The notes under the pieces are model-generated. The model worked only from the letters and a program-made list of their open reading frames with translations, had not been told where the DNA came from and made no database searches. A stretch of 64,000 nucleotides of DNA from Acidobacteriota bacterium. GTDB lineage: Bacteria; Acidobacteriota; Terriglobia; Bryobacterales; Bryobacteraceae. Below are positions 1 to 64,000 of this stretch, piece after piece. Numbering within the stretch: the stretch's first letter is position 1; every line of letters begins with the position of its first letter. The translations under genes and the position numbers were made by a program. Location of the stretch: positions 1 through 64,000 of the forward strand of contig JAFKEE010000025.1 of assembly GCA_017307505.1 (NCBI GenBank). The letters run 5' to 3'.

Positions 1-764
1 GTGATGGTGGGCGTGGGGTCACCAGGCAGCATGGAGAGATGGATGGTCTGCGTGCGATAGGCGCCGACATCGATCACCAGGTCGGTCGTGCCCGGCGTGC
101 CGGTGGCCTGGATCTCGCAGGAGGCGATGCCATCGGCGCCGGTGAGGACGGTGCCGCCGGTGCAGGAGGCAACGGGTCCGGCGAGAGGATCCTGGTTTAC
201 AGTGCGGACGGTGAGCCCGACGCCGGGCATGGGCAATCCGGCGGAGCCGCCGTTGGCTCCGCTGGTGGAGACGACGACGCGCGCCGCGTCGGCCACCCGT
301 TCACCAGCCTTCAGCGTGATGGGCGCGCCCTGTAGTGGTTTGAGGAAGTCGACCAGGGGCTGGTAGTTGGCTGAGCCGGTCTGAAAGGGATAGGAGACGA
401 TGGAGAAGCTGGTACTGCCGATGTCGGTGGTGGCAGTGACGGTGTAGGAGAGGAAACCGACTCCGGCCGAGAAGGATCCGCCCGCGACGAACTGCAGGGA
501 GGCGAGGCCGTTGGCATCAGTGGTGGTCGTGCTCGGGCTGGCATAACTGATGCCGCCGACATCGGTCCACTTCACGGTTTTCCCGGGGACAGGCTTGCCG
601 GCCCCATCCACAACCTGGACGACGAGCGGCTGTGTTGGGGAGTAGAAGAGGAGCACCAGTTGCCCGTCGCCGGAGACCTTCTGGATGCGGGTCTGGGCCA
701 TCACCGGCCAGGCCGCACTAAACATAGCGCAAAGGAGTAGGAAACGCGCGGCGAAAAATTTCAT
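1..764 (-). CDS. Secreted protein with bacterial Ig-like domains (C-terminus beyond window)
   Basis: From the ATG at 764 the frame stays open for 254 codons to the left edge, so the C-terminus is outside. Residues 1-23 look like a signal peptide (short basic start, hydrophobic core, cleavage near 'VMA-QT'). The mature part is rich in Val, Thr, Ser and Gly. It carries two stretches of invasin/Big-type Ig-like character: 'GKPVPGKTVKWT' followed by 'TTTDANGLASLQF' at residues 56-92, and 'MPGVGLTVRTV' followed by 'GADGIASCEIQATG' at 179-222. Such domains are usually stacked in exported or surface proteins; the partner or ligand is unknown. No clear Shine-Dalgarno precedes the ATG, but the signal peptide supports this start. 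The next gene upstream on the same strand ends 82 bases away. Confidence 0.72.
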   Translation of the reverse strand, partial: MKFFAARFLLLCAMFSAAWPVMAQTRIQKVSGDGQLVLLFYSPTQPLVVQVVDGAGKPVPGKTVKWTDVGGISYASPSTTTTDANGLASLQFVAGGSFSAGVGFLSYTVTATTDIGSTSFSIVSYPFQTGSANYQPLVDFLKPLQGAPITLKAGERVADAARVVVSTSGANGGSAGLPMPGVGLTVRTVNQDPLAGPVASCTGGTVLTGADGIASCEIQATGTPGTTDLVIDVGAYRTQTIHLSMLPGDPTPTI

Positions 765-846
765 TGATTCCAGCATACGCGAGGGGGCAATTCGGGCGAT
801 CCCGAGTCCATTCGCTGCGTATTTGCCCGGAGGCGCCGGAGCGGGC

Positions 847-1692
847 TTACTTCTTGCCGGGGCGGATGTTACTGCCCTTGTTCTCGATGATTTTCACGTC
901 GGAGGAGAGGGTGAACAATTCGTCGGTGAGGCCCTGGTTGATGGTGATGGAATCGGCGTACATTTCGAAATTCCGCTCCCCATTCCGTTCGCGCCGGATG
1001 ACGTAGGGCCACATGACGCCGCCGCCGATATCGCGGTACTTGTCGAAGATCGTGACCTCTTCAATGCGGTCGCGGGTTTTGGGGTCGCGGCGGTCCCAGT
1101 ACTGCTTCACGGGCAGCTTGGTGGACTGGTGGAACCAGACCTTGGTGACGCGGTTGTCACTATCGACGATGTCGACGACGTTGCAGGGCTGATTCTCGAC
1201 GATGTCGACACCGGCGGGATCGAAGGTGAGGCCGGGTTCCTTCAGACGCATGCGCAGGGTGTAGAGCACGTTGTGGAACAGCGTCTCCTGGTAGGTATCG
1301 AAGACAACCTTGTCGAGCGTCTTGGCGCCCTTGTAAGTGATCTCATAGCCGCCGAGCTCGTTGTAGACAACGAAGTAGTCCTCGTTCTTCTTGCCGAAGG
1401 CGCGTCGTTCGCGGATGCCGAAGAAGTTGGGCTTCATGGGCTCGGGCGCGAGCAGGTAGCGCGTGTAGACCTTGGCGCGGGACATCCCGGAGAGGTTCTC
1501 GCGGTAGAAGGCGTAGAAGCGGCCTTCCTCGACGCGGTCCTGCATGGCGAGGAACCTGTCGCCGCCCAGCGCCTGAAGGGCGTCCTGAATGACCTTCGCG
1601 GCGGCTTTCGGAGTGCGTTCCTGCTGGGCGTTGGCCAGCATCGAGGCTACGGCGGCGAGGGCGAGGGAAAGGCGGATGGCTGACCGGCTCAT
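847..1692 (-). CDS. Secreted LolA/outer-membrane-lipoprotein-sorting-like protein
   Basis: 281 residues. The ATG at 1692 starts a clean signal peptide (residues 1-22, cleavage near 'ANA-QQ'). Upstream in-frame codons give Pro/Arg-rich sequence that is antisense noise, so this start is preferred. The mature domain has alternating hydrophobic strands ('YFVVYNELGGYEITYKGAK', 'PCNVVDIVDSDNRVTKVWF') typical of the periplasmic beta-sheet fold of LolA/RseB/MucB and of acidobacterial outer-membrane lipoprotein-sorting-like proteins; no lipobox is present. The start codon overlaps the stop of the upstream PHP-domain gene by one base (TAATG), which implies translational coupling. The exact ligand is unknown; the family call is by fold-like pattern only. 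Confidence 0.65.
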   Translation of the reverse strand: MSRSAIRLSLALAAVASMLANAQQERTPKAAAKVIQDALQALGGDRFLAMQDRVEEGRFYAFYRENLSGMSRAKVYTRYLLAPEPMKPNFFGIRERRAFGKKNEDYFVVYNELGGYEITYKGAKTLDKVVFDTYQETLFHNVLYTLRMRLKEPGLTFDPAGVDIVENQPCNVVDIVDSDNRVTKVWFHQSTKLPVKQYWDRRDPKTRDRIEEVTIFDKYRDIGGGVMWPYVIRRERNGERNFEMYADSITINQGLTDELFTLSSDVKIIENKGSNIRPGKK

Positions 1693-2678
1693 TAACTCGA
1701 TTGTAGCGGGGCCGCGAAGGCGGCTGGCGTGGCGGCGGGGCGGGGGCGGCGCCAGAGGGTCCGCAGGGAGACGAGAGAGCCCTGGCGCTGCACCTGAACA
1801 CGGTCGATCCAGCGCGAGCCATCGGGCTGGCGGCGAAAGACGGAGAGGACATCGGCGGTGATGCGCTGGCCGCGCGGCCTGCGGTAAGCGGGCATGCAAA
1901 GGACGCGGCTGAGGCCGTGGTCCCGCACCTCTTCGACGAATTCACCGAATGTACATGCGTTTGTGATGTTCAGCAGCACGTTGGGCTCGCAGCCGTGACG
2001 GTCGCCGCCGGCGACGGCGGGCAGACCGGTTTCGCGGGCCCAGCGCAGGACGCGGCGGTTGTCGCTCCAGGGGCGGAGGCCGTTCAGTTCCAGGGCGTGA
2101 ATCCAGGTGCGGTGCAGGCGCAGGAACTCGCGGGCGGCCCGCTGGTGCTCGCCCGGCGGGAGTCCTTTCTCATCCCACAGCGGGTGATTGAAGACGATGA
2201 GGACGGAGGGGTCTTCGGCCAGCCAGTCGAGGATGCCGGGCAGGTCCTGTTCGCAGGGCCGGGCGGTAAAGCGGGCAAGGATTCGCATGCGTTCGGGCGC
2301 GCGGCGCGGCGGCAGGTTGTGCAGGCCGAGATGGAAGAAGGTGGGCCCCCAGGGCACGGTCCACTCCACGCTGACGGGCACGTCGCGGCTGCCGGGCTGG
2401 GCACGCAGCAGCAGGGGCGCGTCGATGTTGTCGTGGTCGGTGAGGGAGACGAGGGGCAGCAGTCCGAGGTTCTCGATCTGGGTGCGCTCCAGTTGCAGGG
2501 CGGGCGCGGCGGCGAGGGGAGGAGTCCACCAGAGTCCGCGGAAGAGGCCCGCGATGGCGCGGACATGGTCGAGGCGCTCGACTGAGTGCGCGGTGTGGCT
2601 ATGGAGCGAAACGGCTGCGCGAAAGGCGCGCATCCGGGGGGAGGTGGGCCGGGCGATGATCTGCGTAGAGTGCGGCAT
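1692..2678 (-). CDS. PHP-domain metal-dependent hydrolase-like protein
   Basis: 328 residues. The N-terminal half carries PHP signatures: 'SLHSHTAHS' at about residues 24-32 (metal-binding His pair) and 'LVSLTDHDNI' near 77-86. Further candidate ligands lie in 'VFNHPLWDE' and 'GGDRHGCEPN'. PHP proteins are divalent-metal phosphoesterases, including nucleoside-monophosphate phosphatases and the exonuclease-like domains of DNA polymerases; the substrate here cannot be read from sequence. There is no signal peptide, so it is probably cytosolic. The C-terminal 60 residues are Arg/Pro-rich and may be poorly ordered. A second possible start is the Met at residue 16. Its stop overlaps the start of the downstream secreted-protein gene. 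Confidence 0.7.
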   Translation of the reverse strand: MPHSTQIIARPTSPRMRAFRAAVSLHSHTAHSVERLDHVRAIAGLFRGLWWTPPLAAAPALQLERTQIENLGLLPLVSLTDHDNIDAPLLLRAQPGSRDVPVSVEWTVPWGPTFFHLGLHNLPPRRAPERMRILARFTARPCEQDLPGILDWLAEDPSVLIVFNHPLWDEKGLPPGEHQRAAREFLRLHRTWIHALELNGLRPWSDNRRVLRWARETGLPAVAGGDRHGCEPNVLLNITNACTFGEFVEEVRDHGLSRVLCMPAYRRPRGQRITADVLSVFRRQPDGSRWIDRVQVQRQGSLVSLRTLWRRPRPAATPAAFAAPLQSS

Positions 2679-2781
2679 GGCGGTTTCTTCCGCGGTCGCA
2701 CCCAGGGTGAACGGGCTGGATGACAGCCCGATGCACCCTTTATGAATTCTCAGTCAAACAGGATGGCTGGGAAATGTTTGG

Positions 2782-4326
<1,545 letters not shown>

Positions 4327-4342
4327 GGTGAGAAAAGTAAAA

Positions 4343-4386
4343 GGGCCCGCCGCATTCCATGCCTTGGCATGGCTGGCGGCGGGCCC
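4343..4386 (-). terminator. Rho-independent terminator after rplI
   Basis: An 11-bp perfect GC stem (4343-4353 with 4376-4386) encloses a second small stem in the loop (ccatgcc/ggcatgg). On the minus strand it is followed by a T-rich tract (TTTTACTTTTC). It lies 14 bases after the rplI stop and ends the ribosomal-protein operon. Confidence 0.88.
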
Positions 4387-4399
4387 GCTAACTGCGAAG

Positions 4400-4855
4400 C
4401 TACTGAGCTTCTTCTTCCTTGTTGACCGACAGGCTGACCTCGGCGGTCACCTCGCGGTGGAGCCGGATGGCGATCTTGTGTTCGCCCAGGGTCTTGATGG
4501 GAGCGTCGAGCTGGATCTTCTTGCGGTCGATCTGGTAGCCCTGCTTCTCAAGCAGATCCGCGATGTCCTTGGCAGTGACGGAACCGAACAGGACGTCCGA
4601 TTCGCCGGCCTTCTGGACCGAGGTGAGCTTGAGCGCGCCCAGCAGCTTGGCCAATTCCTCGGCGGCAGCCTTGTCCTTGGCTTCGCGGCGGAGAGCCGCT
4701 TCGCGTTCCTGGGCGACGATCTTCTTGTTGGATTCGGTGGCGGTGACGGCCAGCTTCTTGGGCAGCAGGAAGTTGCGGGCGTAACCGGCCGCTACCTTCA
4801 CTACCTGCCCGCGGTGACCGAGCTTGTCTACGTCTTCGCGGAGGATGACATCCAT
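4400..4855 (-). CDS. rplI: 50S ribosomal protein bL9
   Basis: 151 residues, normal length for bL9. The N-terminal signature '[19 protein letters not shown]' and '[16 protein letters not shown]' are diagnostic of the L9 N-domain. They are followed by the long connecting helix ('[20 protein letters not shown]', about residues 44-63) and the C-terminal rRNA-binding domain. It binds 23S rRNA at the base of the L1 stalk and helps keep the reading frame. It is the last gene of the acylphosphatase-to-rplI operon, 5 bases after rpsR, and is followed by a strong terminator. Confidence 0.97.
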
Positions 4856-4860
4856 GGGCG

Positions 4861-5175
4861 TTATCTCTCCCTCTCGATGCCGCCGGCGAAGGGCAGCAGC
4901 GCGATGTTGCGGGCCAGCTTGATGGCCTCGGTGATGCGGCGCTGGTTCTGGGCGTTCAGGCCGGAGATGCGGCGGGGTACGATCTTGCCGCGCTCCGTGA
5001 TGAACTGCTGCAGCAGCCGGATGTCTTTGTAATCGATGTAGTCGATCTTCTCGATGCAGATGCGATCGACCTTCTTGCGGCGGAAGTACTGGCGCTTACC
5101 CGTGGCGATGGCCTTGTCGGTACCGGTCGGCCTCTGGGAAGCGGCGATGGGGCGTCCACCCTTTTGTTCAGCCAT
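4861..5175 (-). CDS. rpsR: 30S ribosomal protein bS18
   Basis: 104 residues. The S18 core is clear: '[20 protein letters not shown]', then '[19 protein letters not shown]' and '[13 protein letters not shown]'. The protein pairs with S6 on the platform of the small subunit. The N-terminus is about 25 residues longer than in E. coli, a common situation outside Proteobacteria. It lies between rpsF (21 bases upstream) and rplI. The ssb gene that often sits between rpsF and rpsR in other bacteria is absent here. Confidence 0.97.
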
Positions 5176-5196
5176 GGTGATTAATGCCTCCTGTTC

Positions 5197-5709
5197 CTAT
5201 TCCTGGGTCTCGGTCACAACAGCGGCTTCGGGCGCGGCGGCGACGGGTTCAGCCGGAGCAGCAGCGTCAGCGGGCGCCGGAGCACCTGGCATGGGCGCAC
5301 CCGGGGTGGCCGGAGCGGCGGGAGCCGCGGGCGCGGCGGCAGTCGGAGCCGGACGCTCGACCACCGGACGGCGCTTGGCGCGCTTCTCGCGCTGCTTCGT
5401 CCGCTTTTCCAGCTTCTTCAGCTTCTCGTCGATGCGCACGGTGATCCACTTCATCACCAGATCGGTCACGCGCATGCGGCGTTCCACTTCCTTCACCGTC
5501 GCGGCTTCCGCCGAGAACTGGATGAGGGTGTAGAAACCTTCGGCGCGCTTGTTCACGCGATAGGCGAGCCTGCGCACGCCCCACTTGTCCACCTTGTCGA
5601 TGGTCCCGCCGGCGGAAGTGATTACCTGCTTGACTTGCTCAATGTAGGCATCAATTTCTTCCTCGGTCACGTCGGGACGAACGATGAAGAGCTCTTCGTA
5701 GATCCTCAT
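5197..5709 (-). CDS. rpsF: 30S ribosomal protein bS6 with long Ala/Pro tail
   Basis: 170 residues. The first ~95 match the S6 ferredoxin-like fold: '[20 protein letters not shown]', then '[19 protein letters not shown]' and '[19 protein letters not shown]'. A basic helix (about 96-117) and a ~50-residue Ala/Pro-rich, probably disordered tail follow, so the protein is much longer than the usual 95-135 residues. S6 binds 16S rRNA as a heterodimer with S18, encoded next. The start overlaps the end of pth by 4 bases (ATGA), so translation is probably coupled. Confidence 0.96.
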
Positions 5710-6308
5710 TCTTCCTCTCTTGTGGGCCCCTGGGCGCGGCGGTTGTAAGCCGCCATGGCCTTATCGACGCCCTGGGCGATAATGGACTCCACTGCCGTGC
5801 TTGCGGCATCCAGCAGTTCATCCAGTTCCTTCATCTGCGCGCTCTTAAACGGAGCGAGCACGAACCTGGCAGCATCGCTCACCGGATGATCCGGACGGAT
5901 ACCCAACCGCAAGCGGGTAAATTCGTCCGTGCCCAGACACCGGATGACGTCCTTGACGCCATTGTGTCCGCCGGCGGAGCCTTTGGGCCGGACCCGCACG
6001 TGAGTCCACGGCAGATCCAGCTCGTCAAACACCAGAATCAGGCGGTCCGGCTTGAGGCTGTACTTTTCCAGCAGGCCCTTCACCGACTGTCCGCTCAGAT
6101 TCATGAACGTCTGGGGTTTGGCCAGCAGAGCCGGCTTGCCCTCCAACGTCCCAAACCCAACAACCGCCCGGCATTCCAACCGGCTGAGGCGGATCGAATG
6201 GCGAGCGGCCAAACGGTCCAGCGTCAGAAACCCGAGATTGTGGGGTGTCTGTTCGTACTCGGGACCAGGATTGCCCAGCCCCACCACCAAAATCTCCGGA
6301 TCCGGCAT
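5706..6308 (-). CDS. pth: Peptidyl-tRNA hydrolase
   Basis: 200 residues. It has the bacterial Pth fold and catalytic set: '[20 protein letters not shown]' with Asn13 and the catalytic His23, '[10 protein letters not shown]' with Asn70, 'FDELDLP' with Asp95, and '[11 protein letters not shown]' with Asn116. The enzyme frees tRNA from prematurely released peptidyl-tRNA in the cytosol. Its place between rplY and rpsF in the prs-rplY-pth arrangement is a common bacterial order. The stop codon overlaps the rpsF start. Confidence 0.96.
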
Positions 6309-6392
6309 TCTGCTTTCAACTCAAGGCGGCTGCCCCGGCGAACGGAGCCTTTCGGCCCCCTACGCCGGAGCATCAAAACACTACCGGGCGGC

Positions 6393-7064
6393 TTACTTCT
6401 TCTTCTTGTCGTCCGCCGCGCCTTCTTCTTCCTTCTTGCCCTTCTTGATCACTTCGGGCTCGGCAGTTTTGGCTGCATCCTCCTCAGTGGTCTCAGCGGC
6501 GCCGCGAGCGGCAACCACGTGGGAAACAACCTGGTCGGGCGAGTTCACCAGCTTCATCGAGCCGCTGAGCGGCAGGTCGCTGGCGCGCAGGGCATCGCCG
6601 AGCATGAGGTAGGTGACGTCGACGTCGAACTTCTCGGGGATGTCGTCCGGCAGGCACTCGATTTCGATTTCGCGGGACACGACTTCGTGCAGGCCGCCCT
6701 GGGCTTTGACACCCTTGGGGTCACCCAGCGGATGGACCGGAATCTTCACCCGGAGCCGCTTGTTGAGATCGATGCGCAGCATGTCGACATGAAGCAGGTT
6801 GTTCTTCACGGGATCGTGCTGCCAGTCGACCACCATCACCGGAGTGCTTTCGACACCCGTGATATCGACGTTGAAAATCGTGTTGACGCCCGAACCGGAG
6901 TGGAGAACTTTGTTCACTTCCTTGGGGCTGACCGTCACGGCCACGGCGTCTTTGCCGGTGCCATACACCACGGCGGGGATTCGCTGCTGGACCCGCAGCC
7001 GCCGGGCCTCGTTCTTGCCCCGCGACGAGCGGGGTTCGGCGGCAATGGTGATGTCCTTTCGCAT
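6393..7064 (-). CDS. rplY: 50S ribosomal protein bL25 (CTC/TL5 type)
   Basis: 223 residues. The N-terminal 5S-rRNA-binding domain is clear ('GKNEARRLRVQQRIPAVVYG', 'VNTIFNVDI', 'VMVVDWQHDPVKNNLLHVD'). The longer CTC/TL5 beta domain follows ('KIPVHPLGDPKGVKAQGGL', 'REIEIECLPDDIPEKFDVD'). The last ~40 residues are charged and Lys/Glu-rich. Proteins of this length bind 5S rRNA and are common outside gamma-Proteobacteria. A good Shine-Dalgarno (AGGAG, 7 bases before the ATG) fixes the start. It lies between prs and pth. Confidence 0.96.
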   Translation of the reverse strand: MRKDITIAAEPRSSRGKNEARRLRVQQRIPAVVYGTGKDAVAVTVSPKEVNKVLHSGSGVNTIFNVDITGVESTPVMVVDWQHDPVKNNLLHVDMLRIDLNKRLRVKIPVHPLGDPKGVKAQGGLHEVVSREIEIECLPDDIPEKFDVDVTYLMLGDALRASDLPLSGSMKLVNSPDQVVSHVVAARGAAETTEEDAAKTAEPEVIKKGKKEEEGAADDKKKK

Positions 7065-7081
7065 ATTACGCTCCTATCGAT

Positions 7082-8032
7082 TCAGACAAACAACGAACTG
7101 ACGGACGTTTCCTCGTGAATGCTCTGGATGGCGCGGGCCAACAGGCCGGCCACCGAGAGCACCCGGATCTTGCCGCACGCGGCGGCCTCCGGACGCAAAG
7201 GAATGGAGTCCGAAAAAACGACTTCTTTCAGCGGAGAATTCTTAATGTTCTCCACAGCCGGCCCGGAGAGCACGGCATGAGTGGCGCAGGCCGAAACACT
7301 GGCGGCCCCGCCGCGTTCGATCAAAGCCTTGGTGCCCTTGACGAGCGTCCCGGCCGTATCGATGAGATCGTCAATAATCAGGCAGTCGCGGTCCTCGACG
7401 TCGCCGATGATGTGCATAACATCGGCTTCGTTGGGCTGCTCGCGGCGCTTGTCGATGATGGCCAGCGGCACTTCCAGGCGTTTGGCGATGGCGCGGGCGC
7501 GCTCCACGCCGCCGGCGTCGGGAGAAACGACCGTCAGGCGGTCGAGGTCCGCGCTGGCGCGGAAGTGGTCGATCATCACCGGGGCGGCAAACAGGTGGTC
7601 CACCGGGATATCGAAGAAGCCCTGGATCTGGGCGGCGTGCAGGTCGAGGGAGAGAATGCGATCCGCTCCGGCGCGCTCCAGCATGCTGGCCACGACCTTC
7701 GCCGAGATCGGCACGCGGGAACGGTCTTTGCGATCCTGGCGGGCGTAGCCGTAATAGGGCAACACGGCGGTGATCCGGTCGGCCGAGGCGCGCTTCAGCG
7801 CGTCGATCATCAGGATCAGTTCCAGAAGATGACGGTCGGCCGGCGTACACGTGGATTGCACCACGAAGACGTCGTTGCCGCGCACGTTTTCCTCGATCTG
7901 GACCCAGATCTCGCCGTCCGAGAAGGTCTTCACCTTGGCTCCGCCCAGCACGGTGCCCAGGTCAGCACAAAGTGCAGCGGCGAGAGCCGGATTCGAATTG
8001 CCGGTCAGTATTTTCAGTCTCTCAGATCTCAT
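7082..8032 (-). CDS. prs: Ribose-phosphate pyrophosphokinase (PRPP synthetase)
   Basis: 316 residues from the ATG at 8032, the usual length. Motifs: 'NPALAAALC' near the N-terminus, '[11 protein letters not shown]', the flexible loop '[17 protein letters not shown]', '[17 protein letters not shown]', and the PRPP-binding loop '[10 protein letters not shown]'. It makes PRPP from ribose-5-phosphate and ATP for purine, pyrimidine, His, Trp and NAD synthesis. The start overlaps the ispE stop by one base (TAATG), so the longer upstream extension that is open in this frame (to 8278) is antisense to ispE coding and was rejected. Confidence 0.96.
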
Positions 8033-8973
8033 TACGCGTACCGGCTTTGGGGAGGCCATGTATTTTCTAATGCGTGTTCTCGCAGGCTCCGCCACAAACG
8101 CGCGCGATACTGCACGCGCGTCAACATCGTCGTCGAGAAAACCTTGAGAGGCTCCGTGTGAAACTGCGGAAGGGCTCCCTGAAGCTTGGCCTGGTTTGGA
8201 AACACCCCGAAGAGTGCTGCCCCGCTGCCGGAGAGCCGTGCAACATGAGCCCCAAGCCGTTCGAGTTTTCTCCGCCATCGTTTCAACTCCGGATGAAGCT
8301 GAAAGACGGCTACCTCGAAATCGTTCTCCGCGTCAGACGCAAGATACGCCTGCCAGACAAACGACTGGAAAGTATTTAGTTTAGGTGACTCGGACGGTGA
8401 AGTCAACGACGGGCGGCCCAGGGCCTTGAACGCCTCCGGCGTCGACACATGGAGGGGCGGCGCAAGGACGATCATCGGCTGTGGTTTTGGCTCCGGCAAC
8501 GGGTAGAGTTCCTCGCCGCGTCCGAGCCCCAGGGCGGCTCCGCCGACCAGGAAAAACGGCACGTCGCTGCCCAGTTGCGCGCCCATCTCCATCAAATCAG
8601 GCAAGTTGGTATTCCTGCCGGTCAAGGCGGGCAGCGCCAGCAGGACGGCCGCCGCGTCACTGGACCCGCCGCCCAGGCCGCCGCCCATGGGCACCTGTTT
8701 CTTCAACCGCATGCGCAGCCGGCCCCGCACCTTGCGGCGCTCGAAGAAAAGGCGGGCGGCACGGGTTACCAGGTTGTTGTCGATGGCGAGAGCGTCGTCC
8801 AGTTCCACCGCCGAACCTTTGCCCGGCGTGAACTCGAAATCGAGGGTGTCGTGAAGGCCGATGGTCTGGAAGACCGTGCGAAGCTCGTGGAAGCCGTCCG
8901 GGCGTTTATGCAGTACCTTCAGGCTGAGGTTGACCTTGGCGTACGCCCGGACCGTGGCTGATCTGGAAGACAC
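8032..8973 (-). CDS. ispE: 4-diphosphocytidyl-2-C-methyl-D-erythritol kinase
   Basis: 313 residues, a GHMP kinase. '[11 protein letters not shown]' carries Lys13; the ATP loop is '[20 protein letters not shown]' (about residues 95-114); '[11 protein letters not shown]' carries the catalytic Asp137. IspE phosphorylates CDP-methylerythritol in the non-mevalonate isoprenoid pathway. It sits 1 base after apt and overlaps prs. An ispE-prs neighbourhood is common in many bacterial phyla. Confidence 0.96.
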
Positions 8974-8974
8974 G

Positions 8975-9490
8975 TTAGTAGTGCAGCACCGAATAGACTT
9001 CCCTGCCCTCGAGCTTCGCCTTCCCGTTCAGGAAGTCGAGTTCGATCAGGAAGCCGAGTCCCAGCACCTGCCCGCCCAGCCGTTCGATCAGCTGAGCGAC
9101 CGCCGAGGCCGTGCCACCCGTGGCCAGGACATCATCGATAATCAGGACCTTCATGCCGGGCTGGATGGCATCCTTATGGACCTGCAGCTTGTCGGTACCG
9201 TATTCGAGCGCATACTCGACGGTCTCGGTTTCGGCCGGCAGCTTACCCGGCTTGCGGACCGGAACGAACCCGGCGCCCAGGGCATAAGCCATCGCCGGAG
9301 CGAAGAAGAAGCCGCGCGCCTCGATGCCCACCACCACGTCCACCTGGATACCCTCGTAGCGGGCCTTGAGCGCGTCGATGGTGGCCTTCCAGCCTTCGGG
9401 ATCCTTCAGCAGCGTGGTGATGTCGAAGAAATTGATCCCGGGCTTGGGAAAGTCGGGCACTTCGCGGATGAGTGACTTCAAATCGATCAT
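8975..9490 (-). CDS. apt: Adenine phosphoribosyltransferase
   Basis: 171 residues, typical length. '[19 protein letters not shown]' is the Apt N-terminal signature, '[16 protein letters not shown]' is the adenine-binding region, and '[16 protein letters not shown]' is the PRPP loop with the acidic pair. It salvages adenine to AMP using PRPP, the product of prs two genes downstream. It lies 15 bases after the acylphosphatase gene. Confidence 0.96.
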
Positions 9491-9505
9491 AAATATGCGT
9501 GGAAA

Positions 9506-9808
9506 CTAGTGTTTGATGGAAAACCCATCCGATTGTAGCAGAGGCGCTTCGATCTCCTCGACGCTGCGGACCTCGCCGAATCGGGGCCCGATCCGGAGCC
9601 GTCCGCTGTAGGCCGCCAGCTGCGCCGCCGTGCCTGTGGCGTAGGTCTCCACCGCACCGTCGTCGCGGTTGCGCACCCAGCCGGTGACTCCGGTTTCCGC
9701 CGCCGCCGTCTGGGCAAAGTAGCGGTAACCCACACCCTGTACCCGGCCCTTCACCACGTAGAGGCGGGAGATCCGCTGTGCTTCCTGTCTGTCTGTCCTG
9801 CTTGCCAT
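9506..9808 (-). CDS. acyP: Acylphosphatase
   Basis: 100 residues from the ATG at 9808. 'VKGRVQGVGYRYFAQTAAAE' contains the phosphate-binding loop with the catalytic Arg (GVGYR), and 'GVTGWVRNRDDGAVETYATG' carries the catalytic Asn. It hydrolyses acyl phosphates in the cytosol. A longer open frame runs upstream to 11401 but is antisense to hemB, so it is not used. It is the first gene of the minus-strand operon running to rplI and is divergent from the membrane protein at 9830. Confidence 0.9.
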   Translation of the reverse strand: MASRTDRQEAQRISRLYVVKGRVQGVGYRYFAQTAAAETGVTGWVRNRDDGAVETYATGTAAQLAAYSGRLRIGPRFGEVRSVEEIEAPLLQSDGFSIKH

Positions 9809-9829
9809 GCTACATTCATTATCCGTAGA

Positions 9830-10483
9830 GTGTTCCATCCTCTCCAACTTGTTCCACACCGCGTGCGGCCTAAATTGATGTGGCCGGCCGCCCTGTTCGC
9901 CTGCGGCATGGCATTGGCCTTGACTTGGCTGGGCTCCGATCTGAAGTCCAAGTCCGCGCCGCAGGGCATTGTCAGCCTGGAACTTGCCTCCTCGCCGGCC
10001 AGGGTCGAGCGGATCCTGGAGGAGTGGCGGGGCGATCACCCAGGCATCTCCATGGAAGACAACATGGAGAAGATGGTCCAGGCGGTACCCAAGGGCAAGG
10101 ATGAACTGGCGCTGCAGCTCACAATGCTCGACTTTCTCTTCCTGCTGGGATACGCATCGGCGCTGAGCATGGCCTGCGTCTGGCTGGCGAGAAGGTCGGG
10201 GCTGCCCGCCCTGGGTATTGCCCTGGGCTGGGCCATCTGGCTGGCGGCCCTGCTGGACGCGGTCGAGAATACACTGCTGCTGCGGCTGATGAACGGAGCG
10301 GTGCAGAGTTCCACGGTACTGTCGACCCTCGGCTGCGCGCTGGTCAAGTTTGCGATCTTTCTGGGGGCTCTCGGCTTCACCTGTTTCGCCCTGTGGAAGG
10401 ACGATCGCAAGGTGCTGGGCGGAGTCTTCGGCCTGGTGTGGCTGGGGACCCTCTATGGTGTGGCCGCCGCTCTTCTGATGTAG
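9830..10483 (+). CDS. Five-helix membrane protein of unknown function
   Basis: Up to 217 residues. Hydrophobic segments lie at about 16-35, 98-120, 125-147, 162-188 and 195-216, with a ~60-residue extramembrane domain (36-97) between the first two. I recognise no catalytic motif. The GTG at 9830 gives a positively charged N-tail (His, Arg, Arg, Lys) before helix 1; the ATG at 9878 would start inside helix 1. Neither has a Shine-Dalgarno, so the start is uncertain. It is divergent from acyP and 27 bases before hemB, but no functional link to haem synthesis is evident. Confidence 0.62.
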   Translation: MFHPLQLVPHRVRPKLMWPAALFACGMALALTWLGSDLKSKSAPQGIVSLELASSPARVERILEEWRGDHPGISMEDNMEKMVQAVPKGKDELALQLTMLDFLFLLGYASALSMACVWLARRSGLPALGIALGWAIWLAALLDAVENTLLLRLMNGAVQSSTVLSTLGCALVKFAIFLGALGFTCFALWKDDRKVLGGVFGLVWLGTLYGVAAALLM

Positions 10484-10510
10484 CGGGCAGAACGCCAAGT
10501 CTGGGCTAAG

Positions 10511-11497
10511 ATGGCAATTGAGCCTATGCCTTACCCCACGCAACGTCCGCGCCGGCTGCGTTCCTCCGAATCGATGCGCCGCCTGGTTCGTGAGACCATC
10601 CTGGAGCCTGCCGACTTCATCCTGCCCCTCTTCGCCGTCGAAGGCGAAGGCATCCGCAAGGAGATCAGCTCGATGCCGGGCAACTACCAGTTGTCGATCG
10701 AGGAGATCGTCAAGGAGTGTGAGGAGTGCGCGGCGCTCGGCATTGGCGGCGTGATCCTGTTCGGGATCCCGAACCATAAGGATGAGGAAGCCTCCGGGGC
10801 CTATGACAACGACGGCATCGTGCAGCGGACGGTGCGGGCGATCAAGCAGTCCGTGCCAAACCTGCTGGTGGTGACGGACGTCTGCAACTGCGAATACACC
10901 AGCCACGGGCATTGCGGAAAGATCGTGGACGGCGATGTCGATAATGACATCTCCTTGGGCTGGCTGGCGGCGGCGGCGGTGTCGCATGCCCGCGCCGGGG
11001 CGGACATCGTCGCCCCGTCGGATATGATGGACGGCCGGGTGGGCGCGATCCGGCAGGCGTTGGACAAAGCGGGCTTCCCGAAGGTTCCGATCCTGAGCTA
11101 TGCCGCGAAGTATGCGAGCGTCTTTTATGGACCGTTTCGCGAGGCGGCGGAATCGGCTCCGCAGTTTGGCGACCGTCGCAGCTACCAGATGGATCCGCCG
11201 AACGCCCTGGAGGCGATGCGCGAGATCGCGCTGGACCTGGAGGAAGGCGCCGACATGATCATGGTCAAGCCGGCCATGCCTTACCTCGACATTATCCGTA
11301 TGGCAAAGGATAGATTCGATGTTCCCCTGGCCGCATACCAGGTTTCGGGCGAGTTCAGCATGATCATGGCTGCGGCGCGGAACGGGTGGATCGACGAACA
11401 AAGGGCGATGATGGAATCGCTGGTAGGGATCCGGCGGGCCGGTGCGGACTTCATCCTAACCTATTTCGCCAAACCCGCGGCGCGCCTGCTGGGCTAG
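10511..11497 (+). CDS. hemB: Delta-aminolevulinic acid dehydratase (porphobilinogen synthase)
   Basis: 328 residues. The zinc site is the cysteine triad in '[14 protein letters not shown]' (Cys125, Cys127, Cys135), so this is a Zn-type enzyme. The Schiff-base lysines lie in '[18 protein letters not shown]' and '[13 protein letters not shown]'. It condenses two aminolevulinate molecules to porphobilinogen for haem. The Met at 10526 (residue 6, '[12 protein letters not shown]') matches the usual HemB N-terminus and may be the true start; no clear ribosome binding site separates the options. A perfect terminator follows. No other haem gene is in the window. Confidence 0.96.
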
Positions 11498-11513
11498 GCA
11501 GAGCCGGAGCAGA

Positions 11514-11551
11514 GAAAGGGCCCCGTCCGCAGGCGCGGACGGGGCCCTTTC
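11514..11551 (+). terminator. Rho-independent terminator after hemB
   Basis: A perfect 17-bp inverted repeat (11514-11530 with 11535-11551) with a 4-base loop is followed by a short T-containing run (tgtcttt). It lies 16 bases after the hemB stop. It is nearly symmetric and could also end transcription of the minus-strand PEP-CTERM gene at 11574. Confidence 0.88.
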
Positions 11552-11573
11552 TGTCTTTAAACTGTGTGAATGG

Positions 11574-12137
11574 TTAGGCTTGGCGCCGGCGGCGGGCGAC
11601 GCCGAGCAACATCAGGAGCCCTCCGCCCATCAGGCCCCAGGTGGACGGCTCAGGCGCGTACTCGATGGTAACCGAGGCGCTGTTGAGCTTGCCGTTCGCG
11701 ATCGGGTTGAGCCAATCGAGAGAGGTGGTGAAGAGTCCATTGGGAGCGATGGCGGCGGTCAGCGACGGGAACTCAAAATCGCTGAGGGTGAAGACGGTGG
11801 ACGCGGCGTGGGTGAATGAGCCCTGCGCAACGACGACGTCGACGATGGTAGCGGCCTGGGTGTACATCAAAAGTTTGATCGGTCCGCTGTTCGTCCCGTT
11901 CACATCCAGGAAGAAGGTAATCTTCGAGATGGGGTAAGGGGCGGTCACGAAGGGATCGTTGGAAAAATCCCAGTTGAGGTTATAGACGTTTCCCGAAGCG
12001 CCGGAGACGAGAGTGGTGAGGCCCATCGTGGCCGAACAAGTGTTTCCAACACAGGTAGACGCTGGCGGAAATAGATTGAGGGTCGCGGCGGACGAAACCC
12101 CGACCATGAACATTGACAGTAATAGTAACTTTTTCAA
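11574..12137 (-). CDS. PEP-CTERM sorted exported protein
   Basis: 187 residues from a TTG at 12137, chosen because a strong GGAGGAG lies at 12146-12153 and the TTG is directly followed by the basic start of a signal peptide ('KKLLLLSMFMVGVSSAA'). An upstream ATG at 12161 would place the Shine-Dalgarno inside the gene. The C-terminus is a full PEP-CTERM signal: 'PEPSTWGLMGGGLLMLLG' followed by 'RRRR'. Such proteins are exported and processed by an exosortase, usually in exopolysaccharide-producing bacteria. No exosortase gene is in the window. The middle is Thr/Ser-rich with two cysteines ('CVGNTC') and no recognisable domain. Confidence 0.85.
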   Translation of the reverse strand: MKKLLLLSMFMVGVSSAATLNLFPPASTCVGNTCSATMGLTTLVSGASGNVYNLNWDFSNDPFVTAPYPISKITFFLDVNGTNSGPIKLLMYTQAATIVDVVVAQGSFTHAASTVFTLSDFEFPSLTAAIAPNGLFTTSLDWLNPIANGKLNSASVTIEYAPEPSTWGLMGGGLLMLLGVARRRRQA

Positions 12138-12145
12138 AGTGACTT

Positions 12146-12153
12146 CTCCTCCG
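12146..12153 (-). promoter_or_regulatory. Ribosome binding site that decides a TTG start
   Basis: The minus strand reads GGAGGAG followed by an 8-9 base spacer and then TTG-AAA-AAG at 12137. This is the only strong Shine-Dalgarno in the area and fixes the start of the PEP-CTERM gene. Confidence 0.7.
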
Positions 12154-12206
12154 TGGCTCATACCAAGCGTCCTAGTACTTCTCGCGCCCGGCTCGTACCA
12201 CACCTA

Positions 12207-12235
12207 AACATAAGTTGATACAAGGGTTGCTGCAA
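12207..12235 (-). promoter_or_regulatory. Possible sigma-70-like promoter of the 12137 PEP-CTERM gene
   Basis: On the minus strand TTGCAG (12230-12235) and TATGTT (12207-12212) are separated by exactly 17 bases, about 70 bases before the TTG start. The match to consensus is partial, so this is only a candidate. Confidence 0.3.
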
Positions 12236-12826
12236 GGAGATCGTGCGAGCGAGGCACATATCTATCGCCAACCTACCTATCCTACGATTGGTACTATGTA
12301 GCGGTGTTAATTAACCCTAATTGGAAACAGGCTCTCCTTGGTCAAAACTAAGTGTAACACCTTAGATGAGCAATCCTTCATACTATGGAACCCTCCAGGT
12401 GAAGATGTACTAATCTTTCAAGTCATCTTCTCGCCTAATTTTTTCGCGATTCAAAGACTCATTCTGTAATCTCAATTATAAATTTTATATATCAGCATTA
12501 TCTAATCATATAAAGCATTAGCTCTATTGAAAAAGCCCATAACCGAGGAGGCTCGTGCGCCACGGCGCCAGGCGTCTCCACAGCAGTGCTGAGCTGGCCG
12601 TCTGCTATCGCGAGGTCCGGGTGCGGCCTGCCCGGCGGCGGGCCTTTCGCCCTATCGTCCGGTCGGATTTTCCTCGCGGAGCGCGAGCCGCGCAGGAAAG
12701 CAGCGGGGGTCCTCAAACCGGTGATTTGTTCGCTATCTGGTGTCTCACTTTGGATCAACAGGAAGCGGCAAGATAAGGCAAACTAAGGGCTTGTGCTACG
12801 GTTGGGGGGGTAGAGTAGTACCACCA

Positions 12827-12867
12827 AACGGCTGGAACCACCGCCGGGCGTGTTCCTGCAAGCCGTT
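12827..12867 (+). promoter_or_regulatory. Structured leader element upstream of a PEP-CTERM gene
   Basis: Two stacked stems are perfectly paired: aacggct/agccgtt (12827-12833 with 12861-12867) and ggaac/gttcc (12834-12838 with 12852-12856). A 4-base bulge (tgca) sits on the 3' side and a GC-rich 13-base loop closes the hairpin. It lies about 130 bases before the ATG at 13000. I find no match to a riboswitch class I know. An operator or leader RNA is possible. Confidence 0.4.
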
Positions 12868-12947
12868 GCAGATCAATCACTTCTGAGAGCACGCTCGAGC
12901 CGAGTCAATCTAAAGATAGCCTATATGCGTAGTCTATGGATGTAGTA

Positions 12948-12976
12948 TTCTCTCAGAGAAAGTCTTTCGGGACTTT
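12948..12976 (+). promoter_or_regulatory. Palindrome and small hairpin next to the 13000 start
   Basis: TTCTCT-C-AGAGAA (12948-12960) is a perfect 13-base palindrome. It abuts AAAGTC/GACTTT (12959-12964 with 12971-12976), a 6-bp stem with a tttcgg loop followed by tgtagc. Both lie within 55 bases of the ATG at 13000, between any promoter and the ribosome binding site, where a repressor or a leader hairpin could act. Confidence 0.35.
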
Positions 12977-12999
12977 TGTAGCTTAGAGGAGGAGACTAA

Positions 13000-13701
13000 A
13001 TGAAGTTCTTACTCGCAACCGTGGGAACCGCACTACTGAGTGTGGCTGCCTTCGGTGCACCAATCGCCCTCACGGACGATTTCAGTACCCCCAGCAACGC
13101 AGCCCAGGCAAATACAACGGGCAATGTTGGCGTGAACACCACTCAGAATGCGACCCCGATTGCCGGCGTGAGCCGCACCGTGTTCGTGAAGAAGACCGGT
13201 ATCCCTGCCAGCGATCCGTTCCTCAACATGAACTCTTCGGTTGGTCTGGGCAACTTCCTGATCTCCACGGATACCGGCGTTGACGGTATCGGTGGTGTTT
13301 TCTACTCGGTTCCGACGACCGACCTGACCGGCATTGGCGAGAGCTTTTCGGTGGATTGGGTTCGCTCCGACATCCCTGGTGGCACGTTGACCTTCTTCGT
13401 CACCAGCATCGGCGCTCCGACGGCGGGCAACATCGGCTCGATGTTGAACTCCGGTACGGCCACCTCCACGAAGACGTTCGTCACCGCCGGCACGGCTCCC
13501 CAGACGTTCGCCGCCCTGCTCTCCACGTTCTCCGGTAGCGCCGACCTCAGCCAGATCACCGGCTTTGGTTTCTACTGGCAGACCCCGTTCGAGCAGGATG
13601 CCCGCTTTGACAACTTCCATGTGTCGGCTCCCGAGCCGGGCACCTACGCCCTCATGGGCGCCGGCCTCGCTGCTCTGGCTTTCCTGCGCCGCCGCAAGTA
13701 G
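13000..13701 (+). CDS. PEP-CTERM sorted exported protein
   Basis: 233 residues. AGAGGAGGAG ends 5 bases before the ATG, a very strong ribosome binding site. Residues 1-19 form a signal peptide ('LLSVAAFGA-PIAL'). The body is Thr/Gly/Asn-rich, with beta-strand character and no cysteine. The C-terminus is a canonical PEP-CTERM tripartite signal: 'APEPGTYALMGAGLAALAFL' followed by 'RRRK'. The protein is expected to be exported, anchored by the helix and cleaved by an exosortase. A strong terminator follows directly, so it is a single-gene transcript. Its promoter region contains unusual structure. Confidence 0.9.
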   Translation: MKFLLATVGTALLSVAAFGAPIALTDDFSTPSNAAQANTTGNVGVNTTQNATPIAGVSRTVFVKKTGIPASDPFLNMNSSVGLGNFLISTDTGVDGIGGVFYSVPTTDLTGIGESFSVDWVRSDIPGGTLTFFVTSIGAPTAGNIGSMLNSGTATSTKTFVTAGTAPQTFAALLSTFSGSADLSQITGFGFYWQTPFEQDARFDNFHVSAPEPGTYALMGAGLAALAFLRRRK

Positions 13702-13731
13702 TCAAGTAGTAACTGCAGTATATTGGTCAAG

Positions 13732-13760
13732 CGCCCGGGACTTCTGTCCCGGGCGTTTTT
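13732..13760 (+). terminator. Rho-independent terminator
   Basis: cgcccgggac/gtcccgggcg (10 bp, 4-base loop) is followed directly by five T residues. It ends transcription of the PEP-CTERM gene at 13000. Confidence 0.93.
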
Positions 13761-13816
13761 GTGTCTACACCTTCCCCTCGCCCTCTGACCCACCTATGTT
13801 AAAGTGGGTTTTTCCT

Positions 13817-14638
13817 ATGCAGCGTACGCAGAATCCCTCCGAGCTATCCTCCATAGCGCGCCAAATCAGGCGTCACATCGTCACCATGATCACCGCTGCC
13901 AAGTCGGGCCACCCTGGTGGTTCGCTGTCGGCCGTGGAACTTCTTGTCACCCTGTATTGGGACGTGCTCCGTCACGATCCAGCCAATCCGAAATGGCCCG
14001 AACGGGATCGATTCATCCTGTCCAAGGGACATGCCGCTCCGGTGCTGTATTCGGTGATGGCTGAGTGCGGCTACACCCCGGTGGAGACGCTGAATACGCT
14101 AAGGAAACTGGGCTCCATTTATCAGGGACACCCGGATGTGCGCTTCATCCCGGCGCTGGAAGCCTCGACAGGTTCCCTGGGCGAGGGCTTGAGCCTGGCG
14201 CTCGGCATGGGCCTCGCTGCGAAGCTCGACAAGTCGCCTTCGCGGGCCTACGTCGTACTGGGCGATGGGGAGATCCAGGAAGGCCAGATCTGGGAAGCCG
14301 CGATGTTCGGTGCGTTCCACAAAGTGGACAACGTGTGCGCGATTGTGGACTACAACGGCATTCAGCTGGACGGGTTTGTGAAGGACATTCTGGACCTCTC
14401 TCCGCTGGCGGAGAAGTGGCGTTCGTTCGGCTGGCACACGCTGGAGATTGACGGCCACGATATCCCGGCCATCCAGAAAGCCTTCGCCGAAGCGGCAGCC
14501 ACCAAGGGCAAGCCGACCTGCATCGTGGCGCACACCGTGAAGGGCAAGGGCGTCAGCTTCATGGAGAACAACCCGAAATGGCACGGGGTTGCCCCGAAGC
14601 CGGAAGAACTGGAACTCGCACTGAAGGAGCTTGCCTAA
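13817..14638 (+). CDS. Transketolase, N-terminal (TPP-binding) subunit
   Basis: 273 residues from the ATG at 13817. 'SGHPGGSLSAVELLVTLYW' is the transketolase N-terminal signature. 'SKGHAAPVLYSV' and 'TGSLGEGLSLALGMGLAAK' follow. The TPP/Mg motif is 'LGDGEIQEGQIWEA' with 'DYNGIQLDG' downstream. This half carries only the pyrophosphate domain; the pyrimidine domain is in the next gene, so the two make one split enzyme. It transfers C2 ketol units in the pentose phosphate pathway. No clear Shine-Dalgarno marks the start; the ATG at 13797 is an alternative. Confidence 0.92.
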   Translation: MQRTQNPSELSSIARQIRRHIVTMITAAKSGHPGGSLSAVELLVTLYWDVLRHDPANPKWPERDRFILSKGHAAPVLYSVMAECGYTPVETLNTLRKLGSIYQGHPDVRFIPALEASTGSLGEGLSLALGMGLAAKLDKSPSRAYVVLGDGEIQEGQIWEAAMFGAFHKVDNVCAIVDYNGIQLDGFVKDILDLSPLAEKWRSFGWHTLEIDGHDIPAIQKAFAEAAATKGKPTCIVAHTVKGKGVSFMENNPKWHGVAPKPEELELALKELA

Positions 14639-14639
14639 T

Positions 14640-15602
14640 ATGCCGGCCAACGTGAAGTACGAACTCAAACTGGGCGCAGCCACGCGTGAGGCGTTTGGCA
14701 AGACCCTGGCCGCCCTGGGCCACGAGAATCAGAACATTGTGGTGGGCGACGCCGACCTGACGAAGTCCACCATGACCACCTACTTCGCCAAGGAGTTTCC
14801 CGAGCGTCTGTTCGAATGCGGCATCGCGGAAGCGAACATGGTTGCCATCGGCGCCGGCCTGGCCCTGGCGGGCAAAGTTCCGTTCGTCTCCAGTTTCTCC
14901 GCCTTCGTGATGACGAAGGGCTTTGAGCAGCTGCGCTGCCTGGTGGCCTACCCCAACGTGAACCTCAAAGTGGTGGGCACCCACAGCGGCATCTCCATCG
15001 GCGAGGACGGCCCGTCGCAGATGAGCATGGAAGATCTGGCGCTGGCGTGTGCGCTGCCCAACTTTACGGTCCTGAGCCCCGCCGACGAAGTCGCCACCGA
15101 ATGGGCCGTGCGCTGGGCGGCCGAACATGTCGGCCCTGTCTTCATCCGCACCGGCCGAGTGAAGGTCCCGGTGATCTACCCGGCTGGTTCGAAGTTTGAG
15201 ATCGGCAAGGCCGTGGAACTGGTCAGCGGTACGGATGTGACGCTGGTCGCGACCGGCCTGGTGGTGGCGGAGGCCATTCGCGCCGCTGAGCAACTGGAAG
15301 GCGAGGGGATCTCGGCACGGGTGCTGGACATCCACACGATCAAGCCCATCGACGAAGAGGCGATCGGGCGCGCGGCCGCTGAAACGGGTGCGCTGGTCGT
15401 GGCCGAAGAACACCTGGTGGACAGCGGCCTGGGTGTGCGCGTGGCACAGGCCGCGGCGAAGACTCACCCCGCTCCGATTGAATTCGTCGGCCTGACGGAC
15501 TTTGCCGAATCGGCCACGCCCGATGAACTGCTGGACAAATACGGCATGCGGGCGGAAAACATCGCGGCTGCGGCCCGGCGCGTCCTGGCGCGGAAGAAAT
15601 AG
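14640..15602 (+). CDS. Transketolase, C-terminal (pyrimidine-binding) subunit
   Basis: 320 residues. The ATG at 14640 lies 1 base after the stop of the N-subunit and 9-10 bases after an AAGGAG, so the pair is translationally linked. Motifs: 'VVGDADLTKSTMT', 'FECGIAEANMVAIGAGLALA' with the catalytic Glu that activates TPP, 'VGTHSGISIGEDGPSQMS', and a C-terminal transketolase_C domain ('ARVLDIHTIKPIDEEAIGRA'). Split transketolases of this kind occur in many phyla. The DXS family is related, but the short split form favours transketolase. Confidence 0.92.
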   Translation: MPANVKYELKLGAATREAFGKTLAALGHENQNIVVGDADLTKSTMTTYFAKEFPERLFECGIAEANMVAIGAGLALAGKVPFVSSFSAFVMTKGFEQLRCLVAYPNVNLKVVGTHSGISIGEDGPSQMSMEDLALACALPNFTVLSPADEVATEWAVRWAAEHVGPVFIRTGRVKVPVIYPAGSKFEIGKAVELVSGTDVTLVATGLVVAEAIRAAEQLEGEGISARVLDIHTIKPIDEEAIGRAAAETGALVVAEEHLVDSGLGVRVAQAAAKTHPAPIEFVGLTDFAESATPDELLDKYGMRAENIAAAARRVLARKK

Positions 15603-15632
15603 CCGCTGTTTCGCTTTTTAGCCTGACTGAAG

Positions 15633-15664
15633 ATTCGCCCGCCAATATCCATTGGCGGGCGAAT
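15633..15664 (+). terminator. Probable terminator after the transketolase pair
   Basis: A perfect 14-bp inverted repeat (15633-15646 with 15651-15664) with a 4-base loop is followed by tcgttta. The T-tract is weak, and the stem ends only 9 bases before the next start, so it could also act as an attenuator or mRNA-stabilising hairpin. Confidence 0.6.
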
Positions 15665-15673
15665 TCGTTTATC

Positions 15674-16300
15674 ATGAGCCCGATGGATGCCAACGGCAAG
15701 ACTCCGCCTCAAACCAATCTGGCCTGGAGCGGGCTCGACGAAATACGCCAGCAGGACCGGCGGCGCGTCAGCCGGCGTCTCCACGACGACATTGGCCCCT
15801 CGCTTTGTTCCGCGGGGTTGATGGTGGGCCTGTTACGAAGCAACTGGCCTGATTTGAACCAGGACTCGCGCGATTTGCTCGATACGGTTCAGGAAGCCCT
15901 GGAATCTGCCGTCGATTCCGTGAGGGTATTGAGCTACCAGTCCGATCCCGGAATCGTTGCGCGGTGCGGCTTGCGCAAGGCGATGGAGTTGATCACCGCG
16001 GACCGGCAGGTAGACATGACAATTGCGCCAGGCGCGCCCATCTGGTCGGCGGAGCAGGCGGAAACACTTTGCCGTATCATTGGGGATGCGCTGCTTTTGT
16101 GGGAAGCCAAAGGGCATCCCGGGCGAGTGCAACTTGTGCTTGAGAATGACGCAGTGCAGCTGCGAGCGCCGGCCGGGGAACTGCTCGGAGAAGCAGCCCT
16201 GGAATCCGCGCGCCGATTGGCTGCTCGCGCTAACCTTTCGGTGGAGTACCGGGATACCTCGGTAACGGAGCTTTCCGTTACTCCCGGCAAGGAACCATGA
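15674..16300 (+). CDS. Histidine-kinase-like protein with degenerate ATPase domain
   Basis: 208 residues. 'RRRVSRRLHDDIGPSLCSAG' (residues 29-48) is a HisKA_3/NarX-type dimerisation and phosphoacceptor box, with His37 as candidate phosphosite. The region that should form the HATPase domain keeps the helix equivalent to the N-box ('QAETLCRIIGDALLLWEAKG') but lacks the Asn cluster, and no DxGxG or GxGL glycine box can be found after it. There is no membrane segment or sensor domain. It is directly followed by a NarL-type response regulator 3 bases away. I infer a phosphotransfer or regulatory partner rather than an active autokinase. The ATG at 15683 is an alternative start. Confidence 0.75.
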   Translation: MSPMDANGKTPPQTNLAWSGLDEIRQQDRRRVSRRLHDDIGPSLCSAGLMVGLLRSNWPDLNQDSRDLLDTVQEALESAVDSVRVLSYQSDPGIVARCGLRKAMELITADRQVDMTIAPGAPIWSAEQAETLCRIIGDALLLWEAKGHPGRVQLVLENDAVQLRAPAGELLGEAALESARRLAARANLSVEYRDTSVTELSVTPGKEP

Positions 16301-16303
16301 TTG

Positions 16304-16987
16304 ATGTATACCCTGTTGCTGGTGGACGATCACAAGATTATGCGCGACGGTTTGCGCGCGATTTTAAAGAACTCAGGTGAGTTCGATGTGGTAGCGGAAG
16401 CGGAAACCGGAACGGATGCGATTGCCCTGGCCCGGTCGTTGCGTCCCCAACTGATCCTGATGGACATCAATCTGCCGGGCATCAGCGGCATCGAAGCAAC
16501 CGGTGAGATTATGCGTCATGCGCCGGACTCGAAGATCATCATCCTGTCCATGCATGACGACGAGAATTCGGTGATCCGCTCCATCCGCAGCGGAGCCCGC
16601 GCGTTCGTGCTGAAGAAGGCCAGTGACCGCGACCTGCTGGACGCCCTGCGGACGGTGGCCCGCGGCGGATCGTACCTGAGCCCGCAGGTCTCGGACACCT
16701 TCCTCTCCCGCGTGCAGCGGGGCAACCTGAACGATTCCCACGGGCGCACGGCCGTCCAGGCACTGACGCCGCGGGAGCAGCAGGTGATGCGCATGGTGGC
16801 CGAAGGCCAGACCAGCAAAGAAATCGCCGTCGTCCTTAACCTCAGCCTGCAGACGGTGCGCGGCTACCGCAAAACACTGATGAAGAAGCTCGGCGTCAGC
16901 AATGTCGCCGGCCTTACGCAGGTGGCGCTGGCCAACGGTCTGTCAAATTCTCACGAGAATGCTGGCCGCGGCGCCGTTGCCGGGTAA
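16304..16987 (+). CDS. NarL/LuxR-type response regulator
   Basis: 227 residues from the ATG at 16304 (a TTG one codon earlier is also open); AAGGAA lies 9 bases upstream. The receiver domain is complete: acidic pair in 'LLVDDHKIMRD', phosphoacceptor Asp54 in 'LILMDINLPG', Ser in 'IIILSMHD' and Lys in 'FVLKKAS'. The C-terminal LuxR helix-turn-helix follows ('LTPREQQVMRMVAEGQTSKE', 'LSLQTVRGYRKTLMKKLGV'). It is a DNA-binding regulator phosphorylated on Asp54, coded 3 bases after the degenerate kinase, its likely partner. Target genes are not evident from the sequence. Confidence 0.93.
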   Translation: MYTLLLVDDHKIMRDGLRAILKNSGEFDVVAEAETGTDAIALARSLRPQLILMDINLPGISGIEATGEIMRHAPDSKIIILSMHDDENSVIRSIRSGARAFVLKKASDRDLLDALRTVARGGSYLSPQVSDTFLSRVQRGNLNDSHGRTAVQALTPREQQVMRMVAEGQTSKEIAVVLNLSLQTVRGYRKTLMKKLGVSNVAGLTQVALANGLSNSHENAGRGAVAG

Positions 16988-16996
16988 ACTGTCTGA

Positions 16997-17914
16997 ATGC
17001 AGACTCTCTGGGGTCAGATTGCCGTAGCTGACGCGCACGTCCATTTTTTCTCCCGGAGCTTCCTGCGGCAACTCGCCGTGCAGAAGGGCGGATCGGCGAC
17101 ACCCGCCGATCTGTGTGTAACCCTCGGCTGGGAGCCGCCGCCGGAGACGGCAGAACAGTGCGCCGCGCAGTGGGCCGCCGAACTGGTGCGGAACGAGGTT
17201 TCGCAGGCCACGCTGATCGCCAGCCTGCCCGGCGAGGAGGACTCCGTCCTGGCCGCGGTCGCTGCGTTTCCCGGACGCTTCTTCGGCTGGTTCTTCCTGA
17301 ATCCTCTTGCGCCGGACGCCAAAGACCGCTGCGAGCGCGGCTTCCGGAACGGCCTGAAGGCGGTCTGCCTGCTCCCCGCGATGCACAACTTCTCGCTAGG
17401 CGATCCCCGGGTGGAAGAGATCTTCCGCACCGCCGCCAACTGCCGGGGCACGGTCTTCGTGCACTGCGGTGTCCTTTCCGTGGGCTTCCGGCAGCGCCTG
17501 GGACTGCCCTGCCCCTTCGATATGCGGTACTCGAATCCGCTGGACCTGCATCCGCTGGCGCTCAAATACCCGGGCGTCCAAATCGTCATTCCGCACTTCG
17601 GCGCCGGGTTCTTCCGGGAAGCGCTGATGCTGGCCGACATGTGCCCGAACGTCTATCTGGACACCTCCAGCAGCAATGCCTGGACGCGCTACCTGACTCC
17701 GCCGCCTACCCTGGAGCAGATCTTCCGCCAGGCGCTGGCCGTGGTGGGGCCGCGCCGGCTGCTGTTCGGAACGGATTCCTCATACTTCCCCCGGGGCTGG
17801 CACAAGCTCGTATTCGACGACCAGGTGAACGCGATGTGGAAGGTGGGCATCCGCGGTGACGATGCGGCGGACATCCTGGGCGGCAACCTGCGCAGCCTGA
17901 TGCGCGGCCGCTAG
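16997..17914 (+). CDS. Amidohydrolase-2 family metal-dependent hydrolase
   Basis: 305 residues, cytosolic. The TIM-barrel metal sites are 'ADAHVHFFS' (residues 11-19), 'VFVHCGV' in the middle, 'VIPHFGAGFFREAL', and the Asp in 'LLFGTDSSYFPRGW'. This set matches the amidohydrolase-2 (aminocarboxymuconate decarboxylase-like) superfamily of hydrolases and decarboxylases. The substrate cannot be told. It starts 9 bases after the response regulator, so it may share its transcript. Confidence 0.85.
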   Translation: MQTLWGQIAVADAHVHFFSRSFLRQLAVQKGGSATPADLCVTLGWEPPPETAEQCAAQWAAELVRNEVSQATLIASLPGEEDSVLAAVAAFPGRFFGWFFLNPLAPDAKDRCERGFRNGLKAVCLLPAMHNFSLGDPRVEEIFRTAANCRGTVFVHCGVLSVGFRQRLGLPCPFDMRYSNPLDLHPLALKYPGVQIVIPHFGAGFFREALMLADMCPNVYLDTSSSNAWTRYLTPPPTLEQIFRQALAVVGPRRLLFGTDSSYFPRGWHKLVFDDQVNAMWKVGIRGDDAADILGGNLRSLMRGR

Positions 17915-17983
17915 GAACAAGCCCCGATTCCCGAGAGAAAAGACTGGCGGCGGGCACTACTAAGCGAGAGGACCGTCGCGAAA

Positions 17984-18571
17984 ATGCGCTTATCTCTTCT
18001 TCGACTTGCCCGCATAACGGCTGGAATGGCCCGGGAAGGTGCCTCCCTGCCCTCGCCAAAGCTGGAGTACCCGCTTGTGCGCCCGGCCCGCATCGCCGTT
18101 CTGGGGCTCACTGTGGAGCAGGAATCGGGCATCCACACCTTCTCTGAATGGAACAGTGCGGTGCTGAACAAATACCGGCCCTGCGCCCTGGCCGGCTGGC
18201 TGCCGGACCTGATCCAGGCAGGCCGTCTACGCGAATCCGGCCATCTGGCCGCTTGCCAACTCAGCCACCCGCTGCTAGTCTTCTCGACGCCCGAGCAAGG
18301 TCCGCTGGATGAGGACGCCCATTCGACCCTGTGGCGCTGGTTCGGCTTGCCGGTGTATGAGCAGATCCGAACCGCCGAGGGCCGGTTGGTGGCCGTGGAA
18401 TGCGAAACGCGCAACGGATTCCACCTGGCAGGAGAAGATGCGGCGAATCACGATGGTCCCGCGTGCGATTGCGGCCACGGCCGGCGCTGGGTTCCGGCTG
18501 TCACCGGTTCGAGTGTCACGGCAGCGACGCCGGAGTCCGGGCGGCCGCTGACGACTGCCGCCGGAGATTGA
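17984..18571 (+). CDS. Hypothetical protein with weak phenylacetate-CoA-ligase-like C-terminus
   Basis: 195 residues. GAGAGGA lies 8-9 bases before the ATG. I do not recognise the family with certainty. 'IHTFSEWNSAVLNKYRPCAL' and 'LPVYEQIRTAEGRLVAVECE' followed by 'TRNGFHLAGEDA' resemble the segment around 'YDIYG...GVAxECExxxGLH' of PaaK-type adenylate-forming ligases, but the AMP-binding core is absent. The tail contains 'CDCGHGRR', a possible metal knuckle. The opposite-strand frame is Ser/Arg-rich noise, so the plus strand is preferred. It lies between the amidohydrolase and tRNA-Leu. Confidence 0.6.
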   Translation: MRLSLLRLARITAGMAREGASLPSPKLEYPLVRPARIAVLGLTVEQESGIHTFSEWNSAVLNKYRPCALAGWLPDLIQAGRLRESGHLAACQLSHPLLVFSTPEQGPLDEDAHSTLWRWFGLPVYEQIRTAEGRLVAVECETRNGFHLAGEDAANHDGPACDCGHGRRWVPAVTGSSVTAATPESGRPLTTAAGD

Positions 18572-18633
18572 AGCAGCCGGGGCGCGTGTGGCGCGGCGCC
18601 GACTGCACCTGCTAGACTTTTTGAGGCGCCCGT

Positions 18634-18718
18634 GCGGACGTGGCGGAACTGGCAGACGCACTGGATTTAGGTTCCAGCGGGGAAACCCATGGGAGTTCGA
18701 CCCTCCCCGTCCGCACCA
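18634..18718 (+). tRNA. tRNA-Leu (anticodon UAG)
   Basis: An 85-nt cloverleaf with encoded CCA. The acceptor stem is GCGGACG/CGTCCGC; the D-arm starts TGGCGGAACTGG. The anticodon stem CTGGA/TCCAG encloses loop TTTAGGT, so the anticodon is TAG. A long class-II variable arm is present, and the T-arm is GGGAG-TTCGACC-CTCCC. The variable arm and the anticodon agree on leucine. It lies between the hypothetical gene and the sulfatase. Confidence 0.96.
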
Positions 18719-18840
18719 CTCAATCCACTCTTTGCTCTTGCAAGCAGGCGCGGTGTGCCAGCGCAGGCTTGGGGTCCGTCAAGCCCACAGGCAGTGCTTC
18801 CCTCCGAAAGCCCCGGTTCGGATCGTGTAGCCTATCTACC

Positions 18841-20199
18841 ATGAACCGGCGGGAATTCCTTTCCACCAGCGCGGCGCAGGCCCTGGCCCCAAAGCGGCGG
18901 CCCAACGTCCTCTACCTCCATTCTCACGACACCGGCCGCTATATCCAGCCCTACGGCCATGCCGTCCCCACGCCCAATCTGCAGAAGTTCGCCGGGCAGG
19001 GCGTGCTGTTCCGCCGAGCGTACAGCGGCGCCCCCACCTGCAGTCCCAGCCGCGCGGCGCTGCTTACGGGGCAGACCGCCCATGGCAGCGGCATGCTGGG
19101 CCTGGCGCACCGCGGCTTCAGCCTGAGCCACCCCGAGCGTCACCTGGCGAACTTCCTGCAATCGCACGGCTACGACACGACGCTCTGCAACGTCCAGCAC
19201 GAGACGAAGGCCGGCACCATTCCGTCGCTCGGCTACCAGCGCGTGCTGAAGACCGCCAGCAATCGCGGGCCGGACGCCGCCGCGGCCGCGGTGGAGTATC
19301 TGAACTCCAAGCCCAAGGCTCCGTTCTTCCTCTCCTGTGGCTTCTTCGAGACGCACCGGGAGTACCCGGTGGCCGGTCCGAAAGAGGATCCTCGCTACAC
19401 GCTGCCACCCGCGCCATTGCCGGATACGCCTGCGGTGCGGCAGGACATGGCCAACTTCAAGGCGGCGGCGCGCGTGCTCGACGACTCCATGGGCTCCATC
19501 CTGGAAGCGCTGGCCCGCAATGGCCTGGAGGAGAACACGCTGGTCGTGCTCACCACTGATCACGGCATCGCGTTCCCAGCCATGAAGTGCAATCTCACCG
19601 ACCACGGCATCGGCGTGATGCTGATGATGCGCGGCCCGGGCGGCTTCCTGGGTGGCAAGGTTTCTGACGCCATGGTTTCTCACCTCGACGTCTATCCCAC
19701 CCTTTGCGAGACCCTGGAACTCCCGAAACCGGCCTGGTTGGAGGGCCGCCCGCTCACGCCGCTGGTAAAGGGCTCCGCCACGAGCATTCGCGACGAGGTC
19801 TTCGCCGAAGTCTCCTATCACGCGGCCTACGAACCGAAACGGGCGCTGCGCACGGAGCGCTACAAGTACATCCGCAACTTCGGCGACCGGGCCCTGCCGG
19901 TGCTACCCAACTGCGACGACGGGCTGAGCAAATCGTACTGGCTGGAGCAGGGTTGGAAGCAGCGGCCGGTTCCGCGGGAGGAACTCTACGATCTCGTCTT
20001 CGACCCGAACGAAGCCAACAACCTGGCGACCCGCCGCGAGCCGCCGGCCGAACTGGACCAACTCAGAGGCCGGCTGGACCGCTGGATGAAGGAGACGGAC
20101 GATCCACTGCTGCGTGGTCCCGTACCCGCTCCGCGCGGTGCGCAGGTGAACGATCCGGCAGGACTCTCGCCCCGGGAGCCAGTGACCGTTGTGCCGTGA
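18841..20199 (+). CDS. Exported sulfatase (arylsulfatase/heparan-sulfatase-like)
   Basis: 452 residues from the ATG at 18841. The upstream extension in frame reads through the tRNA and was rejected. 'NRREFLSTSAAQALA' is a short Tat-type leader. The sulfatase signature is 'PTCSPSRAALLTG' (residues 66-78): Cys67 in C-x-P-S-R is the residue that would become formylglycine. Metal and sulfate ligands lie in 'VLYLHSHDTGRY' and 'TTDHGIAFPAMKCNLTDHG'. 'EELYDLVFDPNEANNLA' is the usual C-terminal sulfatase motif. It would cleave sulfate esters outside the cytoplasm. The maturase that makes formylglycine is not in this window. Confidence 0.92.
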   Translation: MNRREFLSTSAAQALAPKRRPNVLYLHSHDTGRYIQPYGHAVPTPNLQKFAGQGVLFRRAYSGAPTCSPSRAALLTGQTAHGSGMLGLAHRGFSLSHPERHLANFLQSHGYDTTLCNVQHETKAGTIPSLGYQRVLKTASNRGPDAAAAAVEYLNSKPKAPFFLSCGFFETHREYPVAGPKEDPRYTLPPAPLPDTPAVRQDMANFKAAARVLDDSMGSILEALARNGLEENTLVVLTTDHGIAFPAMKCNLTDHGIGVMLMMRGPGGFLGGKVSDAMVSHLDVYPTLCETLELPKPAWLEGRPLTPLVKGSATSIRDEVFAEVSYHAAYEPKRALRTERYKYIRNFGDRALPVLPNCDDGLSKSYWLEQGWKQRPVPREELYDLVFDPNEANNLATRREPPAELDQLRGRLDRWMKETDDPLLRGPVPAPRGAQVNDPAGLSPREPVTVVP

Positions 20200-20320
20200 C
20201 CGGCGCAATTGCTGAACCGTCGGCAATGAGGCATTCCGAGGCGTGATTCCGCTCTTCTGAGTAGGTCCGGGCAGGGCGTGTGGTGCGTACCCTGCCCTGG
20301 CTCTATCGGAGGAGGCGGGT

Positions 20321-21262
20321 ATGTTCAATTGCGACCTGAGGGTCGACATTACGCTGTCGGAGAAAGCCGCCAACGGGCGCAGCCAGGCTTTCAAGGCAGT
20401 GGTCAAAATCCGGCTGATGCAGGGCGAGGGCGACGGAGGGAAGTGGGCTCATAGGGACACCCGCGACTTCCGCCTGCCGTCCGGCGGAAACTTCGTGGTC
20501 CTGCCGACGGGCATCCTGCTCAAAGACGGCGGGGGCTGCTTTGCGCTGCTGCTGGGGCTGGGCGTGCCGCCGTCCGTCGGTGCGCGAGGGGACCTGAAAG
20601 TCTATACGCCGGGCCAGCGGGACTACAATTCTCCGAACGTCCAGTGGCGCGGGAACGGCAAGTGGGAAGTCCTGGCGAAGCAGGCCAACCTGCCGTTGAA
20701 GGAATCAGCCACCACCTGGGGCAACTTCAAGAAGAACATGAGCAAATACGGCCGGGGCCTGGGCTGGGAGCTGTGTTCGTCAAGCGGGCAGTCCTTCTCG
20801 GCGGGCGCCGGCGGCCGCGGCTTCGAGATCTCGCTCATGGGCCGCCTGTACATGAAGCCGGTGGGCGACGAGAAGGGCAGGAAGATGGTCGTCTACAGCT
20901 ACAACGGCGGGGGTGTCGGCGCCATGCTGCCCGGGTTCTCGGGCGCCGGCTCCACCTCGGATTTTCCCAACGTCGGGACAGAACTCACGCAGGGCAACCT
21001 GCCGCTGAACGAGCCGCTGCGGCCCGAGGAGCTCAGCGGCACGTGCCAGGTGGTCTCGCTGTCGGCCGGCGGCATCGGCGGCCTGGGCGGCGGCTTTGGA
21101 GCCGCATTGACGGCCCAGGGCGTCATCTTCGGAGTGCCCGCAGGACTCGCAGTAGGCGCGTTCAAGGCCTGCGCCTGGATCGCCGGACCCGCGGCCCTGG
21201 TCGGCAAGACCGGCGGCAGCGCGGGGGCGGTGCTCCAGATCGGCTACCTGTCCCTGCTTTAG
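20321..21262 (+). CDS. Orphan protein with hydrophobic Gly-rich C-terminus
   Basis: 313 residues, preceded by a strong GGAGGAGG. I recognise no family. There is no signal peptide. Residues 1-230 look globular and rich in Gly and Lys ('KNMSKYGRGLGWEL', 'GRGFEISLMGRLYM'). The last ~75 residues are Gly/Ala-rich and hydrophobic ('LSAGGIGGLGGGFGAALTA', 'GVIFGVPAGLAVGAFKACAW'), a profile seen in membrane-inserting or amyloid-like segments. It stands alone: the sulfatase is 121 bases upstream, and its stop overlaps the stop of the convergent RND-OMF gene by 4 bases. Confidence 0.6.
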   Translation: MFNCDLRVDITLSEKAANGRSQAFKAVVKIRLMQGEGDGGKWAHRDTRDFRLPSGGNFVVLPTGILLKDGGGCFALLLGLGVPPSVGARGDLKVYTPGQRDYNSPNVQWRGNGKWEVLAKQANLPLKESATTWGNFKKNMSKYGRGLGWELCSSSGQSFSAGAGGRGFEISLMGRLYMKPVGDEKGRKMVVYSYNGGGVGAMLPGFSGAGSTSDFPNVGTELTQGNLPLNEPLRPEELSGTCQVVSLSAGGIGGLGGGFGAALTAQGVIFGVPAGLAVGAFKACAWIAGPAALVGKTGGSAGAVLQIGYLSLL

Positions 21263-24200
21263 CGGCCCAGAGTGCGCTCCAACTCGGCTACGGCGAGTTG
21301 CAGGCCCAGCCGCGCTTCCATCAGTTGCGACTCGGCTTCGGCCAGGGCGGCATCGGCCTGCCTGCCGGCCAGCGCCGTGGTCAGGCCAAGTTCGACCTGA
21401 TCCCCGCCAATGCGGCGCGCCTCGCGGCGGACGGCTACAGCCTTCTCCGCCACCTGCACCAGGTCCTGGAGCCGCTCCACCTTGCGGCGGGCCTTCTCCA
21501 CATCAATGGCGATACGGTTGCGCAGCCGGGCCGCGTTCAGTTCGGCCTGCTGCAGCAGCGTCTGGCGCTCGCCCACAACAGCCGCACGTTTGCCGCCGTC
21601 GAAGACGCTCCAGCTCATCCGAGCCCCCACCGCCGCGTTGTTGGTGGGCAGGAAGGGGACCCCGTTCTGGAACGTGTGCATCCCGAAGAGGCTGATGTCG
21701 GGAATGAACTCGGCCTTGGCGGCCGCCACCGCGTGACGGGCCTTGGTGACCGTCTCTTCCGCTTCGCGCACCTCGGGATTGGCACCGGCTGCCTGGCTCG
21801 TCAGCGTCGCCAGCGGAGCCAGGTCGACCACTGGCGCCTGCGGCGGGACGAGCTCCAGTTCAGAGTTCAGGGGCAGGCCCAGCAGGTCGTTCAGCTCGGT
21901 CCGGAGGTCCGCCACCTGGAGTTCCGCGTTCAAGACGGCGTTCTTCTGCTGGAGCAGCAATGCCTCGGATTCGAGCGCCTTCACCTCCAGGGCAGCGCCG
22001 GTCTCCACGGCGTCGCGAGCCTCTTTCCGGCCCTCCTCTGCCGCCGCCACGCGCGCCTTGGCCGCCGCGATGCGGTGCTCCAGGATCAGGATCCCGAAGT
22101 AGGCTTCGCGCGTCTTGAGCGCGATTTCGTTACCGGCCTGACGCTGGCGCTGCTCGGCGATGCGGATGTCCTGGTCGGCCACGTGGGTGCCCGCGCGGAT
22201 CTTCACCAGTTGCGTCAGCGGCTGGCCCACGGTGGTCATCATCAGACCCAGGGTGTTGTCGCCCTGGAACAGCTTCAGATCGGCCGGCGGCAGGGCGCCC
22301 ACACCCGGGATCGCGCCCAGAAACCCGGCGGGAATCGCCAGATTCTGCAGACCGCTGGTGTAGACGATGCTCGATTCGTTCGACAGGACCGGCAGGTAGT
22401 TCGCGCGGACCTGGTCGCGCTTCTTCTCACTCTCCTTCACTTTCAACTGCGCCAGTTTGACCATCGCGTTCTGCGTACGGGCCAGGGACACGGCTTCGTC
22501 CAGGGTGATCCTGCGCGGCTCGGCGCGCAAGGAACCCGCGCCCAATAGGCACAGCACCAGCAGGGCCGCCACAGGCGAGCGGCCCGCACTGCGGCGTTCA
22601 CACACGACATACAGCACCGGCACGACACCCAGCGTGAAGAACATCGAACAGATCAGGCCGATGGCAATGACGCTGGCCAGAGGGGACCACAGACTCGAGC
22701 CCGAGAGGATCATCGGAGTTACGCCGACCGCAGCGGCAGCGGTGGTCAGGAAGATGGGCCGGAGCCTGCGTTCGCCGGCCTCCAATGCGGCCGCTTCCAA
22801 CTCGACGCCGGCATGGCGGCGCTCGTTGATGTACTCCACCAGGATGATCGCGTTCCGCACCACCACGCCTGACAGGCTGATCACGCCCATGAACGCGGTG
22901 AAGCTGAACGGATTCCCGGTGAGCAGCAGGCCGAGTACCGCACCCGGCATAGCCAGCGGGATCGACATCATGATCACCAGCGTCTGCACCGGCGACCGGA
23001 ACTGGAACAGCAGGATCAGAAAGATCGCGACAATGCTCAGCGCCATGACCAGCTTCATCTCGCCGAAGGTCGTCTCCTGGCCTTCGATTTCGCCGCCGTA
23101 ATCGATGCGGTAGCCGGGCGGCATCGGCATGGCCGCCAGCTTCGGCCGCGCCTGTTTCAGGATTGCGGACGGCAGATGATTCTCCCCGGAGAGCGCCATG
23201 GCCGTGAGCGTGCGCACTCCGTTGCGGTGCAGGATGCGGTTCGCGCGCCACTCGGGCTTCAGCGTCGCCACACTGCGCAAGGGTACGCGCGCCCCGGTGA
23301 GGGAGCTCACCACGTAGACATCCGAGACATCCTCAAACCGCTGCCGGTAGGACTCATCCAGGCGCAGGACGACGGGCACGTCGCGGTCGCCCTCCCAGAA
23401 CGTGGTCACCGGCATCCCGCTGAACGCTCCGGCGAGTTGCATGGCGATGCTGGCATTGCTCAGGCCAAGCCGGTTGGCCACTTCCTCATCCACATGGACG
23501 CCCAGGTCGTAAGCGTCTTCATGGAAATCGTCGTAGACATATTCCGCCCCGGGCGACTCGCGCAGAATCGCCTGTGCCCGGGCCGAGATCGCCTTCAGCC
23601 GTTGCAGATCCTCGCTGCCGTCGTCGGAGCTGACGATCCGCACCTCCACCGGCGCCTGCATGGCGGTGCCCTGCTCCAGTTCCCGTACCAGAATCCGCGC
23701 CTCGGGCGCCACCCTGGCCAGTTCTCTGCGCAGCCGGAAGACGAGCGAGGGCGTCTCCTCCGCGGTCTTCGTATTGACGAGGACTTGAGCATAGTTCGAG
23801 GCGGTAAACTCAGGCGCCACGTTGTAGTAGAAGCGTGGAGCCGATTCTCCGACGAAGGTCGAATAGTTCTCGACCAGCGAGTTCGCTTTGAGATGGACCT
23901 CGATGCGGTGGACGGCCGCATCGGTCGCCTCCAGGCGCGCGCCCTCCGGCAGCCAGATGTGGATCACAAATTGGGCGCGCTCCGCCGTGGGAAAGAAGCG
24001 CTCCGGCACCACCGTACCCAGCAGCACAACCGACACAACAAACGCCGCCACGCCGCCGGCCAGCGTCAGCGCCTTGTGCCGCATACCGAGCACAATGCCC
24101 TTGTTGTAGAGCCGCTGCATTGCATCCAGCAGGTGAAAGCCGTGCTTCTTCTCCCCCTCCGGATCGTGCAGTCCCTTCTTGATGAAGAACTGGCACAGCC

Positions 24201-25653
24201 AGGGCGTCAGCAGCATGGCCACAATGAACGAGCACGTGAGTGCGACGGCGACGGCGATGGGCAGCGCGCGGATGAACTCGCCCACCGCGCCGCTGATCAT
24301 CAACATGGGCAGGAAGGCCGCGATGATCGTCGCCGTGGCGGTCAGCACCGGTACGACGAGTTCGGTGGCGCAACGGGCGGCCGCCTCTGACCGGGACACG
24401 CCGCGATCCAGCAGCTCCACATAGTTGTCGGCGATCACGATGGCGTCATCCACCACCATGCCCAGCACGACGATCAGGGCCGCGATGGAAACCTGGTGCA
24501 GTTCCACACCAATCATGTCCATCACGCCGAAGGTCGCGGCCACGGTGACAGGGATCGCCAGCGAAGCAATCAATGCCACCCGGAACGGCAGCAGCAGGAT
24601 CGTCACCAGGATGACAGACCCGATAGCGATGCCGAATTCGCGGATGAAATGGCTGATGCGCTCTTCCACCACACGCGGCTGATCGGCCACGATATCGACC
24701 TTCAGGTCCGGCGGCAGCGTCGCCTTCACGCGCTCCAGCTTGCCGCGCAACTCGTTGCCGAAGTCCACGATATTGTTGCCCTCCAGCATCTCCACCGAGA
24801 TCATCAGCGCGCGCTCGCCGTCGAAGCGGCACAAAGTGCGCGGATCCCCTTCCACCCGGTTCACATCGGCCAGGTCGCCCAGGTAGACGGGCTGACCCGT
24901 AGGCGACATGTCGATCATCAGCCGCCGGATCTCATCCTCGGTCTGGAAGAGCCCCGTCGCTTTCAGCGGCACGTCGCTCTCCGGAGTCTTGAAGTTTCCG
25001 CCCGACTGCACCACGTTGCGGCCGCGCAGCGCCTGGATCACCTTCAGCGGAGAGAGCGTATACTGTGAGACCCGCTCCGTCGAACTCGTGATGCGGATCT
25101 CTTCCTTCTGCTCGCCCACGCGCGACAGTTTGGCCACGGAGCGCGTCGTGCGGAACTCATCCTCGATATGCCCGGCGTAGTCTTTCAATTGCTGGTAGTT
25201 GTAGCCGCCGCCGTGCAAGGCCAGCAGCAGAGCCACCGTGTCGCCGTAATCGTCGCGTACGATGGGCCCCTGCACGCCCTCCGGCAGCTGCGACAGCTTC
25301 AGCTCGATCATGGCGTGGCGCAGCTTCGACCAGAAAACATCCGGCTGGCGGACATGATCCTCGAGTTCGACATTGATCACGCTCACACCGTTGCGGCTGG
25401 TCGACCAGGTCTTGCCCTTGCGCACCTCCTCGTAGCGGAACAGGCGGTCTTCCAGCTTGCGCGTCACCTGCTTTTCCACCTGCTCGGCCGTGGCTCCGGG
25501 ATAGAGCGCAATCACCAGCCCGGTGCGGATGGTGATCTTCGGATCCTCGCGCCGGGGCATGGTTGTCAGGGCGTAAATGCCGCTCAGGAACACCGCCGCC
25601 GTCAGTAGCAGCGTCACCTGCGGATAGTGGAGGGAGGCTTTGACGGGGTTCAT
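21259..25653 (-). CDS. RND efflux permease fused in frame to a TolC-like outer-membrane factor
   Basis: 1464 residues in one uninterrupted frame. Residues 1-1021 are an RND permease: first helix 'TLLLTAAVFLSGIYALT', the proton-relay Asp pair in 'LGMVVDDAIVIADNYVELLD', docking domains, and the last helix 'LICSMFFTLGVVPVLYVVC'. Residues 1027-1044 then read exactly like a signal peptide ('PVAALLVLCLLGAGSLRA' before 'EPRR'). They are followed by ~420 residues of TolC-type outer-membrane factor ('RITLDEAVSLARTQNAMVKL', 'TKARHAVAAAKAEFIPDISL', 'VGARMSWSVFDGGKRA'). The start overlaps the adaptor gene stop (ATGA). A GTG at 22605 could restart translation ahead of the signal-like segment. These proteins normally come from two genes. 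Confidence 0.88.
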   Translation of the reverse strand: MNPVKASLHYPQVTLLLTAAVFLSGIYALTTMPRREDPKITIRTGLVIALYPGATAEQVEKQVTRKLEDRLFRYEEVRKGKTWSTSRNGVSVINVELEDHVRQPDVFWSKLRHAMIELKLSQLPEGVQGPIVRDDYGDTVALLLALHGGGYNYQQLKDYAGHIEDEFRTTRSVAKLSRVGEQKEEIRITSSTERVSQYTLSPLKVIQALRGRNVVQSGGNFKTPESDVPLKATGLFQTEDEIRRLMIDMSPTGQPVYLGDLADVNRVEGDPRTLCRFDGERALMISVEMLEGNNIVDFGNELRGKLERVKATLPPDLKVDIVADQPRVVEERISHFIREFGIAIGSVILVTILLLPFRVALIASLAIPVTVAATFGVMDMIGVELHQVSIAALIVVLGMVVDDAIVIADNYVELLDRGVSRSEAAARCATELVVPVLTATATIIAAFLPMLMISGAVGEFIRALPIAVAVALTCSFIVAMLLTPWLCQFFIKKGLHDPEGEKKHGFHLLDAMQRLYNKGIVLGMRHKALTLAGGVAAFVVSVVLLGTVVPERFFPTAERAQFVIHIWLPEGARLEATDAAVHRIEVHLKANSLVENYSTFVGESAPRFYYNVAPEFTASNYAQVLVNTKTAEETPSLVFRLRRELARVAPEARILVRELEQGTAMQAPVEVRIVSSDDGSEDLQRLKAISARAQAILRESPGAEYVYDDFHEDAYDLGVHVDEEVANRLGLSNASIAMQLAGAFSGMPVTTFWEGDRDVPVVLRLDESYRQRFEDVSDVYVVSSLTGARVPLRSVATLKPEWRANRILHRNGVRTLTAMALSGENHLPSAILKQARPKLAAMPMPPGYRIDYGGEIEGQETTFGEMKLVMALSIVAIFLILLFQFRSPVQTLVIMMSIPLAMPGAVLGLLLTGNPFSFTAFMGVISLSGVVVRNAIILVEYINERRHAGVELEAAALEAGERRLRPIFLTTAAAAVGVTPMILSGSSLWSPLASVIAIGLICSMFFTLGVVPVLYVVCERRSAGRSPVAALLVLCLLGAGSLRAEPRRITLDEAVSLARTQNAMVKLAQLKVKESEKKRDQVRANYLPVLSNESSIVYTSGLQNLAIPAGFLGAIPGVGALPPADLKLFQGDNTLGLMMTTVGQPLTQLVKIRAGTHVADQDIRIAEQRQRQAGNEIALKTREAYFGILILEHRIAAAKARVAAAEEGRKEARDAVETGAALEVKALESEALLLQQKNAVLNAELQVADLRTELNDLLGLPLNSELELVPPQAPVVDLAPLATLTSQAAGANPEVREAEETVTKARHAVAAAKAEFIPDISLFGMHTFQNGVPFLPTNNAAVGARMSWSVFDGGKRAAVVGERQTLLQQAELNAARLRNRIAIDVEKARRKVERLQDLVQVAEKAVAVRREARRIGGDQVELGLTTALAGRQADAALAEAESQLMEARLGLQLAVAELERTLGR

Positions 25654-26855
25654 TGGGCGGCTCCCGTCAACTGCACCAGCCCGCCCTCGCGCACGTTCTG
25701 CTGGCCGGCCACGACGATCAGGTCTGAGGCCGTAATCCCGCTGGTGATCTCGATCTCCGCATTCACCGCCCGCCCCACCTGCACGCGCCGCGCGAAGACA
25801 CGCTGCTTCTCGGGGTAGTAGACATAGACCAGCGTCGCGCCCTGCGGATCGCGGACTATCGCCTCGCCCGGCACCGTGATCACCTGCTCCCGGCTGCCGC
25901 CTTCGATCTCCGCCTCGGCGATCATGCCCGCGCGCAGCACCAGCCTGGGATTCGGCACCAGGATCCGGACGGCGAACGTGCGCGACTGCGGCTCGGCCGC
26001 AAACCCGACCAGTTCCACCTTGCCTGGAAAGTCCTGGCCGCCCATGGAGGGGATGCGGACCACGGCCGGACGGCCCGGCTGCACCTTGGCGATCTCGGCC
26101 TCGGGCACACCCACGCGGACGCGCACGGGATGCAGGTCCATCACGGCGAAGACCGGCATGCCGGCCGCCACCATCTCGCCCGGATCCGTCAGCCGCCGCG
26201 CCACCACGCCGGTCAGCGGAGCCGTCAGCCGGGTGTCCGCCACCCGCTTGGCATTCAGCTTCACATTCGCCTGCGCCTGCCGGGCTTTGCCTTCCGCGGC
26301 CGAGCGGTCCTCCACCCGGGCGCCTTCCTTCGCCTCGTCCAGCCGCTGCTGCGCCACTTTCCACTGGGCTTCGATCTTCTTGAAATCGTTCGGCGCCAGG
26401 CTGTGCCGCTCATACAGCGTTTTCATGCGCCTGTATTCGTCATCCGCCTGTTCGAAGGCGGCGCGCGCCTGTTCCAGTTCCTGCTTGCGGGTCCCGGAGT
26501 TCGCCTTGGCGGCCATGGCCGCGGCCGCCTCCGATTCGCCGGAAGCGATGTCCATCCCAAACTGGTAGTCTCGCGGATCGAGTTCGGCCAGAATCTGCCC
26601 GCGCTGCACGGGCTGGCCTTCCTCCACGAAAACGCGCGCGACCCGCCCGGCAAGCTGGAACCCGATTTCAGCGGACTCGCGAGCCTCCACCGTGCCGCCC
26701 GCCCGGATGGCGGATTGCCGGTCGACGCTGGCCGGCTTGCGCACCCGCACCGGCACAGCCGTCTCCCTGGCCGCGACAGGCGCTTTGGATCCGCAGCCCG
26801 AACTCAAACCGGCGGCCGCCAGGAGAGAGACGGTCCACAAGGACTTGGAAAACAT
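25650..26855 (-). CDS. RND efflux periplasmic adaptor lipoprotein (HlyD/AcrA type)
   Basis: 401 residues. Residues 1-21 are a lipoprotein signal with lipobox 'LSSGC' (Cys21). The adaptor order is visible: half-lipoyl ('VEARESAEIGFQLAGRVARV'), coiled-coil hairpin (about 100-215, Ala/Glu/Gln-rich), second lipoyl half ('RLTAPLTGVVARRLTDPGEM'), and the beta-barrel plus membrane-proximal domain ('VITVPGEAIVRDPQG'). It would bridge the RND permease and the outer-membrane factor, both coded by the next frame, which it overlaps by 4 bases. Its ribosome binding site lies inside a long inverted repeat, so expression may be controlled there. Confidence 0.94.
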   Translation of the reverse strand: MFSKSLWTVSLLAAAGLSSGCGSKAPVAARETAVPVRVRKPASVDRQSAIRAGGTVEARESAEIGFQLAGRVARVFVEEGQPVQRGQILAELDPRDYQFGMDIASGESEAAAAMAAKANSGTRKQELEQARAAFEQADDEYRRMKTLYERHSLAPNDFKKIEAQWKVAQQRLDEAKEGARVEDRSAAEGKARQAQANVKLNAKRVADTRLTAPLTGVVARRLTDPGEMVAAGMPVFAVMDLHPVRVRVGVPEAEIAKVQPGRPAVVRIPSMGGQDFPGKVELVGFAAEPQSRTFAVRILVPNPRLVLRAGMIAEAEIEGGSREQVITVPGEAIVRDPQGATLVYVYYPEKQRVFARRVQVGRAVNAEIEITSGITASDLIVVAGQQNVREGGLVQLTGAAQ

Positions 26856-26856
26856 A

Positions 26857-26899
26857 GAGGCTCCTAAAAAGGATGTCGAAATCCTATTTTAGGAGCCTC
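26857..26899 (-). promoter_or_regulatory. Long inverted repeat covering the ribosome binding site of the efflux operon
   Basis: gaggctcctaaaaaggat (26857-26874) pairs with atcctattttaggagcctc (26881-26899) around a 6-base loop, with a single bulged base. On the minus strand the right end of the stem contains TTTTAGGAG, which is the Shine-Dalgarno of the adaptor gene starting at 26855. The element can be a hairpin that hides the ribosome binding site, a terminator-like end of the queF transcript, or, as DNA, an operator for a dimeric repressor. No regulator gene is adjacent. Confidence 0.65.
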
Positions 26900-26938
26900 A
26901 GGATGGAAGTAAAGGTATGGATTAGCGGACGAACCGTG

Positions 26939-27373
26939 CTACTTCCGCCGGCGCGAGTAGTTGGCCGTGATCGTCGAGTAGACCCCGCCGCGCGGGGTGA
27001 ACTCGCCGGAAACCACCATTTCCCGGGGCGAACACGCCTTGACGCAATCCGCCAGAATGCGGTTCACGGCATTCTCCTGGAAGATGCCGATGTTGCGATA
27101 GGCCAGCCAGTACATCTTCAGCGACTTGAGCTCCAGGCAGAGTTTGTCCGGGATATAGCGGATCGTGATGGTGCCCTGGTCCGGCAGGCCGGTGCGCGGG
27201 CAGACGCTGGTGAACTCCGGCGTCGTCACCTCGATCCAATAGTCGTTCGAAGAGTACTGATTGGGCCAGCATTCAATCGCCGGCAGTTCCGCAGCCAGCC
27301 CGCTGGCGGCATGTTCGTCCGTGTACACACGTTCCACTTCCGCCTTGGCGGCCTTCTTCTTTTTGTCTGCCAC
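26939..27373 (-). CDS. queF: NADPH-dependent 7-cyano-7-deazaguanine reductase (preQ0 reductase)
   Basis: 144 residues, the short unimodular QueF form. 'EFTSVCPRTGLPDQGTITI' contains the catalytic Cys58 and Asp65. 'ELKSLKMYWLAYRN' (from residue 81) is the QueF family motif that binds NADPH. 'HIFQ'-type sequence is replaced by 'NIGIFQENAVNRI', still matching the family. The enzyme reduces preQ0 to preQ1 for queuosine in tRNA. The N-terminus is Lys-rich. It starts 2 bases after the TIGR00300-family gene; no other queuosine gene is in the window. Confidence 0.95.
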   Translation of the reverse strand: MADKKKKAAKAEVERVYTDEHAASGLAAELPAIECWPNQYSSNDYWIEVTTPEFTSVCPRTGLPDQGTITIRYIPDKLCLELKSLKMYWLAYRNIGIFQENAVNRILADCVKACSPREMVVSGEFTPRGGVYSTITANYSRRRK

Positions 27374-27375
27374 TT

Positions 27376-28614
27376 TTATTTCCCTTCCCCCAGATTTTTG
27401 TCGAGCAGTTCCAGGAACATCCCCACATCCGTCACCACGCCCAGGGCCTGTCCCGTACCGCGGTCACTCAGTTTCGTCGCGACGGCAGGATTGATGTCGA
27501 CGCAGACGGTCTTCACCCAACTGGGCAGCATATTTCCGACAGCGATGGAATGCAACATCGAACCCAGGCACAACACCAGGCCGGCGCCGCGCAGGTGGCC
27601 CGCATAGGCGTCCTGAGCGGCGTTCATGTCGGTAATCGTGTCCGGCAGCGGCCCATCGTCGCGCAGGCTGCCCGCCAGCACAAACGGCACATTCCCGGTC
27701 ACGCACTCGTACAGGATGCCCTTCGTCAACTTGCCGCTCTGCACCGCTCCGGCAATCGAACCGGCGTGGTAGATGGCATTGATGGCGCGCATGTGATTGC
27801 GGTGGCCATGTTCTTCCTGGCGGCCGTCGCTCAGACGGACACCCAGCGAAGTGCCGATCATCGCCGCCTCGGCGTCGTGGACGCCCAGGGCGTTGCCGGC
27901 CAGCACAGCGCTCACATAGCCTTTGCGGATCAGCCCGGCGATCGACTTGGCGCCGCCGGTATGCACCACCACCGGTCCGGCCACGAACACGATCTTCTGC
28001 CCGGCTTCCTTGGCGTGCCGCATCATGGCCGCGGTCTGCCGGACCGCGGTATCCACCTGTCGCTCGCTGGAGATGCCGTTGGACATAAAGGCAAACGCCA
28101 GGCGGTCTCGCTCCTTCGACTCGGGAATTACGCGAATGCCGCGCATGCCCACCACCACTTCGTCGCCGGCCTTGATATCGCGCAGGCGCCGCGCCCACGG
28201 CTTGCCCTCCGACCAGACGATCAGCGCGTCCATGCGCTGGTTCTCCACCGCCAGCCACTGGCCGTCGCGGCGCACCAGCGTGCGGTGGTTGGTGGTGGAG
28301 TAGAAATCCTCCGGAGCACAGCGGTCCCGCTCAACGGTCTCAAAGACCGCATCACTGCCGTCGGCCGGAGTGCAACCCAGGCCAATCAACTGGCCCAGCA
28401 TCTTCTCCAGGTCTTCCGGGTTCGGCGCTTCCACCCGCAGGCGCAGCCGGGACGGATCGGAGTTGGTCCGGCCAATGTGGAAGTGTTCCACTTCAAACCG
28501 GCCGTGGTATTCGACGACGGTGTCGAAGATCTGCTCCATGATGTGGGAGTCGATCAGGTGGCCTTCGGCCTCCACAACCTCCTGGAGCGAAGGCTTCACG
28601 TGTTTCTTGGTCAT
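27376..28614 (-). CDS. TIGR00300 family protein (archaeal-type ornithine cyclodeaminase / LOR-SDH region)
   Basis: 412 residues. The N-terminal part ('EAEGHLIDSHIMEQIFDTVV', 'FEVEHFHIGRTNSDPSRLRL') and the long Rossmann-like C-terminal half ('KIVFVAGPVVVHTGGAKSIA', 'VSAVLAGNALGVHDAEAAMI', 'VKTVCVDINPAVATKLSDRG') match my memory of the TIGR00300/LOR-SDH conserved region. Members include the C-terminal half of cyanobacterial ArgZ/AgrE and an archaeal ornithine cyclodeaminase that turns ornithine into proline. There is no arginine-dihydrolase domain here, so ornithine is the likely substrate. No arginine or proline gene is adjacent. The start codon is an ATG. Confidence 0.78.
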   Translation of the reverse strand: MTKKHVKPSLQEVVEAEGHLIDSHIMEQIFDTVVEYHGRFEVEHFHIGRTNSDPSRLRLRVEAPNPEDLEKMLGQLIGLGCTPADGSDAVFETVERDRCAPEDFYSTTNHRTLVRRDGQWLAVENQRMDALIVWSEGKPWARRLRDIKAGDEVVVGMRGIRVIPESKERDRLAFAFMSNGISSERQVDTAVRQTAAMMRHAKEAGQKIVFVAGPVVVHTGGAKSIAGLIRKGYVSAVLAGNALGVHDAEAAMIGTSLGVRLSDGRQEEHGHRNHMRAINAIYHAGSIAGAVQSGKLTKGILYECVTGNVPFVLAGSLRDDGPLPDTITDMNAAQDAYAGHLRGAGLVLCLGSMLHSIAVGNMLPSWVKTVCVDINPAVATKLSDRGTGQALGVVTDVGMFLELLDKNLGEGK

Positions 28615-28679
28615 TGTCTGTGGATCAATTCGGGGAGTTCTCCCAGGATACCAATACCCGCCGGAAGGGGCCGTCCGGC

Positions 28680-30383
28680 TCAGGTCGCCAGGAACGCGCG
28701 AACCCTTTCGCGTTCGCCATCCAACTGCTCCGGAGTGGCGCCAAGTTGTTGCAGAATATACTCCGTCATCGCCAGCGCCACCTCGCCCTCGCCGGAGAAG
28801 ACGTGGGTCGCACCGGCAGACCGGATGTTCGCCGTCTCGCCGTGAAACGCCGATCGCGCCAGCACCTGGAGCCCTGGGTTGATCTCCCTGGCGACGCGGA
28901 TCATCTCAGTGGATTCCGCCGTCGCCGGAGCCGTCAGGATCAGGCTGAAAGCGCGCTCCAGCCCGGCGCTTTCCAGAATCTCGCGCTGGCTGGCGTCGCC
29001 GTAAATGGCGTGGACGCCCTCCTGCCGCAACCGCCGGGCCGTATCGACATTCAGCTCGATCACGGTGGGTTCGATTCCACGCTGGGCCAGCAGGCGCGTC
29101 ACGGTCTGGCCAATCGGGCCGTAGCCAACAACCACGGCGCGGTGCGCCGGACCCGCAGGACTCGTCAAGCCGTCATCGGTGGGCAGGTTCTCGCGATTCA
29201 GGCGTCGCCACAGCCCAGGATGGCTCCGAAGGTAGCTCTCCGTCGGCCCGACCAGGCGGTACAACACCGGATTCAAGGCAATGGAGGCGATGGAGGCCGC
29301 CACCAGGATGTTGGCGGCGTCTTCGGAGAGGATTTTGAGGCTTTTGCCGACCGCTGCCAGGATGAAGGAAAACTCGCCGATCTGCGCCAGGGCGACCGCG
29401 ACGCCCAGGGCCACCTTCGAGCCATGGTGCATGAGAATGACAATGGCGAACGCCGCCAGCGGCTTCCCCACCAGCACGATGCCCAGGGCTGCGGCGGCGA
29501 CACCGGGCGAGTGCAGCAACTGCCGGGGATCAAACAACATCCCTACGGAGACGAAGAACAGCACGGCAAAGGCGTCGCGCATCGGCAGCGCCTCGGAGGC
29601 GGCGCGCTGGCTGAACTCCGATTGGCCCACGACCATGCCGGCCAGAAACGCGCCCAGGGCCATGGAGGCGCCAAACCAGTAAGCCGAGGCCACCGCAATG
29701 CCCAGGGCGATCGCCAGCACCGCCAGGGTAAACAGTTCTCGGGAGTGCGTCGCCGCGATGCCCGTCAGGAGCCGGGGAATCAGGCGCCCGCCCACGACAA
29801 AAGTAAAAGCGGCCAGAACCGCAATCTTCAGCACCGCCATGCCGAGGGCGAGCGGCAGGCCGGAAGAATTCTGCGCGCCCGGGCCGAACATGGCCGGCAG
29901 CAGCACCAGCACCAGGACCGTGAACAGGTCTTCCACCACCAGCCAGCCAATGGCGATGCGGCCGGTACGGCTATGCAGGTCTCCGTTGTCGGAGAGAACG
30001 CGGGTGAGGACAACCGTGCTGGCCACCGAAAGCGCGAGTCCGAAGACGATGCCGGACGGCCAGCTCCAGCCGAACGCGTGCGCAGTGATGGTCCCCAGCG
30101 CCGTGGCGGCGAGGCTCTGCGTGAGGGCTCCTGTAAGGGCGACAGACCGCACCGCCAGCAGATCCTTCAGATGAAAATGCAAGCCAACGCCGAACATCAG
30201 CAGAATGACGCCGATCTCAGCCAGTTGATCCGCCAGGTGACGGTCCGCCACAAAGCCTGGCGTATGCGGACCAACCAGGAGGCCGGCCAACAGGTACCCC
30301 ACAATCGGCGACAGCCCGATCTTATGTGTGAGATACCCCAGCAGCAGGGCGGCGGAGAGTCCTCCGGTGATGGTGAGAATCAA
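28680..30383 (-). CDS. Kef-type cation/proton antiporter with RCK domain
   Basis: 567 residues. The first ~380 form the CPA2 transport domain of about 12 helices ('GLSPIVGYLLAGLLVGPHTP', 'GVILLMFGVGLHFHLKDLL', 'ALSVASTVVLTRVLSDNG'). A TrkA-N/RCK nucleotide-binding domain follows: 'RAVVVGYGPIGQTVTRLLAQ' has the GxGxxG loop, then 'VIELNVDTARRLRQEGVHAI', 'YGDASQREILESAGLERA' and 'LILTAPA'. The order matches YbaL/KefB-type antiporters, which exchange K+ or Na+ for protons. No KefF/KefG ancillary gene is present. It lies 65 bases upstream of the TIGR00300 gene and diverges from the chemoreceptor at 30587. Confidence 0.92.
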   Translation of the reverse strand: MILTITGGLSAALLLGYLTHKIGLSPIVGYLLAGLLVGPHTPGFVADRHLADQLAEIGVILLMFGVGLHFHLKDLLAVRSVALTGALTQSLAATALGTITAHAFGWSWPSGIVFGLALSVASTVVLTRVLSDNGDLHSRTGRIAIGWLVVEDLFTVLVLVLLPAMFGPGAQNSSGLPLALGMAVLKIAVLAAFTFVVGGRLIPRLLTGIAATHSRELFTLAVLAIALGIAVASAYWFGASMALGAFLAGMVVGQSEFSQRAASEALPMRDAFAVLFFVSVGMLFDPRQLLHSPGVAAAALGIVLVGKPLAAFAIVILMHHGSKVALGVAVALAQIGEFSFILAAVGKSLKILSEDAANILVAASIASIALNPVLYRLVGPTESYLRSHPGLWRRLNRENLPTDDGLTSPAGPAHRAVVVGYGPIGQTVTRLLAQRGIEPTVIELNVDTARRLRQEGVHAIYGDASQREILESAGLERAFSLILTAPATAESTEMIRVAREINPGLQVLARSAFHGETANIRSAGATHVFSGEGEVALAMTEYILQQLGATPEQLDGERERVRAFLAT

Positions 30384-30586
30384 CTCAATATCGTGAATTC
30401 TGGGCCTCCAGTCATTGATTTCAGGAATGGTGGCCGGAAGGGCCGATCCCCGAGGACACTACGCCCGGTCAGGTGCAGTGGAGGGACATACCCCAGTTTA
30501 ACAGGCCAGGCGCCCGCAACTCTTCGCGCATTAAAGATATGCATTTGCCTCGGCTGGCCGAAGAGACAACTCAGAGAGCCTAAATC

Positions 30587-32029
30587 ATGACAGCCCGTTG
30601 GAGCATTCAAGCGCGAATCTGGTCGGCATTCCTGGCGGCATTGATCCTGGGGTTGCCGGTCGGCCTCATCGCCGCACGGCAACTGGTGGATTCCTCCCGG
30701 CGCCTCTCGCTGCTATCGGACCGGGTCCTGCCGCAGGCTGGAATCGCGGCCGCCCTGGAACGAAATCTCCTGAATGCCAGGATCCACCTCATCTACCACA
30801 TGACCGTCCAGAAACCGGGCGCCCTGGAGAAGGGTTGGGGCCGGCTGGCCATGGCAGAGAAAGAGCTTCGCCAGTTGGGCAGTGTTGTGCACGCCGATCC
30901 CGCCGCCGTGCAGCGGGCAAACCTCCTGGATGAAGACTACCGGCAATACATCGGCTTCCTGCGCCCCATGCTGGAAAAGGTGGAAGCCCATCAGAACAAA
31001 GATGCCGCCTTCGCCCGCGATCTGGAGCAGTGGTCTGTTCTGGGGGCACGCATGGTGGAACATGCGGGTCAGTTCAGCTCCGCCAATATCGACGATGCAA
31101 CCAACTGGACGTACGATGTGGATTCCCTCGTGGACCGCGTCCTCACGCGCACGGCCCTGGGCGCAGGACTGTCGATCGCGGCAGGGCTCGTGATCTGTTT
31201 CTTCGCCCTCCGCCATCTGAATCGTGCTCTCAAGCAGGTGGTAGGGAATCTGACAGGCGGCGCGGCCGAGGTGACACAGGCCTCCGCCCAACTGGCCACG
31301 GCCGCCCAGTCTCTTTCCGAGGGAGCGGTCAGCACAGCAGCTTCCCTGCAGGAAACTTCCTCGTCGTGCCGCTCCATCGGCTCGATGATCGAACAGAACA
31401 CGGGCAACGCCCAATCGGCTTTCGACATCGTGGAGCAGACTGACCGGACGTGCACGCTCGCCGAAGCCTCCATCGGGCGCATGATGCAGGTGATGGCGGA
31501 GTTGCGGGCCGCTAGCGAGAAAAGCTCAAAGATCATCAAGGTGATCGACGAGATCGCGTTCCAGACCAACATCCTCTCGCTCAATGCGGCCGTGGAAGCG
31601 GCACGTGCCGGCGAATCCGGCCTCGGCTTCGCCGTGGTGGCCAATGAGGTCCGCAGTCTCGCCCAGCGGTGTGCCGGCGCGGCGCGTGAGATCTCGGGCC
31701 TCATCGGGGATTCTGTCCATCAGTCGAATGCGAGCCAGAAGGAAGCCGCCGACGTGTCCACCGCCATGGGGTCCCTGGTCACCTCCATCGCCCGCATCAA
31801 ACCCCTGGTCGATCAGGTCAGCCACGGCGGGCAGGAACAGACCCGGGCCATCCAGCGCGCCACCACCTCTCTGGGCGAAATCGAGCGCATCAGCCACACG
31901 ACGGGCTCAGCCGCCGAAGAGAGCGCGGCGGCTGCGCAGGAATTAGCAGCCCAGGCCAGAACACTGCACGAAATAGCAGTCGAGCTTCACATTCTGGTGG
32001 AGGGCCGCAATCAAAACTGGCAAGATTGA
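30587..32029 (+). CDS. Methyl-accepting chemotaxis protein
   Basis: 480 residues. Helix 1 lies at ~12-32, followed by a periplasmic four-helix-bundle-like sensor of about 150 residues ('RNLLNARIHLIYHMTVQKPG'), and helix 2 at ~185-207. No clear HAMP domain follows. The signalling tip is canonical ('DEIAFQTNILSLNAAVEAAR', then 'AGESGLGFAVVANEVRSLAQ'). The receptor would feed a CheA/CheW array. No che gene is in this window. A weak gagag lies before the ATG. The downstream orphan gene starts 70 bases later on the same strand. Confidence 0.93.
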   Translation: MTARWSIQARIWSAFLAALILGLPVGLIAARQLVDSSRRLSLLSDRVLPQAGIAAALERNLLNARIHLIYHMTVQKPGALEKGWGRLAMAEKELRQLGSVVHADPAAVQRANLLDEDYRQYIGFLRPMLEKVEAHQNKDAAFARDLEQWSVLGARMVEHAGQFSSANIDDATNWTYDVDSLVDRVLTRTALGAGLSIAAGLVICFFALRHLNRALKQVVGNLTGGAAEVTQASAQLATAAQSLSEGAVSTAASLQETSSSCRSIGSMIEQNTGNAQSAFDIVEQTDRTCTLAEASIGRMMQVMAELRAASEKSSKIIKVIDEIAFQTNILSLNAAVEAARAGESGLGFAVVANEVRSLAQRCAGAAREISGLIGDSVHQSNASQKEAADVSTAMGSLVTSIARIKPLVDQVSHGGQEQTRAIQRATTSLGEIERISHTTGSAAEESAAAAQELAAQARTLHEIAVELHILVEGRNQNWQD

Positions 32030-32099
32030 GTTCTTCTGAAACGGGATCACTCCAGACCGCACTATTGCGTATTGGTTGTAGTAGACGAGGAGTGGACCG

Positions 32100-33449
32100 A
32101 TGAAAGACGTATCCAAAGTAAAAGACGTCAGCAACCCCGCCGCGGAAAGCGATTGTTGCCCTACGTTGTCCAAAGATCCTTGCTGTGATGTTCTGGACTT
32201 CCGCTACAGACTGCCACACCGCGTGACAGTCAACGAAGCGGGCGGCCGGCCGGCTACGGTCACCGTGGAGGTTACTCTCCATGTCCGCCTCACACGTTGC
32301 CCCGGACCTCTTTTCCTGGGGGATCCTGTTCACACCATGACGCTGCTGCCCGGCGAGCAGGTGAAACTATTCACCTCCGACCGGCGGTCGCGTTTCACCT
32401 TCGACAGCAGCACCAAAGTGAGTTACCGGAATGAGCAACTATCGGAAGACCGGTACTTCATGGCGGCGATGCAGAACTCCATGTCCGACCTGTCGGTGAC
32501 CGATTCGAGCCATGCCTCAAATTCGGAGAGCGGCAAGTGGGACTTTCACGGAGACGCCAGCGGCTCCATCGGCTTCTTCTCCGCCAGCGCGGATACGAAT
32601 GCCAACGGGTCGCACAGCGGGTCGTCCACATCGGATTTCCTGCGGCAACTCTCCACGCACGCCACAGCCTCGGCCAACCAGTCCGTGCAGGCCACGCATG
32701 CGTCGGCCTCGCTGTCGATCGGAGAAGTCAACACGCGCACGCACACAGAGGGGGAGTCGGAGGACCACTTCGAATCGTCGTCGCGCACGTTTTCCAATCC
32801 GAACCACTGCCACGCGATCACGTTCTTCTTCTACCGCCTCAACCGCAAACAGATCGTCAAGCTGACGCTGGAGCGGGTGGAACGGCGGGTGGACGATCCG
32901 GCCGCACCGACGCGCGCCTCGCTGAATCCGCCCGTATCTCGCGGGCAGGTCTCCGTGGTGCCCACCAGCGTGCTGGCGACCCAGTCCGATCGTCTGACCG
33001 TGGAGGCCATCGGCCGGCAGAGCGTCGCCGCCCAGGATGCCAGCGCATCCGGCAACACGCTGAGCGCCAACCGCGTCTCCCTGGCTTTGAACTCTGCCAT
33101 TCTCAACAGCCCTCAGCCGCTTTCGGCGGCGGTCCGCAAGGCAGCGCTGGATCAGGTGGATAAGGATCTGGCCGCCAACGGCCTCATCACCGCCCCTGGC
33201 GGCGTGGTTTCGCCGGAAGCGCAGAAGCTGTTTGAGGTTACGGTTGAATCCTGCCTGCCGACCCCGGGGCTCATCGTCAAAGGTTGCATAGACGACTGCG
33301 ACGTGTGCGAACCCGAAGTGCAGCGCAAGATTCAGTTGGATCTGGAAGAGCAGGAGCTTCGTAACAAGCTGCTGGCCCGCCAGATCGAACTGCTGGAGAA
33401 ATCGCAGGAGTACCGCTGCTGCCCCGCCCCGGCGCCGGCGACACCTTAG
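32100..33449 (+). CDS. Orphan Cys-flanked, Ser/Thr/His-rich protein
   Basis: 449 residues, ribosome binding site GAGGAG 7 bases before the ATG. No family recognised and no signal peptide. Layout: an N-terminal Cys cluster ('DCCPTLSKDPCCDVLDF', residues ~18-34); a beta-like region ('PATVTVEVTLHVRLTRCPG', 'TMTLLPGEQVKLFTSDRR'); a long Ser/Thr/His/Ala-rich stretch (about 145-245); 'NPNHCHAITFFFYRLNRKQI'; and a C-terminal Cys knot-like piece ('GCIDDCDVCEPEVQ') leading to a coiled coil and 'RCCPAP'. The arrangement suggests an assembled or metal-binding structure. It follows a chemoreceptor and is closed by its own terminator. Confidence 0.65.
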   Translation: MKDVSKVKDVSNPAAESDCCPTLSKDPCCDVLDFRYRLPHRVTVNEAGGRPATVTVEVTLHVRLTRCPGPLFLGDPVHTMTLLPGEQVKLFTSDRRSRFTFDSSTKVSYRNEQLSEDRYFMAAMQNSMSDLSVTDSSHASNSESGKWDFHGDASGSIGFFSASADTNANGSHSGSSTSDFLRQLSTHATASANQSVQATHASASLSIGEVNTRTHTEGESEDHFESSSRTFSNPNHCHAITFFFYRLNRKQIVKLTLERVERRVDDPAAPTRASLNPPVSRGQVSVVPTSVLATQSDRLTVEAIGRQSVAAQDASASGNTLSANRVSLALNSAILNSPQPLSAAVRKAALDQVDKDLAANGLITAPGGVVSPEAQKLFEVTVESCLPTPGLIVKGCIDDCDVCEPEVQRKIQLDLEEQELRNKLLARQIELLEKSQEYRCCPAPAPATP

Positions 33450-33476
33450 CGCTTTCACCCCCGCAACCAACGGCAA

Positions 33477-33518
33477 ACCGGGCTCGGACACCAACCAGTG
33501 TCCGGGCCCGGTCTTTTC
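33477..33518 (+). terminator. Rho-independent terminator after the orphan 449-residue gene
   Basis: A 15-bp stem with one G-U pair (33477-33491 with 33498-33512) and a 6-base loop is followed by ctttt. It lies 28 bases after the stop. The facing gene (TldE) ends at 33531, so it may work in both directions. Confidence 0.85.
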
Positions 33519-33530
33519 CTTTGAGGTGAT

Positions 33531-34856
33531 CTAGACCGCGTCGCTGATGCTGGTGAACGGGAACTCTTTCACCACCAGCGGGGGCGCGATCATCCCCTGC
33601 CCCTCGCCACCGCGCACCCGCACCGGCTTGCCCATCGCAATGGTGTTCTGCAGCAGCCGCACAGGGCTCTCGTTGAACCGGAAGTTCACCACCGGCGACG
33701 TCACCTTCCCGTTCTCGATCAGGAACAGCCCGTCCCGCGTCAGGCCCGTATACTGCACCGTCTTCGGATTCAGGTTGCGGATGTACCAGAACCGGGTCAC
33801 CAACAGCCCCCGCTCCACCGACGCGATCAGTTCCGCCAGCGTCTTCTCTCCGCCGTCCAGCACCATCTGGAACGGGAACGGCGTGGGCGCCTTGCCCGCC
33901 TTCGCCGCCCAGTAGCGGTCGTAGAACAGATTCTTCACCACGCCTTTTTCAATCCACGACATGGGCCCGGCCGGCAGGCCGCCGCCGCTCCAGGGCAAGC
34001 CGGAGTACAGGCTGTTGAACGGATCGGAATGCAGGGTGATGAACTCGGGGAACAGTTTCTCGCCCACCAGCGTGCCGCCGCCGGGCTTGCTCAGGAAGCT
34101 GCGCCCCTCTTCGGCCGATCGAGCCTGGAAATTGAAGCCCAACAGCTGAACCAGATCGCCCACCGCTGTCGGTTCCAGCACCACGGTGTACTTGCCCGGC
34201 TCCAGGCGTTTGGGGTTCTTCCAGCGCACGCATTTTTCAATCGCCGACTTTCCGATGGCCGCGCCGTCGATCTGGTCGATGCGCACGGCCGGCTGCGAAG
34301 CCCAGCCGGAACTCGACCCGTCCGAAGTCCGGATTGTTGTCGACAGCCGCGCATCCGTCTGCCGTCCGAAACCGAAGTTTCCCTGTTTCGTGGCCGTGGC
34401 TACCGCGCTCGCTTCTCGTTCGAAGAAGCCGGCCGCCACCAGCCCCTGGGCCTTGGCGCCTTCGATGATGGCGCGCACATGCGGGATCATCACATCGTTC
34501 CGGGCCTTGGCCGTCGATTCCGCGAAATTCTCGTACGCCGCGTACTTCTGCGGACCCAGCGGCGGCACCCGCTCCGGATTCGGCGGCGAAATCAGCGCCA
34601 GCGCCTCGGTCCGTTTGACTGCCTCACGAATCGAGTTGTCGTCGAACTCATCGATCGACGTGTTCCCGGTCTGGCCGTCCTTCGCCGACGAAATCGTCAT
34701 CGACTGCTCGATCGTGTAGCCCGACGTCGTAATGCCGTTCAACGCGAACCGGATCGACGCGCTCTCCGAACTGTTGATGTTGATATTGCATTCCGGAAAC
34801 GTGGAGAACGACAGAGCCTTGTCGATGAGCTTTTTCGCCTGTTCTTTGGTCAGCAT
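33531..34856 (-). CDS. TldE/PmbA family metallopeptidase partner
   Basis: 441 residues, no signal peptide. The TldD/PmbA fold is indicated by 'EQSMTISSAKDGQTGNTSID', 'VRAIIEGAKAQGLVAAGFFE', 'ARLSTTIRTSDGSSSGWASQ', 'PGKYTVVLEPTAVGDLVQLL' and 'YTGLTRDGLFLIENGKVTSP'. It lacks the HExxxH motif, as expected of the TldE/PmbA half, which forms a heterodimer with TldD and helps degrade or mature unfolded peptides (microcin B17, CcdA in E. coli). The stop lies 13 bases beyond the facing terminator. It starts 19 bases after the TldD gene. A TldE without export signal next to a TldD that has one is odd. Confidence 0.92.
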   Translation of the reverse strand: MLTKEQAKKLIDKALSFSTFPECNININSSESASIRFALNGITTSGYTIEQSMTISSAKDGQTGNTSIDEFDDNSIREAVKRTEALALISPPNPERVPPLGPQKYAAYENFAESTAKARNDVMIPHVRAIIEGAKAQGLVAAGFFEREASAVATATKQGNFGFGRQTDARLSTTIRTSDGSSSGWASQPAVRIDQIDGAAIGKSAIEKCVRWKNPKRLEPGKYTVVLEPTAVGDLVQLLGFNFQARSAEEGRSFLSKPGGGTLVGEKLFPEFITLHSDPFNSLYSGLPWSGGGLPAGPMSWIEKGVVKNLFYDRYWAAKAGKAPTPFPFQMVLDGGEKTLAELIASVERGLLVTRFWYIRNLNPKTVQYTGLTRDGLFLIENGKVTSPVVNFRFNESPVRLLQNTIAMGKPVRVRGGEGQGMIAPPLVVKEFPFTSISDAV

Positions 34857-34875
34857 GGTGCGTGTCTCCCCGCCT

Positions 34876-36447
34876 CTAATCGGTCACAATCACGTTGATC
34901 TGCCGGAAGCGCGCCGGCGAGCAGCCGTGGCTCACTGAGTTGATCTGGCCCGGCTCACCCTTGCCGTCATTGGCGGCGCCCCACTGCTGCCAGTAGCTGG
35001 GACCGGCGATCAGGTCGCACGCCTGCCAGAAGTCCGTTGTCCGCGACTGGTAGGCCACCTGCGAAACCATGCCCTGCTTCTTGCCGCCTTTAATGGCCCA
35101 GAACGCGTCGCCGCCAAACTGGAAGTTGTAGCGCTGCTGGTCGATGGAGAAGCTGCCGTCGCCGTCGATCAGGATGCCGTCTTCCACGCCGCTGATGAGA
35201 TCGTCGAGTGAGGTGCCCTGCTTGCCTGGCTCCAGCCAGACATTGGGCATGCGCTGAAACGGCACGCTCGACCAGCTGTCGGCGTAGCAGCAGCCGCGCG
35301 ACTCTTTCTCACCGATCAACGACGCCTGGTCGCGAATCGTCTGGTAGTGCTTGAAGATGCCCTTCTCGATAATGGGGAACTTGGTGGTCTTCACGCCATC
35401 GTCGTCGTAGGCCGTAGTAGCCAGCCCGCGCTCGTTCGTGCGGTCGCCCCAGACGTTGATGATGTCGCTCCCGACGCGTTCCTTGCCGAGCTTGTCCGGA
35501 GTCAGGAAACTCGTTCCGGCATAGTTTGCCTCATAGCCGAGGGCCCGGTCCAGTTCGGTCGAGTGGCCCAGGCTCTCGTGAATCGTCAGCCAGAGGTGGC
35601 TTGGCAGCAGCACCAGATCCTTCTTGCCCGCCGTCACCGCCGGAGCGTTCAGGTGCTCGATCACCTCTTCCCTGACACGCTGGGCATTCTCCACCAGGTT
35701 CATGATCGGGATGTACTCATAGCCGGCCGTGACCTGCGGCGGCTGGAACCGGCGCGAGCGCGAGATGCCCCGCTTCATATCCACGGCCGTCCCGTTCACC
35801 TGCCCGTAAGTCTGCAGATTCAGCTGTTGGATTGACGAGCCTTCGGACGAGGCAAAATACTTATCCTCGCTACGGAACGACAGGTTGCAGCCCGCCGCGA
35901 AGACGCCCTTGCCCTTCTTCACTTCAGCCGCGGCCGAACGGATCAGTTCCAGCTTCTGCTCCAGCGGCACCGCAAACGGATCGCTCTCATGCGGAGTCTG
36001 CCAGCGGTCTCGATACGCACCCACCGGAGCCAGCACCAGCGGCCGCGACTGCAGCACGGCATTGGCCCGGGCGACCGTCACGGCTTCCCGGGTAATGCGG
36101 GCAATCTCGTCTTTGGTGACGAATGGCGATGCGGCGAAGCCCCACGCGCCATCGGCAATCACGCGAACGCCAAAGCCGAACGAACCCGTATCGGCGACAT
36201 TGGGGACTTCAAGAGTCTTGCCGGTGCCGCGCTCCGGATTCAGCCGCACGGTGACGAACTGGCGCCGGTAACGAATGATCCGGATGTCGCAATAGGTGGC
36301 CTTCTGCTTCTTGGCTTCGTTCAGCGCCACCGCGCCCAACGACTCGAGTTCTGCATTCGGCTTATTGGAACCCGCCGGAGCGGCAAACAGGCGGGTAGCC
36401 AGAGCCGTGGCAGCGGAGGATTCCAGAAACGTACGCCTGGTGAGCAT
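34876..36447 (-). CDS. TldD family metallopeptidase with Tat-type leader
   Basis: 523 residues. The active site 'HESLGHSTELDRALGYE' (HExxxH at residues 290-295 plus the downstream Glu) identifies the catalytic TldD half, and 'DGILIDGDGSFSIDQQRYNF' with 'INSVSHGCSPA' are family regions. The N-terminus 'LTRRTFLESSAATALATRLF' followed by 'AAPAG' has the twin-arginine pattern of a Tat signal, which cytosolic TldD proteins lack. The Met at residue 1 is 7 bases before RRTF, so the leader is part of the only reasonable start. If exported, the enzyme would act on periplasmic peptides and be separated from its TldE partner. Confidence 0.92.
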   Translation of the reverse strand: MLTRRTFLESSAATALATRLFAAPAGSNKPNAELESLGAVALNEAKKQKATYCDIRIIRYRRQFVTVRLNPERGTGKTLEVPNVADTGSFGFGVRVIADGAWGFAASPFVTKDEIARITREAVTVARANAVLQSRPLVLAPVGAYRDRWQTPHESDPFAVPLEQKLELIRSAAAEVKKGKGVFAAGCNLSFRSEDKYFASSEGSSIQQLNLQTYGQVNGTAVDMKRGISRSRRFQPPQVTAGYEYIPIMNLVENAQRVREEVIEHLNAPAVTAGKKDLVLLPSHLWLTIHESLGHSTELDRALGYEANYAGTSFLTPDKLGKERVGSDIINVWGDRTNERGLATTAYDDDGVKTTKFPIIEKGIFKHYQTIRDQASLIGEKESRGCCYADSWSSVPFQRMPNVWLEPGKQGTSLDDLISGVEDGILIDGDGSFSIDQQRYNFQFGGDAFWAIKGGKKQGMVSQVAYQSRTTDFWQACDLIAGPSYWQQWGAANDGKGEPGQINSVSHGCSPARFRQINVIVTD

Positions 36448-36782
36448 CGTGTGTCCCCTCGTGGATTACCAGAGTATAACCCGCACACCCACCTCAGCGA
36501 GGGGCTGACCGTGGTAGCATTCAGCGCTCAGCGATCATCCCCTATCCACTGGCCACCGGCTAATTCAAGAGCTGAAAGCTGTCAACCTGCAGTACCTCAG
36601 CGCTAGCCATCCAGACGGGAATCCGTGTGCATCTGTGTGAATCTGTGGCCAATGAATGAGGGCCACAGATGGACACGGATCCACACGGATAGCTCAGCAC
36701 CATCTGTCTTAAGTTGCGCACGCTGAAAGCTGATAGCCGGGAGCTGACAGCATCTGACTGCTGGCTCCTAGCTGCTAGCCAC
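36448..36782. repeat. Repeat-filled intergenic gap with inverted arms
   Basis: 335 bases without a gene. Two arms (36621-36650 and 36661-36690) are imperfect reverse complements around a 10-base spacer. Each arm is built of three ~10-base units of the type ATCYGTGTGN / its complement. GCTGAAAGCTG occurs twice as a direct copy (36571-36581 and 36722-36732), with further degenerate AGCTGAnAGC units around it. Such short interspersed elements are known from several GC-rich bacterial genomes. No protein or transposase is present; role unknown. Confidence 0.72.
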
Positions 36783-37493
36783 CTACTGAAGCACCGGCGC
36801 CGTCTGGCTCGCATCCGTCACGCCCGGCGGCAGCTCCATGATTCGCAGGTTCTTGAAGTGGATCTCCGCGCCCTCCGACTCCATGCACAGATACCCCTTC
36901 TTCTGCGTCGACTTCGCGATGCCGTTCACAAACGTGCCATTCACCGCCAGCTTGATCACGCCATCCACGGCCACTACCGTATAGTGATTCCACTGCCCGC
37001 GCGGCTTGCACAGATTCAGGATCGACTTGCTGCGCTCCCCGCGAGGATTATCCGGCAGAGTCTTCACCCCGCCGACCCCGAACAACTCACCGTGTACATA
37101 CGCGACGGGCGGATCGAAATCGGGCTTCTTGTTCAGCTTTACCCAATCGAGCTCCAGCATCTGGATCTCGACCCCATTCGGCAGCCGGTTCGAACCCGGT
37201 GTCGCGTTGCTCCACGCGAACATCCCGGAGTTTCCGCCGGGCTCCATGTGCATCCAGTCCACTTCCAGGATGAAATTCTCATACTGGCGGTCGCTACGCA
37301 TCACGCCGATCGGATGCCCGGTGCAGATCAGCTCCCCGTTCTCCACCCGCCACGTGTCTTTCTCGGTATTTACATTCACCCAGCCGGTCAGATCCTTGCC
37401 GATCAGATCGCGCCATTGCGGAGACGCCTGCTGAGCCGCCAGCCAAGGCGCGGCAACCACCACCAGCAGCAATGCCGAGCGGTAAATGTTCAT
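36783..37493 (-). CDS. Secreted DUF1080 (3-keto-disaccharide hydrolase-type) protein
   Basis: 236 residues from the ATG at 37493, preceded by GGAGG at a 10-base distance. Residues 1-20 form a signal peptide ('LLLVVVAAPWLAAQQ'). The mature domain is a DUF1080 jelly-roll: 'WRDLIGKDLTGWVNVN', 'WRVENGELICTGHPIGVMRS', 'NFILEVDWMHMEPGGNSGMF', 'GVEIQMLELD' and 'VKLAVNGTFVNG'-type strands near the C-terminus. The family includes glucan and 3-keto-disaccharide hydrolases of soil bacteria; the substrate is not shown. It is the last gene before the repeat gap. Confidence 0.9.
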   Translation of the reverse strand: MNIYRSALLLVVVAAPWLAAQQASPQWRDLIGKDLTGWVNVNTEKDTWRVENGELICTGHPIGVMRSDRQYENFILEVDWMHMEPGGNSGMFAWSNATPGSNRLPNGVEIQMLELDWVKLNKKPDFDPPVAYVHGELFGVGGVKTLPDNPRGERSKSILNLCKPRGQWNHYTVVAVDGVIKLAVNGTFVNGIAKSTQKKGYLCMESEGAEIHFKNLRIMELPPGVTDASQTAPVLQ

Positions 37494-37663
37494 GAACTTC
37501 TGACCTCCGAAGATGAAATACGGGATTCGTTCATCCAGCATACAATCCGGCGGCAGCCCGGCGTGCCGTTCTTTGCGTCCGCTCTTGACGCCCTGCCGCA
37601 AATCCAGCAAATTAAAGCAGCGGCCCGCCTTGGGCCCATCCCTTTTGAGAGAGGTGATCCCCC

Positions 37664-38029
37664 ATGAAGCGGTTCCTGCTGGCACTCATCCTGACATCGC
37701 TCGCTGCCTTTGCCGCCGATGTCAGCGGCAATTGGAAAGCGACGGCCGAAGGGCCCAACGGCGCGATGGAGCGCACGTTCTCCTTCAAAGTTGACGGCAG
37801 CAAGCTCACCGGAGAAACCGTCAGCTCGATGATGGGCAAGTCCGTCCTCGAGAACGGCAAGGTGGAAGGCGACCAGATCTCGTTCACCATCACCATCAAG
37901 TTCCAGGACAACGAGATGAAAATGAACTACAAGGGCAAGCTCGCCGGCGACACTTTGAAACTCACGGCGGAACGCGCCGGCGGCGAGGGCGGCCAGTCCA
38001 TTGAATGGACCGCCAAGCGCGGCTCCTAA
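37664..38029 (+). CDS. Small secreted protein, lipocalin-like strand pattern
   Basis: 121 residues. GAGAGG precedes the ATG. Residues 1-17 form a signal peptide ('FLLALILTSLAAFA'). The mature 100 residues alternate short strands and turns ('VSGNWKATAEGPNGAMERTF', 'FKVDGSKLTGETVSS', 'KLAGDTLKLTAER'). This pattern recurs in small secreted acidobacterial proteins of unknown function, reminiscent of avidin or lipocalin barrels. No enzyme motif is seen. Its stop overlaps the stop of the convergent DUF3592 gene by 4 bases. Confidence 0.75.
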   Translation: MKRFLLALILTSLAAFAADVSGNWKATAEGPNGAMERTFSFKVDGSKLTGETVSSMMGKSVLENGKVEGDQISFTITIKFQDNEMKMNYKGKLAGDTLKLTAERAGGEGGQSIEWTAKRGS

Positions 38030-39024
38030 AATCGCGTCAACGCCGGAATCCCCCAGCGGAACACGGCAAACCCGAACAGCAGAAACGCGGCGCCCGCGCC
38101 AGGCAGGTAGTAGGCTTCCTGATCGATACCAGGCTCGAGCGCCGCGGTCTCCGGATCCCCGGGCTTGTACGAAACCTCAACATCCTTCCCCATCGGGTAT
38201 TGCGCCGCAATCTCCGACGCCCACTCTTCGCTCGACCCCGCCAGTTGCCCGAACCGCCTCACATTGTTGAACAGCGTCCGGCCCTTCACCTGATACCGGT
38301 AAATCACCCGCGTCGAGTAAGTCGTGGTGGTCGTCGAACGCCCTTCGTGGGTGTCCGTCGAGGTGCTCGACCCTTCCTCGTGATAGAGGATCCGCCCCGG
38401 CACCACCGGCCACTGCACACTCGCCCGCGCATTCCACAACGAGATCATGCCCGGAGTCAGCAACGCCGCGCCGATCGCCATGAAGATTGTCGCGAAGATC
38501 CCGAGCCCGACACCCAGCATGCTGTTGCCTCGATCCATGCCGTAATACAGCACCACGAACATGATCGCCGGAACGATGAACGCCAACGCCCCGCCGGGCA
38601 GCAGCAGCGCTTCACTATGGAAACCCGGCCGCGCCGCCGCCACCCACGGCTGCTTCGGGTCGTAGACCACTGTCGTCTCATAACCCAGTGGAAACCTCAG
38701 CCGGCGCAACTCGGCCTCCGACGAATCCCCCGACCCCAGCGTCTCGCCGAAGTGCAGCGTATCGGTCGCGTACACCTGGCCGCCCACCGCGTAGCGCAAG
38801 CGGATGCTGGCCGAATACATCGTGCTCCGGTCCCGCGAGGACCGGCCCCTCGACACCGAGGCGCTGGTTTCGGACGTCACCACCGTCGCCGCGGCCGTGG
38901 GCCAACCGCTACTGGCGATGCTCCGCGAAAGATTCCGGATCCCCGGCACCAGCATGGCGATTCCGAGGAGCACGAACACAGAGGCTCCGGCGATAACGGC
39001 GAAGTCGAAGCCTTTGATTTGCAT
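38026..39024 (-). CDS. Membrane protein with two DUF3592 domains
   Basis: 332 residues. Helix 1 lies near 8-30, further helices near 143-165 and 178-200, and a last one near 305-325. Two DUF3592 regions are recognisable: 'GWPTAAATVVTSETSAS' with 'SIRLRYAVGGQVYATDTLHF', and 'VQWPVVPGRILYHEEGSST' with 'RVIYRYQVKGRTLFNNV'. In each, the 'Y.V.G' strand and the 'KPGDPETAAL' type end follow. The family has no known function. It follows the VWFA-related gene on the same strand by 37 bases. Confidence 0.82.
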   Translation of the reverse strand: MQIKGFDFAVIAGASVFVLLGIAMLVPGIRNLSRSIASSGWPTAAATVVTSETSASVSRGRSSRDRSTMYSASIRLRYAVGGQVYATDTLHFGETLGSGDSSEAELRRLRFPLGYETTVVYDPKQPWVAAARPGFHSEALLLPGGALAFIVPAIMFVVLYYGMDRGNSMLGVGLGIFATIFMAIGAALLTPGMISLWNARASVQWPVVPGRILYHEEGSSTSTDTHEGRSTTTTTYSTRVIYRYQVKGRTLFNNVRRFGQLAGSSEEWASEIAAQYPMGKDVEVSYKPGDPETAALEPGIDQEAYYLPGAGAAFLLFGFAVFRWGIPALTRF

Positions 39025-39061
39025 GACTGTCTACTATATGACAATCCATGCAAAACCCGGC

Positions 39062-40564
39062 CTACTTCCGGTACACGCGGAAATGGGCGCTGCGCTTCTG
39101 GGTCACCGAGTCCTGTTTCACCTCGATCACGGCGTCGTACTCCCCTTGATTGAATGACGCATTCCCCAGCTTCGCCAGATAGGGAAACTGGCCCTTCTGC
39201 TCGCCCGCGAACGCGGAACCGGAACCCGACCTGGAGTCATCCCGCAACTTATCCGTGAACGCCAGCGTGGTGGTTCCATTCGACTGCCCGTTGCTCAGGA
39301 TGTCCAGCGTGAGCACCGGCTGTTTCCCGTTCATGTCCGGATAAAAGGTGAAGAAGAGCGCGAGCTGAAACGGCTCGTTCGCCGGGAACGCCGGGCTCAG
39401 CAGCGGAGCCAGCCCTTCGCCGTCATAGCTGATGACGGAGTCTCCCTGCATGGCATCGATCGAGCGGTCGAACTTGCGCACGAACAAAAGATCGCTCGCC
39501 CCGAGACCCGGCAGGCTGTTCGCTCCCTCCACTTCACTGGACGAAACCGCCGATTTTTCCCCGTTCAGGTCTTCTACCTTGGCTTCCAGCGCATATTTGG
39601 CGGCCGGCAACTGCACTTCCCTGACGTAATACAGCCCGCCCGCCTTCCGCGCCTCCAGCTTGCCCGAAGGACCCTTGACGGAGTAATCCTTTGAGCCGTT
39701 CCACACCACAGCTCCGCTGCTGTCTTTGAGAGTCGCTGTGATGCGCGCCCGCGCCTCATAGTTCCCGCCCGACGACCGGAACGTCAGCGTCCGCATCGGC
39801 ACCTCGACAATCAGCAGCCCGCTCATGGGCCCGAGCTTCGCACCGATCTTCGCGATACGGATCGGGGCCGTCTTCACCAGCCGCCCGTAGACCTGTAGTT
39901 CGTTGGAAGGAGCGTTCGAGACCGCAGCCGCGGGCTTCGCCGCCACGGCGGCCGTTTCCACCTTCGCCGGCACTACCGCCCCGAGGGCCTTATCGAGATC
40001 CTCAAAGCTGAGCGCCCACTGCCCGCCGCTGCCCGTCGCCAGCCCTGCCAGGGCCTGCCCACCCTCTCCGGGCGCCTGGCCGCCAAGGTCCAGCGCGATG
40101 ACGGTAATCGATTTCGATTTGCACTGCTCCAGGATCTGCTGCAGCCGTGCTTCCCCATCGCGATTGAATTTAGGAGGTTCAAGAAGTGTTACCAACACTC
40201 TTGTCCCTTTGGCCCGGGCCAGCGAATAGGAAGCTACTTCCAATGCATTTAGATAATCGTTCTGTGCCTCCGCCTGCGCTTCTTTGGCCGCCGCCAATAA
40301 CGTCTTCTCCAGGTCAGGCGGTTTCATGAATTTCAGCAGTTCCTGGCCGTCGCGGCTGCCGGCGCGCCTCACTTCCACGGCGTGCCCTGGCTGAGCGAGC
40401 CAGGCCGTAACCCTTTGTGCCGCGGCCGCGGCCGCCTTCTCCGCGGAGGCTCCGCTCGACGGCCCAAACAACAGGGAAACCGTTTGGACTTGGGCGTGGA
40501 GAGGCGCCGCCAAGGGAATTGCACCGAAAAGAAAAAGAATCAGCGGCCTCAATTGCATACTCAT
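39062..40564 (-). CDS. VWFA-related secreted protein without a MIDAS motif
   Basis: 500 residues from the ATG at 40564; AAGAGG lies 10 bases upstream. Residues 1-24 are a signal peptide ending 'LHA-QV'. The Rossmann-like beginning ('TRVLVTLLEPPKFNRDGEAR', 'ITVIALDLGGQAPGEGG') has the shape of the VWFA-related domain common in Acidobacteria, but the DxSxS metal-adhesion motif is missing. The second half is beta-rich ('VSSSEVEGANSLPGL', 'LALFFTFYPDMNGKQP'). It is probably extracytoplasmic; the binding partner is unknown. It lies 75 bases after the membrane MutS gene. Confidence 0.7.
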   Translation of the reverse strand: MSMQLRPLILFLFGAIPLAAPLHAQVQTVSLLFGPSSGASAEKAAAAAAQRVTAWLAQPGHAVEVRRAGSRDGQELLKFMKPPDLEKTLLAAAKEAQAEAQNDYLNALEVASYSLARAKGTRVLVTLLEPPKFNRDGEARLQQILEQCKSKSITVIALDLGGQAPGEGGQALAGLATGSGGQWALSFEDLDKALGAVVPAKVETAAVAAKPAAAVSNAPSNELQVYGRLVKTAPIRIAKIGAKLGPMSGLLIVEVPMRTLTFRSSGGNYEARARITATLKDSSGAVVWNGSKDYSVKGPSGKLEARKAGGLYYVREVQLPAAKYALEAKVEDLNGEKSAVSSSEVEGANSLPGLGASDLLFVRKFDRSIDAMQGDSVISYDGEGLAPLLSPAFPANEPFQLALFFTFYPDMNGKQPVLTLDILSNGQSNGTTTLAFTDKLRDDSRSGSGSAFAGEQKGQFPYLAKLGNASFNQGEYDAVIEVKQDSVTQKRSAHFRVYRK

Positions 40565-40639
40565 GACCAGGAAGTCCCTCTTGGCCGTAGAGTATTTCAT
40601 ATTTCCCGCCGGGCGGAAAGCCGGTAATTCTACAACCGC

Positions 40640-42430
40640 TTAAATGGGGACACCCGCCATGCGCGCAATCGCCAGCGCATTCGACTCTTCCGTGACGCCC
40701 GGCTTCACCACATAATCGAAGTCCATCGGATCCGTGCCGTCACGGCTGCCCATATGGACATTCCGGCCCAGCGTCTCGTCCGCCATGGCCGTCAGCGCCA
40801 GGTCGTGCGTCGACAGCGCGCCGATCGCTCCATACCCGGTGAGGGCCTTCACCACCGCCTCCGCCGCAATCCCGCGATCATGCGAGTTCGTCCCGCTGAA
40901 GATCTCATCGATCAGGAACAGCACCGGCTCGCCCGACCGTGCATGCTCCAGCGTCAGCTTCAATCGCTCCACTTCGGCCAGGAACTTCGACCGCCGGTTC
41001 AGCAGCGAATCGCCCACCGAAATCGACGCGCACACCCGCAAGCCCGACAGCCTCAACCGCCGCGCCCTCACCGGAGCCCCCGCCATCGCCAGCACGCTAT
41101 TGATCCCGATCGTACGCAGAAACGTACTCTTGCCCGCCATGTTCGAGCCGCTGACCACATAGAAAGAACCCGGGCCCGGCAGCGCAACATCGTTGCGGAC
41201 GCAGATGTCTTCCGCCAGCAGCGGATGCCCCAGCGACGCACCTTCAAACACCGGCCCGCCGCCCACCAGTTCAGGGAACGGATCCCCGGGATGCTCGTAG
41301 GCATAGCCCGCCAGCGCGTTCAGCACCTCGAACTCGGCCCAGCCGTCCAGCCAGGCCCGCATCGCGTCCTGATGGCTCGCCCGCCACACCTCGATCGCCA
41401 TCGTCATCTGTGTCGCATAGAGCAGGAACATCGATGGCCCGTAGAACCAGTCCTTGTTGCGCTCGTTCAGCCACACAATCATCCGCTCGATCCGCCGGAT
41501 CGAGCCCGCCGCACCCGCCTGCCGCAGCGTCTCTACAATGTGCCTCAGCTTGGCGCTCTGGAATTCGGAGCCCTGCAGCAGTTCGAGCCCTTCCCGGAAC
41601 ACGCTGATCTCGACGCCTACTGGTTGCAGCGCCTCCACCACGCGCCGGACATCCTGCTGGTACGCCAATCCCAATCCGCAATTCACCGGAACACAAAGCA
41701 AAACGATCAGTACGACCAGCGACCACGGCAGCACCATCGCCAATCCCAGCAGCGCCGAGGTCACGCACACGGCCGTCGACACCAGAGCCACAAGGCGGAC
41801 TACTGCCGGGGCCTTCATCACGGGCATCGCAAACCAGCGGTCGAACGTCTCGCGATTCGACTCCTGCGCCTCGAAGCGGCCCAGCAGCCCGATCTTCTCC
41901 CGCAACTCCGCCATCGGGCGCAGCTCGCTGACGGCGTTCTGCCGCTCCAGCGCCTCTTCCAGGGCAACGTGCCGGGTCAGGTATTCGGCCAGCCGCCGCC
42001 GTCCGATGGCCGTGCGCGCCGTGGCCAGAAGTTCAAACAGGCGGCCCTCGCCGAACAGGTCCAGGTCGCGCTGGAACACGTGGTCGGCATCGTCGAACTC
42101 CGCCCCCGCATAGCCCTTGCCCACCCATGCCCCGTTCAGCCGCGCTACGCCCGACGCGCGCCAGTCCACCAACCGCGCCGCCTGCGAGGACTCGCCGTAA
42201 CCGCGCGTGTAGCGGCGCACGCAATAGAAGATCACCGGCAGCGGCAGCAGGGGATACCAGGCAGGGAAAGCCTTCTCTTTCCAGGCCATCCAGCCCAGAC
42301 CCAATGTGAGTCCACACACCGCCAGCAGCGTCGTCAACGCGGTAGCCTGACGGTCGCGCACCTTCACCAGGGCCCGTTCCGCTTCTTCCAGTTTTTTCTG
42401 ATACTCGGTGAGAATCGGCGAACCGTCCAT
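40640..42430 (-). CDS. Membrane-anchored MutS-family ATPase
   Basis: 596 residues. The C-terminus is a MutS domain-V ATPase: Walker A 'SGSNMAGKSTFLRTIGINS' (about 427-445), Walker B 'VLFLIDEIFSGTNSHDRG', then 'GAIGALSTHDLALTAMADE'. Helices predicted from hydrophobicity lie at ~32-50, 55-72, 208-228 and 232-253; the lever/clamp-like region (about 260-400) links them to the ATPase. The mismatch-recognition domain (Phe-x-Glu) is absent. Related TM-bearing MutS-like proteins of ~600 residues occur in several phyla (the MutS6-8 type groups), and their function is unclear. It follows the methyltransferase gene by 19 bases. Confidence 0.85.
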   Translation of the reverse strand: MDGSPILTEYQKKLEEAERALVKVRDRQATALTTLLAVCGLTLGLGWMAWKEKAFPAWYPLLPLPVIFYCVRRYTRGYGESSQAARLVDWRASGVARLNGAWVGKGYAGAEFDDADHVFQRDLDLFGEGRLFELLATARTAIGRRRLAEYLTRHVALEEALERQNAVSELRPMAELREKIGLLGRFEAQESNRETFDRWFAMPVMKAPAVVRLVALVSTAVCVTSALLGLAMVLPWSLVVLIVLLCVPVNCGLGLAYQQDVRRVVEALQPVGVEISVFREGLELLQGSEFQSAKLRHIVETLRQAGAAGSIRRIERMIVWLNERNKDWFYGPSMFLLYATQMTMAIEVWRASHQDAMRAWLDGWAEFEVLNALAGYAYEHPGDPFPELVGGGPVFEGASLGHPLLAEDICVRNDVALPGPGSFYVVSGSNMAGKSTFLRTIGINSVLAMAGAPVRARRLRLSGLRVCASISVGDSLLNRRSKFLAEVERLKLTLEHARSGEPVLFLIDEIFSGTNSHDRGIAAEAVVKALTGYGAIGALSTHDLALTAMADETLGRNVHMGSRDGTDPMDFDYVVKPGVTEESNALAIARMAGVPI

Positions 42431-42449
42431 CGCACCCCTTCCGGCCAGC

Positions 42450-43097
42450 CTATTTGACGGCCAGCCATGCCAGGAACATGCCGTCCGGCTCGACGTCCTC
42501 CCAGTAGGAGATGGGCTTCGATTCCACGTGGCGGCAGTGACGTCGCAGCAGCTTTTTGAGCTCCTCGTCGTGGAACCACTTCTCCCACTGCGGGGTCTCC
42601 AGCCGCCCCCAGTGCGCGGCGTTCTTGTCGATGATCACCAGCTTCGCGCCCGGCTTCAGCACGCGGCACATCTCGCCCACGGCGCGCTCGATGTCCACGG
42701 CGTGCTCCAGCGACTCCGTCGCATACGCCGCATCGAAACTGCCGCTGCGGAACGGCAGATCCAGCATCGATCCGGCCACCCGGTCCAGATTTGCATCCGC
42801 ATAGCGCAGCATCGCCACGGCCAGGTCCATGGCCGCAATCGAGGCCGACGGATTCCGCTCTTTCAGGATCCGTGCAAAGCGCCCCTTGCCGCAGCCGATA
42901 TCCAGCGCCTTGCCCGTGCCCAGCTCGCCGAAGTAGTCGACGATCAGTTTCACGTGGTAGATGCGCGGATCGATGGTCGACGGGAAATGCTCTTCATCCC
43001 CCGCCGACTCCTCAAACGAACGCCGGATCTCGTTGGCGAGATCCGGCGTCAGTTCACTTGGCTTCTTTTTCGAAAACAGCTTGTCGAAGAGGCCCAT
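42450..43097 (-). CDS. Class I SAM-dependent methyltransferase
   Basis: 215 residues from the ATG at 43097. The start overlaps the stop of the phosphofructokinase gene by one base (TAATG). The Rossmann fold is seen in 'ALDIGCGKGRFARILKER' (SAM glycine loop), 'IAAMDLAVAMLRYADANL' (acidic strand 2), 'VAGSMLDLPFRSGSFDAAYA' (Asp-x-P motif) and 'EMCRVLKPGAKLVIIDKNA'. This set matches the methyltransf_11 family. The acceptor is unknown. 'HWGRLETPQWEKWFHDEELK' is reminiscent of lipid or polyketide-type methyltransferases, but this is weak. Confidence 0.9.
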   Translation of the reverse strand: MGLFDKLFSKKKPSELTPDLANEIRRSFEESAGDEEHFPSTIDPRIYHVKLIVDYFGELGTGKALDIGCGKGRFARILKERNPSASIAAMDLAVAMLRYADANLDRVAGSMLDLPFRSGSFDAAYATESLEHAVDIERAVGEMCRVLKPGAKLVIIDKNAAHWGRLETPQWEKWFHDEELKKLLRRHCRHVESKPISYWEDVEPDGMFLAWLAVK

Positions 43098-44278
43098 TAG
43101 GCGCGGCACAGGAAGATCGGCAGGCCCCGCTTGTTGGAGTAGTTCGGGCGGTACCGCTCGGTGTTGTACATCGAGCCCAGTTCCACCTTGCGCGGTCCCA
43201 GCTTGGGATCGGGGATCTCCACCATGTCGAAGCAGCCGTTGACGATGCCCGTCATCATGCCGCTCTTGCCTTCGGCCAGGGCGTCCATCGCCATATTGCC
43301 GTAGGTGCACGCCACGAGCTTGTCCGTGAAGTCCGGATCGCCCGAGCGCAGGTCGTAGGTCAGGTCGCTGACGATGGTCTCTTCCTTCGTCCGCGCCTTG
43401 ATCTCCGTCGCCAGATCATCGCCGACATTGGCCTTCTTCTGGTGGCCATAGGCATCGGCTTCGCCGTAGTGCTTCACCTGGTAGCCTTCCCACTCGGCGC
43501 CTTCGCTCAACAGCACCAGCGAGTAGTTCGACGGGTTGCTCTTCTTGTCGGAAACCAGCAGCCCGATCAGCTTGTCCAGGTCCACCTTGAACTCAGGGAT
43601 AACGCAGCGGATGTTCGTGACATACGCCGTGTAGAGCGCGGTATAGCCGGCATCGCGGCCAAAGATCCGGAAAATGCCGATGCGTTCGTGCGAACCAACT
43701 GTCGTGCGCTGGCGCTGGATGGCGCTCTCGGCGCGCGTGATGGCGGTCGAGAAGCCGATGCAGTACTCGGTGTGCTGCACGTCGTTGTCCATCGTTTTCG
43801 GAATCGCGATCACCTTCACGCCTTCGTCGTGCAGACGGCGCGCATAGCTCAGGGTGTCGTCACCGCCGATGGCAATCACGGTCTCGGCGCCCAGTGACTC
43901 CAGGTTCTTCAGAACCTGCGTCGTCACATCGTACACAGTGGAAACCTTGCCGCCCTTCTCGATGTCCTTCGTCGGGAAAGTCAGGCCCTTCAGATGATCC
44001 GGCAACGACTTCATCTTGGCCGGATTCGTGCGCGAGGAGTGCAGGAACGTGCCGCCGGTGCGGTCAATCGTGCGGGTATTCAACGGGGTGAGCGGCAGGA
44101 TGTAGCGCGACTTGCTGTCGGCATCGTCCAGGTTCAGGTGGGTGAGACCCTCCCAGCCGCGACGAACACCAACCACTTCATAGTCCATGCCGACGCCGCG
44201 GTAGGTTACCTGCTTAATTACGGCATTCAAACCGGGGACGTCGCCGCCGCCTGTAAGGATCACAATACGCTTGGGCAT
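43097..44278 (-). CDS. 6-phosphofructokinase, PPi-dependent type
   Basis: 393 residues, starting with an ATG behind AGGAG. The fold of PfkA is clear ('VILTGGGDVPGLNAVIKQVT', 'SHERIGIFRIFGRDAGYTAL', 'VLLSEGAEWEGYQVKHYG'). The selectivity residues are those of the pyrophosphate form: 'GGDDT' at 138-142 (Asp141 where ATP enzymes have Gly) and 'PKTMDNDV' at 160-167 (Lys161 where ATP enzymes have Gly). So this is most likely diphosphate-fructose-6-phosphate 1-phosphotransferase, a reversible glycolytic step. The methyltransferase gene overlaps its stop. Confidence 0.9.
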   Translation of the reverse strand: MPKRIVILTGGGDVPGLNAVIKQVTYRGVGMDYEVVGVRRGWEGLTHLNLDDADSKSRYILPLTPLNTRTIDRTGGTFLHSSRTNPAKMKSLPDHLKGLTFPTKDIEKGGKVSTVYDVTTQVLKNLESLGAETVIAIGGDDTLSYARRLHDEGVKVIAIPKTMDNDVQHTEYCIGFSTAITRAESAIQRQRTTVGSHERIGIFRIFGRDAGYTALYTAYVTNIRCVIPEFKVDLDKLIGLLVSDKKSNPSNYSLVLLSEGAEWEGYQVKHYGEADAYGHQKKANVGDDLATEIKARTKEETIVSDLTYDLRSGDPDFTDKLVACTYGNMAMDALAEGKSGMMTGIVNGCFDMVEIPDPKLGPRKVELGSMYNTERYRPNYSNKRGLPIFLCRA

Positions 44279-44349
44279 TCTCTCTCCTGAGTCTTAAAGA
44301 TCTAAAAGAATGGGATGGATGAGTCCAATTTCAGTATAGCTGGTCTGCT

Positions 44350-45714
44350 TTAGGGTTTGCCGCCTGCTTTTACCAGCTCTTCCACGGCTTGCGCGATCAG
44401 CGGAGCCGCCTCCGGCCCCACCGAGTTCACCTCGCCATACCAGCGCTTCGCCGCTCCAAAGGTGAACGGCGGCTTCTCATCCCACTGCACCTTCGGGATG
44501 ATGTAGCCGATCTCGTCATTCGCCAACCCAAACAACATCTTATACGGAGCCGTCAGCATTCTTTTGATGGGTCGCTCCACCGGAGCCTCCGGAAAGTCCG
44601 CGCCCGGGTCTTTCACCACCCCGCCCACGCTCAACTCCGGGTACATCTCACCCGGAATCAACGCCGCTTCCAGCTGCGCAACTCCCTGGCCGCTCAACCG
44701 CAGATACCCCACCGGAGCCTTCGTGTTCCCACCCTCCATCGATTGCCGCCCCTTGAACATGCCCGCCTGCGCAGCCATCAGGAACCCGGCATTGGCCACC
44801 GGAATCTGTACCAGCTTCTCCCTATACGTAATGGTGTCCAGCGTCACCTGCCTGGCATCGTGCAGCGCGCCGTGGACATGCTCGGCCACATACTCGCCCA
44901 CCGCCTCCGCAAACCGGAACGTCTCCGCCGGAGCCGGCTGTTTCGTCTTCGGATCCACGATCTTCGCCCCCAGCGGCGACTGCATGCCGCCCACCGCGCC
45001 ATTCACATAGACCACCAGGCCGCCTTCCAGGCTCTCCAGCCGCGCCGTCAAACCCGCCGGCCAGTCCGCCGTGATCAGCGTATTCCTGCTGCCCAGCGTC
45101 TCCGGATGGTTCGTCCAGTTCACCAGCGTCGCGATCCGCTCCCGCCGCATATCGTTCACCGCCAGCGCCAGAATCTGCGGATCGTGCACCACCGGCGGGC
45201 GGCTGTCGTCGAAATAGCCGTCGACATCCTTCGGGGTCACGCCCGCCACCATCGCCGTGGCGGGGCGCAATGTGGATAGGCACTCCTTGATCGCCTCCAC
45301 CGCGCGCGCCACCAGCAGCGCGTTGTACTCCTCATCGATCCCGCTCACACCCTGCTTCGCGCCCCACAAGCCCATCGTGTCCGGCCCTTCATGCACATGG
45401 GTCGCGGCCACGATCACCGTCGCCTGCGGAGCACCCGCCCGGATCTTCCGGACGTCCTCCCACAACAGCCCGATCGAATCCGCGGCGCAGATTACCAGCG
45501 GCTTCTCACCCGTCGACAGGGCGACGCAGCGGACCCACAGGTCATCGTGGACGCCGGTCGCCGCCCGGCCATTGCCGAACCCGGCCATATAGACAGGCCG
45601 GCCACTCTTCAAATCCGGGGTGATGCTGCGCTTGGCCGCACTGGCCATCAACTCGCCGCCCTGCGCCAGACAGGCGCACGCGCACAACAAGGCGGACACA
45701 ATCAGGGGTTTCAT
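44350..45714 (-). CDS. Neutral/alkaline ceramidase-like exported protein
   Basis: 454 residues. Residues 1-18 form a signal peptide ('LIVSALLCACACLAQG'). The fold of the neutral/alkaline non-lysosomal ceramidase N-domain is indicated by 'YMAGFGNGRAATGVHDDLWV', 'VIVAATHVHEGPDTMGLWG' (Zn-binding His) and 'LVNWTNHPETLGSRNTLITA'. Only the N-terminal catalytic domain seems present, with a shortened C-terminus ('GYIIPKVQWDEKPPFTFG' and 'EVNSVGPEAAPLIAQAVEE'). Acidobacterial homologues are frequent, and their substrates are mostly untested. The TPR gene lies 40 bases upstream. Confidence 0.85.
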   Translation of the reverse strand: MKPLIVSALLCACACLAQGGELMASAAKRSITPDLKSGRPVYMAGFGNGRAATGVHDDLWVRCVALSTGEKPLVICAADSIGLLWEDVRKIRAGAPQATVIVAATHVHEGPDTMGLWGAKQGVSGIDEEYNALLVARAVEAIKECLSTLRPATAMVAGVTPKDVDGYFDDSRPPVVHDPQILALAVNDMRRERIATLVNWTNHPETLGSRNTLITADWPAGLTARLESLEGGLVVYVNGAVGGMQSPLGAKIVDPKTKQPAPAETFRFAEAVGEYVAEHVHGALHDARQVTLDTITYREKLVQIPVANAGFLMAAQAGMFKGRQSMEGGNTKAPVGYLRLSGQGVAQLEAALIPGEMYPELSVGGVVKDPGADFPEAPVERPIKRMLTAPYKMLFGLANDEIGYIIPKVQWDEKPPFTFGAAKRWYGEVNSVGPEAAPLIAQAVEELVKAGGKP

Positions 45715-45754
45715 CGAGGTTTACTCTATCGCACCCCGGCCGTCCGCCCAAGCG

Positions 45755-46828
45755 TTATTGGCTGATTTTATGGATCAGCAACGGCAGCGGATCGGTCTCC
45801 GGGACGGGCGTCGTGCAGGTCTGCTGGCGGCTGCGCCACAACGACTGCGCGAAGTCGAGAAGCACCTCGGCCGACACATTGTCCATGCCGTGCAACTGCT
45901 TCTCTTTCAACTCGACATCGTCCAGCGCCGGCTGCAGCTTCGCCATGGCCCCTTTCAAGTGCCCGCAGATCCGCAGGTCCTCTTTGGCCAGTTCCAGCAC
46001 CTTCTTGCTGCGCTCGAACTTATCTTTCGACGCCAGCCGCCGCGGCGTCGGATCCAACTCGCTCAACTGCGCCGCAAACTGCAAACGCCCCGCGATCTGG
46101 GCATCGGCGCCCCGCAGCTTCAACGCTCTCTGCAAGCTCTCCTGCGCCTCGGAATAGCCACCCTGTGCCATCTGCGCCTCGGCCAGACCGGACCATGCCT
46201 CGACATCGCCGGCATCGCCACGCAGCAGCCTCCGATAACTCTCCGCCGCGCGCGCCGGAGCGCCCGCCACCAGAAGCAGCCGCGCGATTTTCCGCTGAGT
46301 GTCCAGGTCTGCCTTCGAGCCGCTCTGGATCAGCAGGACCTCCGCCAGAAGCTTCTCCGGCTCGCCCGCATCGGCCAGGAACTCAGCCAGTTCCATCCGC
46401 ACCTCGTCCGCCGGACCCGCCCCGGGCCACTTGCCATAGACCGCGCGATGGTAATACGCCTCCGCCTCCCGGTCGTTCCCGAGCTTCACCTGCAGCCGGG
46501 CCATCGCTAGGTTGGCATCGCCTGCATTCGAATCCGCATTCAGCACCGGCCGCAACTGGCTCTCCGCATCCGCCAGCCGGCCGGCCGCCAGCAGCGCGCC
46601 AGCCAGGCCCATCTGGTATTCGCGGTTGTTCCGCTGCAGCACATGCGCCCGCTCCATCAGTCTCACCGCTGCCGCCGCATCGCCGCGGTCCAGCAGTTGT
46701 TTGCCTTCCCGGTAGTGCGCTGCTGCCTCATTCAGAATCTCCAGCCGCTCCAGGCGCGCCAGGAATTGATCGACCGCAATCAGTCCCAGCACCACCGCCA
46801 GGACCGACAGCACAAACCCGGGCTTCAT
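45755..46828 (-). CDS. Membrane-anchored TPR protein
   Basis: 357 residues. A single N-terminal helix (about 4-22, 'GFVLSVLAVVLGLIAVDQFL') is followed by TPR-like helical repeats ('AAAHYREGKQLLDRGDAAAA', 'NREYQMGLAGALLAAGRLAD', 'NLAMARLQVKLGNDREAEA', 'GLAEAQMAQGGYSEAQESL'). This makes a scaffold outside the cytosol. The ATG overlaps the stop of the ClC gene by 4 bases, so both are translated together. No enzymatic motif is seen. Confidence 0.85.
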   Translation of the reverse strand: MKPGFVLSVLAVVLGLIAVDQFLARLERLEILNEAAAHYREGKQLLDRGDAAAAVRLMERAHVLQRNNREYQMGLAGALLAAGRLADAESQLRPVLNADSNAGDANLAMARLQVKLGNDREAEAYYHRAVYGKWPGAGPADEVRMELAEFLADAGEPEKLLAEVLLIQSGSKADLDTQRKIARLLLVAGAPARAAESYRRLLRGDAGDVEAWSGLAEAQMAQGGYSEAQESLQRALKLRGADAQIAGRLQFAAQLSELDPTPRRLASKDKFERSKKVLELAKEDLRICGHLKGAMAKLQPALDDVELKEKQLHGMDNVSAEVLLDFAQSLWRSRQQTCTTPVPETDPLPLLIHKISQ

Positions 46829-48531
46829 CGCGGCCCCCCCTGTAGCGCCCCGCTCACCCCAAATGCCTTCAGGATCGCCGGCAGCCGCACCACGCCCAGC
46901 AACTGCGAGACGTTCGCCCGGCTCACCACCGGCAGCATGTTCAGGTTGTTATCGCCCATCTTTTCCAGGGCCAGACTCAGCGGATGGTCGGGATGTACGA
47001 AGGGAAATTGCCGCTCCGCCGCCACTCCTGCCGTGGTCCCGTCGGCCACCTTCCGGATCATCGCCTCCCTGAGCAAGCCCACCAGCCGTTCGCCCTGCAT
47101 CACCGGCCAGGCTGCCGCCGCGTCCGCCTGCTGCATCTTCCTCGAATCCAGCAACTCCTCCGCCGCCACCGTTTCCGCCTGCTCAAGCACATCGGATACA
47201 TCCAATCGCGCCTGATGCACCCGCTCCTCATCGCCCGGCAGGGAAACGCCTTCCTGGTGGGCCAGGGCTTCGTAGATGGGCTGCCTCTGCAGCCGGTAGG
47301 ACACAAAGAAACTGATCAGGTTCGAGATCATCAGCGGCACAATGATCGAGTAATCCCGCGTCATCTCGAAGATCATGATCACCGAGGTCAGCGGAGTCCG
47401 CACAATCCCCGCAAAAGCCGTCCCCATCCCGATCAGCGCATACGCCCCCGGATTCGCCGTCACACCCGGCATCAGAGCATGGGCCAGGCTGCCCACGGTC
47501 CCGCCCACCATCGCGCCGATGAACAGACTCGGCCCAAAGATGCCGCCCGCATTGCCCGAGGAGTAACACACGGCCGTCGCTACGATCTTCAACACCACCA
47601 GCAGCGCGATGGTCCGCACCGCCATGTCCCCGCCCAGCACACGCTCCACATAGTCGTAGCCGACGCCCAGAACCTCCGGCATGTACCAGCCCAGCAGGCC
47701 CACCAGCAGGCCGCCCACCGTCGGTTGCAGCCACACTGTCTTCGCAGGCAGGCCGCGGAACCAGATCCGCAAACTTAGCAACAGCTTCACGAAGGCGACC
47801 GAAGCCAGTCCGCCCACAACGCCCAGCACGGCGTACACCAGAAACTCGATGGGACTCACCAACTGATACGCCGGCACGTGGAACAGCGGCTCGTCGCCCA
47901 GGATCATGTGCAGCACCATCCACGAGGTCGCCGAACTGATCACCACCGAACCCATCACCGGCGCGTGCAGATCGCCTAGAATCTCTTCCAGCGAGAACAG
48001 CACGGCCGCAATCGGAGTATTGAACGCCGCCGCCAGCGCCGCCGAGCAGCCCACCGGAATCAGCGCCTTCACGTCATCGCCCTGCAGTCCGCTGCGGCGC
48101 GCCAGTACCGACGCGATGCCCGCGCCAATCTGCACGGACGGCCCTTCGCGGCCCAGCGCAATGCCGCTCGCCAGCGACGTCGAACAGCACAGGAACTTGC
48201 CCAGCACCGTCTTCAGCGAGATATAGCCGTCGTGAATGAAGATCGCGAACTTCGTCTGCGGAATGCCGCTGCCGCGCGCGCCGGGAAAGTACTTGGCCAG
48301 CAGCCAGCCCGTGGTCAACGCGCCCAGCACAGGCACCAGCACCCGCCGCCAGGCCGCTCCGCCCGGAGGATACATCCGGGCCGCCAGGCGTCCGGTCAGC
48401 AGGATAAACGCCACCACCACCAGCCCGACCACCGCCCCAATCACGAAGCTGAGGATCAGTTGGGTCTGCGCGGACTTGCCCTCTTCCCCGTCAGACCAGC
48501 GGCGAAGCCAGCGCCCAATAGAATTCAACAT
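46825..48531 (-). CDS. ClC-type chloride/proton transporter with CBS pair
   Basis: 568 residues from the ATG at 48531. Ion-selectivity motifs: 'GARGSGIPQTK' (GSGIP, about 87-91) and 'ALGREGPSVQIGAG' (GREGP with gating Glu129), plus 'PIAAVLFSLEEILGD'. 'SGNAGGIFGPSLFIGAMVGG' near residue 340 is the GIFGP-like third motif. A C-terminal CBS pair (about 445-560: 'DVSDVLEQAETVAAEEL', 'PFVHPDHPLSLALEKMGDNN') probably senses adenine nucleotides. The longer upstream frame gives Arg-rich noise. The gene is overlapped at its 3' end by the TPR gene. Confidence 0.93.
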   Translation of the reverse strand: MLNSIGRWLRRWSDGEEGKSAQTQLILSFVIGAVVGLVVVAFILLTGRLAARMYPPGGAAWRRVLVPVLGALTTGWLLAKYFPGARGSGIPQTKFAIFIHDGYISLKTVLGKFLCCSTSLASGIALGREGPSVQIGAGIASVLARRSGLQGDDVKALIPVGCSAALAAAFNTPIAAVLFSLEEILGDLHAPVMGSVVISSATSWMVLHMILGDEPLFHVPAYQLVSPIEFLVYAVLGVVGGLASVAFVKLLLSLRIWFRGLPAKTVWLQPTVGGLLVGLLGWYMPEVLGVGYDYVERVLGGDMAVRTIALLVVLKIVATAVCYSSGNAGGIFGPSLFIGAMVGGTVGSLAHALMPGVTANPGAYALIGMGTAFAGIVRTPLTSVIMIFEMTRDYSIIVPLMISNLISFFVSYRLQRQPIYEALAHQEGVSLPGDEERVHQARLDVSDVLEQAETVAAEELLDSRKMQQADAAAAWPVMQGERLVGLLREAMIRKVADGTTAGVAAERQFPFVHPDHPLSLALEKMGDNNLNMLPVVSRANVSQLLGVVRLPAILKAFGVSGALQGGPR

Positions 48532-48611
48532 GCTCTTAACAGGATACGGATTCCGCCACTTCCTTGCCCGCCGCCCCGCCTTCGCTGCCGGTTCGCCTGA
48601 CAAGGCGGGCC

Positions 48612-48654
48612 CAAAACAAAACGGGCCGGAAAGGCGCCCATGCCCTCCGGCCCG
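48612..48654 (-). terminator. Rho-independent terminator after the EF-G paralogue
   Basis: A 9-bp GC stem (48622-48630 with 48646-48654) with a 15-base loop is followed on the minus strand by TTTTGTTTTGG. It lies 23 bases after the stop at 48678. Confidence 0.88.
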
Positions 48655-48677
48655 CTGTGCCCACTCCTGGAATCGGA

Positions 48678-50774
48678 CTATTCGTCTTCGTCCACTTCGC
48701 CCGTGGCCGAAGCCTTGTACGCCGCGATGATCTTATCGGCGTTCAAGGCAGGCACGTAATCGTAGTGCGAAAACTCCATCGAGAACGACGCCCGGCCCTG
48801 CGTCATCGACGTCAGGTCGTTCTGGTACGTCAGCATCTCCGACATCGGCACCACGGCGCGGATGATCTGCGTTCCGCCCTTGGTGTCCATGCCGCTGATG
48901 CGGCCCCGGCGGCCGTTCATGTCGCTCATCAGGTCGCCGGCATACTCCACCGGACCGGCCACTTCCACCTTCATGATCGGCTCCAGCAGCGCCGGCTTGG
49001 CCGCCTCCATTGCCAGTTTGAAGGCCTTACGGCCGGCGATCTTGAACGCCATTTCCGACGAGTCCACGTCGTGGTACGACCCGTCATACAGCGTCACCCG
49101 GAAATCCACCACCGGGAAGCCGGCCAGATAGCCGCGCGCTGCCGCTTCCAGAATGCCCTTTTCAATGGCCGGGATGAACTGTCTGGGCACCGCGCCGCCA
49201 AAGATGTTATTGACGTACTCGAAGCCGCCGCCGCGCTCCATCGGCTCCATCTTGATGCGGCAGTCGCCGAACTGGCCGTGGCCGCCCGTCTGTTTCTTGT
49301 GGCGCCCGTGGACATCGGCGAACCCGCGGATCGTCTCGCGGTACGGAATCTTCGGCTGCCGCAGCTCCACTTCCACGTTGTAGCGCTTCTTCAACCGGCT
49401 CACGATCACTTCAATGTGCTGCCCGCCGCTGCCGGCCAGCAGGAAGTCCTTCGTCTGCGGATCCCGGTAGAAGCGCAGGCCCTGGTCTTCTTCCAGGATC
49501 TTCGCTACCGAGTTGCCCATGCGGTCTTCGTCGTTCCGCGACTTCGCCGCAATGGCATACGCAATCGAGGGCTCGGGGATCTGAACCTTTGGATACTCGA
49601 CGGAATCACCCTTCTCGCAAAGCGTGTCTCCGGTCAGCACTTCCTTCAGCTTCGCCACCACCCCGATATCGCCCGCATGCAGCTCGTTCACCGGCTGCAG
49701 CGTCTTGCCCATCGGCACGCTGATGTGCGACAACCGCTCCTGGCTCTTGCTGCGCATGTCCACCAGGTTGACGTCGTTCTTCAGCACGCCCGTGCAGACT
49801 TTGAAGAAGCTCAGGCGCCCCGAAAACGGATCGGCCACGGTCTTGAACACATAGGCCGTCACGTGGTCCTTGTCCGTGATCGCCTTGAACTCTTCGTGGT
49901 CGCCTACCATCGCCTTCAGCGCCGGATGCTCGGTCGGATTCGGACAGAACTCCTGCAGGAACTCCATCACCAGGTCCGTGCCGATATTGCGCAGCGCCGA
50001 ACCGCACATCACCGGAAAGATCTTGTCGTCCTTCACCGCGTCATGCAGCCCGGCCATGATGTCTTCGGCCGGCAGCGTGCCGTTCTCGAAGAACTTCTCC
50101 ATCAGCTCGTCTTTGCCTTCCGCGATCATCTCGATCAGGGCATCGTGCGCGGCCTTCGCGTCATCGGCCATCGACGCCGGAATCGGAATTTCCTTGCCCT
50201 GTCCGTCGCCGTCCGGCGTGTACGACCAGGCCTTCATGGAGATGATGTCCACGATGCCCGAGAAATCCCGCTCCTTGCCGATCGGCAGATGGATCGGCAC
50301 GCAATACCGTCCAAAAATCTCCTGGATATTGGCCAGCGCGCGGTCAAAGTCACTGCGCTCGCGATCCAGCTTGTTGATCAGGAAGGCCCGCGGCAGCGCA
50401 TACTGCTCCGCGTACTCCCAAACCTTCTCCGTCATCACTTCGACGCCGGCGACGCCATCCACCAGAATCAGGGCGGCATCCGCGGCAGCCATCGAAATCT
50501 TCGTGTCGTACATGAAGAGATTGAAGCCCGGAGTATCGAAGACGTTCAGCTTCTTCTTCTTCCATTCGACAGCGGCGAGAGAAGTGGAAATCGTCAGCTT
50601 CCTGTTGATCTCCTCATCGTCAAAATCTGTGATCGTGTTGCCCTCGTCGACCCGAGTCAAGCGATTGGTCGCACCGGTGGCAAACAGCATGCCGGCCGCG
50701 AGCGACGTCTTTCCGCTATGCCCGTGACCGACGAGGGCCACGTTTCGGACTTCAGTGCTTTCGTATACCTTCAC
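48678..50774 (-). CDS. Elongation factor G paralogue (EF-G II / FusA2 type)
   Basis: 698 residues from the GTG at 50774, chosen because GGAG lies 8 bases upstream and the protein then starts 'VKVYESTEVRNVALVGHG' as in other members; a GTG at 50783 is also open. G1 is 'GHGHSGKT' (16-23) and G4 is 'NKLD' (134-137). The EF-G domains II-V are all present ('GDTLCEKGDSVEYPKVQIPE', 'GQFGDCRIKMEP', 'GRRGRISGMDTKGGTQIIRA'). The G3 box reads 'DTPGF' (Phe84), so the catalytic His of canonical EF-G is missing. It is a single-gene transcript; the true fusA is elsewhere. Confidence 0.92.
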   Translation of the reverse strand: MKVYESTEVRNVALVGHGHSGKTSLAAGMLFATGATNRLTRVDEGNTITDFDDEEINRKLTISTSLAAVEWKKKKLNVFDTPGFNLFMYDTKISMAAADAALILVDGVAGVEVMTEKVWEYAEQYALPRAFLINKLDRERSDFDRALANIQEIFGRYCVPIHLPIGKERDFSGIVDIISMKAWSYTPDGDGQGKEIPIPASMADDAKAAHDALIEMIAEGKDELMEKFFENGTLPAEDIMAGLHDAVKDDKIFPVMCGSALRNIGTDLVMEFLQEFCPNPTEHPALKAMVGDHEEFKAITDKDHVTAYVFKTVADPFSGRLSFFKVCTGVLKNDVNLVDMRSKSQERLSHISVPMGKTLQPVNELHAGDIGVVAKLKEVLTGDTLCEKGDSVEYPKVQIPEPSIAYAIAAKSRNDEDRMGNSVAKILEEDQGLRFYRDPQTKDFLLAGSGGQHIEVIVSRLKKRYNVEVELRQPKIPYRETIRGFADVHGRHKKQTGGHGQFGDCRIKMEPMERGGGFEYVNNIFGGAVPRQFIPAIEKGILEAAARGYLAGFPVVDFRVTLYDGSYHDVDSSEMAFKIAGRKAFKLAMEAAKPALLEPIMKVEVAGPVEYAGDLMSDMNGRRGRISGMDTKGGTQIIRAVVPMSEMLTYQNDLTSMTQGRASFSMEFSHYDYVPALNADKIIAAYKASATGEVDEDE

Positions 50775-50949
50775 TTGGCACACTCCAAGAGTGGATTGGG
50801 CGCCGATTAACAGGACAGGCGTCCGTCTGAGCGGAATCGTATCACAATTGAAATAGAGGAATTTGGACCTGATGCTCCACTATGCCGCAAGGCCCTCCCC
50901 ACCGTGCTATCAAGGTGTTTTACCTTCATTCTGATAGGAGGCTGGACCG

Positions 50950-51441
50950 GTGGTTTCCAAAGACACATTGCTTGCCCATATCGACTACTCCGCCTGGGCC
51001 TCCCGCCGCCTGGTCTCGGCCATCACCGAACTCTCCGAGGACCAACTCAGCCGCGACTTCGGCACCGCCGACAAGAGCATCCTCGGTACCCTGGTCCACA
51101 CCTATCGCGCCGACAGCATCTGGCTCGCCCGCATGCACCAGGAACCCGGCAGGTTCACGCCCAGCGAAGCCGACTTCCACCTCAGCGTCCTGCTCGACCA
51201 CTGGCCCGAAGTTTACAACGGCTGGCGCCATTACCTGGCCGGCCTGGACGACAATCAGATCCTGGATTCAATCAGTTACCACGATTTGAAGGGCAACGCC
51301 TGGTCCACGCCCGTCTATCAGATCGTCCTGCACCTGGTGAATCACGGCACTCACCACCGCGGCCAGGTCTCCGGCTTTCTCCGGACCCTGGGCCAGAAGC
51401 CGCCGGTTCTCGACCTGATCGCCTACTACCGCAGCCTCTAG
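50950..51441 (+). CDS. DinB-family protein
   Basis: 163 residues, starting with the GTG at 50950; AGGAGG lies at 50936-50941. The four-helix bundle with three metal-binding His is seen: 'LGTLVHTYRADSIWLAR' (first His) and 'LHLVNHGTHHRGQVSGFLRT' (H-x3-H pair). DinB proteins are putative metal-dependent thiol transferases or hydrolases with bacillithiol- or mycothiol-type substrates. No cofactor gene is nearby. Its stop (CTAG) is shared with the convergent methyltransferase. Confidence 0.9.
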   Translation: MVSKDTLLAHIDYSAWASRRLVSAITELSEDQLSRDFGTADKSILGTLVHTYRADSIWLARMHQEPGRFTPSEADFHLSVLLDHWPEVYNGWRHYLAGLDDNQILDSISYHDLKGNAWSTPVYQIVLHLVNHGTHHRGQVSGFLRTLGQKPPVLDLIAYYRSL

Positions 51442-52169
51442 ACGGCCCGCAGCCAGTACAGCCGGCACTCGTAAAGAATCCGCACCAGCCCGTCCACTTG
51501 GTGCCGGTCATAGATGGTGCGGAGGCGCTCCACGAATCCCCCGTCGCCCACCGGCACATACGACGCCGACAGCAGCCGCCCTTTCAGGCCATCCCAATCC
51601 AGTACCTGCTCGTTCGGCGCCGTCCAACGCTCCACCGGAATGGGGGCAAAAACCGCCGCGACATTCACCGTCTCTTCTTTATCGGCCGAGAACCGAGCGG
51701 CATACTCCGCGCTGCTCTCCACCAGTAGCCGCTCCAAATCCATCAGGAACGGACTCGCCGTCCGCAACCGGATATTCCAGATGATCGCGATCAGCCCGCC
51801 CGGCTTCACGATCCGCAGAAACTCCGCCCGCGCCGCCGGCAGGTCCACCCAATGGAACGCCTGCGCGCAGGCCACCAGGTCCGCGCAGGCATCCGGCAAA
51901 CCCGTGGCCTCGCCCGTGCCCGCCTGCACATCGAAGCCCTGCTGCAAGGCCGCCGCCCGCATCGCCGCGTTCGGCTCAATCCCGACCACGCTGTACCCAT
52001 TCCTGACGAACAACTCCGTCGAGATGCCGGTCCCGCAAGCCACATCCACCACCTGCGCGCCCGGAGCCAGCCCTTCGCCTTCCAATTTCCTGACCAGCGC
52101 GTCCGGATAGCCCGGCCTATACTTCACATAGTTGTCGACTCGATTGGAAAACCGTTCAGTAGGTTGCAT
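51438..52169 (-). CDS. Class I SAM-dependent methyltransferase
   Basis: 243 residues from the ATG at 52169, two bases after the thiE stop. 'RFSNRVDNYVKYRPGYPDAL' is the N-terminal motif of this methyltransferase group. The fold is 'AQVVDVACGTGISTELFVRN' (SAM loop), 'VVGIEPNAAMRAAALQQGF', 'CADLVACAQAFHWVDLPAAR' and 'EFLRIVKPGGLIAIIWN'. The family methylates small molecules or lipids; the substrate is unknown. It is the last gene of the modB-modC-fmdE-thiE run, which is an odd partner for molybdenum genes. Confidence 0.88.
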   Translation of the reverse strand: MQPTERFSNRVDNYVKYRPGYPDALVRKLEGEGLAPGAQVVDVACGTGISTELFVRNGYSVVGIEPNAAMRAAALQQGFDVQAGTGEATGLPDACADLVACAQAFHWVDLPAARAEFLRIVKPGGLIAIIWNIRLRTASPFLMDLERLLVESSAEYAARFSADKEETVNVAAVFAPIPVERWTAPNEQVLDWDGLKGRLLSASYVPVGDGGFVERLRTIYDRHQVDGLVRILYECRLYWLRAV

Positions 52170-52171
52170 AG

Positions 52172-52726
52172 TCAAAGGAATAAAGTGATCCCCGCCACAC
52201 CCGCGGCGCCCGCCTCGACACACGACGGAGCGTTCTGCCACGTAATCCCGCCCAGCGCGTACACCGGAATCTTCACTGCTCCAGCCGCTTTCCGCAGCCC
52301 GTCCAGACCCCAGCACGGCCGGTCATCCTGTTTCGACAACGGCCGGAACACCGGACCAAACACGGCGAAATCGGCGCCGTCTGCTTCCGCCGCCCGCAGC
52401 TCGTCCAGATCGTGACAGGAAACGCCAAACAGGAACCCGGCCGGCGTAATCGGCCGCCAGGCCGACGGAGCCATCGCCCCGGCCGGCAGATGCACTCCAT
52501 GCGCTCCGCAGGCCAGGGCCACGTCCACCCTGGAATTCACCAGCACCCGGGCATTGCGGCAGATCGAGACGATCCACGACACCAGCTCGCACAGCGCCCG
52601 CGCATCCAGGTCTTTCTCCCTCACCTGGATCATCCCGACGCCCGCCGCGTCGCTTCGTGCAATCGAAGCCAGCAGGGCGTCGAGGCTACCGGCGCTCTTC
52701 CGGTCCGTGATCTGGTAGCGGTTCAT
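52172..52726 (-). CDS. thiE: Thiamine phosphate synthase (ThiE/TenI family)
   Basis: 184 residues from the ATG at 52726 ('MNRYQITDRKSAGSLDALLA'). It is a TIM barrel with 'MIQVREKDLDARALCELVSW' (pyrophosphate-binding), 'VLVNSRVDVALACGAHGVHL', 'SCHDLDELRAAEADGADFAV', 'FGPVFRPLSK' and 'VYALGGITWQN'. It would couple the pyrimidine and thiazole moieties of thiamine; TenI-like function cannot be ruled out. The 5' end overlaps the upstream fmdE-like gene by 41 bases, unusual for a tight operon. No other thiamine gene or TPP riboswitch is visible nearby. Confidence 0.85.
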   Translation of the reverse strand: MNRYQITDRKSAGSLDALLASIARSDAAGVGMIQVREKDLDARALCELVSWIVSICRNARVLVNSRVDVALACGAHGVHLPAGAMAPSAWRPITPAGFLFGVSCHDLDELRAAEADGADFAVFGPVFRPLSKQDDRPCWGLDGLRKAAGAVKIPVYALGGITWQNAPSCVEAGAAGVAGITLFL

Positions 52727-53294
52727 AGTAGCGCTGCCCAGCGCAGCCCCGGCACAAGGTGCGCCCATCCAGCATCACTTCACGCTGGAAGCTGATGCCT
52801 TCTCCACATTCGGAGCACGAAACCCGCGGACCTTTGAAGCCCGGCAGATCCTCCGGCCCCACACGCACCTTCACCCACTGCACGTCGAACAGTTCGGCCT
52901 CGCTGAGCTCACGGTAGGCCTTCATTTGCTGCTTGTTCTTCTCCGGGATCTCCGGATAGAGCTCGGCCGCCCGCTGCTTGCTCGACTCCTTCGCCGCAAG
53001 GCGCACCGCGCGCCCGGTCTCCAGGTCGCAAAAGGTCGCGGCCATTTTGCCGAAATCCAGGAACTTCAACGCCCGTTTCCCCAGCCGGCAGCCCGTCACC
53101 ACGCCAATGGCGTCCGTAGCGCAGCGGTCGATCTCGACAAACGTCACCAGCCGCTTCCGCTGCGTACCCGTCGGATCGTCGATCCCCAGCAACGCCAGCC
53201 CGTGCACCGCCATGCGCAGCCCCAGGATCTGCCCCGCGCACAGGTGCCCGTGGGCCGCCGCGGCCAGCTCTTCGTATTCCGGAAGTGTCTTCAT
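52686..53294 (-). CDS. FmdE/FwdE-like zinc protein linked to molybdenum
   Basis: 202 residues from the ATG at 53294, overlapping modC by 4 bases. The FmdE domain has 'AHGHLCAGQILGLRMAVHGL' (His15, His17, Cys19) and 'TFVEIDRCATDAIGVVTGCR'. The C-terminus adds a four-Cys zinc knuckle: 'CSECGEGISFQREVML' and 'TLCRGCAGQRYY'. FmdE-type proteins accompany formylmethanofuran dehydrogenase and molybdopterin enzymes in archaea and bacteria. The role in bacteria is not settled; a molybdenum or pterin chaperone is plausible. Its 3' end overlaps thiE. Confidence 0.85.
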   Translation of the reverse strand: MKTLPEYEELAAAAHGHLCAGQILGLRMAVHGLALLGIDDPTGTQRKRLVTFVEIDRCATDAIGVVTGCRLGKRALKFLDFGKMAATFCDLETGRAVRLAAKESSKQRAAELYPEIPEKNKQQMKAYRELSEAELFDVQWVKVRVGPEDLPGFKGPRVSCSECGEGISFQREVMLDGRTLCRGCAGQRYYEPLPDHGPEERR

Positions 53295-54358
53295 GATTTC
53301 AACTGGCGCAGCGCACTGGGCGGAAACTCTACCACCCATTCCCCATTATGCGACTCACCGTCGAACGCGCGTTCGGGCATCTCCGCCACAATGCCGCCCG
53401 CAAATTCAAGCCGCACCGTCTGCGTCCGCCGGCTCTGCCGCAGCAGCTTCAGGACAACCCCGGCTCCGCCGAAGGGTTTCACCCGCAACATCTCAGCCCG
53501 CACGCCCAGCCGCAGGCGTGATCCCAGCAGATGCCCCGGGAAATACGGACCCGCAATTTCGAAGCCCGGCCCGCATCGCAGCCGGCTGCTCTTCGCCGCC
53601 GGATCCATGGCCACGATCTCCGCGTCGAACACGTTGAACCGGCCCAGCAGCCCGGCCACTTCTTCGGTAGCAGGATGATCCAGAATCGCCGAAGGCGGAC
53701 CTGACTGCACAACTCGTCCGCCTTTGAACACGAACATCTCGTCACCCAACTGCAGAGCCTCGTCCAGATCGTGCGTCACCAGCAGCATCGGCATCTGGAA
53801 CGCCTTCCGCACCTCGTCGAGCACCGCATAGAACTCTTCCCGCAAGGCGAAATCCAACCCGCTGGAAGGCTCGTCCAGCAGCAGCAGCCGCGGCTGCGAC
53901 AACAGGGCCCGGGCAATCGCCCCACGCTGCCTCTGTCCGCCCGACAACGCCGCCGGCCGGCTGCCCGCCACTTCCGTCAGCCGGAACCGCTCCAGCATCT
54001 CGCCCACCTGCCGCCGCCGCTCCAGGCGGTCCAACCGCTCGGCCGCAAACGCCAGGTTCTCGCGCAGTGTCATGTGCGGGAATAGCGCGGAATTCTGGAT
54101 CACATACCCGCAGCGCCGCCGTTGCGGGCTCAGCGACAACCCGGCCGCCGCATCGAACAGCAGCACATCGTCCACCAGGATCCGGCCCTCATCGGGCTTC
54201 GCAAAACCGGCGATCGAATCCAAAGTGAGCGACTTCCCCGCCCCGCTGGGCCCAAACAGGACAGCCAGCCCCGCCTGCGTTTTTACGTGAACGTCCAGCG
54301 TAAACGGAGCGGTCTCAGCGGATCCCAAAAACTGCTTGCGAACCCGTGCGTCGATCAA
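53291..54358 (-). CDS. modC: Molybdate ABC transporter ATP-binding protein
   Basis: 355 residues. Walker A is 'FGPSGAGKSLTLDSIAG' (about 35-51), the Q-loop 'VIQNSALFPH', the signature 'LSGGQRQRGAIARALLS', Walker B 'RLLLLDEPSSGLD', and the switch His is in 'LLVTHDLDEALQLG'. The C-terminal ~130 residues form a MOP/TOBE-like regulatory domain ('LGVRAEMLRVKPFGGAGVVL'). It powers molybdate or tungstate import with ModB, encoded by the upstream overlapping gene. The binding protein ModA is not in the window. Confidence 0.92.
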   Translation of the reverse strand: MIDARVRKQFLGSAETAPFTLDVHVKTQAGLAVLFGPSGAGKSLTLDSIAGFAKPDEGRILVDDVLLFDAAAGLSLSPQRRRCGYVIQNSALFPHMTLRENLAFAAERLDRLERRRQVGEMLERFRLTEVAGSRPAALSGGQRQRGAIARALLSQPRLLLLDEPSSGLDFALREEFYAVLDEVRKAFQMPMLLVTHDLDEALQLGDEMFVFKGGRVVQSGPPSAILDHPATEEVAGLLGRFNVFDAEIVAMDPAAKSSRLRCGPGFEIAGPYFPGHLLGSRLRLGVRAEMLRVKPFGGAGVVLKLLRQSRRTQTVRLEFAGGIVAEMPERAFDGESHNGEWVVEFPPSALRQLKS

Positions 54359-55032
54359 TGCGTCGCCTTCCCCACCGACACGCGGCCCAAACGGTTTGCC
54401 AGCGTCAGACTGACCAAGGCGACCGCGGAAATCACCAGCACCAGCACCCGCGCCACATCGCCGCGTCCACCCTCCACCGCGTCATAGATCGCCACGGAGA
54501 TCGTCTGGGTCCGGCCCGGGATATTGCCCGCCACCATCATCGTGATGCCGAAATCGCCCAGCGCCCGCGCGAACGCAAGTGTGGTGGCCGCCAGAATCTG
54601 ATTCCAGGCCAGCGGCAATGTCACCCGCCAGAACACCATCCACTCCGAGGCGCCCAGGGATCGCGCGGCCTTCCCATACCGCCTCGGCACGCTCTCCAGC
54701 GCGGCCGTCGAAAACTTGATCAGCAGCGGGGCCGAATGCAGCAGCGCCGCCAGCACGGCCGCCTGCCACGTGAATACGAGCGACTGCCCGAAGATCCACT
54801 CATACAGCCGGCCCAGCGCACTCTGCCGTCCAAGCACGATCAAAAGGTAGTAGCCGAGCACGGTGGGCGGCAGCACCATGGGCAGCGTAACGACGGCGTC
54901 CAGAATGTCTTTGCCCCGGTAATTCTTCGTCGTTTGCAGCCAGCCCAGCCACAACCCAGCCAGGAGGGCGACAATCGTGGACAGCGCGGCAACGCGCAAG
55001 CTGAGCCACAGAGGAAACCAGTCGATCGCCAT
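54355..55032 (-). CDS. modB: Molybdate ABC transporter permease
   Basis: 225 residues with about 5 helices ('LRVAALSTIVALLAGLWLGW', 'ILAATTLAFARALGDFGITM', 'VARVLVLVISAVALVSLTL'). The EAA-type loop that contacts ModC is 'ARSLGASEWMVFWRVTLPLA', and 'LPMVLPPTVLGYYLLIVLG' is typical of ModB. It forms the channel for molybdate. It is the first gene of the run and starts with an ATG; the upstream 60 bases face the gene at 55093. It overlaps modC by 4 bases. Confidence 0.92.
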   Translation of the reverse strand: MAIDWFPLWLSLRVAALSTIVALLAGLWLGWLQTTKNYRGKDILDAVVTLPMVLPPTVLGYYLLIVLGRQSALGRLYEWIFGQSLVFTWQAAVLAALLHSAPLLIKFSTAALESVPRRYGKAARSLGASEWMVFWRVTLPLAWNQILAATTLAFARALGDFGITMMVAGNIPGRTQTISVAIYDAVEGGRGDVARVLVLVISAVALVSLTLANRLGRVSVGKATH

Positions 55033-55092
55033 GCGGGATTTTCTATTATAGGACTCCAGCGCCCCCTGTCAGTCGTTGTACATTGTGGAGGA

Positions 55093-55614
55093 GTGATTCG
55101 AGCGACAAAGAAGGATCTGGCCCGGTCAAGGGTCCTGCGGGACTCCCTTGGTGCCCTCGGCTATCCCGGCTTCGTAAACCTGTTCACCGAGATGGAAGCC
55201 GAGTTCGAACACGATCCGGCCGTGGTCTTAATTGCCGCCCTTTCCTGTGAAAATCTCGACGATCGCGTGGTCGAGGCGCTGCCCTGGCTCATCCTTCGTT
55301 ACAACGATCTCGACTGGGACTGGATCAAAAAGGAAGCCCGCCAGCGCCAGGCCCAGAATCGCCTGGGCTTCATCGTCAGCCTCGCCCTGCGAGTGGGCGC
55401 TTCCACCTACGGCAACACCGAGAAACTTCTGAAGCTGTCGGCGATCGAAGAGGATCTCTTCGAGTACCGCCTGGACAAAGAGGACACTCTCTGCCGCAAA
55501 CTCCCGCAGGGAGAAAGGCAGTGGATCCGCGAAGCCCGCTCCACCGAAGCGCGCCAGTGGAACCTTCTCACCGACCTCCGGGCCCAGGACCTCAGCTACA
55601 ACGGCGACATCTAG
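55093..55614 (+). CDS. Hypothetical helical protein
   Basis: 173 residues from the GTG at 55093. I recognise no family. It is largely helical and charged ('KKDLARSRVLRDSLGALGYP', 'LPWLILRYNDLDWDWIKKEA', 'NRLGFIVSLALRVGASTYGN', 'LLKLSAIEEDLFEYRLDKED'), with no signal peptide or membrane helix. The ribosome binding site is odd: GGAGGA lies at 55087-55092, immediately before the GTG, with no spacer. The frame is open far upstream, but that part is antisense to modB and Arg/His-rich. Its stop overlaps the stop of the RND gene by 4 bases. A divergent partner of modB. Confidence 0.65.
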   Translation: MIRATKKDLARSRVLRDSLGALGYPGFVNLFTEMEAEFEHDPAVVLIAALSCENLDDRVVEALPWLILRYNDLDWDWIKKEARQRQAQNRLGFIVSLALRVGASTYGNTEKLLKLSAIEEDLFEYRLDKEDTLCRKLPQGERQWIREARSTEARQWNLLTDLRAQDLSYNGDI

Positions 55615-58600
55615 TCCGCCGCGGCCCCAGCCAGGTTCCCCGTCGCCACCGAACCTCTCCGCTGGAACCTCGTCTGCAATCCCGCCAGGTACGTATACAC
55701 CACCGGAGTCAGATACAGCGTCACCACCTGTGAGAACACCAGCCCGCCCACCACGCACAACCCCAGCGGCCGCCGGGCCTCTCCGCCCGCGCCATACCCA
55801 AACGCGATCGGCAGCGCGCCAAGCAACGCAGCCATGGTCGTCATCATGATGGGCCGGAACCGCACAAGACATCCCTCATAGATCGCCTCCAACGGAGCCT
55901 TCCCGTGATGCCGCTCCGCTTCCAGCGCGAAGTCGATCTGCATAATCGCGTTCTTCTTCACGATGCCAATCAGCAGGATCAGCCCCACATACGAGTAAAT
56001 GTTCAAGTCCAGCTTGAACAACCACAGCGTCAGCAGCGCGCCAAAACCCGCCGACGGCAGCCCCGACAGAATCGTCAGCGGATGGATGAAGCTCTCATAC
56101 AGCACGCCCAGCACGATGTACACCACCACCACGGCCAGCAGCAGCAGGATGCCCAGATTCTTCATCGACTTCTGGAACGCCTGCGCCGTGCCCTGGAAGA
56201 TGGTCGTAATCGTCGCCGGCAAATGAGTCCGCGACAGCTCCTCGATCTGATCCACCGCATTGCCCAGCGACATCCCCGGCCGCAGATTAAAGGACACCGT
56301 CACCGCCGGCAACTGCCCGTAGTGATTGATCGTTTGCGGACCCGCGGAAGGCTCCAGGCGAGCCAGCGAGTCCAGCGGCACCAGTTCGCCTTTGCCCGAC
56401 TTTACATAGAGACGCGACATCAGCGACGGATCCGACTGATAAGCCCGGTCGACCTCCATCAGCACCCGGTACTGATTGTTCGGCGCGTAGATCGTTGAGA
56501 CCCAGCGCGGCCCGTACGCGTTGAACAGGGCGGTCTCGATCTGCTCCGGAGTCACATCGAACTTGGCCGCCCGGTCGCGCTCGATCTTCACCGTCATCTG
56601 CGGACTGCGAATCTGCAGGTCGCTCGTCACATCCATCAGCGCCGGCAGCTTCGCCACTTCCTTTTCGAAGGACTGGCTGCTCTTATAGAGCTCTTCAATA
56701 TTGGTGCCCAGCAGCGTGAACTGGTACAGGCTCTTCGACAGCGTGCCACCCACACGAATCACCGGCGGGTTCTGCAGAAACACCCGCATGCCGGTCATAT
56801 TGTTCAGGCGCGGCCGGAACGAGTCCATCAACTGATCGGCGCTCAACTGGCGTTCGTGGCGCGGCTTCAGGTGCATGAACATGCGCCCGAAATTCGGCCC
56901 GCCCAGGCTGATGTTGGCGCTGCCGCCGCCCACGCTCGACATGAACGACTCAACATTGGGATCGTTCCGCACGATCTCGGCCAGCTTCTTCTGCGTCTCC
57001 ATCATCTCCAGGTGCGAAGCACCCTGCGCCGCCTCGGTGATCGCCAGGATCTGGCCTGTGTCTTCACTCGGGATGAAGCCCTTGGGCACCTGCACAAACA
57101 GCCACCCGGTGGCGATGAGAATCACGAACGAGAACGCCAGCGTCAGCGCACGCCGCCGCAGCGTCCATTGCAGGCTCACGTCATAGACATGCAGCATCCA
57201 GTCGAAGAAGCGCTCTGTCGTCCTGTAAAACCAGCCTTCCTCCCCCTGACGGTGAGGGCGCAGGAACCGGCTGCAAAGCATGGGCGTCAGAGTAACCGAC
57301 ACAATGCCGGAAATGAGGATCGCCACCACGATCGTCACGGAAAACTCACGGAACAACCGGCCCAGGATGCCGCCCATGAACAGCAGCGGGATGAACACGG
57401 CCGCCAGGGAGATGGTCATCGAGACAATCGTGAAACCCACCTCGCGCGAGCCCTTCAACGCCGCTTCCATCGGCCCGTCGCCGTCTTCCATGTGGCGCAC
57501 GATGTTCTCGAGCATCACGATCGCGTCATCCACCACAAATCCGATCGCCAGAATGAGCGCCATCAAAGAGAGGTTGTCCAGACTGTACCCGCACAGGTAC
57601 ATCACGGAAAACGTTCCGATCAGCGAGAACGGCAGCGCCAGGCTTGGGATCACGGTTGCCGATAGCTTTCGCAGGAACAGGAAGATCACCATCACCACCA
57701 GCGCCAGCGTCAGCGCCATGGTGAACTGGATATCCACAAACGACTCGCGAATCGTGTCGGAGCGGTCGTAGAGAACATCCAGCATCGCCGCCGGCGGCAG
57801 TTGGGCACGGAACGAAGGCAGCAGTTCCCTGACGGAGTTCGCCACCTCCATCGCGTTCGTACCCGGCTGGCGCTGCACAGCCAGCACAATTGCCCGGTTG
57901 CTCTTCTCGTGCGTATTGAACCAGGACGCAATCTTGTCTTCCTCGACACTGTCGAAGACGGTCGCCAGCTCTTCCAGCCGCACGGGAGCGCCGTTCTTAT
58001 AGGCCACCACCAGCGGCTTGTAGGCCTCGGCCGAGGTCAACTGCCCCGTCGCCTGCACGGTGAGCATGCGATCCGGACCGTACAGCGTGCCGGTCGGCAG
58101 GTTGACGTTATGGCGCCGGATGGCGGCCTCCACTTCGTCGATCCCGATGCCTCGCCCGTTCATCTCGCGCGGGTTCACCTGCACCCGCACGGCATACTTC
58201 TGCGAACCAAACACCTGCACCTGGGCCACGCCGCTCACCATCGAGATGCGCTGGGCCATCATGGTGTCGGCGAACTCGTTCATCTGGTACAGCGGCATCG
58301 ACTTCGAGCTCAACGCCAGGAAGATCACCGGCTGGTCGGCGGGATTCACCTTGCGGAACGTCGGCGGCGTCGGCATGCCGGCCGGCAGCAGCGGAGCCGC
58401 CTGGGCAATCGCCGCCTGCACGTCCTGCGCCGCTCCATCCAGTTCCCGGCTGAGATCGAATTGCAGTGTCACGCTGGTGACGCCCAGCGAGTTCGACGAC
58501 GTCATCGAATCCAGGCCGGCAATGGTCGAGAACTGCCGTTCCAGCGGGGTCGCCACGGCCGACGCCATCGTCTCCGGATTCGCGCCGGGCAGGCTCGCGC

Positions 58601-58742
58601 TCACCATCAGCGTGGGGAAGTCGACATTCGGCAGATCGCTCACCGGCAGTGCCTGGTAGGCCACCGAGCCGAACAGGGCGATCGCCAGCATCAGCAGCGT
58701 CGTGGCGACGGGCCGGCGGATGAAGATCTCTGAGAAGTTCAT
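55611..58742 (-). CDS. RND efflux permease (HAE-1/Mdt type)
   Basis: 1043 residues. 'EIFIRRPVATTLLMLAIALF' is the canonical N-terminus of AcrB/MdtB-type pumps. The proton-relay Asp pair lies in 'GFVVDDAIVMLENIVRHMED', and the helix-10 Lys in 'GLILLIGIVKKNAIMQIDFA'. Large periplasmic docking and porter domains lie between. The last helices end 'YLTPVVYTYLAGLQTR'. It would export drugs or secondary metabolites with the adaptor coded just upstream, which its start overlaps by 4 bases. No outer-membrane factor is attached here, unlike the first RND gene. Confidence 0.95.
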   Translation of the reverse strand: MNFSEIFIRRPVATTLLMLAIALFGSVAYQALPVSDLPNVDFPTLMVSASLPGANPETMASAVATPLERQFSTIAGLDSMTSSNSLGVTSVTLQFDLSRELDGAAQDVQAAIAQAAPLLPAGMPTPPTFRKVNPADQPVIFLALSSKSMPLYQMNEFADTMMAQRISMVSGVAQVQVFGSQKYAVRVQVNPREMNGRGIGIDEVEAAIRRHNVNLPTGTLYGPDRMLTVQATGQLTSAEAYKPLVVAYKNGAPVRLEELATVFDSVEEDKIASWFNTHEKSNRAIVLAVQRQPGTNAMEVANSVRELLPSFRAQLPPAAMLDVLYDRSDTIRESFVDIQFTMALTLALVVMVIFLFLRKLSATVIPSLALPFSLIGTFSVMYLCGYSLDNLSLMALILAIGFVVDDAIVMLENIVRHMEDGDGPMEAALKGSREVGFTIVSMTISLAAVFIPLLFMGGILGRLFREFSVTIVVAILISGIVSVTLTPMLCSRFLRPHRQGEEGWFYRTTERFFDWMLHVYDVSLQWTLRRRALTLAFSFVILIATGWLFVQVPKGFIPSEDTGQILAITEAAQGASHLEMMETQKKLAEIVRNDPNVESFMSSVGGGSANISLGGPNFGRMFMHLKPRHERQLSADQLMDSFRPRLNNMTGMRVFLQNPPVIRVGGTLSKSLYQFTLLGTNIEELYKSSQSFEKEVAKLPALMDVTSDLQIRSPQMTVKIERDRAAKFDVTPEQIETALFNAYGPRWVSTIYAPNNQYRVLMEVDRAYQSDPSLMSRLYVKSGKGELVPLDSLARLEPSAGPQTINHYGQLPAVTVSFNLRPGMSLGNAVDQIEELSRTHLPATITTIFQGTAQAFQKSMKNLGILLLLAVVVVYIVLGVLYESFIHPLTILSGLPSAGFGALLTLWLFKLDLNIYSYVGLILLIGIVKKNAIMQIDFALEAERHHGKAPLEAIYEGCLVRFRPIMMTTMAALLGALPIAFGYGAGGEARRPLGLCVVGGLVFSQVVTLYLTPVVYTYLAGLQTRFQRRGSVATGNLAGAAAD

Positions 58743-59947
58743 GACAGCAGCCTCACTTTCGAGCCCGACGTCAACCGCAACTGCCCTTCCGTCACCACCT
58801 TCTCGCCGGCCTGCACCCCGCTCTCCAGCGCCACCAGATCGCCGCTGCGGGCGCCCACCTTCACATTCCGGCTTTCCACCGTGCCGTCGTCTTTCATGAC
58901 ATACACGAAGTCACCAGACTGGCCGGTCTGCAGGCTCTTCGACGGCACCACAACGGCGTTCGGCGTTTCGGCCAGCCGCAGGGTCACATCCAGGATCTGA
59001 CCTGGCCAGAACTTCGCTGTGCTGTTTGTGAACTTCGCCTTCAGCTTCAAGGTGCCCGTCGCCTCATCGACCGTATTCTCGATGAACGCCAGAGTGCCTT
59101 CGGCCGACGTCTCCTTCGAGCCCTGCTCCGCGGCTTTCACCAGCAACTGGCCGCCGCCCATCCTGGATCGCAGATTGCTCACGTGCTTCTCGGCGATGGC
59201 GAAGGTCACATAAACCGGTTGAATCTGGCGGATCGTCACCAGTTCCACATCCGTGGCCTTCACCAGGTTTCCCTGCTTGACGAGAATGCTGCCCGTCCGG
59301 CCATCGATCGGCGACTTGATACTGCAATACGCCAGGTCGAGCTTCGCACGGTCGAGCGCCGCCTGGTCGGCCCGCAGCGTGGCGTTGATGCTCTCCAGAG
59401 TGGCCAGGTCGGCCCGAACCGCCTCCTGCCGCGCCGACGCTTCGGTCCGCGTCTGGTCGGCCTGCTCCTTCGAGAACACGCCTTCCTTGGCCAGCTCCTC
59501 ATACCTCCTGGCCTGCGCCTCGTAATATTTGTGCTGCGCCTGATCCTTGGCCAGCGTCGCCTCGGTCTGCTTCAGAACGGCCTGGTCCCGCGCAAGGGTC
59601 GCTTCCGCCTGCCGCACGGCCTGCTCGAACGGACGGGTGTCGATCTGAAACAGCAGTTGTCCGGACCTGACCGCATCGCCCTCGGTGAAGTGGACTTTGT
59701 TCAGGACCCCGCCCACCTGAGACTTCACCGTGATTGTGCTGAAGGCCTCGACACTGCCGATGGTCCGCAGTTCCACGGGCATACTCTGGACGACCGCCGC
59801 GGCCACGCGCACCGGCGCGGCCGGAGCCGACGCGGCCGCCGCCGGTGTCGCACTCTTCGCCGAGCATCCGGCCAGCGCGAGTCCGGCTGCTCCCAAAATC
59901 AGATAGAGCCCGGCCCCAGGGCCGCACGAGGTGTGTTTCCGTTGCAT
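58739..59947 (-). CDS. RND efflux adaptor lipoprotein (MFP)
   Basis: 402 residues from the ATG at 59947, GAGAGG 7 bases upstream. Lipobox 'LALAGC' puts Cys28 at the lipid site. 'RTIGSVEAFSTITVKSQVGG' and 'VLNKVHFTEGDAVRSGQLLF' form the biotinyl/lipoyl half. A long coiled coil (about 105-205) contains 'LARDQAVLKQTEATLAKDQA'. 'LAYCSIKSPIDGRTGSILVK' closes the lipoyl domain, and the beta-barrel follows ('GQILDVTLRLAETPNAVVVP'). It is the partner of the RND permease that overlaps its stop. Confidence 0.95.
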   Translation of the reverse strand: MQRKHTSCGPGAGLYLILGAAGLALAGCSAKSATPAAAASAPAAPVRVAAAVVQSMPVELRTIGSVEAFSTITVKSQVGGVLNKVHFTEGDAVRSGQLLFQIDTRPFEQAVRQAEATLARDQAVLKQTEATLAKDQAQHKYYEAQARRYEELAKEGVFSKEQADQTRTEASARQEAVRADLATLESINATLRADQAALDRAKLDLAYCSIKSPIDGRTGSILVKQGNLVKATDVELVTIRQIQPVYVTFAIAEKHVSNLRSRMGGGQLLVKAAEQGSKETSAEGTLAFIENTVDEATGTLKLKAKFTNSTAKFWPGQILDVTLRLAETPNAVVVPSKSLQTGQSGDFVYVMKDDGTVESRNVKVGARSGDLVALESGVQAGEKVVTEGQLRLTSGSKVRLLS

Positions 59948-60142
59948 CCGAATGCCTCTCAAATTGTGCTGGAACACCAGCCAGTCTTTGCTGCCGCGCG
60001 ACGGGGCGGCCTACCGAATGATCCCTGCCCAGTTGCCCGCACCGAGCGCCTGCTTCCAGCGGCGTCTCGCGATGCCCGGCGGATCTGACCCGTTAGTCAT
60101 CTAATCTATCAGGCTCCTGGATCCGCGCGTAGGGCCACCCGA

Positions 60143-60170
60143 CTATTTACACTATCTCGATAGGAAATAG
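60143..60170 (+). promoter_or_regulatory. Nested dyad upstream of the Oar-like receptor
   Basis: CTATTT (60143-60148) mirrors AAATAG (60165-60170) around CTAT-ctcg-ATAG (60152-60163), about 40 bases before the start codon at 60207. It is operator-like. No regulator gene is adjacent. Confidence 0.3.
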
Positions 60171-60206
60171 CGCAATCGTTTCCTGGCCTCGTGCATCTAA
60201 GACCTC

Positions 60207-63050
60207 ATGAAGATGCTTCATTGGCTCGCTCTGTCTCTACTCCTGGCATTGGGCGCCACCTCCTGCTTCGGTCAGGCTGCCGCCATGAACGGCCAGATCG
60301 TCGGCACGGTCACTGACCCCGGCGGCTCCGTCGTACCCAACGCCACAGTGAAGGCGGTCAATACCGGAACGGGCTTCAGCCAGTCCACCACGACAACCAG
60401 CAGCGGCCTCTACCGCTTCAACATCCTGCCGCTCGGGCTCTATGAAATCACCGTCGATTCGGCCGGTTTCTCCACCGTGAAGCGGACCGGCATCGAGTTG
60501 AACGCCGGCGTCACGGTCACCGCCGACATCACCCTGGCGGTTAAGGGCGTCACCGCGGAGGTCATTGTTACCGATGCCGCCCCGGTAGTCGACCCCAGCC
60601 GTACAGACCAGGGCAGCACCCTCAGCAGCAACGCCATCACGAACCTGCCGCTGCTCTCCCGCAATCCCTATAACTTCATCCTCCAGCAGCCCAACGTGAG
60701 CGGCCGCGGCAACACCGAGTTCGGCGTGCCGCGCAAGATCAACGCCAATGGCTTCACGGGACGCATCAATTACCAACTCGACGGCAGCAACAACGTCCAG
60801 AGCGACCGCGTGGGCATCCGGCTGCTGCCGATTTCCGACACCTGGGTGCAGGAGATCCAACAGGTGAACAACGGCTTCTCGCCCGAGTTCGGCAACACCG
60901 TGGGGACCGTCTTCAACACGATCACGAAGTCCGGCGCCAACGACCTGCATGGCGAGGCAGGCTACATCTTCCGCCGCACGCCGTTCAGCGCCCGCCCCGC
61001 CCTGCTCGCCTACAACCGCCCCACCCCTGACGTAAATGTTGACGCGGGCTTCGCCGACGCCGGCGGCCGGCTGGTGCGCGACAAGGTCTTCTGGTTCGGC
61101 TCCTATGAGAAGGTGAAGCGCGACCTGCCCAATACCGTGTCCGCCACGCCCACCGACATTGCCGCCCTGGGCCTGCCCGCCAGCTTCGCCGACGCCATCC
61201 CGTTCAACCAGAACGTGACCTTCTTCATGGCCAAGGTGGATTACCAGCTCAACGCCTCCAACCGCCTCTCCATCCGCTACAACGGCCACCGAAACGATTC
61301 GCCTTATAACAATGGCGGCGGCCTGGTGCTGGTCGACCGGACTTACAACTTCGTGGACCGCTCGCACGCCGGCGCCGTCCAGCTGATCTCCATCCTCTCC
61401 CCGCGCATGGTGAACGAGTTCCGCATGCAGATCCCTTACCGGGCGCAGCAACAGAACCGCTTTTCCGCCACCGGCACCGGCCCGGCCATCACCATCCCGG
61501 GCGTCGCCAGCTTCGGCAATTCGCTGGATGTGGGCTTCAACTACGAGGAGACGACGCCCGAGTTTTCAGACAACTTCAGCCTGAACCTGGGCTCGCACTC
61601 GTTGAAGTTCGGCGCCAGCTATCGCGGCATCCGCGACACCCAGGTGCAAAGCACCAGCGCGAACTACACCTTCCCTAACATCGCCGCTTACCTGGCTGCC
61701 AAGGCGGGCACCGCGCCCAAGGGCTACACGACCTTCGTCCAGACCGTGGGCGAGCCGTCCATCCAGTACAACTCCAACTTCACCAGCGTCTACGGGCAGG
61801 ACAGCTGGAAGCCGCGCGCCAACATCACGATCGTCTACGGGCTGCGCTATGACGTGTACTCGCCGCCTCCGGCTAACAGCAGTTCGCCCTACCCCACATC
61901 GCAGAAGTTCCGGACCGACCGCAACAACTTCGCTCCGCGCCTCGGCATCGCCTGGGGCCTGGGCAAGACCGTGGTGCGCGCCAGCGGCGGCATCTTCTAC
62001 GATCCCTTCCAGACCGACACCTACCGCAAGTCGATCCTGAACAACGGCACGCCCATCTTCTTCAACATCAGCACCGGGCCGGGCACCGCGTACGCGCCGT
62101 CATTCCCCAGCGTGTTCACCGGCATTCCGGCCGGCTTCACCCTGGCGCTGCAGGACATTACCACCGTGGCTTCCGACTTCGCCACACTCTATTCCGCCAA
62201 TGCGAATGTGAGCATCAGCCGCGAGCTGGCCAACAACCTGGGCTTCACCGCCACCTATCTCTATACACGCGGCAACCGCCTGCCCGTCTGGCGGAACATC
62301 AATCTCGGCCTTACCGGCCAGACGCTGGCTGACGGACGTCCGATCTTCGGTGGAGCCCGCCCCAACGCCGCCTACGGCAACGTGCTCTCGGCCGAGTCAG
62401 TGGGCCAGTCGAGCTACAACGGCCTGAACCTCACCTTGAACCGGCGCCTGACGCACGGCCTGGAAGTCTTCGGCACCTACACCTGGTCGCACGCCATCGA
62501 CGATGCTCCGGAGCAGAACAACATCGACAGCGGCGCGTTCCTGCTGTCGGATCCCACCAACCGCCGCCGCGACCGGGGCAACGCGCTCACCGATCGCCGC
62601 CACGCCTTCAATGCGAATGCACTCTGGACGCCGACCGTCAGCCTCGGCAATAAGGCCGTCAATTATCTGGCGAACAACAACCGCATCGCGCTGGCCGTCG
62701 TCATGCAGAAGGGCGAGCTGTTCAACATGGGCAGCAACCGCTCCCTGAACGGCGACGCCTCCACCGCCGGCACCTACCAGCGCCCGCTGTTCATCGGCCG
62801 CAACACGCTGAACGCGCCCGCGACCTATGAGTTCAACGTGCGCTACTCGCGCATCTTTGCCATCGGCGAGCGGTGGAAGCCCGAGTTCTTCGCCGAGACG
62901 ACGAACATCTTCAACCACACCAATGTCACCGGCATCAACAGCAACGCCACGGTCGACACGCTGGGCAACATCACGGCCCTGCCGAACCAGGCTTGGACCT
63001 CGGCGATGGACCAGCGCCTGATCCAATTTGGCCTCAAGCTGAACTTCTAA
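60207..63050 (+). CDS. Oar-like TonB-dependent receptor with carboxypeptidase-regulatory domain
   Basis: 947 residues. Residues 1-23 form a signal peptide ('LALSLLLALGATSCFGQ'). The N-terminal CarboxypepD_reg-like domain (about 28-115: 'IVGTVTDPGGSVVPNATVKA', 'TTSSGLYRFNILPLGLYEIT') is followed by a plug ('LPLLSRNPYNFILQQPNVSG', 'NYQLDGSNNVQSDRVGIR', 'FNTITKSGANDLHGEAGYIF') and a beta-barrel ('YGQDSWKPRANITIVYGLRY', 'FNVRYSRIFAIGERWKPEFF'). Oar-like receptors are abundant in Acidobacteriota and are thought to take up or export large substrates. The ribosome binding site is weak. A strong terminator follows. Confidence 0.92.
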   Translation: MKMLHWLALSLLLALGATSCFGQAAAMNGQIVGTVTDPGGSVVPNATVKAVNTGTGFSQSTTTTSSGLYRFNILPLGLYEITVDSAGFSTVKRTGIELNAGVTVTADITLAVKGVTAEVIVTDAAPVVDPSRTDQGSTLSSNAITNLPLLSRNPYNFILQQPNVSGRGNTEFGVPRKINANGFTGRINYQLDGSNNVQSDRVGIRLLPISDTWVQEIQQVNNGFSPEFGNTVGTVFNTITKSGANDLHGEAGYIFRRTPFSARPALLAYNRPTPDVNVDAGFADAGGRLVRDKVFWFGSYEKVKRDLPNTVSATPTDIAALGLPASFADAIPFNQNVTFFMAKVDYQLNASNRLSIRYNGHRNDSPYNNGGGLVLVDRTYNFVDRSHAGAVQLISILSPRMVNEFRMQIPYRAQQQNRFSATGTGPAITIPGVASFGNSLDVGFNYEETTPEFSDNFSLNLGSHSLKFGASYRGIRDTQVQSTSANYTFPNIAAYLAAKAGTAPKGYTTFVQTVGEPSIQYNSNFTSVYGQDSWKPRANITIVYGLRYDVYSPPPANSSSPYPTSQKFRTDRNNFAPRLGIAWGLGKTVVRASGGIFYDPFQTDTYRKSILNNGTPIFFNISTGPGTAYAPSFPSVFTGIPAGFTLALQDITTVASDFATLYSANANVSISRELANNLGFTATYLYTRGNRLPVWRNINLGLTGQTLADGRPIFGGARPNAAYGNVLSAESVGQSSYNGLNLTLNRRLTHGLEVFGTYTWSHAIDDAPEQNNIDSGAFLLSDPTNRRRDRGNALTDRRHAFNANALWTPTVSLGNKAVNYLANNNRIALAVVMQKGELFNMGSNRSLNGDASTAGTYQRPLFIGRNTLNAPATYEFNVRYSRIFAIGERWKPEFFAETTNIFNHTNVTGINSNATVDTLGNITALPNQAWTSAMDQRLIQFGLKLNF

Positions 63051-63058
63051 ACGCAATA

Positions 63059-63096
63059 CGGCCCCGGTGAGCGAGCTCGCCGGGGCCGCCTTTCTT
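63059..63096 (+). terminator. Rho-independent terminator after the Oar-like gene
   Basis: A 14-bp stem with one G-U pair (63059-63072 with 63075-63088) is followed by cctttcttta. It lies 8 bases after the stop and just before the convergent thiolase stop, so it may be bidirectional. Confidence 0.85.
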
Positions 63097-64000
63097 TATA
63101 CCGGCTTCAGGACGGTACACACCGAAGCACAGATGGGCCCGCCGATATTGAACGTGGCCGCCGCCCGCGCATTCCTTACCTGCAGCTCCGCAGGGACCTT
63201 CCCCAACAACTGCCAGGCGCTCCAACCGATCATGGCGATCCCCGTGGCGCCAATCGGGTGTCCTTTGGCGATGAGGCCGCCGGAGGTGTTGATCCCGCAT
63301 TCGCCATCCGGCCGCGCCTTGCCATCCACCCAATATCGGGCGCCCTTGCCAGGCTCGGCTTTGCCAATGACCTCGGTCCCCAGGGCACCCATCACGGTGA
63401 AGCAATCGTGGACCTCGGCCACATTCACGTCAGCCGGCCCCAGGCCCGCCATCGCATAGGCGGTATTCATGGCCCGCCGGGCCCCGGCCGGACGCAGCAC
63501 GTCGCGCCCTTCCTTCTTCAAGGGATCCGTGGCCTGCCCCCAGCCGGCGATCTCAACGCAATCGGCCTTGCCGACACCCAACCGGGCCAGCCCTTCCTCG
63601 GTCGCCAGGATCAGCGCCGCATAGCCATCGGTGATTTGTGAGCAGTCGTAGGTCTTCAGCGGCAGGCCGTCCACGACGTAGCGGTTGATGCCCTCGATCG
63701 TCATGGCCTGAGCGAGCGTGATCTGGACCTTGCTCATCTGGGCATACGGGTTGAACTTCGCGTTGGCATACTCCTCCACGGCGATCTGCGCGAGGTGCTC
63801 CTCGGGTACGCCATGCTCCGTCATGTAGGTCTGCATGACCTCGGCGAAGATGTGCGGGAAGACAAAGGTCTTCCCTGCCCGCTCGTCCGGATGGGAGAAG
63901 TAGCCCAGCACCTTGCCGATGAGCTTGCCGTCCATCTTGCCTTCGGCATCGCGCATCTTCTCGTAGCCCACGGCGATGCCGGTCTCGCCCATCCCGAGTT
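63096..64000 (-). CDS. Thiolase family protein (SCP-x/acetyl-CoA acetyltransferase type), N-terminus beyond window
   Basis: About 301 residues to the right edge, where the frame stays open, so the N-terminal part with the nucleophilic Cys is missing. Visible motifs: 'GIAVGYEKM' (middle of the family), 'FAEVMQTYMTEHGVPEEHLA', 'VNVAEVHDCFTVMGALGTEV' (His-Asp-Cys region) and 'GINTSGGLIAKGHPIGATGI' (catalytic His). It resembles the non-specific lipid-transfer protein (SCP-x) thiolases, which act on fatty acyl-CoA or sterol-side-chain degradation. No other fatty-acid gene is in the window. Confidence 0.88.
   Translation of the reverse strand, partial: LGMGETGIAVGYEKMRDAEGKMDGKLIGKVLGYFSHPDERAGKTFVFPHIFAEVMQTYMTEHGVPEEHLAQIAVEEYANAKFNPYAQMSKVQITLAQAMTIEGINRYVVDGLPLKTYDCSQITDGYAALILATEEGLARLGVGKADCVEIAGWGQATDPLKKEGRDVLRPAGARRAMNTAYAMAGLGPADVNVAEVHDCFTVMGALGTEVIGKAEPGKGARYWVDGKARPDGECGINTSGGLIAKGHPIGATGIAMIGWSAWQLLGKVPAELQVRNARAAATFNIGGPICASVCTVLKPV

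Follow-up and report, generated by a model that had tools for sequence, protein, structure and literature searches.

How can an inner-membrane permease and an outer-membrane channel be encoded in a single reading frame? The question is raised by a locus in a 64,000-nucleotide stretch of DNA from an Acidobacteriota bacterium (contig JAFKEE010000025.1, positions 1 to 64,000; hereafter the window). There, the ORF 25653–21259 on the minus strand comprises, in order, an RND permease, a signal-peptide-like segment and a complete TolC/OprM-type outer-membrane factor (OMF). A first-pass annotation of the sequence had reported this arrangement, and the 1464-codon translation is indeed free of stops and contains both ACR_tran and OEP in Pfam. 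The features of the locus are as follows.

25650..26855, minus strand: periplasmic adaptor ORF (membrane fusion protein, TIGR01730/HlyD_D23), 401 aa, from profile matches
21259..25653, minus strand: RND-OMF fused ORF, 1464 aa plus stop, from translation and Pfam
22594..25653, minus strand: RND permease part, residues 1–1020, from Pfam ACR_tran and a match to solved MexK
22603..22605, minus strand: in-frame GTG, codon 1017, a candidate internal start, not conserved
22522..22602, minus strand: internal signal-peptide-like segment, residues 1018–1044 (CERRSAGR, core VAALLVLCLL, putative site SLRA/E, the slash marking the cut)
21262..22521, minus strand: OMF part, residues 1045–1464, from Pfam OEP; the structure model matches OprM, TolC, OprN and CusC folds

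The adaptor, which matches TIGR01730 over 26855–25650 with 207.7 bits (cut-off 94.9), precedes the fused gene, and its stop codon overlaps the ATG of the latter in an ATGA. This ATG is preferred as the start over an upstream GTG because many orthologues begin with MNPV-like residues and because it overlaps the adaptor stop; the 1701-aa ORF that the GTG would give was rejected on the same grounds.

The permease part is full-length by profile comparison, with ACR_tran spanning residues 5–1018 (613.6 bits, profile positions 3–1020 of 1021). Its best match among solved structures is MexK (E = 3e-144), followed by 6vej (5e-132). Two aspartates, D402 and D403, are invariant in a nine-sequence alignment; we take them to be the proton-relay aspartates of TM4, by analogy with D407 and D408 of AcrB. 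The cut-offs of the curated NCBIfam permease subfamilies were not reached, the best being NF033617 with 550.8 bits against 1250, and on these scores the RND part is assigned to the ACR_tran superfamily, outside the curated NF033617 subfamily. Proteins of the RND family have 12 helices and a cytoplasmic C-terminus.

In the OMF part, OEP was recognized in two stretches, the best at residues 1281–1463 (147.4 bits, cut-off 22). A sequence search with this part returned a single solved relative, MtrE (6e-6), and the curated NCBIfam OMF models stayed below their cut-offs (TIGR01844, 80.5 bits against 225.15; TIGR01845, 42.6 against 210.05). Residues 860–1464 were modeled with AlphaFold2 from 44 sequences (mean pLDDT 85.8, pTM 0.61). 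In the model, a linker of low confidence leads from the RND helices to a complete OMF fold, for which Foldseek returned OprM, OprN, TolC and CusC (lowest E value 3.5e-17, for 7akz_A; TMt 0.75 for 1ek9_A). Weaker matches of the same model were to AcrB-type transporters.

Might the open frame be an artifact, with a junction stop deleted by a sequencing or assembly error? Comparison with related genomes, the check proposed in the first-pass annotation, bears on this directly. Among 151 genomes of the source surroundings, 22 contained a match with an E value no higher than 1e-170, giving 23 rows with the window's own included. The genes are fused in 21 of these rows (own row included; G038 and G066 are ended by contig ends) and split in two, G034 and G023, where the OMF lies in a different frame. 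Neither of the outcomes by which the first-pass annotation would have been refuted, a stop at the junction or a split in every close strain, was thus observed. The same open frame is present at 89 and 95% identity in G005 and G006, assemblies of 3 and 2 contigs. A scan of 396 genomes of the phylum gave 27 rows passing 1e-160, of which 12 show the fusion (with the window's own among them, and G436 ended by a contig end) and 14 match the RND part only. In one row, L049 (G521), the frame continues across the junction and meets a stop 57 residues into the OMF, also about 57 after the likely cleavage site, reflecting either decay or a sequence error. A named collection of 80 loci, kept from at least 505 relatives and overlapping the genome-scan rows in some genomes, divides into 40 fused and 40 non-fused. 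Thirty-seven of the latter have a separate OMF ORF, three of these (L121, L132 and L133) appearing frame-broken; of the remaining three, L100 lacks an OMF in the flanking sequence, and two (L114 and L139) are broken off ahead of the junction.

Fused genes were found in Acidobacteriota, Geobacter-type bacteria, Deferribacterota, Krumholzibacteriota and Bacteroidota, with named members in Acidobacteriota, Geobacter, Geomonas, Trichlorobacter, Smithella, Seleniivibrio, Krumholzibacteriia and Flammeovirga, and on plasmid records of Gemmatirosa and Persicobacter. The two split family members and the L049 stop are what an error could appeal to. An error is contradicted by independent genomes in which the junction is likewise open, among them two assembled into 2 and 3 contigs, by open junctions in several phyla, and by the joint divergence of the RND and OMF parts, whose pairwise identities co-vary with r = 0.93 over 1891 pairs. 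Assembly error as the source of the fusion was rejected on its conservation across the family, the phylum and the named loci, and we regard the loss of a junction stop through such an error as scarcely credible. The fused arrangement is real, conserved and recurrent.

The window junction reads C1018-E-R-R-S-A-G-R-S-P-VAALLVLCLLGAGSLRA/E1045, and the whole stretch between ACR_tran and OEP is CERRSAGRSPVAALLVLCLLGAGSLRA/EPRRITLDEAV. The putative signal peptide sits where a separate OMF would begin, as the first-pass annotation had noticed; the residues that it gave, 1027–1044, are the hydrophobic and cleavage parts of the segment. Of 76 fused sequences, 66 entered the junction comparison after removal of those identical to another over one 150-residue stretch; near-copies (for example L043 and L044) were retained. 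A hydrophobic core is present in all 66, with a mean Kyte-Doolittle value of 2.96 and a lowest value of 2.13, a level reached by 0.33% of 3300 equal-length stretches from the OMF parts. The net charge ahead of the core is +1 or more in 63 of 66.

Cleavage sites were chosen by hand-made scoring rules. Under a strict score that rewards E, Q, A or D at +1, 32 of 66 junctions pass, against 15% of shuffles; under a loose threshold, 63 of 66 pass, as do 72% of shuffles. The loose cleavage-site pattern is present in all 66, and Ala stands at -1 in 62 with +1 rewarded and in 59 without (83% in shuffled junctions). Because shuffles pass nearly as often, the Ala and the loose pattern carry little weight, and in some Acidobacteriota the chosen site shifts with the rule.

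The +1 residue is more telling. With +1 unrewarded, E or Q follows the predicted cut in 35 of 66 junctions. Gln occupies this position in all 6 Bacteroidota junctions compared with 11 of 60 others (Fisher p = 1.4e-4, the rows not being independent and 32 genome-scan sequences being counted as Acidobacteriota because the scan covered the window's kin). In Thermodesulfobacteriota, Gln is found in none of 12 junctions and Glu in 8. In Bacteroidetes, signal peptidase I cleavage exposes Gln in most substrates, the Q-rule (PMC5837995). The Gln in Bacteroidota fits this rule and is the best indirect sign, from sequence, that signal peptidase I may use the internal site. The six rows represent about three fused lineages on the tree described below, and their Gln could come from split ancestors, since living split relatives show it too: by the same rule, Q is at +1 in 23 of 33 separate OMFs, which the record titles assign to Bacteroidota with the sole exception of L136 (Opitutaceae). 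The 33 omit L100, L114 and L139, where none was found, as well as L121, L130, L132 and L133. In the junctions of L022 and L077, a lipobox-like LVAC or LIAC is seen by eye within the core, making processing by signal peptidase II an alternative in that clade.

We consider it likely, with good but not full confidence, that the gene product is a polyprotein precursor, made as a single Sec-inserted chain and cut by signal peptidase I, so that the OMF is released. The RND part would be inserted through Sec and leave its C-terminus in the cytoplasm. The next segment, with its short positive stretch, core of about ten residues and small-x-small site, would then insert as a cleavable signal peptide, so that the OMF part emerges in the periplasm. 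The cut, in the window most likely after A1044, would leave the permease with the spent signal peptide as a tail. The freed OMF would move to the outer membrane and join the separately encoded adaptor, RND and OMF presumably having been supplied in equal amounts, the fixed stoichiometry that the first-pass annotation had suggested.

The first-pass annotation had offered two routes to a mature OMF, a thirteenth-helix segment cut by signal peptidase and a second product started at a GTG at 22605. The former gained in likelihood; the latter lost ground as a general route. The GTG is present in frame (22605–22603, minus strand, codon 1017), and a second product initiated there, or at a similar codon near the RND end, could be made beside the long chain. 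In 59 of 66 junctions, some ATG, GTG or TTG lies ahead of the core, and complementarity to the anti-Shine-Dalgarno sequence of -6 kcal/mol or better occurs at 26% of 111 candidates compared with 16% of 6962 internal start-like codons. The same value is reached by 84% of 31 true RND starts (found among 62 sequences), placing the candidates nearer the background. Moreover, 7 of 66 junctions have no ATG, GTG or TTG between TM12 and the core, and the position of the window's GTG holds a GTG in only 8 of 66 junctions and a start codon of any kind in 13, including some fairly distant Acidobacteriota. ATG is present in 16 of 66 junctions compared with 31 of 33 separate OMF genes as their start, the stretches compared differing in length and base make-up, and the GTG share of Val codons at the junctions (48%) is that found overall (47%). 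With no stop in the way, translation would in any case continue into the long chain. Internal initiation appears unlikely, though individual members may use it.

If the segment were instead an uncut thirteenth transmembrane helix, the OMF would be tied to the inner membrane in one covalent pump. Such an architecture would agree with the single chain and with the helix at 1027–1041 in the AlphaFold2 model, which is of low confidence (block means of 53 to 64 for linker and helix). The core is short, though, and the small-x-small site behind it reaches the strict score more often than shuffles do; Gln stands at +1 in all six Bacteroidota. Geometry also speaks against an uncut chain. An extended chain spans about 0.35 nm per residue, and the tether from the core to the first OMF motif has a median of 11 and a maximum of 31 residues (62 sequences), reaching about 4 nm and 11 nm, respectively. 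The dimensions published for MexAB-OprM are an intermembrane distance of 23 nm, an RND periplasmic part of 7 nm and a gap of about 6 nm (PMC4754349); the last two add up to a distance of about 13 nm from the inner membrane to the tip of the OMF. The uncut tether looks too short, and we judge a permanently joined pump to be quite improbable.

An RND tree was built with FastTree from 109 rows, 66 fused and 43 split, with long-branch warnings; L114, L139, L132, L133 and L121 are omitted. Here, L100 is labeled split though its flank has no OMF, and L055–L057, L060 and L064 are labeled split by the RND frame alone. The window's group contains 55 rows, 53 of them fused. The fused/split label changes at least 10 times on the tree, compared with 34 times with shuffled labels, which implies repeated fusion or splitting, in either direction. 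Bacteroidota rows are mostly split, and the fused lineages among them are Persicobacter/Flammeovirga, L094 and L125. Two fused Smithella rows (Thermodesulfobacteriota; L106 and L122) are nested in the Bacteroidota group, a placement that suggests transfer.

The split orthologues are mostly from Bacteroidota (Dyadobacter, Chitinophaga, Hymenobacter, Pedobacter; also Parabacteroides). They share with the fused proteins a related RND and an adjacent OMF with its own signal peptide, ATG being the start in 31 of the 33 scored, and differ in that the RND gene ends at a stop and the OMF gene has a start of its own. In L091, L098 and L099, a single stop is all that interrupts a common frame of RND and OMF; the two genes of Parabacteroides also share a frame and lie 42 bases apart. 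Such close split orthologues are natural controls.

The locus resembles the tripartite RND pumps MexJK, TriABC and AcrAB-TolC in having an adaptor gene beside the permease, an RND closest to MexK and an OMF of the OprM/TolC type. In contrast to these systems, in which the OMF genes are separate, RND and OMF share one frame with a putative internal signal peptide. A precedent for processing is the FbcH cytochrome b/c1 precursor of Bradyrhizobium, which is cut at an internal signal sequence after synthesis. It too starts as a multi-helix inner-membrane protein and continues through an internal signal sequence into a domain that is exported. Unlike FbcH, both products of which stay at the inner membrane, the RND-OMF protein would have to deliver its second product to the outer membrane.

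The first-pass annotation knew these parts only as separate genes, which proved too narrow: fusions are already in public records, one of them annotated "efflux RND transporter permease subunit". This record, Persicobacter psychrovividus WP_338399011.1, is a single RND-OMF protein of 1467 aa, encoded after an adaptor gene. It is about 40% identical, and its name, which covers only the RND permease, hides the channel. The parts are known, and no description of a natural RND-OMF fusion was found in the literature searched, with broad queries covered by their top-ranked matches.

Promiscuous channels such as TolC often serve several RND pumps. If the cleaved polyprotein is correct, a dedicated channel on the same chain would show pairing and equal supply of two proteins that end in different membranes, and the cell would here use signal peptidase to mature a polyprotein, a strategy more familiar in viruses. 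Tentatively, and with rather more doubt than belief, we propose that such proteins form a widespread envelope polyprotein class: the motor for the inner membrane and the channel for the outer membrane would be delivered on one chain, and signal peptidase cleavage would couple their births, providing every pump with a channel of its own. Fusion may have recurred because the OMF signal peptide already fits behind the RND C-terminus.

A second RND-OMF fusion, from another RND branch, is present in the same genome (G000:C32:319385-324166; L033 2386-7167, L147). This 1594-aa protein contains ACR_tran and OEP and has its own signal-peptide-like junction. Its family comprises 23 full-length rows in 101 genomes, 16 open and 7 with one in-frame stop; in L155, the one stop row that was read, the stop is at the junction and is followed by an ATG. 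Within the window, a further RND permease is encoded at 55614–58910 on the minus strand, in a frame of 1099 aa, an ordinary length. At 18634–18718, a tRNA-Leu overlaps the mechanical start of the ORF 18640–20199, which on visual inspection resembles a sulfatase and has its probable start further on, at MNRREF.
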